Positions 1 through 53,993 of a stretch of DNA of 53,993 bases are shown piece by piece (position 1 is the stretch's first letter; every line of letters begins with the position of its first letter). The DNA comes from a bacterium (GTDB taxonomy: Bacteria; Bdellovibrionota; Bacteriovoracia; Bacteriovoracales; Bacteriovoracaceae). The stretch covers positions 1 to 53,993 of the forward strand of contig JAUHVL010000021.1 of the NCBI GenBank assembly GCA_030425045.1, given 5' to 3'. The position numbers and the translations under genes are program-made. A model generated the notes under the pieces. That model saw nothing but the letters and a program-made list of their open reading frames with translations, was not told the origin of the DNA and searched no databases.

Positions 1-881
1 TGGTCAGAGATATCATTATAAGCAGGGCAAAAATCCTCTATATCTGAAGGTGGATCTTGTAAGAGCTCAGTAGCATTCGATAAAATAAAGTTTGCAGTGT
101 AGTATGACCAACCTCTCGACGGGTTTTCTCTGTCCCAAAGAAAAGAATCGTTTATCCAGTTCTCTCCTGAAGGTAAGGGGGTATCGTACATTGCTTTAAT
201 TATATTTAATTTATTGTAATGCCACTCATAGGTATAAAGGTCTTTTTTGTTAAAGTTACGGATTTGCTCATTTGTTAGGCCTGGAGCACTGACAATCTTA
301 ATAGGTCCAAAATAACGTGCTCCAGACTTCTTTAATTTTCCTTTATCTAGATAATGGGGAAAACTTAAGTATTGATCAGGTCTGAGACTTACAATTGATC
401 CTTTTGGTAATCTTAAGTTGTTTAGCTTTAAGTAACGAGAAACTTCAGGATCGATACTAGAATCATTAACAAGAGTTCCAAAAAGTGCTCCTTTAGAAGA
501 TCTTGCTTCTATCGTTACTTTCGCTAAGGCCGTACTTTTTTGGTATAAAAATAATTTTTTACGATTGAGCTCTTTTAGTTGATCAGATGTAATTCCACTT
601 GCTTCTAAAATGACAATCGATCCGAGGAAATGAGAACGAGATCTAAAAATATCCCCTTGCTTATTTTGTATAAGTGGTCTGATTAGTGACTTGTTGGTTC
701 GAAATTTGAACTTTGTTCCCTTTGGAAGCTTTCTTAAAATTGTGAGAACTTCTTCACCATCTATAACTTCAAGAGTTCGAAGGTTTTCACCTTCATGAGC
801 AACAATCTCTGCTGTTCGTTGAATAGCAAAACTAGTGGTTGTTATTAAAAATGAAAGCAATAAAAGAATTGTCGTTCTCAT
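1..881 (-). CDS. Exported protein of unknown function, C-terminus outside the window
   Basis: An open frame runs from ATG (879-881) off the left edge, about 293 codons with no stop. A Shine-Dalgarno AGGAAC sits 6 nt upstream of the start. The first 20 residues are a signal peptide (MRTTILLLLSFLITTTSFA), followed by a segment reading AEIVAHEGENLRTLEV and then mixed charged and aromatic sequence. It follows the CpaF/TadA-like ATPase by 66 nt on the same strand, so it is probably the next gene of the pilus operon and the product would be periplasmic or surface-exposed. I recognise no family. The role in pilus assembly is inferred only from position. Confidence 0.7.
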   Translation of the reverse strand, partial: MRTTILLLLSFLITTTSFAIQRTAEIVAHEGENLRTLEVIDGEEVLTILRKLPKGTKFKFRTNKSLIRPLIQNKQGDIFRSRSHFLGSIVILEASGITSDQLKELNRKKLFLYQKSTALAKVTIEARSSKGALFGTLVNDSSIDPEVSRYLKLNNLRLPKGSIVSLRPDQYLSFPHYLDKGKLKKSGARYFGPIKIVSAPGLTNEQIRNFNKKDLYTYEWHYNKLNIIKAMYDTPLPSGENWINDSFLWDRENPSRGWSYYTANFILSNATELLQDPPSDIEDFCPAYNDISD

Positions 882-947
882 TATTCGTTCCTGTTGTTTG
901 GTTAAATATAGCATTGAATATGAGGTAACTTGCTGATATTGTAATAA

Positions 948-2057
948 TTACTGCGTAGTGTCATAAATTCTTTCAAAATAGGGAGTCGTTCCCTCACAAC
1001 CAATTATCTTAATTATTTCAGATACTTGCTTATTTTTAAGGAAGATAATCGTATCGAGAGAAGAGCATACAAGTTGAAGGACATGTTCATACTGTAGTCC
1101 TTTTTGATTAGCATATATTTGAAACAAAAATGCAAGACGAGAAATACAATCGATGGCCGAGTTAGCATGAAGGCTTGTCATCATCCCCTTGTGACCTGAA
1201 TTTCCAGACAGTAAAAAGGGGACGACTTCGTTACCTCGGATTTCTCCAACTAAAATTCTATCAGGCCTCATTCTTAGAGAATACTGGCAATAGTTCTTCA
1301 TGGAGTTTTGAGTAGTAGGTTTACTGATAAAAGATGTTTGCTCTTCTCTTGATAAGATAAGTTCATGGGTATCTTCAATGGTGATAATATGCTCATGTGG
1401 TGGAATTAAATTAATTAATGACCTTAAAAAGCTAGTTTTTCCTGATCCTGTTGCTCCACATACGGCAATATTGAAATTATTTAAAATACTTTTATGAAGA
1501 AATTGATTTAATTCATCACTATTATGAAAGCTTTTAAGACAAAAAGAATCTGATGTAATCTTTCTAAAAAAGACTTTGGATTGTTTTTTTGCATTTGTTG
1601 AAAAGTGGCAAAGAGAGACTCTGAATGTCGTATTAAATAATTCTGTTTGAAAGCTTACAAAGGGTTTTGAATTATTCCACTCTTGACCATTTTTTTGAGC
1701 GAGAATTTCTAGTGAACTTTGTAGATCTTCTTGTGAAATATTGTTTAACTTATCAAATATTCGCTCGTCAGTATCGATTTGAACTTTTTGATTTGAATGA
1801 ATGATAATTTCTTGTAAGTTTTTTCGTGTTATGAAACCTTTTAAAAACATATGTTGATAGATATTTTCAAACCATTCTTTAGATGTATTCAAAACGGGGA
1901 AATCGCTAGGTAGAGATAAATGTGAAAGTGTTTCTGTAAATATTTGCTCAAAACTTAAATTTGTTTTTTTCTTTAACTCCTCTAGAACATTTTTTTTAAA
2001 AAGAGTTATGAATTTTTTTTCATAACCGGATAAATCAAATTGACCATAGTAGTTCAT
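948..2057 (-). CDS. CpaF/TadA-like secretion ATPase of the Tad pilus
   Basis: This is a VirB11/CpaF-type cytoplasmic ATPase that powers Flp pilus assembly. Around residues 200-207 lies the Walker A motif GATGSGKT, followed by the Asp-box ITIEDTHEL, the Walker B region RILVGEIRG near residue 265, and the His-box region MMTSLHANSAIDCISRL. The N-terminal ~130 residues are poorly conserved helical sequence. At 369 aa it is shorter than typical TadA/CpaF (about 420-480). The start ATG follows a strong GGAGGT and overlaps the secretin stop by 4 nt, so the two are translationally coupled. The family assignment is secure; the Tad branch is inferred from the neighbouring Flp pilin and secretin. Confidence 0.9.
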   Translation of the reverse strand: MNYYGQFDLSGYEKKFITLFKKNVLEELKKKTNLSFEQIFTETLSHLSLPSDFPVLNTSKEWFENIYQHMFLKGFITRKNLQEIIIHSNQKVQIDTDERIFDKLNNISQEDLQSSLEILAQKNGQEWNNSKPFVSFQTELFNTTFRVSLCHFSTNAKKQSKVFFRKITSDSFCLKSFHNSDELNQFLHKSILNNFNIAVCGATGSGKTSFLRSLINLIPPHEHIITIEDTHELILSREEQTSFISKPTTQNSMKNYCQYSLRMRPDRILVGEIRGNEVVPFLLSGNSGHKGMMTSLHANSAIDCISRLAFLFQIYANQKGLQYEHVLQLVCSSLDTIIFLKNKQVSEIIKIIGCEGTTPYFERIYDTTQ

Positions 2058-3526
2058 AAGAGTACCTCCTCAATGACAAGAAACCCTAGTATTTTCTTAT
2101 GAACAGCATGACCTGAAGTGGAGGAAAAAATTTTACCAAGAATTGGAATTGATGAAAGATAAGGAAGTTTCGATTCTTTGTTGCCTGAAGTTTGAAAAAA
2201 GATGTCAAATAATTTGAGAGAGTGTCCAAGTTTAATCAAGCTAGAGGATTGCTCATAATTCCCACTTATCGATTGTCCTTCTGTAGGGGAAGTCAGCCTT
2301 GTATCAAAATTTAATAAAATTAATTCTCCTTGCGGTTTTATAACGACTTTTACTTTTAATCCAGCAAACTTCCACTGAGTATTGACAACTTGATCACTAT
2401 TGATGGCATTATAAGGTATTTCTGATCCAATCTTCATTTCTGTTGGATGATTAAAACGAATGACACTTTCTGGTTTTGCAAGAGTTGAAACTTTATACTC
2501 ATGATTATTTATCAAAAAACTATTTTTTTTCAAAATTGAAGTCCACTTATCATCAAAAAATTCTGATAGCTGACCACTCACTTTATCTAATCCAAGATTC
2601 AAATCATTGCCACTAGTATTTTCAATTTGAATTATGTGCATCTTCATTTTAAAGGTTCTATTTTTATGTATTTGAAGTGGTATAAAAGTTATAAAATATG
2701 AATTTTCTAAAAAAATTTTACTTTCTTTTTGAAGTGACTGTGTCTTATCGAAGTAACAGACAATTTTTATATTTTTAAAATTACAATTAAGTTGATCATT
2801 TTCTGACTTGAAGGCATGCTCATAGATTTCTATTAAAATTTCTTTTCTCAACGATGGAGAAAGTTTTAGGCCTTTGATTCTAATAAAGTGATCATTTTGT
2901 TTGATAACTTTTACAAAATCTTTGTAATGAGAAATATCATGTAATTCTCCTGAGAGTTCATAAGAGTTGAGATTATTTTTAACTTTAATGTTAAGTTTAG
3001 AAAAAAAGCTCTCAAGTTCCTTTTTCTTTAAAATTGAATTTTTAGACATGATATTGAAGGTGTACTTCTCGGGAGAGTTTTTGTCGGCCCACCAGATAAA
3101 GATATCGCTATAACCAATTTTATTTGCTTTAACTAGCAGTGCGTTATTTTTGATCAATTTAGACTTAATGACCTCCTTGTTCCCGATGGTATAACTCCTA
3201 ATCTTTTTACCTTTAATTTCGAACACTTGGCCTTTTCCTAGAAAGATAATCTTATTTTCATCTTTGTTTGCCCTCGTTTGAGTCGAATAAAGAAGTGAAA
3301 TAAGAATCGATATTTTGACATAATTAGCAATCTTGGTTAGATTCTTGAGTCTGATTTGATTATAAGTTAAGGAAAATATTATGGTTTCAAGAACAAGAGT
3401 TACTCGTAATCGTAGAGCAAACAAGAAAGTAAAAATGGGTAAGAGAAGAAAGGCCCAAAACCAGAACAAGGGAACTACTCCTAAGTTTGCGATCCACCCG
3501 GATAAGTAAGAAGTAATTTTCAGCAT
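2054..3526 (-). CDS. CpaC/RcpA-like secretin with an unusual hydrophobic N-terminus
   Basis: This is the outer-membrane secretin channel of the Tad pilus. Residues ~95-165 resemble the pilus-formation N-terminal domain (IFLGKGQVFEIKGKKIRSY). The C-terminal third carries secretin sequence, including SPTEGQSISGNYE and the end motif LPYLSSIPILGKIFSS before a final beta strand. Odd feature: CpaC-type secretins normally begin with one cleavable signal peptide. Here the frame starts with a long hydrophobic stretch (residues ~14-58), then a basic linker and a second hydrophobic stretch (~70-82) that looks like the usual signal peptide. The ATG at 3526 has a good AAGGAT Shine-Dalgarno, so the long form looks intended. 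It overlaps the preceding gene by 1 nt. Confidence 0.82.
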   Translation of the reverse strand: MLKITSYLSGWIANLGVVPLFWFWAFLLLPIFTFLFALRLRVTLVLETIIFSLTYNQIRLKNLTKIANYVKISILISLLYSTQTRANKDENKIIFLGKGQVFEIKGKKIRSYTIGNKEVIKSKLIKNNALLVKANKIGYSDIFIWWADKNSPEKYTFNIMSKNSILKKKELESFFSKLNIKVKNNLNSYELSGELHDISHYKDFVKVIKQNDHFIRIKGLKLSPSLRKEILIEIYEHAFKSENDQLNCNFKNIKIVCYFDKTQSLQKESKIFLENSYFITFIPLQIHKNRTFKMKMHIIQIENTSGNDLNLGLDKVSGQLSEFFDDKWTSILKKNSFLINNHEYKVSTLAKPESVIRFNHPTEMKIGSEIPYNAINSDQVVNTQWKFAGLKVKVVIKPQGELILLNFDTRLTSPTEGQSISGNYEQSSSLIKLGHSLKLFDIFFQTSGNKESKLPYLSSIPILGKIFSSTSGHAVHKKILGFLVIEEVLL

Positions 3527-3852
3527 TAGCTATCCTTTAATAAATGAAGATCAATTATTTTTTTAATTGATCTTCTGTATAGTTCTCTATTGGTATAAAA
3601 AACTCTAACGTTTTTCTTTTCAACACAAATTCCTATAACAATCTTTCTATCCCTTAATGAACAAATCCTATCTTGAGTATGTAAGACACTAATAAAACCT
3701 TTTGGAATACCGAGCTGGTTTTCTAAAGTTTTATTTAATTCTTTAATCCTTTCACCGTTAGATTGGTTATTGATTTGAATTTGAATAATTTCTCGAGCTA
3801 GAAGATGTTGCTCTATTACGAGAGTCAGGATCAAGCTAAAAACTAATTTCAC
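3526..3852 (-). CDS. Small exported protein of the pilus operon, unknown function
   Basis: This 108-aa protein starts at GTG (3850-3852), preceded by AAGGA at a spacing of 6 nt. Residues 1-19 form a signal peptide (MKLVFSLILTLVIEQHLLA). The mature part is about 89 residues, basic at the C-terminus, with two cysteines (around DRICSLRD and IGICVEKK) that could form a periplasmic disulfide. It sits between the CpaB-like gene and the secretin, overlapping both neighbours by short stretches, so it is in the same operon. By position it could be a pilotin or accessory protein for the secretin, but no motif shows this. Confidence 0.7.
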   Translation of the reverse strand: MKLVFSLILTLVIEQHLLAREIIQIQINNQSNGERIKELNKTLENQLGIPKGFISVLHTQDRICSLRDRKIVIGICVEKKNVRVFYTNRELYRRSIKKIIDLHLLKDS

Positions 3853-4333
3853 GGTTAATTCCTTTTGTTGAAGGTACCTTATTTGTTCTTGGGATTATCT
3901 TGAGTTGAGATTTGCTATTGAGAATTTTATGAATTTCTTCTTTATGTATTTCTACTTTCCAAGGGCCATTTTCGTTAAGTGCTTTTTGTTTCGCTTTTGG
4001 TAAAAGAAATGCTTTTTGAATGATGAGCTTGTCGTGGTTAAGAATAGAGATTTTTGATTCATCTTCAGAAAGAGGGACTAATAATTTAGCGTCTATATTT
4101 AAAATAACATGATGTAATTTTATTTTACTCGTTAGTGAGTTGTTCTTTGTCTCATTGTCAGAATTAAGAATTAACCAAACAAAAAAGTTTGAAATGATAA
4201 GAAGGATGAAAAACCTACGTCTCTCTTTTTTAATAACAAATTTTTCTAGCTCCGCAGGAGAAACCCAGTTGTTTTTACTTGATTCTTTTCCATTCTGTTT
4301 TAAAAAAGTTAATTTTTTTGTTAATTCTTTCAT
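3836..4333 (-). CDS. Single-pass membrane protein, possibly CpaB/RcpC-like
   Basis: The 165-aa product has a basic cytoplasmic N-terminus of ~40 residues, one transmembrane helix (about 42-57, FFILLIISNFFVWLIL) and a periplasmic domain of ~105 residues. In Tad clusters the gene beside the secretin is usually CpaB/RcpC. The periplasmic part has paired short strands (HVILNIDAKLLVPL, KVEIHKEEIHKILN) that could be a small SAF-like domain. The match is weak, and the protein is shorter than CpaB (~250-300 aa). No clear Shine-Dalgarno precedes the ATG. Its 5' end overlaps the prepilin gene, suggesting coupling. Confidence 0.6.
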   Translation of the reverse strand: MKELTKKLTFLKQNGKESSKNNWVSPAELEKFVIKKERRRFFILLIISNFFVWLILNSDNETKNNSLTSKIKLHHVILNIDAKLLVPLSEDESKISILNHDKLIIQKAFLLPKAKQKALNENGPWKVEIHKEEIHKILNSKSQLKIIPRTNKVPSTKGINREISF

Positions 4334-4538
4334 GAGATTTATTCAATTGTTTAAAGTAAAGAGACATCAGAGTTATAAAAATTCCGCTCCATATAAGAAA
4401 TTCGATAAGGGCAAAGCCTTTTTGTTTAAATCTTTTATTGTTACTTTTAAATTCGAAATACCGTTGCCCGTCGCTCTTAGTTTTGCTTGAGTAAAGCCGA
4501 GGGATTTTCTTTTTGTATCGATAAGTATGATTTTCCAT
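4275..4538 (-). CDS. Type IV prepilin-like protein encoded in an overlapping frame
   Basis: The 87-aa product has a prepilin peptidase site, KQKG followed by FALIEFLIW, with the conserved Glu at +5 and a hydrophobic helix to about residue 60, then a basic tail. The leader before the cleavage Gly is ~41 residues, long for a pilin. The start is supported by AAGGAT placed 5 nt before the ATG. The first 166 nt lie out of frame inside the 3' end of the TadE/G-like gene (4373-4963), and its 3' end overlaps the next gene. It is likely a minor pilin or pseudopilin of the Tad system. No in-frame ATG/GTG/TTG lies close to the cleavage site to give a shorter leader. Confidence 0.7.
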   Translation of the reverse strand: MENHTYRYKKKIPRLYSSKTKSDGQRYFEFKSNNKRFKQKGFALIEFLIWSGIFITLMSLYFKQLNKSHERINKKINFFKTEWKRIK

Positions 4539-4963
4539 TCTTTATCCTTGAGTTGTGCAATGTTGAGAACTCGTTCGAAATTTGGTTTATAGGGGAGGTT
4601 CATAACTTGGATGGCCTTTTCATTTTTATTACAATATTTACTTTTTAGAATTTTATGAGAGGCCTTTAGGTAAGAAGCTCTTTGAATATTTTTTGCTAGC
4701 TCTATCATGGTCTTACCCGCTGCCGCTGTCTTGGGATTTAAAAGTAAGCTATTACCAATACCGATTTGAATATTGTTAAGTTCAACATTCTTGACAAGTT
4801 TTTTATGAGTAATAATCAGTTCTTTAAAACAAAGATAATGAAGACTCTTTCGAACAATAGTTTTTTCAACAGTAACGATCGTTTGATAATTTAAAAAGAT
4901 AATTGAAACGACAATAAGTATAAATACTAATGCTGTAATAGAGACTGAACCTTGATTATTCAC
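4373..4963 (-). CDS. TadE/TadG-like pilus protein
   Basis: The 196-aa protein begins MNNQGSVSITALVFILIVVS, the pattern of TadE/TadG-like pseudopilins: a short polar leader, Gly, a small polar residue and then a single hydrophobic helix. The rest is an extracytoplasmic domain of about 165 residues rich in Lys and Asn. The start is GTG with AGAGGA about 10 nt upstream, inside the end of the preceding gene (8-nt overlap). The assignment rests on the N-terminal pattern and the operon. The lack of Glu at +5 argues against a classical pilin. Confidence 0.65.
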   Translation of the reverse strand: MNNQGSVSITALVFILIVVSIIFLNYQTIVTVEKTIVRKSLHYLCFKELIITHKKLVKNVELNNIQIGIGNSLLLNPKTAAAGKTMIELAKNIQRASYLKASHKILKSKYCNKNEKAIQVMNLPYKPNFERVLNIAQLKDKEWKIILIDTKRKSLGFTQAKLRATGNGISNLKVTIKDLNKKALPLSNFLYGAEFL

Positions 4964-5252
4964 TTTTAGGTATTCCTCTTTGAAGCTGAAAAGTATTTTT
5001 CTTAGATCTACTAAAAAATGAGCTAAGGTTTTTTACAGAAAAAGAGTGTCGATTATCTTTTTTATGATATGTGGTAATCAAACCACAGTTCTTGTAGATA
5101 AATCGATAATCTTTTTCATCAATCAGGCCATTGATCATGAGTTGGAAATTTTTGTTTCGATTGTTTAATTGGCAATTATTTATGTGTAAAACTTCAATCA
5201 TAAAGAACGATAGGGTGAGTAATAAAAAATTTACGGTTATGTACTGAATCAT
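4956..5252 (-). CDS. Small membrane-anchored protein of the pilus operon
   Basis: A 98-aa protein with an N-terminal hydrophobic helix (residues 3-20) that could be an uncleaved anchor or signal peptide, followed by a basic, Asn-rich extracytoplasmic part with two Cys (NNCQLN, KNCGLI). It overlaps the Flp pilin stop by 4 nt and the TadE/G-like start by 8 nt, so it belongs to the operon. Gene order and topology fit another TadE/F-like pseudopilin that has lost recognisable sequence. The function is unknown. Confidence 0.6.
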   Translation of the reverse strand: MIQYITVNFLLLTLSFFMIEVLHINNCQLNNRNKNFQLMINGLIDEKDYRFIYKNCGLITTYHKKDNRHSFSVKNLSSFFSRSKKNTFQLQRGIPKSE

Positions 5253-5416
5253 GGAATTTGAATTTTTTCAGTTATGGTTCGATTCATATTTGAGATCTTT
5301 GTTTTGAGTCTCTTGCCAAAGCTGCTTACAGTTGTGAGGCAAAATATTCCAATTAAGCTGGTCAGGATTATGTACTCTAAAAGAGATTGGCCTTTGTTGT
5401 TTTTTAATTGCTTCAT
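5249..5416 (-). CDS. flp: Flp-type major pilin
   Basis: This short prepilin reads MKQLKNNKG followed by QSLLEYIILTSLIGIF, the signature of Flp pilins: a cleavage Gly, Glu at +5 followed by Tyr, and a hydrophobic helix in a ~55-aa protein. The start chosen is the second in-frame ATG (5414-5416), because GGAGG lies 8 nt before it; the upstream ATG at 5431 overlaps that site. It is the first gene of the minus-strand pilus operon. The prepilin peptidase (TadV/CpaA type) and the platform proteins TadB/C are not in this window, so the cluster continues to the left or is split. Confidence 0.85.
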   Translation of the reverse strand: MKQLKNNKGQSLLEYIILTSLIGIFCLTTVSSFGKRLKTKISNMNRTITEKIQIP

Positions 5417-5471
5417 ATTGATTTCCTCCATAGTCAGTGTTTATGGGGTTATGAATTTTTGAGAGTATTTT

Positions 5472-5505
5472 TTCAATTCAAAAAAAGTGAAAAATCACTA
5501 TTGAA
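5472..5505. promoter_or_regulatory. Nested inverted repeat between the flp operon and the SPOR gene
   Basis: In the 166-nt divergent intergenic region, AGTGA (5486-5490) and TCACT (5495-5499) pair across AAAA. The flanking TTCAAT (5472-5477) and ATTGAA (5500-5505) also pair, leaving an 8-nt bulge on one side. It lies about 56 nt upstream of the pilin start and could be an operator for the pilus operon. I see no convincing -10/-35 pair for that operon. Confidence 0.3.
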
Positions 5506-5546
5506 CTGGAGTGAATTGCTCGGAGAAAATTTCTTATAAAAACATT

Positions 5547-5576
5547 TTGCACCAAATTGGAATCACGTATTAAAAT
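5547..5576 (+). promoter_or_regulatory. Putative promoter of the SPOR-manC operon
   Basis: TTGCAC (5547-5552) and TAAAAT (5571-5576) are separated by 18 nt. Transcription would begin close to position 5583, the A of the ATG. No Shine-Dalgarno precedes that ATG, so the first gene may have a leaderless transcript. Confidence 0.4.
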
Positions 5577-5582
5577 AAATAC

Positions 5583-6317
5583 ATGGATGAAAAAACAAAG
5601 CTTTATGTTTTCTCAAAAAAGGAAGTAGCTCTTATCTTTCTTTTTATGGTTGTCACTGCAATTACCTCGTTTGTCGTTGGCGTAAAGATGGGGAAGTCTT
5701 TTTCTTATGCTGAAGCGGGACTTAAGCAAGAAGATCGACAAATGGTTGAGATTCTTTCAGGTCAAGAAGAAATGGTAAATGAAGTTGTTGATAAGCAAGA
5801 AAACAATGAAGAAGAAAATGTCTCTATAAAAGATCTCAATCAAAGACTTGAAGAAAAGTTGATCGATGAGCTTTCTGGTCGCTCAAAAAAGATTTCTGAT
5901 GAGCAAATGCAAAAAGTATTAGAAAAAAAAAACGTTGAATTAAAGAAAAATCAAGAAGATCAGGTTTCTGACTCAGCTGTTAGCGATACGAAAGCTAAAA
6001 CCGTTGTGCCTCCTGTTATGGATATGGCGGCGGAGAAGCCTCAAATGGAGCTTGAGAAAGTCTCTGATCAATATAAAGGTAAATTTACTATTCAGCTTGG
6101 ATCTCATCGTAGTTTGCGCGAAGCAGAAGAATTCGCAGAGGGATTTAAAGTTCGTGGATATAACCCTATAATCAACGAGGTTGAATTGCCAAACAGAGGG
6201 ACATGGTTTCGCGTTAGTCTTGGTGCTTTTGCATCACTTTCTGAGGCCAAAGAGTATGTAAAAAAAGAGTACTCATTGTTCCAAGGGCAAGATTACGTTT
6301 TTGTTCGATTTGATTAA
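5583..6317 (+). CDS. Membrane-anchored SPOR-domain protein
   Basis: The 244-aa protein has one transmembrane helix near the N-terminus (about residues 14-36), a long acidic, Glu/Lys-rich linker likely to be coiled or disordered in the periplasm, and a C-terminal SPOR domain (about 163-244) with the repeated pattern FTIQLGSHRSLREAEEFA and WFRVSLGAFASLSEAKEYV. SPOR domains bind denuded peptidoglycan glycan strands at division sites, so a role in division or cell-wall remodelling is likely. The ATG has no Shine-Dalgarno and lies directly after a promoter-like sequence. The mannose-1-phosphate guanylyltransferase gene follows by 9 nt. Confidence 0.88.
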   Translation: MDEKTKLYVFSKKEVALIFLFMVVTAITSFVVGVKMGKSFSYAEAGLKQEDRQMVEILSGQEEMVNEVVDKQENNEEENVSIKDLNQRLEEKLIDELSGRSKKISDEQMQKVLEKKNVELKKNQEDQVSDSAVSDTKAKTVVPPVMDMAAEKPQMELEKVSDQYKGKFTIQLGSHRSLREAEEFAEGFKVRGYNPIINEVELPNRGTWFRVSLGAFASLSEAKEYVKKEYSLFQGQDYVFVRFD

Positions 6318-6326
6318 GGGATCATC

Positions 6327-7415
6327 ATGGAAAACACTAAGGAATCTAATTTATTCTGCTTAGTTATGGCAGGAGGGAAGGGAACACGTTTTTGGCCTGA
6401 ATCTACCAGTGCTAAACCAAAGCAATATCTTTCTTTAACAAGTGAAAAATCACTTTTATCAGAAACATTAACTCGATTTGAGAAACTTGTACCAGCAGAT
6501 AGACGTTATATTGTCACTGTTAAGGAACAAGAGGCACTTGCGAAAGAAAACTCCGTTGATCAAGTTGGAGATAAAGGGCTTATCTTTGAGCCTGCTGGTC
6601 GCAATACTGCTCCTTGTATTTTGTTAAGTCTTGCTGCTTTAATCGAAAATGGGGCAGATGAAAATGACATTGTCATGGTCGTTCCCAGTGATCACGTTAT
6701 CATTAATCACGAAAAGTTTAGACAAACCATGAGTGATGCCTCGATGGTGGCGGCCACTGAGGATAAAATTGTCATCGTCGGTATAACACCACATTGTCCT
6801 CATACAGGATATGGCTATATTCAAAAGGGAAGTGAGGCTAAAAAAGACGTTTTTGATGTTGCTGAATTTAAAGAAAAGCCGAATCTTGAAACGGCCAAAG
6901 AGTATCTAGCGAGTGGAGATTATTTTTGGAATGCTGGCATGTTTGTCGGTAAGATAAAAGTTTTTCTAGAAGAGTTTGCGGAGTACGCTCCCGAAGCTTT
7001 TAAGCAATATAATGGTTTAAGGTCGGCTTTAAATAATGATGATGAATTAGCGGCCATTTATAATCAAATTCCTGAAGACTCCATTGACTATGCCATTATG
7101 GAAAAAAGTAAGAGAGTAAGTGTTGTTCCTGCGCTTTTTGATTGGAATGATTTAGGCTCTTGGGATGCTCTTGAGGAAGTCATTGAGAAAAAAGAGAATA
7201 ATACGATTACGGAATGTCGTGATTATTACGTTGATAATGCCAACGGTAATATAGTCTTTGCTCCAAATAAATATGTTTCTTTAATTAATGTGAATGATTT
7301 AATCGTCGTTTCAAATGATAAAACCGTTTTAGTATTACCTAAAAAAGATTCGCAAAAAGTTAAAGAAATCGTGAACTCTTTAAAGTCTAAAGAAAGTTTT
7401 AACGACTTAATTTAG
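6327..7415 (+). CDS. manC: Mannose-1-phosphate guanylyltransferase
   Basis: The enzyme converts mannose-1-phosphate and GTP to GDP-mannose for surface polysaccharide synthesis. The nucleotidyltransferase signature MAGGKGTRFWPESTSAKPKQ is at residues 14-33, followed by EPAGRNTAPC (~90), VVPSDH (~117), the sugar-binding region EFKEKPNLETAKEY and YFWNAGMF, and SIDYAIMEKS (~263). At 362 aa it is the short form without the fused mannose-6-phosphate isomerase domain of AlgA-type enzymes. The start has AAGGGA upstream. It is co-oriented with the SPOR gene and the split gene after it (1-nt gap). Confidence 0.92.
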   Translation: MENTKESNLFCLVMAGGKGTRFWPESTSAKPKQYLSLTSEKSLLSETLTRFEKLVPADRRYIVTVKEQEALAKENSVDQVGDKGLIFEPAGRNTAPCILLSLAALIENGADENDIVMVVPSDHVIINHEKFRQTMSDASMVAATEDKIVIVGITPHCPHTGYGYIQKGSEAKKDVFDVAEFKEKPNLETAKEYLASGDYFWNAGMFVGKIKVFLEEFAEYAPEAFKQYNGLRSALNNDDELAAIYNQIPEDSIDYAIMEKSKRVSVVPALFDWNDLGSWDALEEVIEKKENNTITECRDYYVDNANGNIVFAPNKYVSLINVNDLIVVSNDKTVLVLPKKDSQKVKEIVNSLKSKESFNDLI

Positions 7416-7416
7416 A

Positions 7417-7749
7417 ATGAAAAAAGCTCTGTTATTTTGTTTATTAACAGGAGTCCTTCTCTATAGCTTGTATTCAGGCTTTTATTCCTACACAGATACA
7501 ATAGAGCAAGAAATTCTAGATGAGGTTCGTCTTATTGAATCAACTATGCAAAGAGAAAAGAGCACTGCTAAGTCTCAAACGATTAATCATAAAAAAGAAA
7601 TTCAGTATAAACTAGAACAAAAAGCAGCAGAATATGACTACCCACTTCTTTGTTTAAAAGAAGCAGAAGATTTTCGTCGTTATTCTGAAACTGAACTTAT
7701 TGATCTCATTAAAAGCGAGAACGTTTCAATCTCTGGGGATTGCCTCTAG
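7417..7749 (+). CDS. Membrane-anchored hypothetical protein, probably the first half of an interrupted gene
   Basis: The 110-aa ORF begins 1 nt after the manC stop and has an N-terminal membrane helix or signal (KKALLFCLLTGVLLYSLYSG), then a charged helical region. It ends SGDCL at TAG (7747-7749). The same frame stays open after the TAG for 172 codons (to 8265) with coding-like sequence, beginning ELTDSFEDREFIKN. The simplest reading is a 283-aa protein broken by one nonsense change (for example CAG or TTG to TAG). Alternatively these are two genes, with AGGAG at 7748-7752 serving the second. I recognise no family. Confidence 0.6.
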   Translation: MKKALLFCLLTGVLLYSLYSGFYSYTDTIEQEILDEVRLIESTMQREKSTAKSQTINHKKEIQYKLEQKAAEYDYPLLCLKEAEDFRRYSETELIDLIKSENVSISGDCL

Positions 7750-7755
7750 GAGCTA

Positions 7756-8265
7756 ACGGATAGTTTTGAAGATCGTGAATTTATTAAAAATGTACTAACT
7801 TCATATGACTATAAGCAGACAAATGAATTTTTACAAAAGTTGTATCATTATCTTAAATATTTAAAAAATTTTGAAAATATCGAAGCTCCACGTGGGAAAC
7901 AGGATATTAATTGCAAAGTGAATTTGCTTAAAAATTTTAATAAACATCTTTATGTTCTTAATAAAAATAAAAGACTTGTTGAGTATGCGATTAGTGAAGT
8001 GGCTGAGCATTTGGTTTCCAAACTACTTCTTTCCAAATCATCAATTCTTTTAAAACTTAAATACGCAGAAAAAGGATCCTTTCCACATCGTTTGAAAATC
8101 TTTGTTCAAAAGCAAATAGATGAAAGGTTACCTTTTGTTCGAGTAGCATTAAGAGATGCACTATATGCCAGCTTAATTAGAGAGCAAAAAGATTTTGATG
8201 AAGTAAAAATGAAAGTGGAGTTAGAGCGTCAGCTCGAAAGGATTCAAAAGCGTTTAGGAAAGTGA
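7756..8265 (+). CDS. Hypothetical protein, downstream half of the interrupted gene
   Basis: This frame continues the preceding one after the TAG. No ATG or GTG is available near the front. Candidates are a TTG at 7840 with no Shine-Dalgarno, and an ACG at 7756 just 3 nt after AGGAG (an ATG there would look normal). The protein is lysine- and leucine-rich, predicted helical, with FPHRLKIFVQKQIDERLPFV near the middle and a coiled-coil-like C-terminus (VKMKVELERQLERIQKR). It ends 4 nt before the convergent START-domain gene. The start is uncertain and the function unknown. Confidence 0.5.
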   Translation, partial: TDSFEDREFIKNVLTSYDYKQTNEFLQKLYHYLKYLKNFENIEAPRGKQDINCKVNLLKNFNKHLYVLNKNKRLVEYAISEVAEHLVSKLLLSKSSILLKLKYAEKGSFPHRLKIFVQKQIDERLPFVRVALRDALYASLIREQKDFDEVKMKVELERQLERIQKRLGK

Positions 8266-8269
8266 AATT

Positions 8270-8917
8270 TTAATCTAGTAGAGGCTTATATTTATCTAGG
8301 ACAACGATATCAGGTTTGTTGAGTTGCTTGTTAAGTCTATCCAACATTCTAAATGGCCATTTTGATTGAATTATATTGATGATCCAATTCGGGATTCCAC
8401 CTTTGAAGTCAGTTATGAGCCATGTTTCAAAAGACGTTTTATTTGGTCCTAATTTGATTAACTCTATTCTTCCAAGGTGAGTAATGCCGCGGATATAGTT
8501 TTTTTCTTCAGGGTAATCCTTTCTCTCTACGGATTTAATTGTAATGACGAGCATTTTTTTTTCTTTGATGTAGTTTCCAACGATTTCAATAAGAAATGAA
8601 CGATCCATTAAAGGCCATGGAGCAGTGTAGAGAGAATATTCCACACGGCTAAAAGGTGATGTTTGCTCGACAATCTCATTTTTGACAAGCCTTGGAATCC
8701 ATTCGTGCTTACGATCACTATCACTCATGGCAGAGATGACTTTTGCTAAAGGATGGTTGATCACTGATTTTGCACGGATGGGAATGAGGCCTGATTGATG
8801 TCGGGAGTTGGCCTTGTAGACCGTAATATTGTCTTTTTCTTTAAATACTTTCCATTCATATTGATCAAACTGGTGAGCAAAACAAAAAGTAAATATGAAG
8901 CTTAAGAGTATATTCAT
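8270..8917 (-). CDS. Exported START-domain lipid-binding protein
   Basis: The 215-aa protein has a short signal peptide (MNILLSFIFTFCFAHQ), then a single START-like domain. Characteristic stretches are EWKVFKEKDNITVYKA, VINHPLAKVISAMSD, HEWIPRLVKNEIVEQ and the YTAPWPLMDRSFLIE segment, typical of bacterial START proteins with a hydrophobic lipid pocket. The likely site is the periplasm, with a lipid or sterol-like ligand not predictable from sequence. Its ATG overlaps the purB stop (ATGA), so the two are co-transcribed, although no metabolic link is evident. Confidence 0.85.
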   Translation of the reverse strand: MNILLSFIFTFCFAHQFDQYEWKVFKEKDNITVYKANSRHQSGLIPIRAKSVINHPLAKVISAMSDSDRKHEWIPRLVKNEIVEQTSPFSRVEYSLYTAPWPLMDRSFLIEIVGNYIKEKKMLVITIKSVERKDYPEEKNYIRGITHLGRIELIKLGPNKTSFETWLITDFKGGIPNWIINIIQSKWPFRMLDRLNKQLNKPDIVVLDKYKPLLD

Positions 8918-10230
8918 GGAAGAGGGTACTGTTCAAGTGAGCGATGAAATACTTGATCGGTGCTTCCTAGATAAATATTTTTTAACTCTTCTTTTGTAGG
9001 AGTTGTTAAATCGACGGTTATATTTTTATCTTTGCAAATCGTAACCAACTCTCTGTGAAAAGCGGTTGCCTCAGGTTCACTTTGACTTTTAAAAGCAGCT
9101 TCTTGAACAAAGTAGTATAACTCTTCTCTTTTTACGTCAGTCTGCTTTAAAAGTTGATGAAGATAGTAACTAGATAAATAATTATGTTGCTCAAAAACAC
9201 GGTTTTCGATGACCTCATGATGAAACACTAAATTATCCACAGTATCTGTTAATCTCTCAAGTGAATAGAGCATAAGGCCCAAGTTATCAGGGAGGTAAAG
9301 TCTCTCTGTCGAGCTATGAGAAATATCTCTTTCGTGCCATAGCACAATATTTTCTAGGGCCATATGAACATGTGATCTGAGAACTCTCGCCATTCCTGTT
9401 AGATTTTCACCGCTAATAGGGTTTTTCTTATGAGGCATTGTTGAGCTGCCTTTTTGTCCTTTTTTAAACCCCTCGTGAAGTTCAGCGACATCACTACGGT
9501 GGAGGTGTCTGATTTCGACACAAAATCGTTCCATAGCACTTGCAATGAGGGCATGGATAGAAATAAGCGAAGCAAGTCGATCTCTTGGAATGACTTGAGT
9601 TGAAAGAGGTTCAACTTTCATCCTTAAAGATTCTGCTGCCTTTTCTTCCTGCTCGGGAGTGAGAATGGTATAGTTTCCTACTGCTCCACTAAATTGAATG
9701 GTTAAGTTTTCGTCGTACCAAGTTTCCCAAGCCTTATAGTGTCTTGAAAACTCATTATAAAAACCTAAGAGTTTTTGGCCAAAACTCATAGGCTCTGCAT
9801 ACATTCCATGGGAACGTCCAATCGTCATGATGTCTTTCATTTCGACAGAACGTTTATGAAGTGAATGTAAAAGTGCTTTGAAAGCTGGTCTTATTAAATC
9901 TAATGAACGCTTTATTTGAAGGTTCATGGCAGAGTCGATAATGTCTGAAGATGTGACTCCAAAGTGAAAGTATTTTCCTTCTTCGGCAGTTAAATTTTCG
10001 GTAATAGAAGTACAAAAGGCGATGATATCATGACGAGTTGTTTTTTCGATTTCATTAATTCGTTCAGGATTTATTTTTACTTTAGATTTAATATTTTCAG
10101 CAGTACCAGCTGGTACTAACTCCGGTTCTAATGCTTTTAGTATCGCGAGTTCAACTTCTAAATAAGAGCCAAATTTTGCTTGTTCATTCCAGAGAGAAGA
10201 GATTTCGACTTTTTCATAGCGGGGTATCAT
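8914..10230 (-). CDS. purB: Adenylosuccinate lyase
   Basis: The enzyme cleaves SAICAR to AICAR and adenylosuccinate to AMP in purine synthesis. The fumarase/aspartase-superfamily signature GSSTMPHKKNPISGENL is near residue 265, with the conserved FHFGVTSSDIIDSA (~90) and TIGRSHGMYAEPMSFG (~138) regions. The length of 438 aa is normal for the family. The start has GAGGT 7 nt upstream. It is separated by 13 nt from the upstream barrel-protein gene and overlaps the START gene. guaB-guaA lie elsewhere in the window, so the IMP branch enzymes are not one operon. Confidence 0.95.
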   Translation of the reverse strand: MIPRYEKVEISSLWNEQAKFGSYLEVELAILKALEPELVPAGTAENIKSKVKINPERINEIEKTTRHDIIAFCTSITENLTAEEGKYFHFGVTSSDIIDSAMNLQIKRSLDLIRPAFKALLHSLHKRSVEMKDIMTIGRSHGMYAEPMSFGQKLLGFYNEFSRHYKAWETWYDENLTIQFSGAVGNYTILTPEQEEKAAESLRMKVEPLSTQVIPRDRLASLISIHALIASAMERFCVEIRHLHRSDVAELHEGFKKGQKGSSTMPHKKNPISGENLTGMARVLRSHVHMALENIVLWHERDISHSSTERLYLPDNLGLMLYSLERLTDTVDNLVFHHEVIENRVFEQHNYLSSYYLHQLLKQTDVKREELYYFVQEAAFKSQSEPEATAFHRELVTICKDKNITVDLTTPTKEELKNIYLGSTDQVFHRSLEQYPLP

Positions 10231-10243
10231 TTTAGACCTCGTT

Positions 10244-10966
10244 TTAAAAATAAAAACTTAAGTCTACTCCTATCGTCATCCACGTTAGAAGTAAAGATCG
10301 ACTACTTGAACTCTCGTCAGTAAAAGCCTGTGGACGCTTTACATGGGCCAGGTGATAAGTTGTCCTGACACCATAATGCATTGATTTGCTGTTTCTTACA
10401 TGGAGACCAAGGTCGGCCTTGAGACCAGGTCCTTTATAGGTTCGATTAGAAAAGTTTTGGTTCAATGTGTAGTAACCAAAATTTGCTGCAGTATGTGTAT
10501 AAATTGACTCTGAGTTGATAAGCTCTTGTATCCAAGCCCCTCTCATACTGACGCCGACTCCAAATATATTGAGCTCATCGTTACTTTCATCCAAAGCGCT
10601 ACTTCCGGCAAGATCTCCCGAGTTGGTTTCATCTACAATACGATAAAAATCGGCTTGAGTTCTCATGTAGAAAAATTCCATCCAGTAGTTTTTAAAATGA
10701 TGAGCATAATTAAATTCAAGGGCCGTTACATCGGCAATTTTGTAGAGATTTGTGTTGCCATGAAAGAGAAAACTAATTCTGTTGCGATCATCTTTTATTC
10801 GATGGCGATCAACCATTAAGCCTGAGTCGATATCTCTAATTTGTACTAATTTAGCAGAATCATCTTCAATCATTTCTTCTAACTCAGCATCACTATGTTC
10901 CATGCTGTCTTTTGCAAAAAGTTGTGGAAGAAAAATGAAACTAAGAAGAATGATTAAATTTTTCAT
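10244..10966 (-). CDS. Putative outer-membrane beta-barrel protein
   Basis: The 240-aa protein has a signal peptide (MKNLIILLSFIFLPQLFA), an acidic N-terminal segment (about 19-45) and then alternating amphipathic strands such as ALEFNYAHHFKNYWMEFFYM. It ends WMTIGVDLSFYF, with the terminal Phe typical of barrels inserted by BamA. It probably forms an 8-10 strand barrel. The start overlaps the TolC-family gene stop by 4 nt, and GGGAG precedes it. The substrate and function are unknown. Confidence 0.7.
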   Translation of the reverse strand: MKNLIILLSFIFLPQLFAKDSMEHSDAELEEMIEDDSAKLVQIRDIDSGLMVDRHRIKDDRNRISFLFHGNTNLYKIADVTALEFNYAHHFKNYWMEFFYMRTQADFYRIVDETNSGDLAGSSALDESNDELNIFGVGVSMRGAWIQELINSESIYTHTAANFGYYTLNQNFSNRTYKGPGLKADLGLHVRNSKSMHYGVRTTYHLAHVKRPQAFTDESSSSRSLLLTWMTIGVDLSFYF

Positions 10967-12405
10967 TTTGTAGTTCTCCCTAGTGGAGTGACTTGTTTTT
11001 CAAAATTCTCACCTGGAATGTTTTCTTTTCCAATGAGTTCCGCAAGAGTAAGTTTACTTCTCAAGTGTAAATACTGGTATTGGGCCATCAGCATTTGAGC
11101 AGAAGTCATTTCTTCAAGTGCATCCTGATAATCTAAAAAGCGTGTTTTCTTATTGAGATAATTATCGAGAGCTGAGTCATATAGTTTTTTTACAGTGGGG
11201 ACTCTGGCCTCAAGCACACGAATATGATTTTCTAGAAACTTGATATTGATATAACTTTGTTGAATTCCGGTTTTTACTTGGTTGATCGCCTGTTTAAGGC
11301 GATTAAAAGTACGCTGTCGATCAAGTGTACGCTGTTCAGTTCTTCTTTGGTTGAGAAAACCGTTTTGACCAAAAAGAGTCCAGGTCGCAGAAACTGAAGC
11401 GACGATATCTAAGTTACTACCGTTTAAACCAGTATCATATCTTGTATCATGAATGGCCGGTCCCATCGTGTGAGTGTAAGCACCAAGGTTTAAATCAAAT
11501 TGAGGTAAGGGGAGGTTTTGTAATCTGGCCACTTTGAGTTCACGTTGCGCTTGTTTCACATCAATCTTGGCATCGAGAACACTTCTAGCATCTCTTTCCC
11601 CAAGTTCTAAAGCAGATTGAAGGGGATAACCTAATCTTTGAAAACGAATTTCATCTTTTAATAAGTAGCGAGTTCCTGGCTCATCTACAATTAAAAGGGC
11701 GATCTCTTCATCTTTACTTTCTTTATCTATTTTGGCCTGTTGATAATCATTTTGGGCCTTAAGGTAGATGGCACGGGATTGGTAATACTCCTGCCGTGAT
11801 ATCTTTCTGAGTGTGATTTTCTCTCTATTGTAACGGTAGACAAAAGAGGCTTGTTGAAGCTGGTCTTTTCTGATTTCGAGTAGTTTATTTAAATAAAGCA
11901 GCTCGAAATAGGCATCGATTAACTGAGACCTGAGTAACCTTCGATCCTCACCTAGGTTTCGACGATCTTGTAAAAATTGGTCTTTATTATTGAGGTGGAC
12001 TAGAAACTCTTTTCCCCAATTGAAGATAGTGTAATTTCCTAAATCTAATTGCAGATAACCAGACGTTGAGCGAGTTCGAGATGAAAGCAAATCTCCTCTT
12101 CTTAGCCTTGCGACTCTCTGCGGAGTGGTGACCATATTGACTTCAACCTGGGGTAACCAAAAAGTATCCCAAGTTTCTTCCCAGCTCAATTGAAGAGATT
12201 CAAGCCCCATTTTTCGATCAACTTGATCATAGTTTTTCCTTAACCCTTGTTCTATCACATCGGTAAGACTGAGTGGTTTGTACTCCATCTTTTCGTTTAG
12301 TTCCTTGTCTTCTTGGATATAAAGACCTTTTGGAACAGATTGCCCCATTACCTTAGGTAATAAGATAAAGAGAAAAGATAAGAAGGTCAGAGTGACTTTG
12401 TTCAA
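10963..12405 (-). CDS. TolC-family outer-membrane efflux/secretion protein
   Basis: The 480-aa protein has an N-terminal signal peptide ending around VMGQ and the two-fold repeated helical and strand layout of TolC/OEP proteins: long helices (REYYQSRAIYLKAQND in the first half; TRFLDYQDALEEMTSAQ in the second) and short beta segments (FDLNLGAYTHTMG). It would form the trimeric exit duct of a tripartite pump or type I secretion system, but no adaptor or inner-membrane partner is in the window. The start is TTG (12403-12405) with GAGAG about 8 nt upstream. Confidence 0.87.
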   Translation of the reverse strand: MNKVTLTFLSFLFILLPKVMGQSVPKGLYIQEDKELNEKMEYKPLSLTDVIEQGLRKNYDQVDRKMGLESLQLSWEETWDTFWLPQVEVNMVTTPQRVARLRRGDLLSSRTRSTSGYLQLDLGNYTIFNWGKEFLVHLNNKDQFLQDRRNLGEDRRLLRSQLIDAYFELLYLNKLLEIRKDQLQQASFVYRYNREKITLRKISRQEYYQSRAIYLKAQNDYQQAKIDKESKDEEIALLIVDEPGTRYLLKDEIRFQRLGYPLQSALELGERDARSVLDAKIDVKQAQRELKVARLQNLPLPQFDLNLGAYTHTMGPAIHDTRYDTGLNGSNLDIVASVSATWTLFGQNGFLNQRRTEQRTLDRQRTFNRLKQAINQVKTGIQQSYINIKFLENHIRVLEARVPTVKKLYDSALDNYLNKKTRFLDYQDALEEMTSAQMLMAQYQYLHLRSKLTLAELIGKENIPGENFEKQVTPLGRTTK

Positions 12406-12486
12406 CTAGTGGTCTCTCAATTATTGTGTGTGTTTGAAAAGGATAGCGAAGTTTTTGCTAAGTGGTCAAATTTATTCTGGAAAGAA

Positions 12487-12813
12487 CTAGATATTAATTC
12501 CTGGGCAACCTTGGCGAATAATTGTTTCTTCTTGTTTTTGTATTCTCAATGAAGTGAGCTCTAGCTCTTTTTCGAGTCGTTGAGAATTTTGAATGAGCTT
12601 TTCTCTTATGGAGACTCTCTCTGGTGGAGTAATCGACTGTAACTTTCCATTTCGGTTTAAGAGCTCTTTGATTTTCTGTTTATGCATAACCTTTTTTTGC
12701 CGAGCGCCAATAAGTTCTTGGCATCTTAGTGAAATTGCAGGATCTGTGATGGCCGACTGAGCAAGTACGCTAATTTTGAAGGCCATTGTGATGAAAATTA
12801 GTAAAAATTTCAT
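12487..12813 (-). CDS. Small exported protein, coiled-coil-like
   Basis: I take the ATG at 12811-12813 as the start because it directly begins a signal peptide (MKFLLIFITMAFKISVLAQ). The longer frame from GTG at 12840 adds nine polar residues. The mature ~90 residues are charged and helical with regular Leu/Arg/Glu spacing (REKLIQNSQRLEKELELTSL) and two cysteines that may bond. TATAAT (12817-12822) lies only 3 nt before the ATG, so the exact transcription start is unclear. It lies 81 nt upstream of the TolC-like gene, on the same strand. The function is unknown. Confidence 0.65.
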   Translation of the reverse strand: MKFLLIFITMAFKISVLAQSAITDPAISLRCQELIGARQKKVMHKQKIKELLNRNGKLQSITPPERVSIREKLIQNSQRLEKELELTSLRIQKQEETIIRQGCPGINI

Positions 12814-12896
12814 GTAATTATAATAACATGACTTTGCCACAGTACATAAGTAATGGTAGCTTGTTCCCTTTGTGATTTTACTCGAGGAGGGTTGCC

Positions 12897-15264
<2,368 letters not shown>

Positions 15265-15268
15265 AATT

Positions 15269-16066
15269 ATGACGACTCGTCTTTTAACATTTTGTGGTCC
15301 ATGTGTGCTTGAGAGCGAAGAGTTAGCTATGGAGATAGCTGGTTATTTAAAAGAAAAAACATCGACAAATATTGATCTTGTTTTCAAAGGTAGTTTTGAT
15401 AAGGCCAATAGAACCTCAATAGATTCTTATCGAGGTCCTGGTATTGAAAAGGGATTAGATATTTTAAATAAAGTAAATCAAAAGTTTGAACTACCTACAA
15501 TCACAGATATTCATTTGCCAGAGCAAGCGGAAGAGGTTGCAGCAGTTGTCGATTATGTTCAGATTCCTGCATTTCTTTGTCGTCAAACTGATTTATTGGT
15601 AGCAGCTGCCAACGCTTGTGCTAAATATGGAAAGAGTTTAAAAATTAAAAAAGGTCAGTTTCTTGCTCCTAGCGACACCATTAATATTGTAAATAAAGTG
15701 AAAGAAATATTACCTCTTAATAGAATTCTTTTAACGGAAAGAGGAAGCAGTTTTGGTTATAATAATCTCATTGTCGACATGGCCTCTTTCAATGAAATGA
15801 AGAAGTCTGGCGCCCGAGCGATCTTTGATGCGACTCACTCAGTGCAAAGACCAGGTGGACTTGGCCATCAAACAGGGGGAAAAAGAGACCAGATTGAGAC
15901 TCTTGCAAAAGCGGCTATGGCCGCCGGTGCTGATGGGGTTTTTATGGAAGCTCATCCTGAACCCGCGAAGGCCTTAAGTGATTCTGCAACTTGTTTACCA
16001 TTACAAGACGTTCCAGCACTTTTAGAAAAGTTATTTAAAATTTATCAGGTTAATTTAAATGCATAA
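15269..16066 (+). CDS. kdsA: 3-deoxy-8-phosphooctulonate synthase
   Basis: KdsA condenses arabinose-5-phosphate and phosphoenolpyruvate into KDO-8-phosphate. Family motifs are clear: FCGPCVLES (~10), FKGSFDKANRTS (~40), the QIPAFLCRQTDLL region, LTERGSSFGYNNLIVD (~150), FDATHSVQRPGG and VFMEAHPEP. The length of 265 aa is normal. The Shine-Dalgarno AAAGG is just upstream, and the stop overlaps the kdsC start by 8 nt. Confidence 0.96.
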   Translation: MTTRLLTFCGPCVLESEELAMEIAGYLKEKTSTNIDLVFKGSFDKANRTSIDSYRGPGIEKGLDILNKVNQKFELPTITDIHLPEQAEEVAAVVDYVQIPAFLCRQTDLLVAAANACAKYGKSLKIKKGQFLAPSDTINIVNKVKEILPLNRILLTERGSSFGYNNLIVDMASFNEMKKSGARAIFDATHSVQRPGGLGHQTGGKRDQIETLAKAAMAAGADGVFMEAHPEPAKALSDSATCLPLQDVPALLEKLFKIYQVNLNA

Positions 16067-16604
16067 TTTAAACTTAAGAGAAATCTCTAAAAAGTATGAA
16101 GATAAATTAAAAAAGATCAAAGTATGTGCTTTTGATGTAGACGGAATTCTAACTGATGGTAGAGTCTGGTGGCATGGAGAAGAGGTTGGATGGAATAGAA
16201 TGACTCATACTAATGATGGGTACGGTTTCCATATCTTAATGAAGGCAGGGCTAAAAGTGGGTGTTATTACTGGGGGCAAAAGTTATAGCATCGATAAAAG
16301 ATTTAAAGAAAATTTAAAGTTAGATTTTGTTTATAAAGGTACAGATGATAAGCGTTCAGCTTTCAAAAGTATTATGGATTTGGGGTATGAAGCAGAGGAG
16401 ATCCTTTATATGGGGGATGAGTTCTTTGATATTCCTTTGTTAAAAAAAGCAGGATTCTCAGCCACTGTTCCTTCTTCTAGCCATGAGGTTAAAGAAGTCG
16501 TCGATTATGTTACTTATATTGACTCTGGTATGGGCTGTGCGAGAGAGGTCATTGATTTAGTAAGATATGCACAAAATATTGTTCCTGTTATAGAAGACTT
16601 TTAA
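16059..16604 (+). CDS. kdsC: KDO-8-phosphate phosphatase
   Basis: This HAD-superfamily phosphatase removes phosphate from KDO-8-P. Motif I is FDVDGILTDG (~24), motif II VITGGKS (~66), the conserved Lys lies in KGTDDKRSAF (~92), and motif IV is YMGDEFFDIPLL. The length of 181 aa matches KdsC tetramers, and the C-terminal tail (SGMGCAREVIDLV) is the KdsC-type substrate-closing tail. It sits directly in the kdsB-pyrG-kdsA operon. KdsD (arabinose-5-P isomerase) is not in the window. Confidence 0.94.
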   Translation: MHNLNLREISKKYEDKLKKIKVCAFDVDGILTDGRVWWHGEEVGWNRMTHTNDGYGFHILMKAGLKVGVITGGKSYSIDKRFKENLKLDFVYKGTDDKRSAFKSIMDLGYEAEEILYMGDEFFDIPLLKKAGFSATVPSSSHEVKEVVDYVTYIDSGMGCAREVIDLVRYAQNIVPVIEDF

Positions 16605-16606
16605 TT

Positions 16607-16867
16607 ATGAATGACCGAAGTAAATTTCAAGAACTCCTGGATGATCATTATACCTGGCCCACGAATTATACTTTTAAGTTTATTGTTAAAACAGATCAGG
16701 TATCTGAAGTCATGAATTATTTTGATCAAAATGTAAAAGTCGATAAAAGGCCATCGAAAAAAGGTAATTATATTAGTATTTCAATAACTAAAAATGTTGC
16801 CAGCTCCGATGAAATTATTTCAATTTATCAAAAGCTTGAAAGTGTTAAAGGTATTATTAAGCTTTGA
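16607..16867 (+). CDS. DUF493 (YbeD-like) protein
   Basis: This 86-aa protein has the ferredoxin-like alpha/beta layout of the YbeD/DUF493 family, with the opening FQELLDDHYTWPTNYTFKFI and the closing SIYQKLESVKGIIKL. The family is proposed to be a small regulatory domain, and no catalytic residues are known. It starts 2 nt after kdsC without a clear Shine-Dalgarno, so translation is probably coupled. gpsA follows by 14 nt. Confidence 0.8.
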   Translation: MNDRSKFQELLDDHYTWPTNYTFKFIVKTDQVSEVMNYFDQNVKVDKRPSKKGNYISISITKNVASSDEIISIYQKLESVKGIIKL

Positions 16868-16881
16868 TATGAGGTTTTAAA

Positions 16882-17916
16882 ATGAAAAAAGGAAAGATTG
16901 CATTAGTCGTTGGAGCAGGTGCTTTTGGTACATCAATTGCTAAAATAGTTTCTCATAATTTTGAAAAAGTCATTTTGAAAGTTAGATCAGAAGATGTCTT
17001 TAATGCCATTAAAGGGGGAGAGAATACTGTTTATCTTCCCGGTCATAGCTTACCTGATAACCTCATTCCTGCACTAACATGGGAAGACGTTGATAAATAT
17101 GATAGAGATGAGATTAACCTTTTAGTTTCAGGTTTACCTACTAAAGCAATTGCTTCCTATTTTACTGCCGAAAAAGAACGTTATAGAGATTATTTTGAAA
17201 GAGGTATTCCTCTGGTTTCTCTTTCAAAAGGTATTGATGCAGAAACGTTAGAACTTCCTGATGATCTTTTCTTTGATCTTTTTCCTCTCCATAGAGACTT
17301 ATTTACTTTTTTATCAGGACCAAGTTTTGCCAAAGAAATTATGCAAGAGCAGATTACATTGGTGACTCTTGCTGGTAAGTCAAAGGAGACCATTACTAAA
17401 ACCATGAATATGATAGAAACTCCCTATTTTAGATGTATGGGGTCCTACGATATTAAAGGTGTTCTTCTTGGAGGGGCGTTAAAAAACGTCATTGCTATTG
17501 CTGGTGGAATTATTGAAGGCCTTGGCTATAACCACAACACAAGAGCGGCCCTTATTACTTGGGCCATTGCTGAGATGTTAAGGTTTGGACATGTCATCAA
17601 TGCCAGACCGGAAACGTTTTATGGGTTTTCAGGAATGGGGGATTTAATTCTGACTACGACGGGCGGTTTATCTAGAAATAAACAATTTGGAATTGAAATT
17701 GCCAAAGGTCGAAAACCTGAAGAAATTATCAATAGCCAAAGAACAGTCGTTGAAGGTTATAAAACAGCTAAAGCAGCGTATTTATTAGCAGAGAAATTCG
17801 AGGTAAGGGCGAAAATTTTTGAGGGTGTTTATAAAGTACTCTATGAAAACACTCCACCTGAAACGATCATGAAAGATATCTTACAATTTGCATCTCGCTT
17901 TGAAATACAGCCATAA
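16882..17916 (+). CDS. gpsA: NAD(P)-dependent glycerol-3-phosphate dehydrogenase
   Basis: GpsA reduces dihydroxyacetone phosphate to sn-glycerol-3-phosphate for phospholipid synthesis. The Rossmann motif VGAGAFGTSIAK is at residues ~10-21, then FLSGPSFAKEI (~135), the catalytic Lys region GGALKNVIAIAGGI (~190) and FSGMGDLILTTTGGLSRN (~245). The length of 344 aa is normal. GAGGT precedes the start. It is the last gene of the KDO/envelope operon, so the operon supplies both LPS core sugar and phospholipid precursors. Confidence 0.95.
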   Translation: MKKGKIALVVGAGAFGTSIAKIVSHNFEKVILKVRSEDVFNAIKGGENTVYLPGHSLPDNLIPALTWEDVDKYDRDEINLLVSGLPTKAIASYFTAEKERYRDYFERGIPLVSLSKGIDAETLELPDDLFFDLFPLHRDLFTFLSGPSFAKEIMQEQITLVTLAGKSKETITKTMNMIETPYFRCMGSYDIKGVLLGGALKNVIAIAGGIIEGLGYNHNTRAALITWAIAEMLRFGHVINARPETFYGFSGMGDLILTTTGGLSRNKQFGIEIAKGRKPEEIINSQRTVVEGYKTAKAAYLLAEKFEVRAKIFEGVYKVLYENTPPETIMKDILQFASRFEIQP

Positions 17917-17918
17917 CA

Positions 17919-17947
17919 TTCGAAATTTTTTAAAAATCTACTATAAT
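17919..17947 (+). promoter_or_regulatory. Putative promoter of the small exported gene at 17983
   Basis: TATAAT (17942-17947) matches the -10 consensus exactly. TTCGAA (17919-17924), 17 nt upstream, is a weak -35. The predicted start lies about 28 nt before the ATG, leaving room for the AAGGAAGG Shine-Dalgarno. Confidence 0.4.
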
Positions 17948-17982
17948 TAAACTAAATACAATTTAAACCAAGGAAGGTTTTA

Positions 17983-18498
17983 ATGAAGAGTTTAGTTCTA
18001 GGATTTTCATTAATATTACTTTTAACTGTCCATGCAAAAGAAATTACGATATTAGATGTTCGAAATAATTCGGTAGATGAAAAATATGATTACAAAATGG
18101 TTTTAGATGTAGATAAGAATAATAAAATCACAAAACTCTATGTCGATTCTTACTTAAAAGGGAATCACCAAGCAGGTCTTCAATCAAGAGATACGAAACC
18201 AATTTCTAATATCAAAACAGGAATCGTTCTTGTTAAAAGGCAAGGTTATAATTTGGCCATATTGAAAAGTCCAAATTTTATTTATGATGTTGGTGGAGAG
18301 ATGGAATTATTTTATCTTTACCGTGGGTCACTTTCTGGTTCTGGCGGGACATATCGTAAGAAAGATATGTCACTTCTTTCCCATGGTGATAATTGGCAAG
18401 TTTACGACAGTGTTAATAACGACATAGAAAAAGCAAGCCTTGTGGTTAACAAATTATTTGGAATAGAAGTCGGTATAAAAGAAATCTACTTCAAGTGA
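17983..18498 (+). CDS. Exported protein of unknown function
   Basis: The 171-aa protein has a signal peptide (MKSLVLGFSLILLLTVHA) and a mature part rich in beta strands (YKMVLDVDKNNKITKLYVD, IKTGIVLVKRQGYNLAIL) with no cysteine, ending KEIYFK. AAGGAAGG is a strong Shine-Dalgarno 5-6 nt before the ATG. It converges on the dsbD-like gene and overlaps its 3' end by 13 nt. No family recognised; a periplasmic location is expected. Confidence 0.75.
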   Translation: MKSLVLGFSLILLLTVHAKEITILDVRNNSVDEKYDYKMVLDVDKNNKITKLYVDSYLKGNHQAGLQSRDTKPISNIKTGIVLVKRQGYNLAILKSPNFIYDVGGEMELFYLYRGSLSGSGGTYRKKDMSLLSHGDNWQVYDSVNNDIEKASLVVNKLFGIEVGIKEIYFK

Positions 18499-20594
18499 GA
18501 TTCAATTTCTTTAATTGAAATTGTTTCACCTAAATCAATCAACTCCCCAGATTTCTTTTGAATAAAGTATACCGGAACACCGACATGTCCGTTTTTCTTA
18601 AGAAATGCTTCAATAATAGGATCTCTTTTTGTCCAGTCACCGAGAAGCAGTTTTACATTATAATCGTCAACGAGTTTTTTAAATGCAGAGGTATCAATAA
18701 CAAGCTTTTCATTTACTTTACAGGTGAGGCACCATTTTGCTGTGAAATCAATAAAGACTAACTCGCCTTTGAGTTCTTCCATTCTTTTCTCACTCCAAGG
18801 CTCCCATTGAAGACCATCTCTTTTCTTCTCTGCAATCATAGATTTCGAGCTTGCATGAGACGTATTGATTTCAGTGATGATTAAGTTATTAAATAAAACC
18901 AGTGGTAAGATATAGAAAATAATTTTAAGAGGTTTTTTCTTTCCAATTTTTTTATCAAAATAAAAAGCAAAGAAGACAAAAAGCATGACGACATTAATTT
19001 TAGTATAGGCCAGAGGAAGGTCCGTTAAAGAATTAAACACATCTAATAACCATAAGACGGTTAAAAACATGGTCATCCCTAGAAATTTTTTGACGTTTTC
19101 CATCCACATACCTGGTTTTGGTAAAAACTTAATCAGTGATGGAAAAAGACCTGTTAAAATAAAAGGACTCGAAAGACCTAAGCCTATGAAAGTAAAGATC
19201 GTAAAAATTTCGAATGTTCCAGCGGTAAAAGCAAATGTTAAAGCCCCACCTAGAAGAGGGGCACTACAAGGAGTTGAAAGAATAGTGGCAAGAACTCCTC
19301 CCATAAAGTCACCGAGGACACCTTTTTTTAGCTCCATATTTCCTAAGGTTTTTCCTCCGGGAGTTTTAAATTCAAAAAGACCAAAAAGATTTAAGCCTAG
19401 TATAAATAATAATATGGCCATAATACTGACAAAGAGGGGACTTTGGAGTTGAAAACCCCAACCGATGCTTTCACCAGAAGCCTTCATCACAAGAACGATA
19501 ATGGCCAAGGCAAAAAATGTTGCAAGCACACCAAACGTGTAAAATAAATTGTGTCTAAAGATAGACTGATCAGACTCATCACTATGAGCAGCAAGACTAA
19601 AAAGTTTTAAAGATATTACGGGAAGTACACAAGGCATAACATTTAAGATGAGCCCACCAAAAAATGCTAAAACAATATAAATAAGAATTGATCGAGATGT
19701 CGCCGGAGGCATTTTTTTAGCTTCAGTAGTCGCCGCTATCAATTGAGCAGGTTGATCTAATTGAAAACTTGAAAAGCTTTTTTCAATAATGACGGGTCTT
19801 TTTTTTATTGAGTCGTGATAGACAAATTTAAAAGTAAGGGGAGAGTTTAGTTTACCATCTTCTGGTAAAGGTATCTCGGGATCTTCATATTCTCCGTCCC
19901 ACTCCAGAGGAAGGTGACCTTTTAAAATTGAGTCTTCTTTTTGAACGACTTCCTTATTAAATGTAATAAGAAAAGTTGGAAAGGGAGTTAAAAAGTTTGT
20001 GTCTTTGGTTTTTGGAAATGGTCTTTTTGTGCTGTAAAAAAGATCGAGAGTATTGGCTTTTTTTCCTTTGTGAAGGTTAATTTTTAGATTCTCAAGCCAA
20101 GCAGCTTTGATAGGAAGTTGTGCAAATCTTTCTTCTAAAAGCTTTGGGCTTGTTTTAAATTCGTTTTTGGTAATTAAGATTCCGTTATTCAATTTTCCTG
20201 ATAAATCCTTTTTACCGGGGATACAGATATCCTTACAAATGAGCCAATTTGCTTTGACTTTGAAGTCGGCATTCAGGTTATTGGCGATCTTATAAAAGAA
20301 GGTGTACTCGTTACTATAACCGTAAGCAATCAGACCGCCGGCTTCGCGATAAAGTTTCGGTGCAGGCCACTCAAGCTCTGTCGCCTCAATACCTTCAAAA
20401 TGTACTTCGATTTCTTTTCCAGCACTGCCAGGATTTTTCCAATATGTGTGCCACTTTTCTTTATTGAGAAATGTGACGGCCAAATAAGTACTTTCACCTT
20501 TAATGAGAGTAGCAAGTGACATCTTTACCAGGTTTTCTTCATTGGCCCAGGAAGAGCTTAAAAGGAGAGTAAAAAGGAGGATAATTTTTTTCAT
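18486..20594 (-). CDS. DsbD/ScsB-like thiol:disulfide interchange protein
   Basis: This 702-aa three-part protein moves reducing power from the cytoplasm to the periplasm. The signal peptide is followed by an N-terminal immunoglobulin-like domain with WLICKDICIPG (~115). A DsbD/CcdA-type membrane domain of about eight helices (~300-560) has the paired redox cysteines in NVMPCVLPVISLK and LSTPCSAPLLGG. A C-terminal thioredoxin domain has AKWCLTCKVNE (~625). The length and the N-terminal domain resemble ScsB/DsbD2 more than classical E. coli DsbD (~565 aa). It is monocistronic here and converges with the small exported gene. Confidence 0.88.
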   Translation of the reverse strand: MKKIILLFTLLLSSSWANEENLVKMSLATLIKGESTYLAVTFLNKEKWHTYWKNPGSAGKEIEVHFEGIEATELEWPAPKLYREAGGLIAYGYSNEYTFFYKIANNLNADFKVKANWLICKDICIPGKKDLSGKLNNGILITKNEFKTSPKLLEERFAQLPIKAAWLENLKINLHKGKKANTLDLFYSTKRPFPKTKDTNFLTPFPTFLITFNKEVVQKEDSILKGHLPLEWDGEYEDPEIPLPEDGKLNSPLTFKFVYHDSIKKRPVIIEKSFSSFQLDQPAQLIAATTEAKKMPPATSRSILIYIVLAFFGGLILNVMPCVLPVISLKLFSLAAHSDESDQSIFRHNLFYTFGVLATFFALAIIVLVMKASGESIGWGFQLQSPLFVSIMAILLFILGLNLFGLFEFKTPGGKTLGNMELKKGVLGDFMGGVLATILSTPCSAPLLGGALTFAFTAGTFEIFTIFTFIGLGLSSPFILTGLFPSLIKFLPKPGMWMENVKKFLGMTMFLTVLWLLDVFNSLTDLPLAYTKINVVMLFVFFAFYFDKKIGKKKPLKIIFYILPLVLFNNLIITEINTSHASSKSMIAEKKRDGLQWEPWSEKRMEELKGELVFIDFTAKWCLTCKVNEKLVIDTSAFKKLVDDYNVKLLLGDWTKRDPIIEAFLKKNGHVGVPVYFIQKKSGELIDLGETISIKEIESHLK
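18503..18523. terminator. Hairpin at the convergent gene ends
   Basis: CAATTTC (18503-18509) and GAAATTG (18517-18523) can pair around a 7-nt loop. It lies in the last codons of the dsbD-like gene and just past the stop of the plus-strand gene. There is no long T run, so termination is only possible. Confidence 0.25.
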
Positions 20595-20910
20595 TTTTGT
20601 TCTTTAGATTCAATTTTTAATAATATAGCTAATCTTTAGCTTGCTGAAAACTCATATCTTGCAATGCGTTTCGTCCGCTAAATGTTCTTATTTAAGTCAG
20701 TTATTTGTAAATTATTTTTCTTGAAAGTCTTTGCACAATATCTGTTTAGCCGGCTTCAAGTAAAAAACTTGTATTGATCTAAAATGAACTCAAGCTTACA
20801 TATTTTCGATAACTTACAAGAAAATTCATAAAAAAACTAAATATTGATGATTTTGTTCCGAAATGATGAATGACGACATCTGTTTTTTAATATTATCGCA
20901 GGTCGAGGAA
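20595..20910. other. Intergenic region between dsbD-like and lipoprotein genes
   Basis: These 316 nt between divergent genes hold no coding frame I can support. A short inverted repeat, CAAGT-AAAAA-ACTTG, lies near 20758-20772. Promoters for both genes must lie here, but I found no clear -35/-10 pair. Confidence 0.4.
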
Positions 20911-21630
20911 ATGAAAAAAGAAATTATTTTAACACTATTTACTATCCCTTTACTCAGCTCATGTGACTTTGTTGATCACATTGAAGAAAAATCGGCCAGG
21001 GTTAATCGCTATGAAAAAGTAGCGTTGCAACTTGCTAAGAAAAATCGAGAGCAAGAATTAATCATTGGTAAGTTAAGATACGATTTACAAAAATTAAAAT
21101 CAGAAAAAAACTATCTCACAATAAAACTAGAAGAAGCTGAAGGTAAAACGTCTGAGTCAAAGAGAGAAGTGGCCAGTATTAAGAATATGGTAGACACAGA
21201 TCTTGTTAATGATGATGTTTATCATTGGCAACCAAGTCAAATTCTTGCCGTCGCAAGAAGTGAATTTGAAAAGAAAAATTTTGAAAAGTCCGCACAGTAT
21301 TTTCAGACTTTCATTAAAAAATATCCTAATAATGAGGCCATCAACGACGAGTTATTATTTCAAGCTGGTGTTGCTGCTTATGAGTCAGGAAAGCATTATG
21401 ACTGGACGATCGAAAATCTTGGAAAACTAGTAAAGAACTATCCAACATCTCCCTATTATCGAGGTGGACGTTTATGGCTTGCTTTAACTCAACTCAATAT
21501 GGGTGACCATCAAGCATTTTTTGGAACAGTAGAAGAATTCAGAAAGAAATATAGAAATACTAATGAATGGAAAGTGTTAAGTCAGCACTATGAAAGAATT
21601 GTTCAGAAGTACAAGAGAGGACAGCATTAA
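20911..21630 (+). CDS. YbgF/CpoB-like lipoprotein with coiled coil and TPR
   Basis: The start is taken at ATG 20911, after GAGGAA, giving a lipoprotein signal (MKKEIILTLFTIPLLSSC) with the lipobox Cys at ~18. A charged coiled coil follows (~30-95, QELIIGKLRYDLQKLKSEK), then TPR-like helical repeats (~115-235; SEFEKKNFEKSAQYFQTFI, YPTSPYYRGGRLWLALTQL). The layout resembles YbgF/CpoB or BamD-like TPR proteins working with the Tol-Pal or envelope machinery. It is directly followed, with overlap, by the FecR-domain gene. The upstream in-frame ATG at 20863 has no Shine-Dalgarno. Confidence 0.75.
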   Translation: MKKEIILTLFTIPLLSSCDFVDHIEEKSARVNRYEKVALQLAKKNREQELIIGKLRYDLQKLKSEKNYLTIKLEEAEGKTSESKREVASIKNMVDTDLVNDDVYHWQPSQILAVARSEFEKKNFEKSAQYFQTFIKKYPNNEAINDELLFQAGVAAYESGKHYDWTIENLGKLVKNYPTSPYYRGGRLWLALTQLNMGDHQAFFGTVEEFRKKYRNTNEWKVLSQHYERIVQKYKRGQH

Positions 21631-22870
21631 AACTGTTATTTTAGGGTTTTCCCTGATCTTTTCATCTATCGTTTATGGTCAACAAAAGTTGGCCGTTGCC
21701 ATTAGTAAAATAGATGGAAGAGCTTTCTATTCTCATCAAGGTAAAACCAAAACGTTAAAAGTGGGTACTCATCTCCCTGCAGGCTCTGATATTTTTACTG
21801 AAGAGGGCGCTCAAATTATTTTTAATGATTATTACAACCATCAGTTCATTCTTTCAGGGAGTGGACATGTCAACGTTGATCATAAAAAGATGAAGCTAAA
21901 GTCTGGCTATTTATGGGTACAGTCATTAGTGGAGAGTGATCAAAATAGTTATCAAATTACAACGGCAAATTCAGAGGTGGCGTATTCTGATGGAGAGGGA
22001 ATTATTAGTTTCGATCCCTTTTCTGGAAAGACACAGATTTTGGTTTTAAAAGGAGAGTATCAGTTTAAAAATATTCTCTATCGTGAAAACTATGTTTCTA
22101 TACGAGATGGACGTTTTTCTTTCATCAGTAATGATGTAAATAACGGAATGCCGAGAAAGCCAACTCCAATTGGTTATAGCTCTTTTCAAAAAATTACAGG
22201 ACTCTTTCAAGGGGTAAAATCCTTAGATGACCAAGCTGAGGAAAAAAGAGTTGCTAATGTAAAAACCAATATTGTGCCAGATGTGAGACAAGTTTATGTA
22301 GACGTACCAAAGCAAGATCTTAGTTTTGAGCAGGCCATAACAAATAGTAGAGAACGCTTACCTTCATCTGAGAATGTTGTACCGGCACCAAAGGCCAATA
22401 CGGAAAAACTGCTTAAAAGTTATTTAAGTAAGCTGGCCAAGAAAAAGCCTGAAGTAAAGAAAGTTGAGCCTGCTTCTGTTGTGGAAAAGGTAAAGAAAAC
22501 TAAGCCTCAGTACAAAAAGAAAAGTAACTCTTATAAGGGTTATAAGAAAAACTCCGTTAAAGTAAATATTTATGGAGCATCAGTATCTCGCCAAAAATCG
22601 AAATCAAGAATGCCTGCAAGCGCTGGCCATGAAAAATCTCTCGATAAGAAGACCACAGTCTATGGGGCTAAAAAGGCTACCAAATACGATAGAGCTCCTG
22701 CCTCGTTAGGGAATATGGTTCCCAAGGTTTATGACAGAAGATCCAGTGGAAAAACTTTTGAGTCGAAGTTAATCAAAGAATACAAACATCAAAAGCGTCA
22801 TAGCGATGATATGAATGCTCTTATTGATAAGCTGCAATCGGTCGATATGGACTACCAAAAAGACTATTAA
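21626..22870 (+). CDS. Exported FecR-domain protein, apparent ATT start
   Basis: An ATT at 21626-21628 lies 5 nt after AGAGAGG and yields a perfect signal peptide (MKTVILGFSLIFSSIVYG). The only ATG in frame (21590) lies inside the previous gene and adds twelve charged residues before the signal peptide. The mature protein has a FecR-type domain (~25-170; VGTHLPAGSDIFTEEGAQI, ANSEVAYSDGEGIISFD). The C-terminal half is basic and low in complexity, with two imperfect repeats of the form V-x2-YGA...R-x-PAS (about 22560-22632 and 22651-22719), perhaps peptidoglycan- or polymer-binding. The ATT overlaps the upstream stop (ATTAA), so the two genes are coupled. Confidence 0.75.
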   Translation: MKTVILGFSLIFSSIVYGQQKLAVAISKIDGRAFYSHQGKTKTLKVGTHLPAGSDIFTEEGAQIIFNDYYNHQFILSGSGHVNVDHKKMKLKSGYLWVQSLVESDQNSYQITTANSEVAYSDGEGIISFDPFSGKTQILVLKGEYQFKNILYRENYVSIRDGRFSFISNDVNNGMPRKPTPIGYSSFQKITGLFQGVKSLDDQAEEKRVANVKTNIVPDVRQVYVDVPKQDLSFEQAITNSRERLPSSENVVPAPKANTEKLLKSYLSKLAKKKPEVKKVEPASVVEKVKKTKPQYKKKSNSYKGYKKNSVKVNIYGASVSRQKSKSRMPASAGHEKSLDKKTTVYGAKKATKYDRAPASLGNMVPKVYDRRSSGKTFESKLIKEYKHQKRHSDDMNALIDKLQSVDMDYQKDY

Positions 22871-22904
22871 GAACTCCTAAGAAATTTACTCGTCAGATAG
22901 CTTT

Positions 22905-22926
22905 TTGCGGTGTATAATCACCGCAA
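22905..22926. promoter_or_regulatory. Perfect 8-bp palindrome centred on TATAAT before guaB
   Basis: TTGCGGTG (22905-22912) and CACCGCAA (22919-22926) are perfect inverted copies separated by exactly TATAAT (22913-22918), a consensus -10 box, 20 nt before the guaB ATG. It can be read as an operator overlapping the guaB promoter or as a hairpin attenuator/terminator of the upstream gene; the T-rich tail is weak. No good -35 is visible, which fits an activator- or repressor-controlled promoter. Confidence 0.55.
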
Positions 22927-22945
22927 TTTTAATTCTGAGGTGTTG

Positions 22946-24421
22946 ATGACTAAACAAAAGTATTTAGAAGGGAAAAACTTCCTAACCTATGATGATGTTC
23001 TCATTCGGCCTGGGTATTCTCAAATATTGCCCGCAGATGCGAACCTTGCTACTAAATTCTCAAGAAATATTAACCTAAATATTCCCATTGTCTCCGCAGC
23101 TATGGATACCGTGACAGAGTCCCAAACGGCCATTGTCATGGCCCAAAGTGGTGGAATTGGTGTTATCCACAAAAATCTCGAACCAATTCAACAGGCGAAA
23201 GAGATTCAAAAAGTTAAAAAGTACGAAGCGGGTATGATTCTAGACCCCATTACGATTTCTCCAGAAAAAAGACTGGGTGATGTTTTTGATCTCATTAGAA
23301 AATTTCAGATTACGGGAGTTCCCGTTGTAGAAGAAAATAATAAACTTGTCGGGATTCTCACCAGTCGAGATATGAGGTTTGAATCCAATGAAAACCTTAT
23401 GGTCAAAGATATTATGACTACAAAGGAAAGACTGGTGACTGCGATGGAAGGCATCGATACCGAAGAAGCGAAAAAATTGCTACATAAGCATCGGATAGAG
23501 AAACTTCCTGTGGTGAATAATAGAGGAGAGCTTAAGGGGCTTATCACGATTAAAGATATTCTTAAGGGAATTTCATTTCCTCTTTCAGTAAAAGATCAGT
23601 ACGGAAGATTAAGAGTTGCTGCAGCTGTTGGTGTTGGCGAAAAAGAATTAGAAAGGGCCGACTTATTAGTACAAGCTGGAGTAGATGCCATTGTCGTCGA
23701 TACGGCCCACGGTCATTCTGCAGGTGTCATTGGAATGGTTCAAAAATTAAAGAGTAAATACGATGTCGATATTGTTGCAGGTAACGTCGCTACCGGAAAA
23801 GCATGTGAAGATTTAATTGCTGCCGGTGTTGATGGTATAAAAGTTGGGGTTGGCCCTGGTTCAATCTGTACGACTCGAGTGGTTGCTGGAATTGGAGTAC
23901 CTCAATTCTCTGCTGTTTTAGAATGTTCTGAGCCTTGCTTAAAAGCAGGTGTTCCCTATATTGCTGATGGGGGAATTCGTTATTCTGGCGAAATTGTAAA
24001 AGCTATTGCCGCTGGTGCTAGTTGTGTGATGGTTGGTTCTCTTTTTGCTGGAACAGAAGAATCTCCTGGAGAGACGGTTCTTTATCAAGGGCGAACCTAT
24101 AAAGTTTATCGTGGAATGGGTTCAATTGGCGCTATGACCTTAGGATCAAAAGATCGCTATGGACAAGGAGCGGTTGATGAAATTGGGAAACTTGTACCAG
24201 AAGGTATTGAAGGCCAAGTTCCTTATCGAGGAAGCCTAACGAGTAATATATATCAGTTGATAGGTGGTATTCGTGCAGGAATGGGATATGTAGGTGCTTC
24301 TACTGTTTCAGAGTTACAAGAAAAGGCTGAATTTATCTCAATCAGTACTGCTTCATTTAAAGAAGGTCATCCTCACGATGTAATGATTACGAAAGAGGCT
24401 CCTAATTATTCTATAGGGTAA
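22946..24421 (+). CDS. guaB: Inosine-5'-monophosphate dehydrogenase
   Basis: GuaB oxidises IMP to XMP, the committed step to GMP. The start is ATG 22946, after GAGGTG, giving [20 protein letters not shown]. The barrel begins with [10 protein letters not shown] and [14 protein letters not shown]. Two CBS domains follow (~95-215, [21 protein letters not shown]), then the catalytic loop [18 protein letters not shown] with its nucleophilic Cys, and the flap [10 protein letters not shown]. The length is ~491 aa. guaA follows after 2 nt. Control by the palindrome just upstream is likely. Confidence 0.96.
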
Positions 24422-24423
24422 AC

Positions 24424-25974
24424 ATGCATAAAAGACAGATTTGGATCATTGATTTTGGCTCTCAGTACACTCAACTTATTACGAGAAAGACTAGAGAGTT
24501 AGGCTTTTCTAGTGAGATTATTACCGTAGAAGACGCCAAAGAAAGAGTTGATAGCGGTGATAAACCAAATTGTTTTGTTTTATCTGGTGGCCCTCAGTCT
24601 ATTTTTGAAGATCAATATGATTACTCTTTTATCTTTCAAGCTGACATTCCGACCATGGGAATTTGTTATGGCATGCAGTTAATGGCCCAATTCCATGGTG
24701 GCAAAGTTGAGAAAGGAACTGTCGCCGAGTATGGCCATTCAAAGATACACTTACAAAATGGCTTTGAGATAAAAGGTTGCCCTCGTGATATCAATGTTTG
24801 GATGAGCCACTCTGATCATGTGGTTGAGATTCCTAGCGGTTTTGAGCTCATCATTGAAAGCCATAATAAACTAGTGGCAGGTATTCAAAATACAGAAAAG
24901 AGATTATTTGCTCTACAGTTTCACCCTGAAGTGGAGCATAGTGAGCATGGGAAAGATATTCTACGTTATTTTTATGAAGTGATAGCTGAATTAAAAGAAG
25001 ATTGGGATGAAGCTGAAATGCTCAAAGAATGCCAAGAAGTTCTAGAAACTGCCGGAGATGAGTATGTCCTTTGTGCATTTTCCGGAGGAGTTGATAGTCT
25101 CGTGGCCGCCTCGATTGCTGCTCCGATGTTAAAAGACAAGCTCTACTGCTTTTTTGTCGATAACGGTCTTTTAAGACCACAAGATTATGGCCATATTGAA
25201 ACTCTTAAGAAGAACACTCCACTCAATATTGAAATAATCGATGCAAAAGAAATCTTTTTAAATAATTTAAAAAATATTGATGACCCCGAAGCGAAACGAA
25301 AAATGATTGGAAAGACTTTCATTGATGTTTTTGAACAAAAGGTTCATCAATTTGAAAATGATCATCAAATTCATTTTAAATATTTACTTCAAGGTACACT
25401 TTATCCTGACGTTATCGAGTCGGTTTCGCCCCATAAAAAAGGTGGAAAGTCCGTCACTATTAAATCACATCATAATGTTGGTGGTTTACCTGAAAGAATG
25501 AAGTTGAAACTCTTAGAACCACTAAGATATCTTTTTAAAGATGAAGGTCGAAAAATTGGTGAAAAACTTGGTCTTAAACATGAGTGGGTCTATCGTCATC
25601 CTTTCCCAGGTCCTGGTATTGGTATCAGAGTTCTAGGTGAATTAAAAGAAGAATCTATCCAAAAAGTACAACAAAGTGATCAAATACTTTTTGAAGAACT
25701 TAAAGAGCATAATTTATACGAATCAATAGCTCAGGCCTTTACCGTTTTACTTCCTGTCAAAACAGTTGGAGTCAAAGGGGATGGAAGGGCCTATGAAGAA
25801 GTGATTTGTCTTCGTATGGTTTCCACAACCGACTTTATGACGGCCACTTGGACAGAGCTTCCCCATCAATTTCTTTCAAGGGTTTCTGGAAGGATAACAA
25901 ACGAAGTCCCAGGTGTTACTCGAGTGGTCTATGATATTACCTCGAAGCCTCCCGGTACAATCGAGTGGGAATAA
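24424..25974 (+). CDS. guaA: GMP synthase (glutamine-hydrolysing)
   Basis: GuaA aminates XMP to GMP. The N-terminal class I amidotransferase contains the nucleophile in TMGICYGMQLMAQ (~80) and LQFHPEVEHSE (~168). The ATP pyrophosphatase P-loop is FSGGVDSLVAAS (~220). The C-terminal dimerisation domain ends TRVVYDITSKPPGTIEWE, the universal GuaA C-terminus. The length of 516 aa is normal. It is co-transcribed with guaB. Confidence 0.96.
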   Translation: MHKRQIWIIDFGSQYTQLITRKTRELGFSSEIITVEDAKERVDSGDKPNCFVLSGGPQSIFEDQYDYSFIFQADIPTMGICYGMQLMAQFHGGKVEKGTVAEYGHSKIHLQNGFEIKGCPRDINVWMSHSDHVVEIPSGFELIIESHNKLVAGIQNTEKRLFALQFHPEVEHSEHGKDILRYFYEVIAELKEDWDEAEMLKECQEVLETAGDEYVLCAFSGGVDSLVAASIAAPMLKDKLYCFFVDNGLLRPQDYGHIETLKKNTPLNIEIIDAKEIFLNNLKNIDDPEAKRKMIGKTFIDVFEQKVHQFENDHQIHFKYLLQGTLYPDVIESVSPHKKGGKSVTIKSHHNVGGLPERMKLKLLEPLRYLFKDEGRKIGEKLGLKHEWVYRHPFPGPGIGIRVLGELKEESIQKVQQSDQILFEELKEHNLYESIAQAFTVLLPVKTVGVKGDGRAYEEVICLRMVSTTDFMTATWTELPHQFLSRVSGRITNEVPGVTRVVYDITSKPPGTIEWE

Positions 25975-26027
25975 TTATCTTAAAGGATAATTTCAACTCC
26001 TCTTTTAGAAGTTAATAAAGTTAAGTA

Positions 26028-26042
26028 CTTACACGCTGTAAG
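26028..26042. promoter_or_regulatory. Palindromic operator-like site upstream of the vWA gene
   Basis: CTTACA (26028-26033) and TGTAAG (26037-26042) are perfect inverted copies around CGC. The site ends 10 nt before the -35 element of the promoter below, the usual place for an activator. A second short palindrome, AAGTACTT (26023-26030), overlaps its left side. Confidence 0.4.
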
Positions 26043-26052
26043 AAAGATTTAT

Positions 26053-26081
26053 TTGTCCCTACAGTATTCTCCTTATATAAC
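26053..26081 (+). promoter_or_regulatory. Promoter of the vWA-domain gene
   Basis: TTGTCC (26053-26058) and TATAAC (26076-26081) are separated by 17 nt. Transcription would begin about 22 nt before the ATG, which is preceded by AGGAG. Confidence 0.5.
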
Positions 26082-26110
26082 CCTTCTCATACACGACAAT
26101 AGGAGAACCA

Positions 26111-27043
26111 ATGAAATCACTTTTTCTGCTACTTTTAAGTTCAATTTGTGCTGGAGTTTTTGCTTTTTCAACAAGCATGACTCTGAAGCTTGACCCTGTA
26201 AAAGGCGAAGTTGGAAGGCTCAATACTATTTTTATTATCGATAATTCCGGTTCAATGCAGCCTCACCAAGATGAAATAGTTAGAACAGTTGATACTTATT
26301 TTAAAAAGATGTCGGCGATGACTTCTGATTATGCTCTCACTGTTATTTCGACAGATGTGAATGAAAGTATGTATGGTATTACATCAAATAAAGATCCTAA
26401 TGCTGAAGGGAGCTTTGCCTCTATGGTAAGACAGCTTGGAACTAATGGAAGTTATGAAGAAAAACCGCTTCAGGCCTTATTAAATAACCTACCTCTTCTC
26501 AATACAAATGGTTTTTTTGATCTTGCTGGTTTTACGAATGTGATCATCGTCACAGACGAAGAAGATCAATCGAATATGGACATCAAGTCACTTTTATCTT
26601 CATTAAATAAAGTGACACGATCTAATATGATGATTAATGCTTTTTTAGGTGATGAGAGTTGTCCACAATCTACTTCGGCGGCACCTATTCTTGAAGATCT
26701 GACAGCACAGACAGGGGGAAGTTCCTATAAGATTTGTGGTGATTACCGTGCTTCTTTTGAAGATATGTTAAATAAGGTTCCTAAAAATAAAAATATCTTA
26801 ACATTGCCTCAAAATGAAATTTCACTTCCTTACCTTCCTATCGTTGGCTCTATTGAAGTTCGTTTTGGAAGCCAAATCATTCCTTTTGGTTATTACAGTT
26901 CTGGCTGGGTTTACGATGACCTAAATAACAAAATTATTTTTGGTAATGAAGTGAAGTTAGATCAATACCAACCTGAGGGATCAAAAATTGAAATTAGCTT
27001 TGAAATCGATCCTTCTGTAGATTTTGATATTACGATTCAGTAA
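26111..27043 (+). CDS. Exported von Willebrand factor A domain protein
   Basis: The 310-aa protein has a signal peptide (MKSLFLLLLSSICAGVFA). A vWA domain follows (~38-215) with the MIDAS motif in TIFIIDNSGSMQ, a mid-domain AGFTNVIIVTDEEDQSN and two cysteines (DESCPQ, YKICGD) that may bridge. The C-terminal ~90 residues form a beta-rich module (SIEVRFGSQIIPFGYY). Such proteins bind metal and protein partners in the periplasm or at the surface. AGGAG precedes the start, and a strong terminator follows 30 nt after the stop, so it is monocistronic. Confidence 0.82.
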   Translation: MKSLFLLLLSSICAGVFAFSTSMTLKLDPVKGEVGRLNTIFIIDNSGSMQPHQDEIVRTVDTYFKKMSAMTSDYALTVISTDVNESMYGITSNKDPNAEGSFASMVRQLGTNGSYEEKPLQALLNNLPLLNTNGFFDLAGFTNVIIVTDEEDQSNMDIKSLLSSLNKVTRSNMMINAFLGDESCPQSTSAAPILEDLTAQTGGSSYKICGDYRASFEDMLNKVPKNKNILTLPQNEISLPYLPIVGSIEVRFGSQIIPFGYYSSGWVYDDLNNKIIFGNEVKLDQYQPEGSKIEISFEIDPSVDFDITIQ

Positions 27044-27072
27044 CGAAGTTTCTAACTACTTAAAATTAAGAT

Positions 27073-27098
27073 AAAAGGGCCTTTCTTGGGCCCTTTTT
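27073..27098 (+). terminator. Rho-independent terminator after the vWA gene
   Basis: AAAAGGGCC (27073-27081) pairs with GGCCCTTTT (27089-27097) around a 7-nt loop, and the T run continues. It is a clear intrinsic terminator. Confidence 0.85.
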
Positions 27099-27103
27099 CA
27101 GTT

Positions 27104-27118
27104 TAGACAATATGTCTA
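27104..27118. promoter_or_regulatory. Inverted repeat upstream of the PLD gene
   Basis: TAGACA (27104-27109) and TGTCTA (27113-27118) are perfect inverted copies around ATA, just after the terminator and 36 nt before the PLD start. It may be an operator. Confidence 0.3.
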
Positions 27119-27154
27119 GATTTGGATATGAATAGGAAACTTGAGAGAGACACA

Positions 27155-28537
27155 ATGAAGAATTTTTTATTATCTTTTTTCTTTATCTTTTCCCTATCTG
27201 CGGCGGAGTTTTCGACATTTTTTTCACCCGAGGATGACCTTATTCAAGTTGTTCTTAATGTTTTAAACAAGGCCAACCGTTCTATTGATATTGCGATTTA
27301 TAGTTTTGACTCTAAGAAAGTGAGATCGATGCTTGAGCAAAAGTTAGAGCAAGGTGTAAAGCTTAGATTAATTATCAGGCCCTCAACGGTAAAAAGGGCC
27401 TTAGAGTTTGTCGAGAGTTTAAAAGAAAGGGGAGCAGAGGTTCGTTATTTAACCAAAACGAATCACCATAAATTTCTTATTGTCGATCAGAAATGGCTTT
27501 TAAGTTCCAGTGGGAATTTTTCAGATAGTAAAAGAGCTGCCTCTTATGATGAAAATATGATTGTTTGTTTAGACTGTTATGACTATCTCGCACCCTATAG
27601 AGAAGAGTTTGAGTTTCTGTATCGTCATGCAACAGATCTTCATTTGAAAATGGCCCCTGATGGACCCGAGCCATCACTTCGCTCCATGTACTCATTTGAT
27701 ACAGCTTTTATGACCAGTCAAAATTTTACACCGTATTATAAAAAAAGAAGTAAGCGTTTTCATTTTCATACTACCAGTGAAAAGCTCGGTGCAGTCGAAT
27801 CAAGACTCATTGATATCATCGACAACGCTCAAAGCTCACTACTCGTTGCCACTGGGCACTTACGAAGTTGGAATTTATATAAGGCCCTTCGAAGGGCGGC
27901 TCTGCGAGGTGTAAAAGTGGATCTTTTGCTCGACAGTCAAGAGTATGTCAGCACACAAAAAGAAAAATACCTCGTGGAAAAAGTTAAAGAGTGTAAAAAA
28001 ACTCAGAGTGATTCCTATTGCCGAAGTAGAGGGCTGTATTACGGAAGAAAGGCAATGAAAGCGGGAATAAATGTCTATATTAAATATTACTCTTTTATTT
28101 GGGACTTTATTATTTCACCTCAAATGCATCATAAATATATGATTGTTGATGACCAAACTCTTTATACTGGTAGCTATAATTGGTCTGCAAATGCTGAGTT
28201 TAATTCTTTTGAAAATGTTACCGTCATTGATGACTATGCGACGATTTCTTCTTTTAAAGATAATTTTGATAAAATTCTTCAGTATGGAAGGGGAGGATTT
28301 GAACAGCTTAAGGAATCGCTTAAAAACTCCTCGGTTAATCTGCCTTTACATTTTGACCCCATTACTTTGCCAATGAAAAAAGTTGATGAACTGTATAAAG
28401 TTGCTTGTTCAAAATGTCCTGAGGTCTTTTGTAAATCAGATAGTCCTATCGATGAGTTGGAAGATCATGAAGATAATCCGGTGGTATTACAATATATCTT
28501 TAAAATGGATGGAAAGAATTATTGTACGATTCACTGA
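27155..28537 (+). CDS. Exported phospholipase D-family protein
   Basis: The start is taken at ATG 27155 (GAGAGAGA upstream), giving a signal peptide (MKNFLLSFFFIFSLSAA). Two HKD half-sites make one active site: HHKFLIVDQKWLLSSSGNF (~105) and MHHKYMIVDDQTLYTGSYNW (~330), each with HxK(x)4D and the following G/S-rich and N residues. The family hydrolyses phosphodiesters (phospholipids or nucleic acids); the exported form could act on host or prey lipids or on DNA. Six or more cysteines in the mature protein suggest disulfides. It overlaps the convergent HAD gene by 7 nt. Confidence 0.9.
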   Translation: MKNFLLSFFFIFSLSAAEFSTFFSPEDDLIQVVLNVLNKANRSIDIAIYSFDSKKVRSMLEQKLEQGVKLRLIIRPSTVKRALEFVESLKERGAEVRYLTKTNHHKFLIVDQKWLLSSSGNFSDSKRAASYDENMIVCLDCYDYLAPYREEFEFLYRHATDLHLKMAPDGPEPSLRSMYSFDTAFMTSQNFTPYYKKRSKRFHFHTTSEKLGAVESRLIDIIDNAQSSLLVATGHLRSWNLYKALRRAALRGVKVDLLLDSQEYVSTQKEKYLVEKVKECKKTQSDSYCRSRGLYYGRKAMKAGINVYIKYYSFIWDFIISPQMHHKYMIVDDQTLYTGSYNWSANAEFNSFENVTVIDDYATISSFKDNFDKILQYGRGGFEQLKESLKNSSVNLPLHFDPITLPMKKVDELYKVACSKCPEVFCKSDSPIDELEDHEDNPVVLQYIFKMDGKNYCTIH

Positions 28538-29439
28538 AGTCCGTGAAATAGATTGAGCTGAGAGTTTTCTTCGACATACTCTGTGCTATTTTCAAAAATT
28601 TCCATTTTATTATAGCTATGTTCAAAAGTTTGGATCACGAAAAAACTCATGTCAGGGTAATCCCTTTTGAGCTCTCTCATTTCTTCAGTGATGAGTTCAA
28701 CGTTTTTAGGGTCATCATCACTCATGCCAAAACGATGGGGATTGTTATCTCCATAAACTTCTAGTGCTTTTTCTACAGAGAGCCGAATGGCACGCTTTTT
28801 AAGAGAAGCGACACTTTCTTTTAGTTGAGGGTCTTGAAGTTCATTTCTTCTAACTTGAATGTTTGAAACGGGAAAGACACTTAAATAGTTAGGAGTATGA
28901 GGGAGGTGACCTTGTCTCACGATGAGATCAATCCCTGCCTTAATCGTTTCTGGGTGATGCCCTCTAGCTGTAATAACAGACATTGGTCTTTTATTAAAAG
29001 TAGCATGATAAAAACAATTCCAGCTCGGAGCTTTCCAAGCAAAGTCTGCTTTTTTTAAAGCTTCTTCTACATCGGCAACAAAAATTTGTTTCTTTCTTTT
29101 TAAACGATCAACAAGTGATAACTTCTGATCTCTAAAATATCGAAAAGAACCTACGTCTTCGTCAAAGTTAATATAGTAGTTTTCATATACTCCAGACTTT
29201 CCAACATCTCGGTGATGTTGTGCCCAAGCAGCACTACTGAGTAGCTTCTCTTTATTTGATTCTTTGTGAAAAATAACGATGGGAGTGGTGAGGTAAGCAA
29301 TATTGTCATCAAAATCAAAAAAGTAAAAACTTCGCCCACCAAGGTGATGGTTGCGATCTTTCTCTGGTCGATGCCCAAAGCCTAAATCGAGCTGATTGGA
29401 AGTGGTTTTGTTATCTTTTTTGTTCTGAGTCAATAACAT
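28531..29439 (-). CDS. HAD-superfamily phosphatase-like protein
   Basis: The 302-aa cytoplasmic protein shows HAD motifs in order: motif I FFDFDDNIAYL (~40), motif II MSVITARGHHP (~152), a Lys-containing stretch (LKKRAIRLSVEKAL, ~205) and motif IV FGMSDDDPKN (~235). The DFDDN form of motif I supports a phosphohydrolase rather than a structural relative. The long insertion between motifs I and II (~100 residues) is a cap of unknown specificity. The ATG lacks a clear Shine-Dalgarno. It ends overlapping the PLD gene on the other strand. Confidence 0.75.
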   Translation of the reverse strand: MLLTQNKKDNKTTSNQLDLGFGHRPEKDRNHHLGGRSFYFFDFDDNIAYLTTPIVIFHKESNKEKLLSSAAWAQHHRDVGKSGVYENYYINFDEDVGSFRYFRDQKLSLVDRLKRKKQIFVADVEEALKKADFAWKAPSWNCFYHATFNKRPMSVITARGHHPETIKAGIDLIVRQGHLPHTPNYLSVFPVSNIQVRRNELQDPQLKESVASLKKRAIRLSVEKALEVYGDNNPHRFGMSDDDPKNVELITEEMRELKRDYPDMSFFVIQTFEHSYNKMEIFENSTEYVEENSQLNLFHGLQ

Positions 29440-29610
29440 AGGCGAAATTTAACCTGTATCGTGTTTTAGGTCAAATAGAGCTATCTAAGTCGGTAAAATC
29501 TTTGAGCTAGTGACAAAGCGCCAATCAGCAAGCTTTATTGTGTAAATTTAAGAGTTTACGAGTGATTATGCCTATTGTATGAAAGCAAAAATAATAATTT
29601 GGAGACTTTT

Positions 29611-30315
29611 ATGTTGCGTTTGATTTTTCTTATAATTTCGTTAGTTTCTTTTCATGTTTCAGCTGAGTTTAGCTCTGAAGATTCACTTTCACTCGTTCAA
29701 ACAGGTGGAAATACCAATGTTAAAACCTATTTAGCTGCTTCTAAAAATGCTTACACCTTGGGAAAAAACATTTTTAAGTTAAATGGGAAGTACACTTACG
29801 GTGAAGCGTATGATGTGAGAAATGCAGAGAGATGGGATGCCCTTTTAAGATATGATAGAGACTTGACTGAAATCTATGGTGTTTATGTTTCAGAAGAGGT
29901 TATTGCAAATCGCTTTGCTGGTATTAAAAGAAGATTCAACACTGATGTCGGTGGTAAATATACCCTTTATAAAACTGAAAAAAATAAAACTTATGCTGAA
30001 TTAGGTTACAGATATACTGTTGAGAAAAAAGAAGATGAAACACAAGCAGATGATAAAGACTCTCAAGGCCGTGTATTTGTTCAAACAGATCATAAAGTTA
30101 AAAAAGATATCACAGCAAGATTTTGGGTTGAGTACATCCCAAACTTTACTGAAAATTCCAATTATCTCATCAATATGGAGCCTTCGGCACAAGTCGCACT
30201 AACAAGTATTTTTTCTTTGAAAATTGCTTATCTTTGGAACTACGATAATCTTCCTGTTCCAGGAAATAGTAAGTATGACTATACATACACCACAAGTTTA
30301 CTAGCAAAATTTTAA
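29611..30315 (+). CDS. DUF481-type outer-membrane beta-barrel protein
   Basis: The start at ATG 29611 follows GGAG and begins a signal peptide (MLRLIFLIISLVSFHVSA). The mature part opens SLSLVQTGGNTNVKTYLAAS, the typical DUF481/YdiY opening, and continues as paired amphipathic strands ending YTYTTSLLAKF with a terminal Phe. DUF481 proteins are outer-membrane barrels often induced by salt or acid. The mscS gene follows 15 nt later, so the pair may form an envelope-stress operon. Confidence 0.82.
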   Translation: MLRLIFLIISLVSFHVSAEFSSEDSLSLVQTGGNTNVKTYLAASKNAYTLGKNIFKLNGKYTYGEAYDVRNAERWDALLRYDRDLTEIYGVYVSEEVIANRFAGIKRRFNTDVGGKYTLYKTEKNKTYAELGYRYTVEKKEDETQADDKDSQGRVFVQTDHKVKKDITARFWVEYIPNFTENSNYLINMEPSAQVALTSIFSLKIAYLWNYDNLPVPGNSKYDYTYTTSLLAKF

Positions 30316-30330
30316 GAAAAGGATCGTAAA

Positions 30331-31131
30331 ATGAATCAAGAAGTACTTATAAGCTTAGCTACTCAGTATGGAATACTAATACTTAAATCGTTAATTGTTT
30401 TATTTATTGGTTTTAAAGTTATTGCGATCATAAATAGTATCATTTCTAAGATTATGGATAAGAATTCTCTTGATCCCTCTCTTAAAAGTTTTCTTGTTTC
30501 GTTGATCTCCATTATTTTAAAAGCATGCCTCTTTATTTCTGTCGCTTCAATGTTGGGAGTTCAGACAACGAGTTTTGTTGCACTTCTAGGTGCTGTCGGT
30601 CTCGCGGTTGGCATGGCCTTAAGGGGAACACTTTCAAACTTTGCTGGTGGAGTTATGATTCTCCTTTTTCGTCCCTTTAAAGTTGGTGATGTTGTTGAGG
30701 CTCAAGGTGTGACGGGAACGGTAAAGTCGATTCAAATTTTTAATACCATTATGCTTACGCCCGATAAAAAAACAATCATCCTTCCGAATGGACCTCTTTC
30801 CACAGGGAATATGACCAATTACTCCATCGAGCCAGTAAGAAGAGTTGATCTCAGTTTTGGTATTGGTTACGACGATGACTTAAAACTGGCCAAAGATACC
30901 CTTGAAGCGATGGCAAAAAGTGATGAAAGAGTTCTTTCAGATCCTCCTACAGATATTCTTGTTTCTGAGTTAGGTGATAATGCTGTAACCATTCTCTTTA
31001 GACCTTATGTGAAAAAAGAAGATTATTGGGGAGTTCACTTTGATATGATTGAAAGAGTGAAATTGAAGTTTGATGAACTCGGTATCAGCTTTCCTTATCC
31101 TCAACAAGATGTTTACATGCATCAAAAGTAA
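30331..31131 (+). CDS. mscS: Small-conductance mechanosensitive channel
   Basis: The 266-aa MscS-type channel has three N-terminal transmembrane helices. The pore-lining TM3 reads LLGAVGLAVGMALRGTLSNF with the Gly/Ala packing pattern, followed by the beta domain (LFRPFKVGDVVEAQGVTGTV) and the C-terminal alpha/beta domain. It releases solutes on hypo-osmotic shock. AAAGGA precedes the start. Next to a DUF481 barrel, a role in osmotic adaptation fits. Confidence 0.93.
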   Translation: MNQEVLISLATQYGILILKSLIVLFIGFKVIAIINSIISKIMDKNSLDPSLKSFLVSLISIILKACLFISVASMLGVQTTSFVALLGAVGLAVGMALRGTLSNFAGGVMILLFRPFKVGDVVEAQGVTGTVKSIQIFNTIMLTPDKKTIILPNGPLSTGNMTNYSIEPVRRVDLSFGIGYDDDLKLAKDTLEAMAKSDERVLSDPPTDILVSELGDNAVTILFRPYVKKEDYWGVHFDMIERVKLKFDELGISFPYPQQDVYMHQK

Positions 31132-31146
31132 ATTTAGGAGACTTAG

Positions 31147-32709
31147 ATGAATGAAATTGACCGTCGTCACTTTGTTAAATTTTTAGCGGGTGGAGTAGTT
31201 ACCATAAGCTCTTGCGGTTCATCGCTTTCTTCAAAAAGTTTACCTTTTAAACCGTTGTCCTTTTCTCGTGCTGATGAGCTTATCCTCGCTGAAGGGTTAA
31301 CTTATAGCATTCTTATCAAACAAGGTGATCAGATAAACAGGCGAGGGGATATATTTGGTCATAATAATGATTACACCGCTTTTATTCCTGTTTCGAAAAA
31401 TGAAGCCTTTTTTTGGGTCAATCATGAATACCCACTCCCTCAATTTATTCATGGCCGCGACTTAAAAGCAGAAGAAAAAACAAAAGAGATGATCGACAAA
31501 GAACGAGAAGTTGTTGGTGGCTCAATACTAAGAATAAAAAGAGATAACGAAAACTCACCTTGGCAGGTTGATAAAACATCAACGTTTAATAAAAGATTAA
31601 CCGGAAAAACAAAGATTCCTTTCGTTGCTAATAGGGCCATTGCAGGTAAGAAAAATGCAGTCGGCACTTTTGGTAATTGCGCGGGTGGGGTGACTCCCTG
31701 GGGAACTGTTTTAACTTGTGAAGAAAACTATCATGATTATTATGGTGAAATAAACTTTGGTAGCGAGAAACGAATTCCTTCACGTTTAGGTTGGGAAAGG
31801 CATTACAAAAATTCTCCTCATCATTATGGTTGGGTTGTCGAAGTTGATTTAAAGACTGGTGCAAGTAAGAAGTTAACTGGAATTGGTCGTTATGCTCATG
31901 AATGTGCAACTTGTATTAGAACGAAAGATGGTCGCGTGGCCGTTTACTCTGGCGATGATAAAGCAGGAGAGTTTCTCTATAAGTTTATTTCCAAAAACAA
32001 AAATAACCTTCATGAAGGAGAGCTTTTTGTTGCAGATATCAAAAAAGGGAAGTGGCTTTCTTTAGACATTAATAAAAGTAAAATTTTAAAAGATACATTT
32101 AAAGATCAACTGGATGTTTTAATTCACTGTAGAAAAGCGGGAAGATTACTAGGGGCTACTCATCTTGATCGCCCTGAGGATATTGAAATTCATCCAGAGA
32201 CAGGTGATGTCTTTGTAACGTTAACTAATAACAAAAAGCGTGGAAACTTCCACGGAAGTATTCTTAGGTTGAAAGAAAATAATCGTGACTATCTCTCTCG
32301 CGACTTTAAAGCTGAAGACTTTCTTGTTGGAGGTGATGACTTTTCTTGTCCAGATAATTTGGCCTTTGATCGTAAAGGTAACCTATGGATGGTCAGTGAT
32401 ATTAGTGGAAGTGCTATGGGTAAAGGCCCCTATAAAAAATTTAAAAATAATGGTCTTTTTTATATCCCCATGAGTGGAGCAAATAGTGGAAGAGTTTTCC
32501 AAGTTGCTTCGGCGCCTATTGATGCAGAGCTCACAGGTTTAAGCTTTAGTGCCGATTACAAAACGTTATTTATGTCAGTGCAGCATCCAGGTGAAAAGTC
32601 TAAAGGACCAAAAGACTTAACGAGTCATTGGCCAGATGGCGGAAATTCCATTCCTCTTTCTTCTGTTGTGCAAATAAGTGGGAAAGTTTTAGAGAGTTTG
32701 CAAGCCTAA
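31147..32709 (+). CDS. DUF839/PhoX-like exported phosphatase
   Basis: The 520-aa protein has a Tat-type N-terminus (DRRHFVKFLAGG) followed by a possible lipobox (TISSCGSS), so it is exported folded. The body matches DUF839/PhoX proteins: FWVNHEYPLPQF, FGNCAGGVTPWGTVLTCEEN, RYAHECATC, HLDRPEDIEIHPETGDVFVTL and LSFSADYKTLFMSVQHPGE. PhoX enzymes are Ca/Fe-dependent alkaline phosphatases. The conserved Cys and Glu of the metal cluster region (CEEN) are present. AGGAG lies 6 nt before the ATG. It is probably co-transcribed with mscS. Confidence 0.85.
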   Translation: MNEIDRRHFVKFLAGGVVTISSCGSSLSSKSLPFKPLSFSRADELILAEGLTYSILIKQGDQINRRGDIFGHNNDYTAFIPVSKNEAFFWVNHEYPLPQFIHGRDLKAEEKTKEMIDKEREVVGGSILRIKRDNENSPWQVDKTSTFNKRLTGKTKIPFVANRAIAGKKNAVGTFGNCAGGVTPWGTVLTCEENYHDYYGEINFGSEKRIPSRLGWERHYKNSPHHYGWVVEVDLKTGASKKLTGIGRYAHECATCIRTKDGRVAVYSGDDKAGEFLYKFISKNKNNLHEGELFVADIKKGKWLSLDINKSKILKDTFKDQLDVLIHCRKAGRLLGATHLDRPEDIEIHPETGDVFVTLTNNKKRGNFHGSILRLKENNRDYLSRDFKAEDFLVGGDDFSCPDNLAFDRKGNLWMVSDISGSAMGKGPYKKFKNNGLFYIPMSGANSGRVFQVASAPIDAELTGLSFSADYKTLFMSVQHPGEKSKGPKDLTSHWPDGGNSIPLSSVVQISGKVLESLQA

Positions 32710-32714
32710 ACTTA

Positions 32715-32743
32715 TTGGGAAAGCTTATTGATCAGAGTATAAT
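32715..32743 (+). promoter_or_regulatory. Promoter of dnaE
   Basis: TTGGGA (32715-32720) and a consensus TATAAT (32738-32743) are separated by 17 nt, 33 nt before the dnaE ATG. Confidence 0.65.
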
Positions 32744-32775
32744 GTCCCTATAGGATTTTTGTTCCTGGAGAGATT

Positions 32776-35658
32776 ATGACACACACAACAACGGAGACGT
32801 CTCTCTTAGAGTCTCATCCGGATAGCTTTGTACATTTACATCTTCATACGCAGTATTCACTACTCGATGGGGCCATTCGTTTAAAAGATTTAATTCCTAA
32901 AGCACAAGAGTTTGGTGTTCCGGCCATTGCTCAAACCGATCATGGAAATATGTTTGGTGCGATTGATTTTTATTGTCGTTGTAAAGACGCTGGGATTAAA
33001 CCAATTTTAGGTTCAGAAATATATTTTACACCTGGTTCAAGGTTCGATCGTAAAGCGGCCAAAAGAAGTAAGTCCGTTAGTACTCAAGATGCGGAGGAGT
33101 CCAGCCGTCAAATTCATCACCTTATTCTTTTATGTAAAGATAATACGGGTTATAAGAATTTATGTAAGCTTTTGTCTCAAGCATATCTCGAAGGTTTTTA
33201 TTATAAACCCCGTGCTGATCTTGAATTATTAAAAGAGTATAGTGAGGGTTTAATTTGTACGACGGCCTGTTTGAAAGGAGAGGTCGGTTATAATTTTTTC
33301 ACTGACCAAGATGAAAGGGCCGTTTCAGCGATTAAAAAACTTCACGAAGTTTTCGGAGATGATTTTTTTCTAGAGATTCAAGAAAACGGTTTAGACGAGC
33401 AAAGAATTGTTAACGAAAAAGTTGTAGCTTATGCTCGCGAGCATGGCATGAATATTGTGGCCACGAATGATTGTCACTATATGGAACCTGAAGATGCGCA
33501 AGCACAAGAGGTTTTACTTTGTGTTCAAACGGGTAAAACTTATCACGATGAAAATCGTATGAGGATGACCTCTCAAGAGTTTTATTATAAATCACCGGCC
33601 CAGATGAGAGAGGCTTTTAGTTATGCTCCAGAGGCTTGTGATAATACACTCGTCATCGCTGATCGCTGTAATGTTGAACTTTCTTGGACTGATGAAGAAG
33701 GAAAACAGATTTATCACTTACCAGATTTTCCGATCGATACCGGTGAGACTCTTAATGATTATTTTGCAAGAGAGTCTCGAGAAGGTTTAGAAGAGCGGTT
33801 CCGTGGACCACATTTTGTTAAAAGAATTCAAGAAGATGATTGGGAAGATGTTCAAAAGCCTAAGTATTACGAAAGGCTTCAATATGAACTAGACATGATC
33901 TCAGAAATGGGCTTTGCTGGTTACTTTCTCATCGTTTCGGACTTCATAAAGTGGTCTAAAGATAATGGTATTCCCGTTGGTCCTGGACGAGGCTCTGGAG
34001 CTGGCTCTATTGTTGCTTACGCTCTCAGTATTACCAATATTGATCCACTTCCATATAACTTACTTTTTGAAAGGTTTATTAACCCAGAACGAATTTCGAT
34101 GCCTGACTTTGACGTAGATTTTTGTCAAGCAGGAAGACAAAGGGTGATTGAATACGTCACTGAGAAATACGGTGAAGATAAAGTTGGTCAGATTATTACC
34201 TTTGGAAAACTACAAGCTAAAGCAGTCATCAAAGATGTCTCTCGCGTTTTTGGTTTAACTTTTTCTGAAGCAGATATTATTTCAAAATTAATTCCAGATG
34301 AGCTGGGGATAAATCTAGAGAGGGCCTTAGAGTTAGAGCCAAAACTTCATGAGTTAATTGAATCAGATCCTAAGATTAAACATATTTTCAATATTGCGAG
34401 AAGATTAGAGGGACTTTATCGACATGCCGGAATTCATGCGGCTGGTGTTGTTATCACGAACAAACCACTGGTTGAATATTGTCCGCTTTTTAAAGGGGCA
34501 AAAGGTGAAAAGGTTATTCAGTTTGATAAGGACTTCGGCGAACTTATTGGGTTAGTGAAGTTTGACTTTTTAGGACTGAAAACCCTGACTGTGATTGATC
34601 GTGCCGTTCAGCTTATTAGACGTGACCATGATCCAGAGTTTGATATTGAAGATATCGATATGGAAGACTCCGAGATTTATGATTTTATTTCGGCAGGAAA
34701 AACAATTGGTGTTTTTCAGCTTGAATCTTCTGGGATGATAGATCTTTGTAAAAGATTGGGCCCTGATAATTTAGAAGACATTACCGCGATCAACGCTCTC
34801 TACCGTCCTGGTCCATTAAACTCGGGGATGGTTGATGACTTTATTGATATTAAGCATGGCCGAAAGGATATGACCTTCCCGTTTAAAGAATTAGAGCCTG
34901 TATTAAAAGATACTTATGGTGTGATTGTTTACCAAGAACAGGTGATGAAAATTGCACAGGTTCTTGCGGGTTATTCTCTTGGCCAAGCGGATATTTTAAG
35001 AAAGGCGATGGGGAAAAAGAAAATTAAGCTTATTGAGGAACATAGGGCCATTTTTCTCAAAGGTGCTACAGAAAGAGGTTTTGATAAAAAGATATCAGAA
35101 GACCTTTATCAATTAATGGCAAACTTTGCAGAGTATGGATTTAATAAGTCTCACGCTGTTGCTTATGCTGTTATTGCTTATCAAACGGCTTTTTTGAAGA
35201 GATATTATCCTTCAGCTTTTTTTGCTGCTCTTCTTTCAACTGAATTAGCAAATACAGACAAGGTCACGCAATATATTAACGATGCGAGAAGCTTTAATAT
35301 TGATGTGCTTCCTCCTGATGTTAACGAATCTCTTTGGCATTTTAACGTGACACCAGAAAACCATATTCGTTTTGGTATGGGGGCGGTGAAGAACGTTGGT
35401 GAACAAGCGGTGAACGCGTTAGTTAAAGAGCGCGAAGAAAATGGAGCCTTTACTGGATTTATCGATTTTTGTGAAAGAGTTGACCTTAAAATGATTAATA
35501 AACGGATGATAGAGTCACTCATTAAAGTTGGTGCTTTTGATTCTGTCGAGTCGATGAATAGAAAAACTCTACTTGAGAACTTAGAGTTGGTCGTGGCCCA
35601 TGGGCAGAAAATCCAAGAAGATAAAGAACTCGGTCAAACCGGATTGTTTGATATGTAA
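32776..35658 (+). CDS. dnaE: DNA polymerase III alpha subunit, N-terminal 960 residues
   Basis: This is the replicative polymerase core. The PHP domain begins FVHLHLHTQYSLLDGAIRL, and the polymerase active site includes GPGRGSGAGSIVAYAL and MPDFDVDFCQ, whose Asp residues bind metal. The fingers (YRPGPLNSGMVDDF, VYQEQVMKIAQVLAGYSLG) and HhH region follow. The frame ends GLFDM at TAA (35656-35658), but in phase the sequence continues as the rest of DnaE for 244 codons. A bacterial DnaE is normally one ~1,160-aa chain. Either the gene carries a nonsense mutation or error, or the polymerase is made as two pieces. A strong promoter and GGAGAG precede the start. Confidence 0.95.
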   Translation: MTHTTTETSLLESHPDSFVHLHLHTQYSLLDGAIRLKDLIPKAQEFGVPAIAQTDHGNMFGAIDFYCRCKDAGIKPILGSEIYFTPGSRFDRKAAKRSKSVSTQDAEESSRQIHHLILLCKDNTGYKNLCKLLSQAYLEGFYYKPRADLELLKEYSEGLICTTACLKGEVGYNFFTDQDERAVSAIKKLHEVFGDDFFLEIQENGLDEQRIVNEKVVAYAREHGMNIVATNDCHYMEPEDAQAQEVLLCVQTGKTYHDENRMRMTSQEFYYKSPAQMREAFSYAPEACDNTLVIADRCNVELSWTDEEGKQIYHLPDFPIDTGETLNDYFARESREGLEERFRGPHFVKRIQEDDWEDVQKPKYYERLQYELDMISEMGFAGYFLIVSDFIKWSKDNGIPVGPGRGSGAGSIVAYALSITNIDPLPYNLLFERFINPERISMPDFDVDFCQAGRQRVIEYVTEKYGEDKVGQIITFGKLQAKAVIKDVSRVFGLTFSEADIISKLIPDELGINLERALELEPKLHELIESDPKIKHIFNIARRLEGLYRHAGIHAAGVVITNKPLVEYCPLFKGAKGEKVIQFDKDFGELIGLVKFDFLGLKTLTVIDRAVQLIRRDHDPEFDIEDIDMEDSEIYDFISAGKTIGVFQLESSGMIDLCKRLGPDNLEDITAINALYRPGPLNSGMVDDFIDIKHGRKDMTFPFKELEPVLKDTYGVIVYQEQVMKIAQVLAGYSLGQADILRKAMGKKKIKLIEEHRAIFLKGATERGFDKKISEDLYQLMANFAEYGFNKSHAVAYAVIAYQTAFLKRYYPSAFFAALLSTELANTDKVTQYINDARSFNIDVLPPDVNESLWHFNVTPENHIRFGMGAVKNVGEQAVNALVKEREENGAFTGFIDFCERVDLKMINKRMIESLIKVGAFDSVESMNRKTLLENLELVVAHGQKIQEDKELGQTGLFDM

Positions 35659-35676
35659 GTTCAAGATAAGGATACG

Positions 35677-36393
35677 ATTAAGACACAATTAAATATTACG
35701 GACATTGAAGATTTTGATGAAAAAGAAAAGCTTGGTTATGAACAACAGCTGATTGGAATTTATGTTTCCGGACATCCCCTCGATCGTTTTAGAGGAATTA
35801 TGGAGCAGATTAGTACAACCTCAATGGCCAATATTCAGCAAATGAAAGGCAATGGAAAGCGTGATGTTGTCATCACAGGAATTGTATCGACGAAAAAGAA
35901 TATTATGACCAAAAAAGGCGATAGGATGGCCTTCGCAACCGTTGAAGACTTAACGGGAAAAATTGAATGTATTGTTTTTCCAAAGGTTTTTGCAGAATAT
36001 GAGGCACTTCTTGATTCAGATGAGCCACTGGTTATTAGTGGTCATGTCAACCTCGAAGAAGAGCCACGGAAAGTATTTCCAAATAAAATTCATAAACTTC
36101 AAGATCAAACGGAAGAAAGAGTTAATAAAGTATTTTTTAATTTAAAGATGGATCAACTCACGGATCGCTCTCTCGATAAATTTAAAGAGCTTCTTTTAAG
36201 TTATCGTGGGACTATTCCCGCTCATTTAACCATTGAGTCTCATGATGGGCTAGTTGAAATGCCCTTAGGGAATGATTTTTTAATCAATCCGACTCCTCAA
36301 ATGGCCGCTCGAGTTAATGAATTATTGAATGGAAATGTGGTAAAATTCCAAGTCTCAAGAGGTATGGAGAGGAATGAATCAAATGGTTTCTAG
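35677..36393 (+). CDS. DnaE C-terminal region (OB fold and tau-binding part), separated by an in-frame TAA
   Basis: In phase with dnaE after the TAA, this sequence carries the conserved IGIYVSGHPLDRF, an OB-fold domain (RDVVITGIVSTKKNIMTKKG, FATVEDLTGKIECIVFPKVF) and the C-terminal DnaE domain. If translated separately, a plausible start is ATT at 35677, 4 nt after AAGGA (35668-35672); an ATG at 35800 lies too far inside the conserved part. Seen: a single stop with no frame change and fully conserved flanking sequence. Inferred: split subunit, readthrough or sequence error. The next gene starts within its last codons. Confidence 0.75.
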   Translation: MKTQLNITDIEDFDEKEKLGYEQQLIGIYVSGHPLDRFRGIMEQISTTSMANIQQMKGNGKRDVVITGIVSTKKNIMTKKGDRMAFATVEDLTGKIECIVFPKVFAEYEALLDSDEPLVISGHVNLEEEPRKVFPNKIHKLQDQTEERVNKVFFNLKMDQLTDRSLDKFKELLLSYRGTIPAHLTIESHDGLVEMPLGNDFLINPTPQMAARVNELLNGNVVKFQVSRGMERNESNGF

Positions 36394-37738
36394 TTTTAAA
36401 AAATTTATTATTTTAAGTTTAATCTGCATCAATTCTATTTTCGCTAATAGTTACCTTGATGGGGAAGGGCGTTTCTATGCTCATGAAGGTGATAGTTTGA
36501 ATTTTATCAAGGGGCAGCTCCTTTATTCTGCAACAAGGCAAGTTCTTACTCAGGAGATGAAAAAGTTAAATTTAAATAGCGAACTTTTTTGGGAAAAATT
36601 TGACGAAAAATTTAATACCTATTTTGAATCAGTTCAGGAGAACCTTCATAAGAAGTTTAAGATGGATGCTGAGAAGGTTTCAGCTAAACAGCGAACCGCT
36701 TATACAAAAGCACTTCGTAAAAAGAGACTTGCTGTAAAAGAAGAGTATGGAAATTTAAAGAGAGTGCTCACTCGCTATGCTGTAAAAAGAATGAGTCGTT
36801 CAACGAGAGATCCCAATAGCCGTTATATTAGAATCCAAGCTCAGGTTAACAGAAGAAAGTTACAGCAAATTTATTTAAAGTTTGTAACGGAAAACACTAA
36901 AAGATCTTTCTCAAAACTATTTGTTTCTATGGACTTCAGACTTGAAAGTATGTCTTGGGAGGATACAGGGGTTGCCGTTGGAGATGATTTTGTAAAGGCC
37001 CTAAGAAACCATTGGAAAAATGACTTGCAAGAAATGTTAAGTGAGCATTTTAGTGAGATTGAATTCACAGATAAACCTAAAGAAAGCGAATTGATTGAAT
37101 TTTCAAAACTTAAGGCAGAAACTAAAGAAAGCCTTACTAGTGAAGAAAGTGAGAATGGTCCTCTTCATGAATTAAAAGACTCTCTCTGGATGAGGCTTAG
37201 TTTTAATTTTAAGAAAGTTGCCGATAATATGGGGGCAAAAACGAAGAAGTTTGTCGTGAGTTCAGATTATCTTCTTATCGATATGGCCACAAAGAAATTA
37301 GTCGACTTTAATGATTTTGGTCCTATTGAAAAAGAATATAAGTATAAGGACCAAAGAGAGCTAAGTTCACACTTTGCTAGTTTTGTTTACCAAATTCCAA
37401 AGTCACGATTTCAAATGATACCTAATCAGTTAGCCTCTCTTCCAGTGGTAAAAAATAGGGCCATTATTAAGGTCTGGGATTATAAAAACCTAAACTCGCT
37501 ACTTGAGCTACAAAAAGTCTTTATCGATAGGGGCATTAAATATCAATTTAATACTTCTATTGAATCTATGGATAAAGAAAAGGCGAGTGTATTACTTGAG
37601 TATATTGGAGAGTTTGAAGAAGTTAAAAACCAGCTTTTCTCACTCGAGAATCTCAAACTAAAGACGGGTGAAATAGTCAGTTTTAAGAACAATCAGGACC
37701 CCTTTTCTCTTTCGCTTGTTCATGAAAAAATAGAGTAG
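36383..37738 (+). CDS. Exported protein of unknown function
   Basis: I take ATG 36383 (8 nt after GGAGAGGA) as the start, giving a signal peptide MVSSFKKFIILSLICINSIFA. The mature ~430 residues are charged and largely helical, with a basic stretch (KQRTAYTKALRKKRLAVKEE) and a C-terminal segment that is more beta-rich (FASFVYQIPKSRFQMIPNQL). It overlaps the 3' end of the dnaE C-terminal region and precedes the CsgG/FlgT-like lipoprotein by 35 nt, so it may work with that outer-membrane-associated protein. No family recognised. Confidence 0.7.
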   Translation: MVSSFKKFIILSLICINSIFANSYLDGEGRFYAHEGDSLNFIKGQLLYSATRQVLTQEMKKLNLNSELFWEKFDEKFNTYFESVQENLHKKFKMDAEKVSAKQRTAYTKALRKKRLAVKEEYGNLKRVLTRYAVKRMSRSTRDPNSRYIRIQAQVNRRKLQQIYLKFVTENTKRSFSKLFVSMDFRLESMSWEDTGVAVGDDFVKALRNHWKNDLQEMLSEHFSEIEFTDKPKESELIEFSKLKAETKESLTSEESENGPLHELKDSLWMRLSFNFKKVADNMGAKTKKFVVSSDYLLIDMATKKLVDFNDFGPIEKEYKYKDQRELSSHFASFVYQIPKSRFQMIPNQLASLPVVKNRAIIKVWDYKNLNSLLELQKVFIDRGIKYQFNTSIESMDKEKASVLLEYIGEFEEVKNQLFSLENLKLKTGEIVSFKNNQDPFSLSLVHEKIE

Positions 37739-37773
37739 AGAACTATTTTGTTCTAAAATATTGGAACACCTTT

Positions 37774-38709
37774 ATGAAAAGACGATCACTTTTTTCTTTT
37801 ATCTTTTTACTTTCAACTCTCATGGTTTTAGAGGGATGCTCTCGACCTGTTATTGAAAGAAATACACTTGGAAAAAGACCTCGTAAAAAGGCACGCCAAT
37901 ATTTTAACGGTGTTAAAAAGAAAATCGCTATTCTAACTTTCTTTAACGAAGCTCCCTATGGAGGAAACGATCTCGGTGTCACAGCAACAGAAGAGTTGCG
38001 AAAAGAATTGTCTCGTACTAGAGAATTTATGGTTGACCCCATGGGGAAAAAGATTTTTGGCAGCTCTAAAGAAATCTACTCTGGTGGCGGCGTAAAGCTG
38101 GTTCAGCTTTCAAGAAGAGCAAAAGTTGAAGGATTTAACTTTGTCGTTTTTGGAAGAATTGTTGAAGCAAGAGTAAGAGAAAAAACTGATGAAATTGGTG
38201 TTGTGAGAGAAACCAAATCCTATACCGAATCAAAAGTTGAGTTAAGAATCTTTGATGTTAACGGTAACAAAGAAATTTACACCGATACAATCCGTGGCTT
38301 CGCTGATGATTCTAATTACCGCTTTTTCGGTCAAAGCCAAGAAGAAAAGCTAACCTATAGAAGAGATCTATTGAGATATGCTGTAAAAGTTGCTGTTAGA
38401 AAATCTGTACCGCGTATTTTAAAAGTTGCTTCGAAATTAGATTGGGTCGGTAGAGTTGCCAGAATTATTGGAAATAAAATTTATGTCAACGCAGGTCGTG
38501 GAAGTGGGCTGCAGATTGGTGACGTTTTGAAAATTCTCACCGAAGGAGAAGAGGTATATGATCCTGAGACAGGGGCCATGATCGGAGTCTCAAAAGGTGA
38601 GGTTAAAGGAACGGTTGAAATCATCGACTATTTTGGGCCTGATGGGTCAATCGGTATTTTACATTCAGGTGGTTCCGTAATTGAGGGTGATTTTGTTCAA
38701 CTTTATTAG
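37774..38709 (+). CDS. CsgG/FlgT-like lipoprotein
   Basis: The 311-aa lipoprotein has the lipobox LEGC at ~22. The middle (~48-200) has the CsgG-like pattern KKKIAILTFFNEAPYGGNDLG, then ATEELRKELSRT and NFVVFGRIVEARV. The C-terminal ~90 residues (RIIGNKIYVNAGRGSGLQIGDVL, GTVEIIDYFGPDGSI) resemble the FlgT C-terminal domain that sits at the outer membrane around the flagellar motor. Either a flagellar H/T-ring-type protein or a CsgG-type assembly protein is possible. A short inverted repeat (AGAAC/GTTCT, 37739-37754) lies in the gap before it. Confidence 0.72.
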   Translation: MKRRSLFSFIFLLSTLMVLEGCSRPVIERNTLGKRPRKKARQYFNGVKKKIAILTFFNEAPYGGNDLGVTATEELRKELSRTREFMVDPMGKKIFGSSKEIYSGGGVKLVQLSRRAKVEGFNFVVFGRIVEARVREKTDEIGVVRETKSYTESKVELRIFDVNGNKEIYTDTIRGFADDSNYRFFGQSQEEKLTYRRDLLRYAVKVAVRKSVPRILKVASKLDWVGRVARIIGNKIYVNAGRGSGLQIGDVLKILTEGEEVYDPETGAMIGVSKGEVKGTVEIIDYFGPDGSIGILHSGGSVIEGDFVQLY

Positions 38710-38724
38710 TATAGTGACAAAGCT

Positions 38725-39774
38725 TTGAATCCTTATAATATTTTTAAATTTATGGCCTTTAAATTAGATCCTGAGATGGCACACAATCTTGGCATGGATC
38801 TTCTTGCGAAAATTCCTGGCCCTGCTTCAACAATTTGGAACCAAAATGATCTTAATGAGAAATATGCTGTTAATTTAAACTGTGGTTTAAAATGGCCATT
38901 TCCCGTAGGTCTTGCTGCCGGTTTAGATAAAGAGGCAAAGACGATAGACTTTTTCTCTAAGCTTTATTTTGGTGCAATTGAAGTCGGTACAGTGACGCCG
39001 AAACCTCAAGAGGGAAATCCCAAGCCAAGGTTATTTCGTTTAAAAAAAGATGAATCTCTTTTAAATCGAATGGGGTTTAATAATGCTGGGATGATGACGA
39101 TTAAGCAAAACATCACATCATCTAGTACAAATGGAAAAATTCTTGGCATTAATTTAGGTAAAAATAAAACAACTTCTGCTGAAGATGCTAAGCAAGATTA
39201 TCAAACGTTATACCGAGAGTTCTCTTCTATTGGAGATTACTTAGTCGTTAATGTTTCTTCGCCTAACACTCCTGGACTTAGAGATTTACAGGCAAAAGAA
39301 TCTTTAGAAGAAATATTTGTTTGTCTTGAAAACGTGAGAAAGGAAAACCCAGTTCCGTTATTTGTTAAAGTTTCACCAGATATGGCCAAACAGGGTTACG
39401 AAGATGTGGTTGAGCTTTCTTTGAAATACAATCTTGCTGGAATTATCGCGACCAACACTTCAATTATGCCGGAGCGTGGACTTGGTGGTGTCTCTGGAGA
39501 GTTAATTAAAAAGAAGTCTAAAGAGTCTCGAAAGTATTTACTTGATCTCACTAAAGGAACGAACCTTGATATTATTGGTGTTGGCGGAATATCTTCTTTT
39601 CAGGATGTAAAAGAATTTTGGGAAGCCGGTGGTAAAGTCGTTCAAGTCTACACTTCATTTATTTATCAAGGACCAGCTCTTTTAAAAGAGATAAAATGTG
39701 AAATAGATAATTTTTTGAAAGATCAAGATGTTTCAACATTAAACGAATACTTCATGAAAAGGATAGATTCATGA
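38725..39774 (+). CDS. pyrD: Dihydroorotate dehydrogenase (quinone), class 2
   Basis: The enzyme oxidises dihydroorotate to orotate at the membrane in pyrimidine synthesis. Family motifs are FPVGLAAGLDKEAKTIDF (~55), VGTVTPKPQEGNPKPRLFRL (~90), NRMGFNNAGM, GINLGKNKTT, VNVSSPNTPGLRDLQ (catalytic Ser region) and IIGVGGISSFQDV. The N-terminal helix (MNPYNIFKFMAFKLDPEMAH) is the class 2 membrane-association segment and fixes the start at TTG 38725, although no Shine-Dalgarno is visible. Length 349 aa. The stop overlaps the TPR gene ATG (ATGA). Confidence 0.94.
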   Translation: MNPYNIFKFMAFKLDPEMAHNLGMDLLAKIPGPASTIWNQNDLNEKYAVNLNCGLKWPFPVGLAAGLDKEAKTIDFFSKLYFGAIEVGTVTPKPQEGNPKPRLFRLKKDESLLNRMGFNNAGMMTIKQNITSSSTNGKILGINLGKNKTTSAEDAKQDYQTLYREFSSIGDYLVVNVSSPNTPGLRDLQAKESLEEIFVCLENVRKENPVPLFVKVSPDMAKQGYEDVVELSLKYNLAGIIATNTSIMPERGLGGVSGELIKKKSKESRKYLLDLTKGTNLDIIGVGGISSFQDVKEFWEAGGKVVQVYTSFIYQGPALLKEIKCEIDNFLKDQDVSTLNEYFMKRIDS

Positions 39775-40337
39775 AAACTCAAGATATTCCATTTAATATG
39801 AAAGTTCATTACGATGACGACCTCAATGAAGTGGCCGAAAATTTTGAAGAAATGGAAAAAGGTGTTGAGGTTTTAAAAAAAGAATTTGAAAAACTTAACG
39901 ATGATAGTATTCAAGCTGCTATTTTACTGGGGCAGATTGGATCTTTTCTTCGCGTTTTAAAACAATTACCAGAAGCAGAGCAAACATTTGCTCACGCATT
40001 AGATATTCTCAATAAACATCGACAAATACATGTCAGAATGGCCATCGTCTTAAGGATGTCTCTCATCGATCTCGCTAAAAAGAAGTTTTTACCAGCGAAT
40101 AAAGTTTTCGAAGAATATCTAAAAGAAATTAAATCCTCTGAAGATAAAAAAGTTAGAAGTCTTTTAGACTTCGTTTTGTTTCACTTTGCGAGATCAAAGT
40201 ATGCCGAAAGATCATATAGTGAAGCTAAAGAAATGATGACTAAAGCTTTAGAGCTTAGGCTTGTAAGAGGTGACTTAGAAATGATCGGTCATACCCAAAA
40301 TGCCTTGGCCGTGATAAATCGAAAGCTTGAAAGTTAA
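39771..40337 (+). CDS. Tetratricopeptide-repeat protein
   Basis: The 188-aa cytoplasmic protein is all helical with TPR-like repeats (AAILLGQIGSFLRVLKQLPEAEQTFAHAL and SYSEAKEMMTKALELRLVRGD regions). It starts within the pyrD stop, so translation is coupled. No signal peptide. The function is unknown; TPRs act as protein-binding scaffolds. Confidence 0.75.
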   Translation: MKTQDIPFNMKVHYDDDLNEVAENFEEMEKGVEVLKKEFEKLNDDSIQAAILLGQIGSFLRVLKQLPEAEQTFAHALDILNKHRQIHVRMAIVLRMSLIDLAKKKFLPANKVFEEYLKEIKSSEDKKVRSLLDFVLFHFARSKYAERSYSEAKEMMTKALELRLVRGDLEMIGHTQNALAVINRKLES

Positions 40338-40560
40338 TCATTTTTATATACTCACAGACAATGTAAGAACTGTGTTGGACTTCTTTGAGAAGACTTACTT
40401 CTTATATAAAACCTTGAAAATACTTGAAAATTCATAAGAAGAAGATTTAGCTTAAAAGCTAAGTTGATCATTTTTACAAGAGTTTATTTGATTCTTGTTA
40501 ATTCCTTTATTTTTCGATTTGATGTGCTAATTTTTCGAGATAATTAAAAGTGGAGAATCG

Positions 40561-42246
40561 ATGATTATTTTAAACCTTAAAGCAATAATTCTAACAGCTT
40601 CAATATTGTCATTTAATAGTTACGCTAAAATTACAAATTCTTTTTTTAAAACACTTGCTGAAGGTGAAGAAAAAACCTCGCTTATAAACCTACTACTTAC
40701 ATATCAGTCAAAACCTTGGCTTGGTATTTCTGATTTTGATACCCTTGGAGATTACTTTTTTAAGACAAAGGAAGCTTCAATTACTTGCAAAACTTACACA
40801 GGTGAACTTCCCATTACAACATTGAAGTTTCTTTCCCTTCATCCAGAACTTAAAAAGTTAAATATTATAGGTTGTCAGGATCTTGAAGTTGAAAATGAGA
40901 TTGTTATTTTACCTAACTTAATATCTCTTTCAGTTTCTGCTTCTCCTAAATTTGACTTTACTCTTTTTTCTGGAAAAAAAATAAACTCTTTAGAGCTTGA
41001 TGTTTTTGCAATTAATCAAGTTGATTTAGGAAAAAAAATATTATCTTTTGCTCCAAAATCTATAAGTTTGAGATTACAGGACACACTTACTGACATCAAT
41101 TTTATTAAAAATTTAAATAAACTTAGCTTTCAACAATTTAAAATTAACTTTAATACATCAGATGATCAATTCTTTGCGACAGAGGATATATTAAACATAT
41201 ATCTAAAAGAGATAGCTACAGAAGTAATGGATATTACTGCAAATTTAAAAGCTGAAGTTGAGCTTAAAAACTTTAGTCCAAGCCTAAAAACTTTTAAATT
41301 AAAACATTTATATCCTCAAACACAATATGCAGTAAAACTAAGTGGCCTTGCTAAGCTTAATAACCTTGAAGAATTAGAAGTTCATTATCCTGTTAAAAAT
41401 ATGGATCTAGCTCAAACTAATTTAACTAAGTTAACCTATAAAAATAGTTGTGATCAAAAAGAATGCCTTGAAATTTCATTACTACCAACAGACTCTTTAA
41501 AAGAGCTCACAATTGAAAATGCTGTGCTAAAAGCACCCACAATGTTTGAGAAGTTAGAGGTTTTAAATATTGAAGGCGATAAAATGCCAATAAATAGTTG
41601 GGCCAATCATCAGTATCCAAATTTAAAAGAATATCAAGACAATTCAAAAGCGATTGAGTCAATTGATTTTAAAAACTTTCCTGGTCTCAAAAGTTTTTCA
41701 TCGTATTCAAGTTCTTTTAAAGATGTGAAAAATACTCAGTATGCTACCTCTTTAGAGAAGTTTGTTGTTAATGATACTCGTTTAAAAAGCCAGTCTCTTT
41801 GGAAACTTAAAAACTTTAAGAATTTAAAAGTTTTAGGAATTGGCCGACTTGGAGAAAGTGGTGAGCAGTCAAATGGGGGAAGTGCTGGAGTAGATTTAGC
41901 GTTTCTTTTAGAGCTTGATCAACTAGAAAGTTTAGAACTTTATAACGATGATAGAACTCATCGAGTAAATGCTTCTGCCATTCAATACTTCAAAAATCTT
42001 CAAAATCTTAAAAGGCTAGATCTCGATGCCAATTTTATTACAGCAGATGACTTAGCTTTATTTCCAGTGATGGGTTCGTTAGAACATTTGAGAGTATGGA
42101 ATAATAAAATTGATGAAAGTATTATGAGTGTTGATTTAGCATCTCATTTTCCATCTTTAAAATCGCTTTATATTACGGAGAACCTCTTTGATGAAACAGT
42201 ACTCACTGAGCTTCAAAAGAAATATCCTAATATTACAATTTTTTAG
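40561..42246 (+). CDS. Exported leucine-rich-repeat protein
   Basis: The 561-aa protein has a signal peptide (MIILNLKAIILTASILSFNSYA) and irregular leucine-rich repeats through most of its length, for example LKKLNIIGCQDLEVENEIV, LNNLEELEVHYPVKNMDLA, LKVLGIGRLGE, LKRLDLDANFI and LEHLRVWNNKIDES. It is expected in the periplasm or at the surface in protein binding. The gene is AT-rich and stands alone after a 223-nt gap, and overlaps queC tail to tail by 4 nt. GGAG lies 6 nt before the start. An adhesion or prey-recognition role is speculative. Confidence 0.8.
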   Translation: MIILNLKAIILTASILSFNSYAKITNSFFKTLAEGEEKTSLINLLLTYQSKPWLGISDFDTLGDYFFKTKEASITCKTYTGELPITTLKFLSLHPELKKLNIIGCQDLEVENEIVILPNLISLSVSASPKFDFTLFSGKKINSLELDVFAINQVDLGKKILSFAPKSISLRLQDTLTDINFIKNLNKLSFQQFKINFNTSDDQFFATEDILNIYLKEIATEVMDITANLKAEVELKNFSPSLKTFKLKHLYPQTQYAVKLSGLAKLNNLEELEVHYPVKNMDLAQTNLTKLTYKNSCDQKECLEISLLPTDSLKELTIENAVLKAPTMFEKLEVLNIEGDKMPINSWANHQYPNLKEYQDNSKAIESIDFKNFPGLKSFSSYSSSFKDVKNTQYATSLEKFVVNDTRLKSQSLWKLKNFKNLKVLGIGRLGESGEQSNGGSAGVDLAFLLELDQLESLELYNDDRTHRVNASAIQYFKNLQNLKRLDLDANFITADDLALFPVMGSLEHLRVWNNKIDESIMSVDLASHFPSLKSLYITENLFDETVLTELQKKYPNITIF

Positions 42247-42950
42247 TCGTAGCTAGGACGAGTTAAATAATCAATGGGGTCTTCTAAGCCTGCTTTTTGA
42301 AAGCCTTTTAGGCGAAGAGCACAGGAGTCACAAACGCCACATGCTTTATCGTTTCTTTCATAGCAAGACCAACTTGCGGTGAGAGGGGCTTTAAGTTCTA
42401 CGGCCTTTTTTACGATTTCGTCTTTTTTCATATGAATGACAGGAGTAATCACCTCAATATCGCCTTCTTTCGTTCCTTCTTTTATTAAGTTATTGAGGGC
42501 CTTGTAATAACTTGGTCGACAATCGGGATAACCTGAAGAGTCTTCGAAAACGGCACCGATAAAGATTTTCTTTGCCCCGATAACCTCGGCCCAGGATACG
42601 GCCATGGCAACTATATGAGTATTTCTAAAAGGGACATAGCTATCAGGTATTTCTTCTGTATCACCTTGATATTTTTTTACTTCGATTTGATCATCAGTCA
42701 GCGAGCTTCCACCAATTTGTTTTAAAAAACTGACGTCGATAATTTTTTGAAGGTGAGTGGGGACGCCATAATGTTCAGCTATTTTATGAAAGCAATCAAG
42801 CTCTCTTTTTTCTGTTTTTTGACCGTAGTTTAGATGTAAAAAAGCAAGGTTGTGATGAGACTCATTGGCAATAGCCGCAGTGACGAGGGAATCCATGCCT
42901 CCACTGACAAGAACGACAGCAAGTTCATTATTTTTACTTGGCATATTCAC
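42243..42950 (-). CDS. queC: 7-cyano-7-deazaguanine synthase
   Basis: QueC makes preQ0 for queuosine tRNA modification. The P-loop VLVSGGMDSLVTAA is at ~14-27, VPFRNTHIVAMAVSWAE (~105) is the family core, and the zinc site is CYERNDKACGVCDSCALR near the C-terminus. The length is 235 aa. The GTG start (42950) overlaps the preceding stop (TAGTG); an ATG at 42944 is an alternative. No other queuosine genes are in the window. Confidence 0.93.
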   Translation of the reverse strand: MNMPSKNNELAVVLVSGGMDSLVTAAIANESHHNLAFLHLNYGQKTEKRELDCFHKIAEHYGVPTHLQKIIDVSFLKQIGGSSLTDDQIEVKKYQGDTEEIPDSYVPFRNTHIVAMAVSWAEVIGAKKIFIGAVFEDSSGYPDCRPSYYKALNNLIKEGTKEGDIEVITPVIHMKKDEIVKKAVELKAPLTASWSCYERNDKACGVCDSCALRLKGFQKAGLEDPIDYLTRPSYD

Positions 42951-44713
42951 TATATGGTTTCCACCGTTTTATTAACGTAGTTAATGAATTCTTCGATAAA
43001 CGTTGAGGCCGCAGCTTTTTTGTTTTCTAGCGTACCTTCGGTCTCCTGACCCATAATATAAAACTTAATCTTTGGTTCTGTCCCAGAAGGTCTTAAGTAA
43101 ACAGTTTTACCATTTTCCATATGAAAGCCTAGCACATTACTTTTTGGTAAATTGATAGTCTCAGTTTTGTCGTTTTCAAAATCTTTGATAGTTTGTGTTT
43201 GATAATCTTCGATTTTTAGAATTTTTCTTCCATCAAGTTCAGTGTCTGAGTAGTTTCTAAAATAATCCATAATTCGCGAGATTTTCTCAGCTCCTTCTTT
43301 TCCATAGTAATTGAGACATAGTAATTCTTCACCAGAGTAACCAAACTCTTCATAGATTTTATCAAGGGCCTGATTAAAATTCATACCTTGTTGCTTATGC
43401 CAAAGAGCAATTTCACAAAGAAGAGAAATCGAGCTCACTCCGTCTTTATCTCTCACGTAACCGTGGTTTAAATATCCAAATGATTCTTCTGTGGCGAAAA
43501 TAAAGTTTAAATCTTTTTCAGTTTTTTCAAGCTCGTTTAAGCGGCCACAAATCCATTTAAATCCGGTTAAAGTATTTTCAACTCTTACTCCAAACTGAGC
43601 AGCAACATGATCTTGTAATCTACTGGTGACAATAGTTTTGATAAAAAGAGGGTTTTTAGGCATGATTCCTTTTTCGCTATATTGCTGTAACATATAGTGA
43701 AGCATGAGAAGACCAATTTGATTTCCATTTAGATAACAAACGTCACCATTTTCTATAAAAGCAACACCAACACGGTCTGCATCAGGGTCAGAACCAATAG
43801 CAAGGTCTGCATTGGTTTCTTTCATAAGTTTAACAGCAAGCTCTAAAGCTTCAGGATTCTCTGGATTTGGAGACGTTACTGTAGGGAAGTTGCCATCAGG
43901 TGACTCTTGTTCCTTAACTGTATTGACGTTAGTAAAGCCTAAATCTTTTATGGCCCTGGTGCATGGACCAAGTCCCGTACCGTGAATTGGAGTGTAGACG
44001 ATATTGAGATTGGCCCCATGTTCGCGACAAAATTCTGGATTAACAGATTTTTCTTTTATTAACTCATAATATTTATTTTCAACTTCGCTAGATACCCAGT
44101 TCACAAGACCATCGTTCATGGCCTGATCAAACTCGATAAATTTTACGTTAGAATAATCAGTAATTTTATTGAAGTGATCGATGATATTTTTATCGTTTGG
44201 TGGTGTTACTTGTGCACCATCGGACCAAAAAACTTTGAAGCCATTATACTCTGGTGGATTGTGACTGGCCGTCACCATTACTCCAGCTGCACATCCATAT
44301 TCACGTATCGCAAATGAGCAAAGAGCAACGGGGTTAGGGTTTTTATAAATAAATGCTTTAATTCCATTGGCAGCAAAAACACCTGCTGCTTCTTTTGCAA
44401 ATTCAAAAGAAAAGTTTCTGGTATCAAAACTAATCGCTACTTTTGGATCAGGAGAGTTATGTCTAAGAATTTCGTTGGAAACAGCTTGAGTTGCTTTTCT
44501 AATATTGTAACGGTTCATACGGTTGGTACCTTGGCCTAGGATACTTCTCATTCCGCCCGTTCCAAATTCGAGGTCTTTATAAAAACGCTCAACAATTTCC
44601 TTTTCATCGTTTTTATCGATTAAGGATTGAATTTCTTTACGTGAATCTTCACTAAAATACGAATTCTCTGCCCATGATTTTGCACGTTGCCAAGACTCTT
44701 GAATCTCACTCAT
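42950..44713 (-). CDS. Phosphoglucomutase/phosphomannomutase
   Basis: This 587-aa alpha-D-phosphohexomutase interconverts hexose 1- and 6-phosphates. The catalytic phosphoserine loop is MVTASHNPPEYNGFKVFW (~145), the Mg site SDPDADRVGV (~305), the sugar-binding loop ATEESFGYL (~400) and the phosphate-binding RPSGTEPKIKFY at the C-terminus. The length fits the PgcA-like branch. If it acts on mannose it would feed the mannose-1-phosphate guanylyltransferase at 6327. AAGGGA precedes the ATG. It is translationally linked to queC. Confidence 0.93.
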   Translation of the reverse strand: MSEIQESWQRAKSWAENSYFSEDSRKEIQSLIDKNDEKEIVERFYKDLEFGTGGMRSILGQGTNRMNRYNIRKATQAVSNEILRHNSPDPKVAISFDTRNFSFEFAKEAAGVFAANGIKAFIYKNPNPVALCSFAIREYGCAAGVMVTASHNPPEYNGFKVFWSDGAQVTPPNDKNIIDHFNKITDYSNVKFIEFDQAMNDGLVNWVSSEVENKYYELIKEKSVNPEFCREHGANLNIVYTPIHGTGLGPCTRAIKDLGFTNVNTVKEQESPDGNFPTVTSPNPENPEALELAVKLMKETNADLAIGSDPDADRVGVAFIENGDVCYLNGNQIGLLMLHYMLQQYSEKGIMPKNPLFIKTIVTSRLQDHVAAQFGVRVENTLTGFKWICGRLNELEKTEKDLNFIFATEESFGYLNHGYVRDKDGVSSISLLCEIALWHKQQGMNFNQALDKIYEEFGYSGEELLCLNYYGKEGAEKISRIMDYFRNYSDTELDGRKILKIEDYQTQTIKDFENDKTETINLPKSNVLGFHMENGKTVYLRPSGTEPKIKFYIMGQETEGTLENKKAAASTFIEEFINYVNKTVETI

Positions 44714-44864
44714 TTTTTGTTTCCCTTATCAAACTTTTTTAAGCCTTAATTTATACTCGTTATCTAAAGCTTTTCCAATTTTATTCCGTAGAAAAGGTCT
44801 TTTCGCATGAGAGCTTTGCGGTTATATTTACCAAAGTATCATTTAATTTTTAAGGAGAGTTTTG

Positions 44865-45113
44865 ATGGCAAATCCAGAACACAAACACCCGAAAAATATT
44901 CCCGGTGCTTGGTATTGTACAGATCCAGATGACGAAAATGGTGAAGGTTGTATCGCTTGTAACGTTTGTTACACAGGTGCTCCAGACTTCTTTGCTGAAG
45001 ATGATGACGGTAATGCTTATGTGATCAAGCAGCCTGAAACTGACGCTGATAAAGAGCTTTGCCAAGAGCAGTTAGATGCCTGTCCAGTAGCCTCAATCGG
45101 AAGTGACGGTTAA
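44865..45113 (+). CDS. Acidic ferredoxin
   Basis: An 82-aa electron carrier with the start at ATG 44865, 7 nt after AAGGAG. The cluster ligands are in EGCIACNVCYTGAPDF (CxxCxxC) and DACPVASIG (CP), which is one 4Fe-4S cluster of the Fer4_13/ferredoxin-I type. The N-terminal stretch (KHPKNIPGAWYCTDPDDENG) has an extra Cys. The protein is strongly acidic. It is monocistronic, ending at a good terminator. Partners are not visible in the window. Confidence 0.88.
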   Translation: MANPEHKHPKNIPGAWYCTDPDDENGEGCIACNVCYTGAPDFFAEDDDGNAYVIKQPETDADKELCQEQLDACPVASIGSDG

Positions 45114-45143
45114 TTAGAAAATAGTTAACTAAATTTCTAAGAT

Positions 45144-45174
45144 AAAAAAACCAGATTTAATCTGGTTTTTTTTT
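45144..45174 (+). terminator. Rho-independent terminator after the ferredoxin gene
   Basis: AAAAAAACCAGA (45144-45155) pairs with TCTGGTTTTTTT (45161-45172) around TTTAA, and the T run continues to 45174. It is a strong intrinsic terminator. Confidence 0.9.
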
Positions 45175-45246
45175 GTGCGCAAATCCAAATTCCTGTTATC
45201 ATTAAAGTAAAATAAGTTAAGTTTAATTTTAACAAGGAAGTTTCTT

Positions 45247-46575
45247 ATGGATGGAAGTCCAAGCAGTATTGAATTGTTAGGTACGGTATTATTCGCTTGC
45301 GCTGTGCTTCACACCTTTATGGTCAAAAAATTTGAAGAATTGGCCCATAAGTACCCAGAGGGATCGATAGGGGAAAATGTTTACCATTTCTTAGGTGAAG
45401 TTGAGGCCGTTTTCGGCATGTGGGCAGCCATTTTTCTTGGTGGTTACTCAATTATTGATGGATTCGCTCATTATGATGATGCTCACCATGTTGTCGGTGG
45501 AGCTCTTCATTATCTAGAAAGTCTAAACTTCACTGAGCCGGCGTTTGTTTTTGTTATTATGTGTATGGCCGGTACCAGACCAATTATTTTGTTAACGGAA
45601 AGAATTATTAAAACGATTGCTAAGCTCATTCCTTTACCTAGAAGAATGGCCTTTTACGTAGCAACGTTAATTATCGGACCACTCTTAGGATCTTTTATTA
45701 CAGAACCTGCCGCTATGACGGTTACGGCACTTATTTTATTAGAGTATTTCTACACTCAAAATATGAGTAAGAAATTTATGTATGCCACCATTGGATTACT
45801 ATTTGTGAACGTATCTATTGGGGGAACACTGACTCACTTTGCGGCACCGCCGGTTTTAATGGTTGCAGGAAAGTGGCATTGGGGAATGGGCTTTATGATG
45901 ACTCATTTTGGTTATAAAGCCGCTGTTGCTGTTATCGTTGGAACGATCGCCACGGCCTTTGCTTTTAAAGGGGAGCTTGGAGGAGAGCTTCAAGATAAAG
46001 CTGCTCACCAAAATGAAATGTCACCAACTTGGTGGATGTATATGATGCATATTATTTTCCTCGCTTTGGTTGTTTATACGGCCCACCATATGGTTTTCTT
46101 TTTAGGTCTCTTTTTATTCTTCCTTGGGTTTGCAACAGTAACTCAAGAGTATCAAGACAAACTAAAGCTAAAAGAGTCACTTCTTGTTGGATTCTTTTTA
46201 GGTGGACTCGTTACTTTAGGGGGAGTTCAGGCTTGGTGGCTTAAACCACTTCTTTCTAATATGGGAGATTTTGTTCTCTTTGTTGGCTCTACCGGTTTAA
46301 CAGCGATTACAGATAATGCTGCTCTTACTTACCTCGGTTCACTCGTAGAACTTAGTGATACAGCAAAGTATAGCCTTGTTGCTGGTGCTGTGTCTGGTGG
46401 TGGTTTAACGGTTATCGCTAACGCTCCAAACCCTGCAGGTTTTGGAATTTTGAAAAAATCATTCGGAGAAGATGGGATTAATCCACTTGGTTTATTAGCT
46501 GGAGCTATTCCGGCCACCATTTTAGCTATGATTTGCTTCTATTTACTACCACATCTTGGTAGTGCTGCTCACTAA
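45247..46575 (+). CDS. Putative Na+/H+ antiporter (PF07399 type)
   Basis: The 442-aa inner-membrane protein has about 10-12 helices, including AVFGMWAAIFLGGYSIIDG, ITEPAAMTVTALILLEYFY and the inverted-repeat-like AITDNAALTYLGSLVEL and VIANAPNPAGFGILK motifs of the IT/antiporter fold. The family is annotated as putative Na+/H+ antiporter. AAGGAA precedes the start by 8 nt. It converges on the Mpo1-like gene with a 4-nt overlap. Confidence 0.85.
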   Translation: MDGSPSSIELLGTVLFACAVLHTFMVKKFEELAHKYPEGSIGENVYHFLGEVEAVFGMWAAIFLGGYSIIDGFAHYDDAHHVVGGALHYLESLNFTEPAFVFVIMCMAGTRPIILLTERIIKTIAKLIPLPRRMAFYVATLIIGPLLGSFITEPAAMTVTALILLEYFYTQNMSKKFMYATIGLLFVNVSIGGTLTHFAAPPVLMVAGKWHWGMGFMMTHFGYKAAVAVIVGTIATAFAFKGELGGELQDKAAHQNEMSPTWWMYMMHIIFLALVVYTAHHMVFFLGLFLFFLGFATVTQEYQDKLKLKESLLVGFFLGGLVTLGGVQAWWLKPLLSNMGDFVLFVGSTGLTAITDNAALTYLGSLVELSDTAKYSLVAGAVSGGGLTVIANAPNPAGFGILKKSFGEDGINPLGLLAGAIPATILAMICFYLLPHLGSAAH

Positions 46576-47003
46576 AGAACTTTTTTAAATACCCATAGAG
46601 GGCCTATAAGTAAAAATTGTAGGTCCTCTAAAAAACTGGGCTTTTGCCCCTCGATTTTATGTCCAATAAATTGAATGATCCAAGCAACGATAAAGATTGT
46701 CGTGGATGTTCTCAATAAATTTCCACTTTGATCGATAAAATAAACGACTGTCAGCATGATGAGAGAAACAAAGAACATCAGTAAAGTTGCTCTCATACTA
46801 AGCATGGAATAAAAAGCTAAACAGGGAAGACAAAAAAGCATTGCCCAGTTAATGGGACCCATAAACTCTAAGGTAGGGATTGACCAGAGTAGGCCAAAGA
46901 GGCTTAGCATAATAGCTGGGACACAAACTTTATGAATCAATTGATTCGTCGGGTGCTTATGATCTCTAGCATAGAGGTTTAACCATTGCTCTAAAGTTTT
47001 CAT
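46572..47003 (-). CDS. DUF962/Mpo1-like membrane protein
   Basis: The start at ATG 47003 (overlapping the ilvE stop as ATGA) gives MKTLEQWLNLYARDHKHPTN, the characteristic DUF962/Mpo1 opening with its conserved His residues. About four transmembrane helices follow, with FIGHKIEGQKPSFLEDLQFL near the C-terminus. Yeast Mpo1 is an Fe-dependent dioxygenase in long-chain 2-hydroxy fatty acid degradation; the bacterial role is unproven. Co-transcribed with ilvE. Confidence 0.85.
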   Translation of the reverse strand: MKTLEQWLNLYARDHKHPTNQLIHKVCVPAIMLSLFGLLWSIPTLEFMGPINWAMLFCLPCLAFYSMLSMRATLLMFFVSLIMLTVVYFIDQSGNLLRTSTTIFIVAWIIQFIGHKIEGQKPSFLEDLQFLLIGPLWVFKKVL

Positions 47004-48076
47004 AAAACTGCCGGCTCCACATTTGTTCTCCAAGAAAAAGGATCATCTGATCGGCCTTCTTGAATATTTAAAAGCTCGTTTCTTATTTTCATGGCAATGG
47101 AGCTTTCAGCGATATTTAAAGGGTAATTACTTCCATCGTGCTCACCAAGAGCGTTGATAGGAGTGATAATCACAGCGGTCCCACAGGCAAAACACTCTGT
47201 ACATTTTCCTTCTTTGATATCATTGATCAGCTCATCAATATTCATATCGATTTCTTCAACCGTGTAGCCAAGTTTTTTTGCCATCTTAATAATTGAGTCT
47301 CTGGTGATTCCATTTAAAATAGTTTGGGTAAGTTTTGGAGTTTTTAAAACATCGCCATAAAGAGCGAAAAAGTTCATGCCACTCATTTCTTCAACACTTG
47401 ATTTATTTTTTCCATCAAGCCAAAGAACTTGGTCGAAGCCTTTCTTTTTAGCCTCTACCATAGAAAGTAAACTAGCGGCATAATTACCACCGGTTTTGGC
47501 GGCACCAACACCACCTTCACTGGCCCTTACTGCGCTTCTTTCAATTAAGACTCGAACCGAACCTGAACTAAAATAAGCAGAAGAAGGCGAGGCGACCACC
47601 ATATATTTATAGGACTCAGAAGGCTTAATTCCTAAATGATTATCTGTCGCGAACATAAAGGGGCGAATATAAAGAGAGTCTCCTGTTCTTCTTGGAATAA
47701 AGTTAGCGTTATAAGAAACCATCGCCTGAACACTTTCCATAAAGAGATTTTCAGGAAGAGTTGGCATGGCCATTCTTTCGGCAGAAAGATCAAATCGCTT
47801 GGCATTTTGATCAGCTCTAAAAAGGAAGGGACCATTATTATCAACTTTGTAGCCTTTAAGGCCTTCAAAGATTTCTTGGGCGTAATGAAGAACTTTACAG
47901 GTTGGATCGAGCTCGAGTTTTCTGTAGGGAACCATTTTAGCTTCTCCCCATTTTCCATCTTGGTAGTCACATTCAATCATGACAGGGCAGAGAACTTTTC
48001 CGAAAGTTAAATCGTCGGGTAAAGTGAAATTTTTAATTGCTTCGATAGCTAGGGGGTCAATTTTGATATGATTCAT
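47000..48076 (-). CDS. ilvE: Branched-chain amino acid aminotransferase
   Basis: This PLP fold-type IV enzyme transaminates Leu, Ile and Val. The start at ATG 48076 follows AAGGTG and gives MNHIKIDPLAIEAI. Motifs are YAQEIFEGLKGYK (~60), RIxPFMF-type IRPFMFATDNHLG, the catalytic Lys in GGVGAAKTGGNYAASLL (~195), VEEMSGMNFFALYG (~240) and ECFACGTAVIITPI. The length is ~358 aa, typical of the eukaryote-like BCAT branch (IlvE type II). Confidence 0.93.
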   Translation of the reverse strand: MNHIKIDPLAIEAIKNFTLPDDLTFGKVLCPVMIECDYQDGKWGEAKMVPYRKLELDPTCKVLHYAQEIFEGLKGYKVDNNGPFLFRADQNAKRFDLSAERMAMPTLPENLFMESVQAMVSYNANFIPRRTGDSLYIRPFMFATDNHLGIKPSESYKYMVVASPSSAYFSSGSVRVLIERSAVRASEGGVGAAKTGGNYAASLLSMVEAKKKGFDQVLWLDGKNKSSVEEMSGMNFFALYGDVLKTPKLTQTILNGITRDSIIKMAKKLGYTVEEIDMNIDELINDIKEGKCTECFACGTAVIITPINALGEHDGSNYPLNIAESSIAMKIRNELLNIQEGRSDDPFSWRTNVEPAVL

Positions 48077-48138
48077 CGTTTCACCTTTTGAGCTTATAAT
48101 AGAGATAGACAATAGCAAAACAAGGGATAAAAGAAATT

Positions 48139-49356
48139 TTGCAAAGAGTTATCACCATCACTTTTCTCTCACTTGTTCTCACTAATGCATATGGCAATTA
48201 TGATGCAATTTTAGTGGGCAACCCTCAAGATATGATTTATGCCAAAGAAGAGCTGCAAGCACATATTTCAAGGGAGTCCCATTTTTGTCGGGGAGCAAGT
48301 TATCCAGAAATGGAGGGAGGCTTTGCGTGTAAAAGAACTGGGCCTGGCGAGGAAACTTGTAAAATTAAATTTCATTGTTCTTTAGTTAAGCCAGGTAAAA
48401 CCAGAATGACAAATATGGCGAAGTACTCGCTCTCTGATAGAGGTCTAAAAGCTTTAAGGAAAATGCAAACCACGGTTGGGGGCAAAAAAGTTAGCTTTAA
48501 AGAAAAACGTGTTTTTGTTGATGGGAATAAAGCTGATCTTAAAATTTATGAAGATGATCACTCTAAAAAAGAAAAAACTTTTGAGGGCAAAACGAGAGAA
48601 GATATTAGAACTGCAGGTTATTTGAGTTTTGAAAAATTAGATCAACTCGTAGAACAGCAGCAGTATGGAGTAACGAAGTTAGAAGTAGATTCTCCACTTA
48701 ATGATAATTTTGAGATGGATCTTTCTTCGGCTATGACAGAAGAAGAAGAGCTTGAAAAAGAACTAGCGGCTTTAATGGAAGGTGAAGATGACTTTCAACT
48801 GACTCCGAAAAGGCCAAAAGAAAAAAAGATAGAGAAAGTAAAATCGGAAGTACGTTCTCAAAAAAGGACTCCTGTAAAAAAAGCATCTTCGAGTAGTCGT
48901 ATGACTGAAAGGTCTCATGGACTTTTTTTGTTGGGGCTTAGTTACAGTATGATTAGTACAGCTTCGAGCAAGGGGAGTATTGCTCAGTCCGCTGATATCG
49001 CTTGGAGTCCCGTTATTAAACTTACTCATAACTGGGCCGTGAGAGGACATTTTGGTTATCATAATGTACGTGCCTTTATAACTGAAACTGACGATGAGGA
49101 AACGTTTAGTGCTTATGATTATGGCCTTGCTGTTGAACATACTGTCTTGGAACGAGCGTACTTAGATGTTGGTCTAGGGATTCAAACTTGGCAGAGCACT
49201 GTGGGGGGATCATTTTCTACATTTAGTCTTGGTGGAGGTTATCGATTACAAGACAGTTTTCTTTGGCTAGTTGACCAGATTTTTATAAACTATACGAGTG
49301 TTTCAAACTCAGATGGAAATAAAGAATTCAGAGTCGGCCTCAGAACTTATTTCTAA
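48139..49356 (+). CDS. Exported protein with C-terminal outer-membrane barrel
   Basis: The 405-aa protein starts at TTG 48139, after AAGGGA. A signal peptide (MQRVITITFLSLVLTNAYG) is followed by an N-terminal domain with four cysteines (SHFCRGA, FACKRT, ETCKIKFHC). An acidic and then basic low-complexity linker comes next (~195-250), then a C-terminal ~150-residue beta domain (FLLGLSYSMIST to KEFRVGLRTYF) ending in Phe. The architecture suggests a surface or periplasmic domain anchored by an 8-stranded barrel. The function is unknown. Confidence 0.72.
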   Translation: MQRVITITFLSLVLTNAYGNYDAILVGNPQDMIYAKEELQAHISRESHFCRGASYPEMEGGFACKRTGPGEETCKIKFHCSLVKPGKTRMTNMAKYSLSDRGLKALRKMQTTVGGKKVSFKEKRVFVDGNKADLKIYEDDHSKKEKTFEGKTREDIRTAGYLSFEKLDQLVEQQQYGVTKLEVDSPLNDNFEMDLSSAMTEEEELEKELAALMEGEDDFQLTPKRPKEKKIEKVKSEVRSQKRTPVKKASSSSRMTERSHGLFLLGLSYSMISTASSKGSIAQSADIAWSPVIKLTHNWAVRGHFGYHNVRAFITETDDEETFSAYDYGLAVEHTVLERAYLDVGLGIQTWQSTVGGSFSTFSLGGGYRLQDSFLWLVDQIFINYTSVSNSDGNKEFRVGLRTYF

Positions 49357-49508
49357 TTAGTACCTCGAATTACTTCAAGTATGCGTCTGGGGACGAGAAC
49401 AGACCGTGAGCAATCAATTCAAGATAAAATTCAAAGTGTTGAAGAAAAATTAAAATAACGCTTTCCGTCTTTGCTGACAAAGCATACTCTTTTCTCTAAA
49501 GTATTGGT

Positions 49509-50540
49509 TCAAATCAAATGGTCGTATAGCTCAGTGGGAGAGCACTGCCTTGACATGGCAGGGGTCGCAAGTTCAATCCTTGCTACGACCACCATACCAA
49601 CCGATATGCAAAAAGTGTCCTCGGCCATGTCACTGGCCAAGGAAGAGTCACTTAAAACAAATTTTAATTGAAGTTTAGAGCTATCTTCGACTGAAAGCTC
49701 AATTCTTGTAAAAAGATTTTGGTATATGGATTTGAGGGAAATAAGATCTTTTGTAGAAATATAGTCAATTGCCTTTTTTGCAGTTTGAATGAGTTTACTT
49801 TTGTTAGGACTCATTGAGTCAATACTTTTCAAGCTTTTTTGTAGCTGAAGTTTACTCGACTCAAGTTCTTTAATTTGGGAACTGTAATTCAAATAGCTTG
49901 CTTTATATTCTTCTTTAAATAGCTTTGCCATTTCTACATCATCGTCTTCAAGCAAGAAGTTTAAACGATGATCAAGTTTTTTCTTAGATTGTTCTATTAG
50001 AAGGATCTTATCGCAGATAGAATTGATATCATTTTTGATCGATACTATTACATGTTCTTTATTATCCATAAACTTAGTAAACGATTTTAAAAATATTTCA
50101 GAGTTATTGATAATTTCTAATAGAATTTTTTTTGCTTCTTTTTCGATGATATCTGTTTTTATTCTTAGGTTGTGTTTTTTATTAAAATAATAAGTTGATA
50201 CCGTTGTATCTCCCCAAGCTCCATTTCCTATAAACTTAGTACCGTCCTTATATTTTAAAATACCAGAGAGGGGATAGCATCTCTTGACGCCTTTTGCTTT
50301 GATATTATTTAGTTTTTCTACCTTTTCTTGGACTTTATTCCATAAAACGATATCTATCACTTGCCCATAATCAAAACTGACTTCAACATATCGGTTATAT
50401 GGCATTAGCTTATTTTGTCTTTTATTTTTATTTTCTTTATTACGATACCATTTTCCAATATAGCGAGGATTAGACAATAAGGCCTTAATGCTAGACCTTG
50501 TGAAATCTCTATTTTTTTTCGTTTTGATACCTTTTCTCTT
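49509..50540 (-). CDS. Serine recombinase, C-terminal half after an in-frame TGA
   Basis: In phase with the N-terminal half, this reads KRKGIKTKKNRDFTRSSIKALLSNPRYIGKW, the conserved recombinase-domain core. A long coiled coil (SIKNDINSICDKILLIEQSKK) follows. The zinc-ribbon position (RCYPLSGILKYKDGTKF) has lost the usual CxxC pairs. Separate translation could begin at ATT 50489 (AAGGT 5 nt before it) or TTG 50477. The last ~25 residues (VARIELATPAMSRQ onwards) are antisense translation of tRNA-Val and are probably not original. Confidence 0.65.
   Translation of the reverse strand, partial: KRKGIKTKKNRDFTRSSIKALLSNPRYIGKWYRNKENKNKRQNKLMPYNRYVEVSFDYGQVIDIVLWNKVQEKVEKLNNIKAKGVKRCYPLSGILKYKDGTKFIGNGAWGDTTVSTYYFNKKHNLRIKTDIIEKEAKKILLEIINNSEIFLKSFTKFMDNKEHVIVSIKNDINSICDKILLIEQSKKKLDHRLNFLLEDDDVEMAKLFKEEYKASYLNYSSQIKELESSKLQLQKSLKSIDSMSPNKSKLIQTAKKAIDYISTKDLISLKSIYQNLFTRIELSVEDSSKLQLKFVLSDSSLASDMAEDTFCISVGMVVVARIELATPAMSRQCSPTELYDHLI
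49520..49594 (+). tRNA. tRNA-Val (GAC)
   Basis: A complete cloverleaf can be folded: acceptor GGTCGTA (49520-49526) with TACGACC (49584-49590), a D arm around GCTC...GAGC, an anticodon stem CTGCC/GGCAG with loop TTGACAT (anticodon GAC), a T arm with GTTCAATCC, and an encoded ACCA end (49591-49594). It reads Val codon GUC. Its 3' end is the probable insertion point of the accessory region to the right. Confidence 0.95.
49568..49594. other. Probable attachment site at the tRNA-Val 3' end
   Basis: The recombinase gene abuts and, in antisense, runs into the tRNA-Val 3' half, as is typical of elements integrated in tRNA genes. The second copy of the 3'-end repeat was not found up to 53993, so the other end must lie beyond the window or be lost. 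Exact crossover bases are not determinable here. Confidence 0.4.
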
Positions 50541-51302
50541 TCACCAATCAACTAGCGTGCCATATTTATCAACACGTAAGAACGATTCCATTATCCATTT
50601 AACATCGCTTAATTCTTTTGTATTTGGTTTATAGATTCCTGTACTCTCATCTTCTTCATTTCTAATAACATCAAAGCCAAGTAATGGATATTCACCATTA
50701 AATTTACCCGATGTAATTAATGCTGAGTGATTACTTTCTTTTATTCTTTTAGAAGTTGTTCTAGATTCAAATTCAGCAAATGCTGCAAGTTGATCTAGCA
50801 TCAGTACTGCTGCTGGATCATTAGGATTAAATGGTAAACCTCTAATACAAATTTCACATTCATTAAGCTGACATAACCGGAAAAACCTTTTCCAAATCTC
50901 TAGATCCCGAACAAGTCGAGATATCTCTTTAAAAACTATAAAATTGAGTTTTTTTGATTCTATATCATTTTGGAGTCGATTAAATTCAGGTCGGCTATCG
51001 TTTGTACCTGTTACACCTGGCTCGATGTAAAAATCTATAATTTTATAATTAATATTTTCTTGCTCTGAGCGATATTGTGCTTCTGCTACAGCAATATGTA
51101 TTTGCTGTTCAAGAGATCCTCTTTCAACGGCCACTTGCATATTATCTGATAACCTTAAGTAAACACCGCCTTCAATAGTTTGCCACTTCTGATTTAGTGG
51201 TTTCCAAGCCTGAATATAATTATCGGCCAGTTTTTCACAATCAGAAACAACTTTTCTAACAAGCTTTTTAAATTCAATGGGGTCTGTTTTTTTTCTTTTC
51301 AT
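50541..51302 (-). CDS. Large serine recombinase, N-terminal half
   Basis: This is the resolvase-type catalytic domain of a large serine integrase, with the nucleophile Ser in VYLRLSDNMQ, then RGSLEQQIHIA, FYIEPGVTGTNDSRPEFNRL, FKEISRLVRD and AAFAEFESRTTSKRIKES with the conserved Arg residues. An N-terminal extension of ~45 residues precedes the domain. The frame ends VDW at TGA (50541-50543), while the homologous sequence continues in phase. The ATG overlaps the stop of the zinc-ribbon ORF (TAATG). It is probably the integrase of the accessory element, now broken or split. Confidence 0.8.
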   Translation of the reverse strand: MKRKKTDPIEFKKLVRKVVSDCEKLADNYIQAWKPLNQKWQTIEGGVYLRLSDNMQVAVERGSLEQQIHIAVAEAQYRSEQENINYKIIDFYIEPGVTGTNDSRPEFNRLQNDIESKKLNFIVFKEISRLVRDLEIWKRFFRLCQLNECEICIRGLPFNPNDPAAVLMLDQLAAFAEFESRTTSKRIKESNHSALITSGKFNGEYPLLGFDVIRNEEDESTGIYKPNTKELSDVKWIMESFLRVDKYGTLVDW

Positions 51303-51601
51303 TATACAGACTTTTTGAAATAGGATTCTTTAATGATTAAAAGAAGTGTTTCTACTTTATCTTTATCAAGAAGACCAATTGTCTTTGATTGAACAAAGAG
51401 ATTTTCTTTATTAAGTTTTACTATTTTTTTCTTTTGATTAATCTTATACCTTCTTTTTTTTCGACATTCTTTACATTTGCTGTCTTTGTTATTTATTCCT
51501 GATTGTTTTTTGTGGAAATTGCTCCATTGTTTAAACTTTTGGCAGCCATTACAAATCCTTCCATCATTTTGGATCTTAACGACTATTTCTTTTATAAATA
51601 T
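51302..51601 (-). CDS. Small zinc-ribbon protein without a canonical start
   Basis: The frame is open from 51601 to the TAA at 51302-51304 and contains GRICNGCQKFKQWSNFHKKQ followed by KCKECRKKRRYK, a CxxC...CxxC zinc ribbon common in phage and mobile-element proteins. No ATG, GTG or TTG precedes the first cysteines in frame, and no Shine-Dalgarno stands out. Its 5' end overlaps the XRE gene 3' end in another frame, so it may begin at a rare codon, by frameshift from the XRE gene, or be a remnant. The stop overlaps the recombinase ATG, which suggests an operon. Confidence 0.5.
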   Translation of the reverse strand: MFIKEIVVKIQNDGRICNGCQKFKQWSNFHKKQSGINNKDSKCKECRKKRRYKINQKKKIVKLNKENLFVQSKTIGLLDKDKVETLLLIIKESYFKKSV

Positions 51602-51815
51602 TTATTTCTAACCCATATCCAAGAGAATCTAGCATCTGTAGATACTTTGCTACACTAACGCCTTTTCTTTCGCTTCCATTTAAAGCATTACTAACATGTG
51701 TACGACTCATATTTATAAGTAATCCTAACTCCGCCTGAGTTTTTTTTTCTTTTTTTAATATTGTTTTTATTTCTTTTCTTAATTTTTCTTTAAGCATATT
51801 TACTTCTGCATTCAA
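51576..51815 (-). CDS. XRE-family transcriptional regulator
   Basis: The 79-aa Cro/C1-type helix-turn-helix protein has ILKKEKKTQAELGLLINMSR as the first helices, recognition helix around RTHVSNALNGSERK, and a dimer-forming C-terminus. It starts at TTG 51815, 7 nt after AGGGAG. The strong palindromic promoter-operator directly upstream suggests autorepression, and as the first gene before the zinc-ribbon ORF and recombinase it probably controls excision or integration. Confidence 0.82.
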   Translation of the reverse strand: MNAEVNMLKEKLRKEIKTILKKEKKTQAELGLLINMSRTHVSNALNGSERKGVSVAKYLQMLDSLGYGLEINIYKRNSR

Positions 51816-51829
51816 GTTTATACTCCCTT

Positions 51830-51858
51830 ATGATAGTACGTTAAAAACGTACTATCAA
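51830..51858 (-). promoter_or_regulatory. Operator-promoter of the XRE regulator
   Basis: TGATAGTACGTT (51831-51842) and AACGTACTATCA (51846-51857) form a perfect 12-bp inverted repeat around AAA. On the minus strand the same DNA reads TTGATA (51858-51853), 17 nt, TATCAT (51835-51830): a good sigma-70 promoter lying inside the palindrome. Repressor binding would block RNA polymerase directly. Confidence 0.75.
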
Positions 51859-51909
51859 TAGTTTTATTAAAAATTTCATATTATCTTTATTTTTCAATAT
51901 TTTATCAGA

Positions 51910-52245
51910 TCAATGTAGACTTTTTAATCTTGAATATAGTCTGACCGCACTGTAATAGATGTAACCAATTCCAACTCTTATGAAATAGAGCAATGTTTGT
52001 TTTTTATTACCAATTTCTCTTTTTATATTCGACAAAAAGATTGAATTAGCAGCATCTAGGTCTTTTTTCGTTTTTGCTATCGAATACATATAGCCGTGAA
52101 TATTACATGATTCTGAAATATCCACACCCATTAAATGATTTGGAATAATTGAATTAAGTGGCCCATCTGGGCCACATTTATTAAGTAATCTATCACGCTC
52201 TTCTTTGGTGAGTTTCCAATATTCTTTAGGTGCATCAAGTTTCAT
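51910..52245 (-). CDS. Degenerate phospholipase A2-like membrane protein
   Basis: The 111-aa protein opens KLDAPKEYWKLTKEERDRLL. A segment follows that matches the layout of small phospholipase A2 domains: a Ca-loop-like CGPDGPLNSIIP, an active-site-like CNIHGYMYSIAKTKKDL and DAANSIFLSNI. In active enzymes the His is followed by Asp; here Gly replaces it, so catalysis is doubtful. The C-terminus has a hydrophobic helix (LLYFIRVGIGYIYYSAV). AAGGA precedes the start, and it overlaps the gene before it by 11 nt. The family link is from motif spacing only. Confidence 0.45.
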   Translation of the reverse strand: MKLDAPKEYWKLTKEERDRLLNKCGPDGPLNSIIPNHLMGVDISESCNIHGYMYSIAKTKKDLDAANSIFLSNIKREIGNKKQTLLYFIRVGIGYIYYSAVRLYSRLKSLH

Positions 52246-52495
52246 GATACTTTTTCCTTTTATTCTTTTTTGTTGATTCTAATAGGCATTCTTTAAGTTT
52301 AGATTCAAGCTCTTGTTCGGACATATTTTTAGAAACTAACTCCTTAAGATAATGTCTTTTACTAAAAAACTCTTCATTAAATTTGACTTTGTCTTTTTGG
52401 TAATACTTTTCAAAAAAATGAGAAATGATCTTTGAAACTAATTTAGATTCATTCACTTTATAAAATTCACCTTTGGCCTTGATCTCATCAATCAT
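52235..52495 (-). CDS. Ribbon-helix-helix-like protein, probably truncated by an in-frame TAA
   Basis: The annotated frame starts at ATG 52495 with no Shine-Dalgarno. The same frame is open upstream to an ATG at 52559-52561 that overlaps the previous stop (TGATG), interrupted only by TAA at 52520-52522. The joined sequence would read MQNRISGKRILLN, stop, DSLEQVRNMIDEIKAKGEFY. A Leu at the stop (TTA) would give a typical strand plus two helices of a ribbon-helix-helix DNA-binding domain, followed by KVNESKLVSKIISHFFEKY. A relaxosome or regulator role is possible. Likely broken, or expressed as the short form. Confidence 0.5.
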   Translation of the reverse strand: MIDEIKAKGEFYKVNESKLVSKIISHFFEKYYQKDKVKFNEEFFSKRHYLKELVSKNMSEQELESKLKECLLESTKKNKRKKYHET

Positions 52496-52560
52496 ATTTC
52501 TAACTTGCTCTAAAGAATCTTAGTTAAGTAGAATCCTTTTTCCGCTAATTCTATTTTGCA

Positions 52561-53343
52561 TCAAATAGAGATCTCTTTTGATAGAGTAATTTTGAAAGTA
52601 GTATCAGATGGGTAAGTCATGTGAACATAATCATCATCAACATCCGAGTTAAACTCTTTTTTTGAAACGTATCCACAATTTTTATATCCAATGAATCCAG
52701 TTTTTATTTTATCTTTAAATTTATCTTGAATGACTAAAGATAAAGAATTATCAGATTGGATCATTTCTTCAGTAATTTTAAATTTAAAGGTTGAAGCCTT
52801 AGAATTTGAAATAAGTTTTCCAATTGAATAGAGTTTATTTCCAATTTGATACTTTATTTGATGAAGATTGCTGTCATCGCCAAATACAATTGACTTCTTT
52901 TTAAATTCTCTAAGTTTTTTAAATTGAGCATTGCAAATACTTTCTTTTAGTTCCCACCAACAAAACTGATCAGCTTTGAAACCAGGCTTATTTAAACAAA
53001 GTTTACAATCACTTTTTAAGCAATGATTACAATTTCCAAGAAACAAATTCGTGTATGAACACTTCCTTTCTTTGTAACTGACATAGACATCTTTTTCATA
53101 GGTCGAAAAAATTGGAATATTTTTTATTCCTGAAATCTCCATTATGACTATGTCACCTTTTTCAATATTAGTGACAAAGCGGTTAGACTTTATTTCTTCA
53201 TTTTGAAAGATAATTTTAGTTAAGTTATCTTTCGTATCTAGTTTAACTTCTTGATCATTTGAACTCTTTTCTAAAGATTGATCTTCAAGTCCACACGATC
53301 CAAAAATAATAATTGAAAGAAGTAATATTAAATTAATTTTCAT
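52561..53343 (-). CDS. Cysteine-rich lipoprotein of unknown function
   Basis: The start at ATG 53343 follows AGGAG and gives a lipoprotein signal (MKINLILLLSIIIFGSC) with lipobox FGSC at ~14-17. The mature protein has a cysteine cluster near the centre (RKCSYTNLF, GNCNHCLKSDCKLC, FCWWELKESIC), possibly disulfide- or metal-bonded, and a beta-rich C-terminal half. It overlaps the preceding lipoprotein gene by 11 nt, so both are in one operon. No family recognised. Confidence 0.72.
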   Translation of the reverse strand: MKINLILLLSIIIFGSCGLEDQSLEKSSNDQEVKLDTKDNLTKIIFQNEEIKSNRFVTNIEKGDIVIMEISGIKNIPIFSTYEKDVYVSYKERKCSYTNLFLGNCNHCLKSDCKLCLNKPGFKADQFCWWELKESICNAQFKKLREFKKKSIVFGDDSNLHQIKYQIGNKLYSIGKLISNSKASTFKFKITEEMIQSDNSLSLVIQDKFKDKIKTGFIGYKNCGYVSKKEFNSDVDDDYVHMTYPSDTTFKITLSKEISI

Positions 53344-53689
53344 AATAATTATTCTCCTGGTTAAAATTGATAAAAGAATTATCTTCTCGTTGAAAGTCTC
53401 CACTTACTCCAAATTCTTCTAAATTAAGTAGAGTTTCTCTTCTTATCTTTTGATCCCTTTTTTCGAGCTTTTTATGAGAAAAATATCCGATTGTTGCACC
53501 AATTAGACCAAAGGTAAGACTGCCGATAAGAGCATTTTTGTTTCTTTGTTGTTGGCTAAAATATGCGCCTGTAGCAAATCCTATAGTTACTCCAGTACCT
53601 AAGCCTAGAAGTGTAGACTTTGATGTACTAGAGCATCCTGAAAAAGTTATTACTAATATTAATAGCAATGAAAGGTAACGGTTTTTAAT
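53333..53689 (-). CDS. Glycine-zipper lipoprotein, apparent ATT start
   Basis: An ATT at 53687-53689 lies 5 nt after a full AGGAGGT (53695-53701) and begins a textbook lipoprotein signal (MKNRYLSLLLILVITFSGC). The ATG-started frame from 53770 would place 27 basic residues before it and lacks a Shine-Dalgarno. After the lipidated Cys come glycine-zipper sequence (STLLGLGTGVTIGFATGAYF, IGSLTFGLIGATIGYF) and a charged tail. It resembles small outer-membrane glycine-zipper or entry-exclusion-type lipoproteins. First gene of the four-gene lipoprotein to PLA2-like operon. Confidence 0.7.
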   Translation of the reverse strand: MKNRYLSLLLILVITFSGCSSTSKSTLLGLGTGVTIGFATGAYFSQQQRNKNALIGSLTFGLIGATIGYFSHKKLEKRDQKIRRETLLNLEEFGVSGDFQREDNSFINFNQENNYYEN

Positions 53690-53801
53690 AAAAGACCTCC
53701 TGCTTTTGATCTTTTTAAGTAAATTTATTAATGAGTTCCTATTCTGAGTTTTATAGTTATCTGCAAACATTCTATAAAACTAAAGACTTATAAATTTTTG
53801 A

Positions 53802-53819
53802 ATACTAATTGATTAGTAT
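53802..53819. repeat. 8-bp inverted repeat
   Basis: ATACTAAT (53802-53809) and ATTAGTAT (53812-53819) are perfect inverted copies around TG in the divergent region between the lipoprotein operon and the plus-strand gene. It may be an operator. Confidence 0.35.
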
Positions 53820-53880
53820 AGAGTTAGTGGCCAGTCTGTATAAAGGTATGTCAGGCGTCCACCACCTCTAGTTTCATAAA

Positions 53881-53922
53881 GCCTCCTCCATTAGGCTGAT
53901 AACAAAGCTAAATTAAGGAGGC
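53881..53922 (+). promoter_or_regulatory. Hairpin that buries the ribosome-binding site of the gene at 53929
   Basis: GCCTCCT (53881-53887) pairs with AGGAGGC (53916-53922), which contains the AGGAGG Shine-Dalgarno. An inner stem TTAG(G)CT (53891-53897) pairs with AGCTAA (53906-53911). Together these give 13 base pairs in two stems. The folded form would block initiation at the ATG 7 nt downstream. Such hairpins limit translation of transposases, but the product here is not identified. Confidence 0.55.
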
Positions 53923-53928
53923 GACAGG

Positions 53929-53993
53929 ATGTCTGAGCAAATTGAAAAAATAGCAACTGAACTAAAAAAATACAGAAAATCTACCGGTAGTAA
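53929..53993 (+). CDS. Start of an unidentified gene, truncated by the window edge
   Basis: ATG at 53929 follows AGGAGG by 7 nt. Only 21 codons are visible (MSEQIEKIATELKKYRKSTG...), charged and helical. This could be the N-terminus of a transposase or DNA-binding protein, but too little is present to decide. Its ribosome-binding site is inside a hairpin. Confidence 0.5.
   Translation, partial: MSEQIEKIATELKKYRKSTGS

Follow-up and report, generated by a model that had tools for sequence, protein, structure and literature searches.

A conserved prepilin start nested out of frame within the preceding gene of a Tad-like operon in the Bacteriovoracaceae

In a Tad-like operon of the Bacteriovoracaceae, a prepilin gene was found to start out of frame inside the gene before it, and we read the overlap as genuine dual coding, in which a minor Tad-like (type 4c) prepilin would be separately initiated within its host gene (probability roughly 0.85). 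The case is made from sequence, through the anatomy of the two genes, their conservation, and the selection apparent on the ATG, Shine-Dalgarno (SD) sequence and open frame of the prepilin. The window, i.e. the whole stretch of DNA analyzed (53,993 nt of contig JAUHVL010000021.1), carries on its minus strand a prepilin ORF of 87 aa (4275-4538), assigned by ORF and motif and conserved in relatives. Its first 166 nt (4373-4538), exactly as proposed in the first-pass annotation, also encode part of the host gene in the TadE position. The ATG (4538-4536) follows AAGGAT (4549-4544), which lies within the host gene at a spacing of 5 nt, again as annotated, and is made up of the TG of the host Trp143 codon TGG (4535-4537) and the A preceding it, so that the prepilin is read in the −1 frame relative to the host. 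In the window, a single codon lies between this ATG and the preceding stop in the prepilin frame, and no further in-frame ATG, GTG or TTG could be found between it and the cleavage site. The predicted product comprises a 41-residue leader (4538-4416), the previously noted FALIE motif directly after G41 (a predicted cleavage site), with the mature part beginning at F42 (position 4415), and then a hydrophobic stretch.

Against Pfam N_methyl, the window prepilin scored under the 21.2 cut-off (13.5 bits, E 0.056), and 2 of 34 prepilin members matched at E values up to 0.1. In the 34-row prepilin alignment (the window and 33 of the 37 nested named loci), G41 is present in at least 90% of rows; Glu5 is not universal, and members of genus g25 have Pro, Ser or Asn at that position. 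A Trp of the prepilin is invariant in the same alignment, and in several relatives the next gene, p165, starts Met-Asn-Gly out of prepilin Glu-Trp-Asn codons (4275-4333 is the overlap in the window).

The operon, all on the minus strand, reads in order a Flp-like major pilin candidate (5249-5431, 60 aa; Pfam Flp_Fap E 0.041, below the cut-off), p98 (4956-5252, a small protein with a hydrophobic N terminus and no Pfam match), the TadE-position host, the prepilin, p165 (3836-4333, overlapping the prepilin 3' end by 59 nt), p108 (3526-3852, with a 17-nt overlap with p165), a CpaC/RcpA-type secretin ORF (2054-3526; Pfam Secretin E 5e-10, true start perhaps further downstream) and a CpaF/TadA-type ATPase (948-2057; Pfam T2SSE E 1.4e-32). 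Successive junctions overlap by 4, 8, 166, 59, 17, 1 and 4 nt. A Flp-like pilin, ATPase and secretin, which together mark a Tad operon, are all in the window, and orthologues of the Flp pilin and secretin were seen in 18 of 18 loci compared. A TadV-type peptidase and TadB/TadC are represented in the same genome by two Peptidase_A24 (PF01478) and six PF00482 matches, all on contigs other than that of the operon. One contig region (G000:C72, 35824-43007) holds a T2SSF gene and a short Peptidase_A24 gene within 7.2 kb and is perhaps another Tad or secretion cluster. Two further features of the operon were observed. On the plus strand, 3381-3509 forms a basic 42-aa ORF with a good SD and no Pfam match, antisense to the first ~50 secretin codons; the secretin-strand motif N[LF]GVVP over this ORF is conserved in the family, a pattern suggestive of a genuine small gene here, with the secretin starting further downstream. 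At 3836-3852, the p165 C terminus (...REISF in the window, YEIxF in many relatives) is read in the other frame as the p108 start, GTG/ATG AAA TTx, and its conservation may partly reflect that start.

The host gene (4373-4963, minus strand, GTG start) encodes a pilin-like protein of 196 aa. It had been described as TadE/G-like, which holds for its position and pilin-like anatomy but not for Pfam, where the window protein matched no family, TadE and TadG included; among the 41 members of the host alignment (the window together with 35 of the 37 named loci that are nested, plus 5 of 11 others), one matched TadF at E 0.029 and none TadE. The AlphaFold2 model (mean pLDDT 89.3) predicts a long N-terminal helix (residues 5-73) and a three-stranded C-terminal sheet, whose strands (142-149, 156-165 and 171-179) fall within the overlap, and a low-confidence tail (181-196). 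A PDB fold search with this model gave no match at E up to 0.001, and with VIA-align the best Z score was 6.6, to designed helical proteins.

To find the arrangement in other genomes, protein searches with prepilin and host separately were carried out against 59 genomes, in which the matches overlap in several genera. The prepilin alone gave weak matches (best relative E 1.4e-5), so the secretin was used as the search anchor. A search with a secretin alignment recovered the operon in 115 of 129 family genomes and on 68 named contigs, mostly from Bacteriovoracaceae and Halobacteriovorax. Altogether 108 regions, the window included, were examined, and 71 of these, from 28 genera and not counting G129, whose frame is broken, have a nested start 112-190 nt into the host gene (median 145). 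One is a bin named Bacteriovorax stolpii, with an overlap of 142 nt. In all 71 regions the start sits at a host Trp codon, NNA TGG. That both frames plausibly code, as the first-pass annotation had it, is borne out by this retention of nested start, SD and open leader frame.

Relatives lacking these features were a minority, and were sorted by eye. Overlaps of at most 65 nt occur in 22 genomes from nine genera (g3, g4, g5, g15, g20, g24, g31, g36 and g61), mostly with short or absent leaders, so the nested arrangement is dispensable. G023 combines a 52-residue leader with a 14-nt overlap; long leaders thus do not require the overlap. In the remaining 15 regions the frame is broken, genes are absent, or the arrangement is hard to assign. 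G012 keeps the nested ATG, but its leader frame is interrupted by a stop after 12 codons and offers no alternative canonical start, and G129 keeps it with an apparent frameshift that breaks the leader frame. G011 has an 88-nt overlap and an 11-residue leader, no canonical prepilin start was present in G109, and the host ORF beside the prepilin is not intact in G095. The host gene was not found in G025 or G104, nor either gene in G001, G008, G032, G105, G106 or G107, and G134 offers 441 bases of sequence, too little to sort. In G102 (L182), a single ORF joins a host-like N terminus to a prepilin-like segment (NRG^FAALE), as if host and prepilin had been fused by deletion. In genus g33 (L114, L120 and L136), G008 and G001, neither a host nor a prepilin ORF was found in the interval from Flp to the genes preceding the secretin, and some family members may do without both.

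For tests of selection, the host protein was held fixed and synonymous codons were drawn by local usage. In the window genome alone, neither the nested ATG (P = 0.78, given the host Glu before Trp) nor the SD (p = 0.23) was significant; their weight comes from relatives. Among genomes with a single candidate, the ATG was present in 61 of 63 where 40.1 were expected from codon usage (P 6e-12); as species are related, such genome-level P values are too small, and those from one genome per genus (25 of 26 vs. 15.9 expected, P 5e-6) are the better guide. On the same footing, the SD was 2.84 kcal/mol stronger than the null (Wilcoxon P 3.7e-7, n = 26), while RNA folding around the start was only weakly relaxed (P 0.07). 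The residue preceding the host Trp at nested starts is K, E, Q, R, T, L, I, S or P. The nested ATG cannot be the sole reason for Trp143, since g24 and G035 keep the Trp although their start is not nested; no Trp lies in the tested range in those genomes of g3, g5 and g61 that were examined.

The open frame was the third feature followed. Chance left the nested frame open in a mean fraction of 0.022 of shuffles, and in 0.1% for the window genome alone; the third frame has five stops across the window overlap and is open in 1 of 72 genomes. Because the choice of gene pairs had partly relied on an ORF that runs across the host stop, the test was repeated on every host ORF with A-TGG at a distance of 95-200 nt from its stop. 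Of the 74 genomes concerned, 70, among them the broken G129, have a nested frame that is open to the host stop, a count with a possible mild bias to open frames, as 90 of the 97 host ORFs had been picked for a −1-frame ORF of at least 45 codons spanning the stop. Of 42 control −1-frame ATGs elsewhere in the same host genes, 2 were followed by 40 open codons. At conserved host residues, the same codon was used opposite the mature part at rates of 0.631 and 0.734, against 0.387 and 0.462 upstream. Conservation in both frames, raised as a check at first pass, was evident for ATG, SD and open frame but not as synonymous constraint on the leader alone, which was not significant in g25 (0.436 vs. 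0.387, 95% interval −0.004 to 0.103, leaving out G123 and G129) or g15 (0.472 vs. 0.462, −0.054 to 0.090). These results indicate selection in both frames, on the start, the SD, the open frame and the mature part.

The leader had been called unusually long for a prepilin peptidase substrate. At 41 residues it is long, but this is a rule of the family rather than an oddity of this gene: lengths run from 30 to 60 (median 40, n = 70, without G016 and G129); all 13 g15 genomes have 45 residues, and 19 of the 22 g25 genomes have 37. Net charge has a median of +5 and is zero or negative in 5 of 70. Compared with stop-free synonymous nulls, leaders are more basic (genus-mean z +1.01) and more hydrophilic (−0.96), and the mature part coded within the overlap is more hydrophobic (+1.70). 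Within two well-sampled genera, identity over the leader DNA was 0.22 and 0.27 for the leader and 0.39 and 0.47 for the host, and mature-part identity within the overlap was 0.43 and 0.56; host identity was 0.39-0.48 in the overlap vs. 0.48-0.50 upstream. Leader sequence drifts, then, while length (30-60), hydrophilicity and positive charge persist. Together with the codon data, these identities indicate that the leader region is constrained by the host frame, while the prepilin needs of it only length, charge and freedom from stops. AlphaFold2 gave pLDDT values of 51-64 for the leader and 95-99 for the helix of the prepilin, with residues 35-86 predicted as a single helix.

In a tree built from 66 secretin rows, of which 57 have an assigned state (44 long, 13 short), the overlap form changes at least five times; well-supported branches alone force two of these changes, the deep branching being weakly settled. 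The wide distribution of the long form, against the scattered occurrence of the short one, fits an old long form that was lost repeatedly. Extending the search from family to class brought up no genome beyond those 129, so no outgroup operon was obtained and gain cannot be told from loss. The dual coding may be real and yet neutral in both origin and maintenance, a nearer start having been lost and an upstream one captured to leave a functionless long leader, a reading to which we give somewhat less than an even chance. The interchange of long and short forms on this tree and the drift of leader sequence both suit it, and a shift of start is a described route to long overlaps (PMC3887535). On the other hand, leader length, charge and hydrophilicity are held across 28 genera, and the overlaps share the phase of the 4-nt ATGA type, which according to the same source tends to be retained as short overlaps.

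It is highly unlikely that the true start lies near the cleavage site (at a non-canonical codon, or at internal starts in relatives) and that the openness upstream is accidental. More than one canonical start is available in 32 of 70 nested frames (38 have a single one before the cleavage site), extra in-frame starts show no depletion within the leader (27 vs. 30.7 expected), and leader conservation is low, as such starts would allow; but the window has no nearer canonical start, and ATG, SD and open frame exceed the synonymous null far upstream of the site. Programmed −1 frameshifting from host to a host-prepilin fusion is most improbable, for although the nested frame is the −1 frame, A-rich runs precede many starts and an X_XXY_YYZ heptamer in host phase lies from −45 to +15 of the start in 20 of 72 genomes (AAATTTC in the window, 45 nt upstream), the other 52 have no such heptamer, the open frame begins near the ATG (median 9 codons upstream), and frameshifting needs neither the SD nor the ATG that exceed the null.

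Under separate initiation, the preferred reading, we infer translation, processing and assembly of the prepilin as follows. Ribosomes would initiate at its own binding site and ATG, in the −1 frame inside the host coding sequence, to produce a basic, hydrophilic and probably disordered cytoplasmic leader. A Peptidase_A24 prepilin peptidase would cleave this off after G41 to yield a minor pilin or pseudopilin with a single helix and ~46 residues. As nothing beyond length, charge and an open frame is asked of the leader, it can overlie the coding of the host C-terminal β-sheet; past the cleavage site, the prepilin membrane helix would be coded opposite the predicted disordered host tail. Reinitiation works over tens of nucleotides, and the host stop lies 112-190 nt beyond the prepilin start, so that ribosomes terminating on the host should not reinitiate at this start. 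Termination-reinitiation coupling as at 4-nt overlaps is thus unlikely in the nested form, and the prepilin would have to be initiated afresh, competing with ribosomes that are translating the host; lineages with the 4-nt overlap would use coupling. A regulatory role can be imagined, in which ribosomes finishing the host pass over and block the prepilin start, setting the two minor pilins in inverse proportion, and the long basic leader serves as a required, sequence-independent cytoplasmic tail that times processing. We consider this combination doubtful; if true, selection would force the β-sheet of one pilin and the leader of the other onto the same DNA, family-wide.

Overlapping genes and prepilins are each already known kinds; no conserved long nested prepilin start was found in the open-access literature searched. 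Prodigal is described as allowing same-strand overlaps of at most 60 bp (PMC2848648), a limit under which both genes with the right start could not be reported in any of the 71 cases; automatic annotation would overlook or truncate such prepilins. As the Tad locus is reported to be required for Bdellovibrio predation (PMC5430801), a missed subunit may matter for a process that is already being studied. The long and short forms in related genera offer a natural experiment on the purpose of prepilin leaders.

Bdellovibrio-like Tad (type 4c) operons are described as having a syntenic TAD locus that carries a Flp pilin together with secretin and ATPase, as in the window, and Bacteriovorax/Halobacteriovorax with three TAD-associated flp-type genes and TadV (PMC5430801). 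The text of that paper on TAD loci describes no nested start, unlike the situation here, and gives a usual distance of 5-20 residues between Flp motif and initiator Met, compared with 30-60 here. As in class III signal peptide prepilins, a hydrophilic leader ends in Gly before a hydrophobic helix, often with Glu5; leaders of the Streptococcus sanguinis pilins are given as 8-18 residues (PMC10191384, PMC6497953), whereas the present ones are longer and coded inside another gene. Unidirectional overlaps with the downstream start inside the upstream gene, in the ATGA-overlap phase seen here, are likewise described, with 4 nt the commonest length and selection modelled against overlaps above 60 bp (PMC3887535); those reported here span 112-190 nt and are found in 28 genera.
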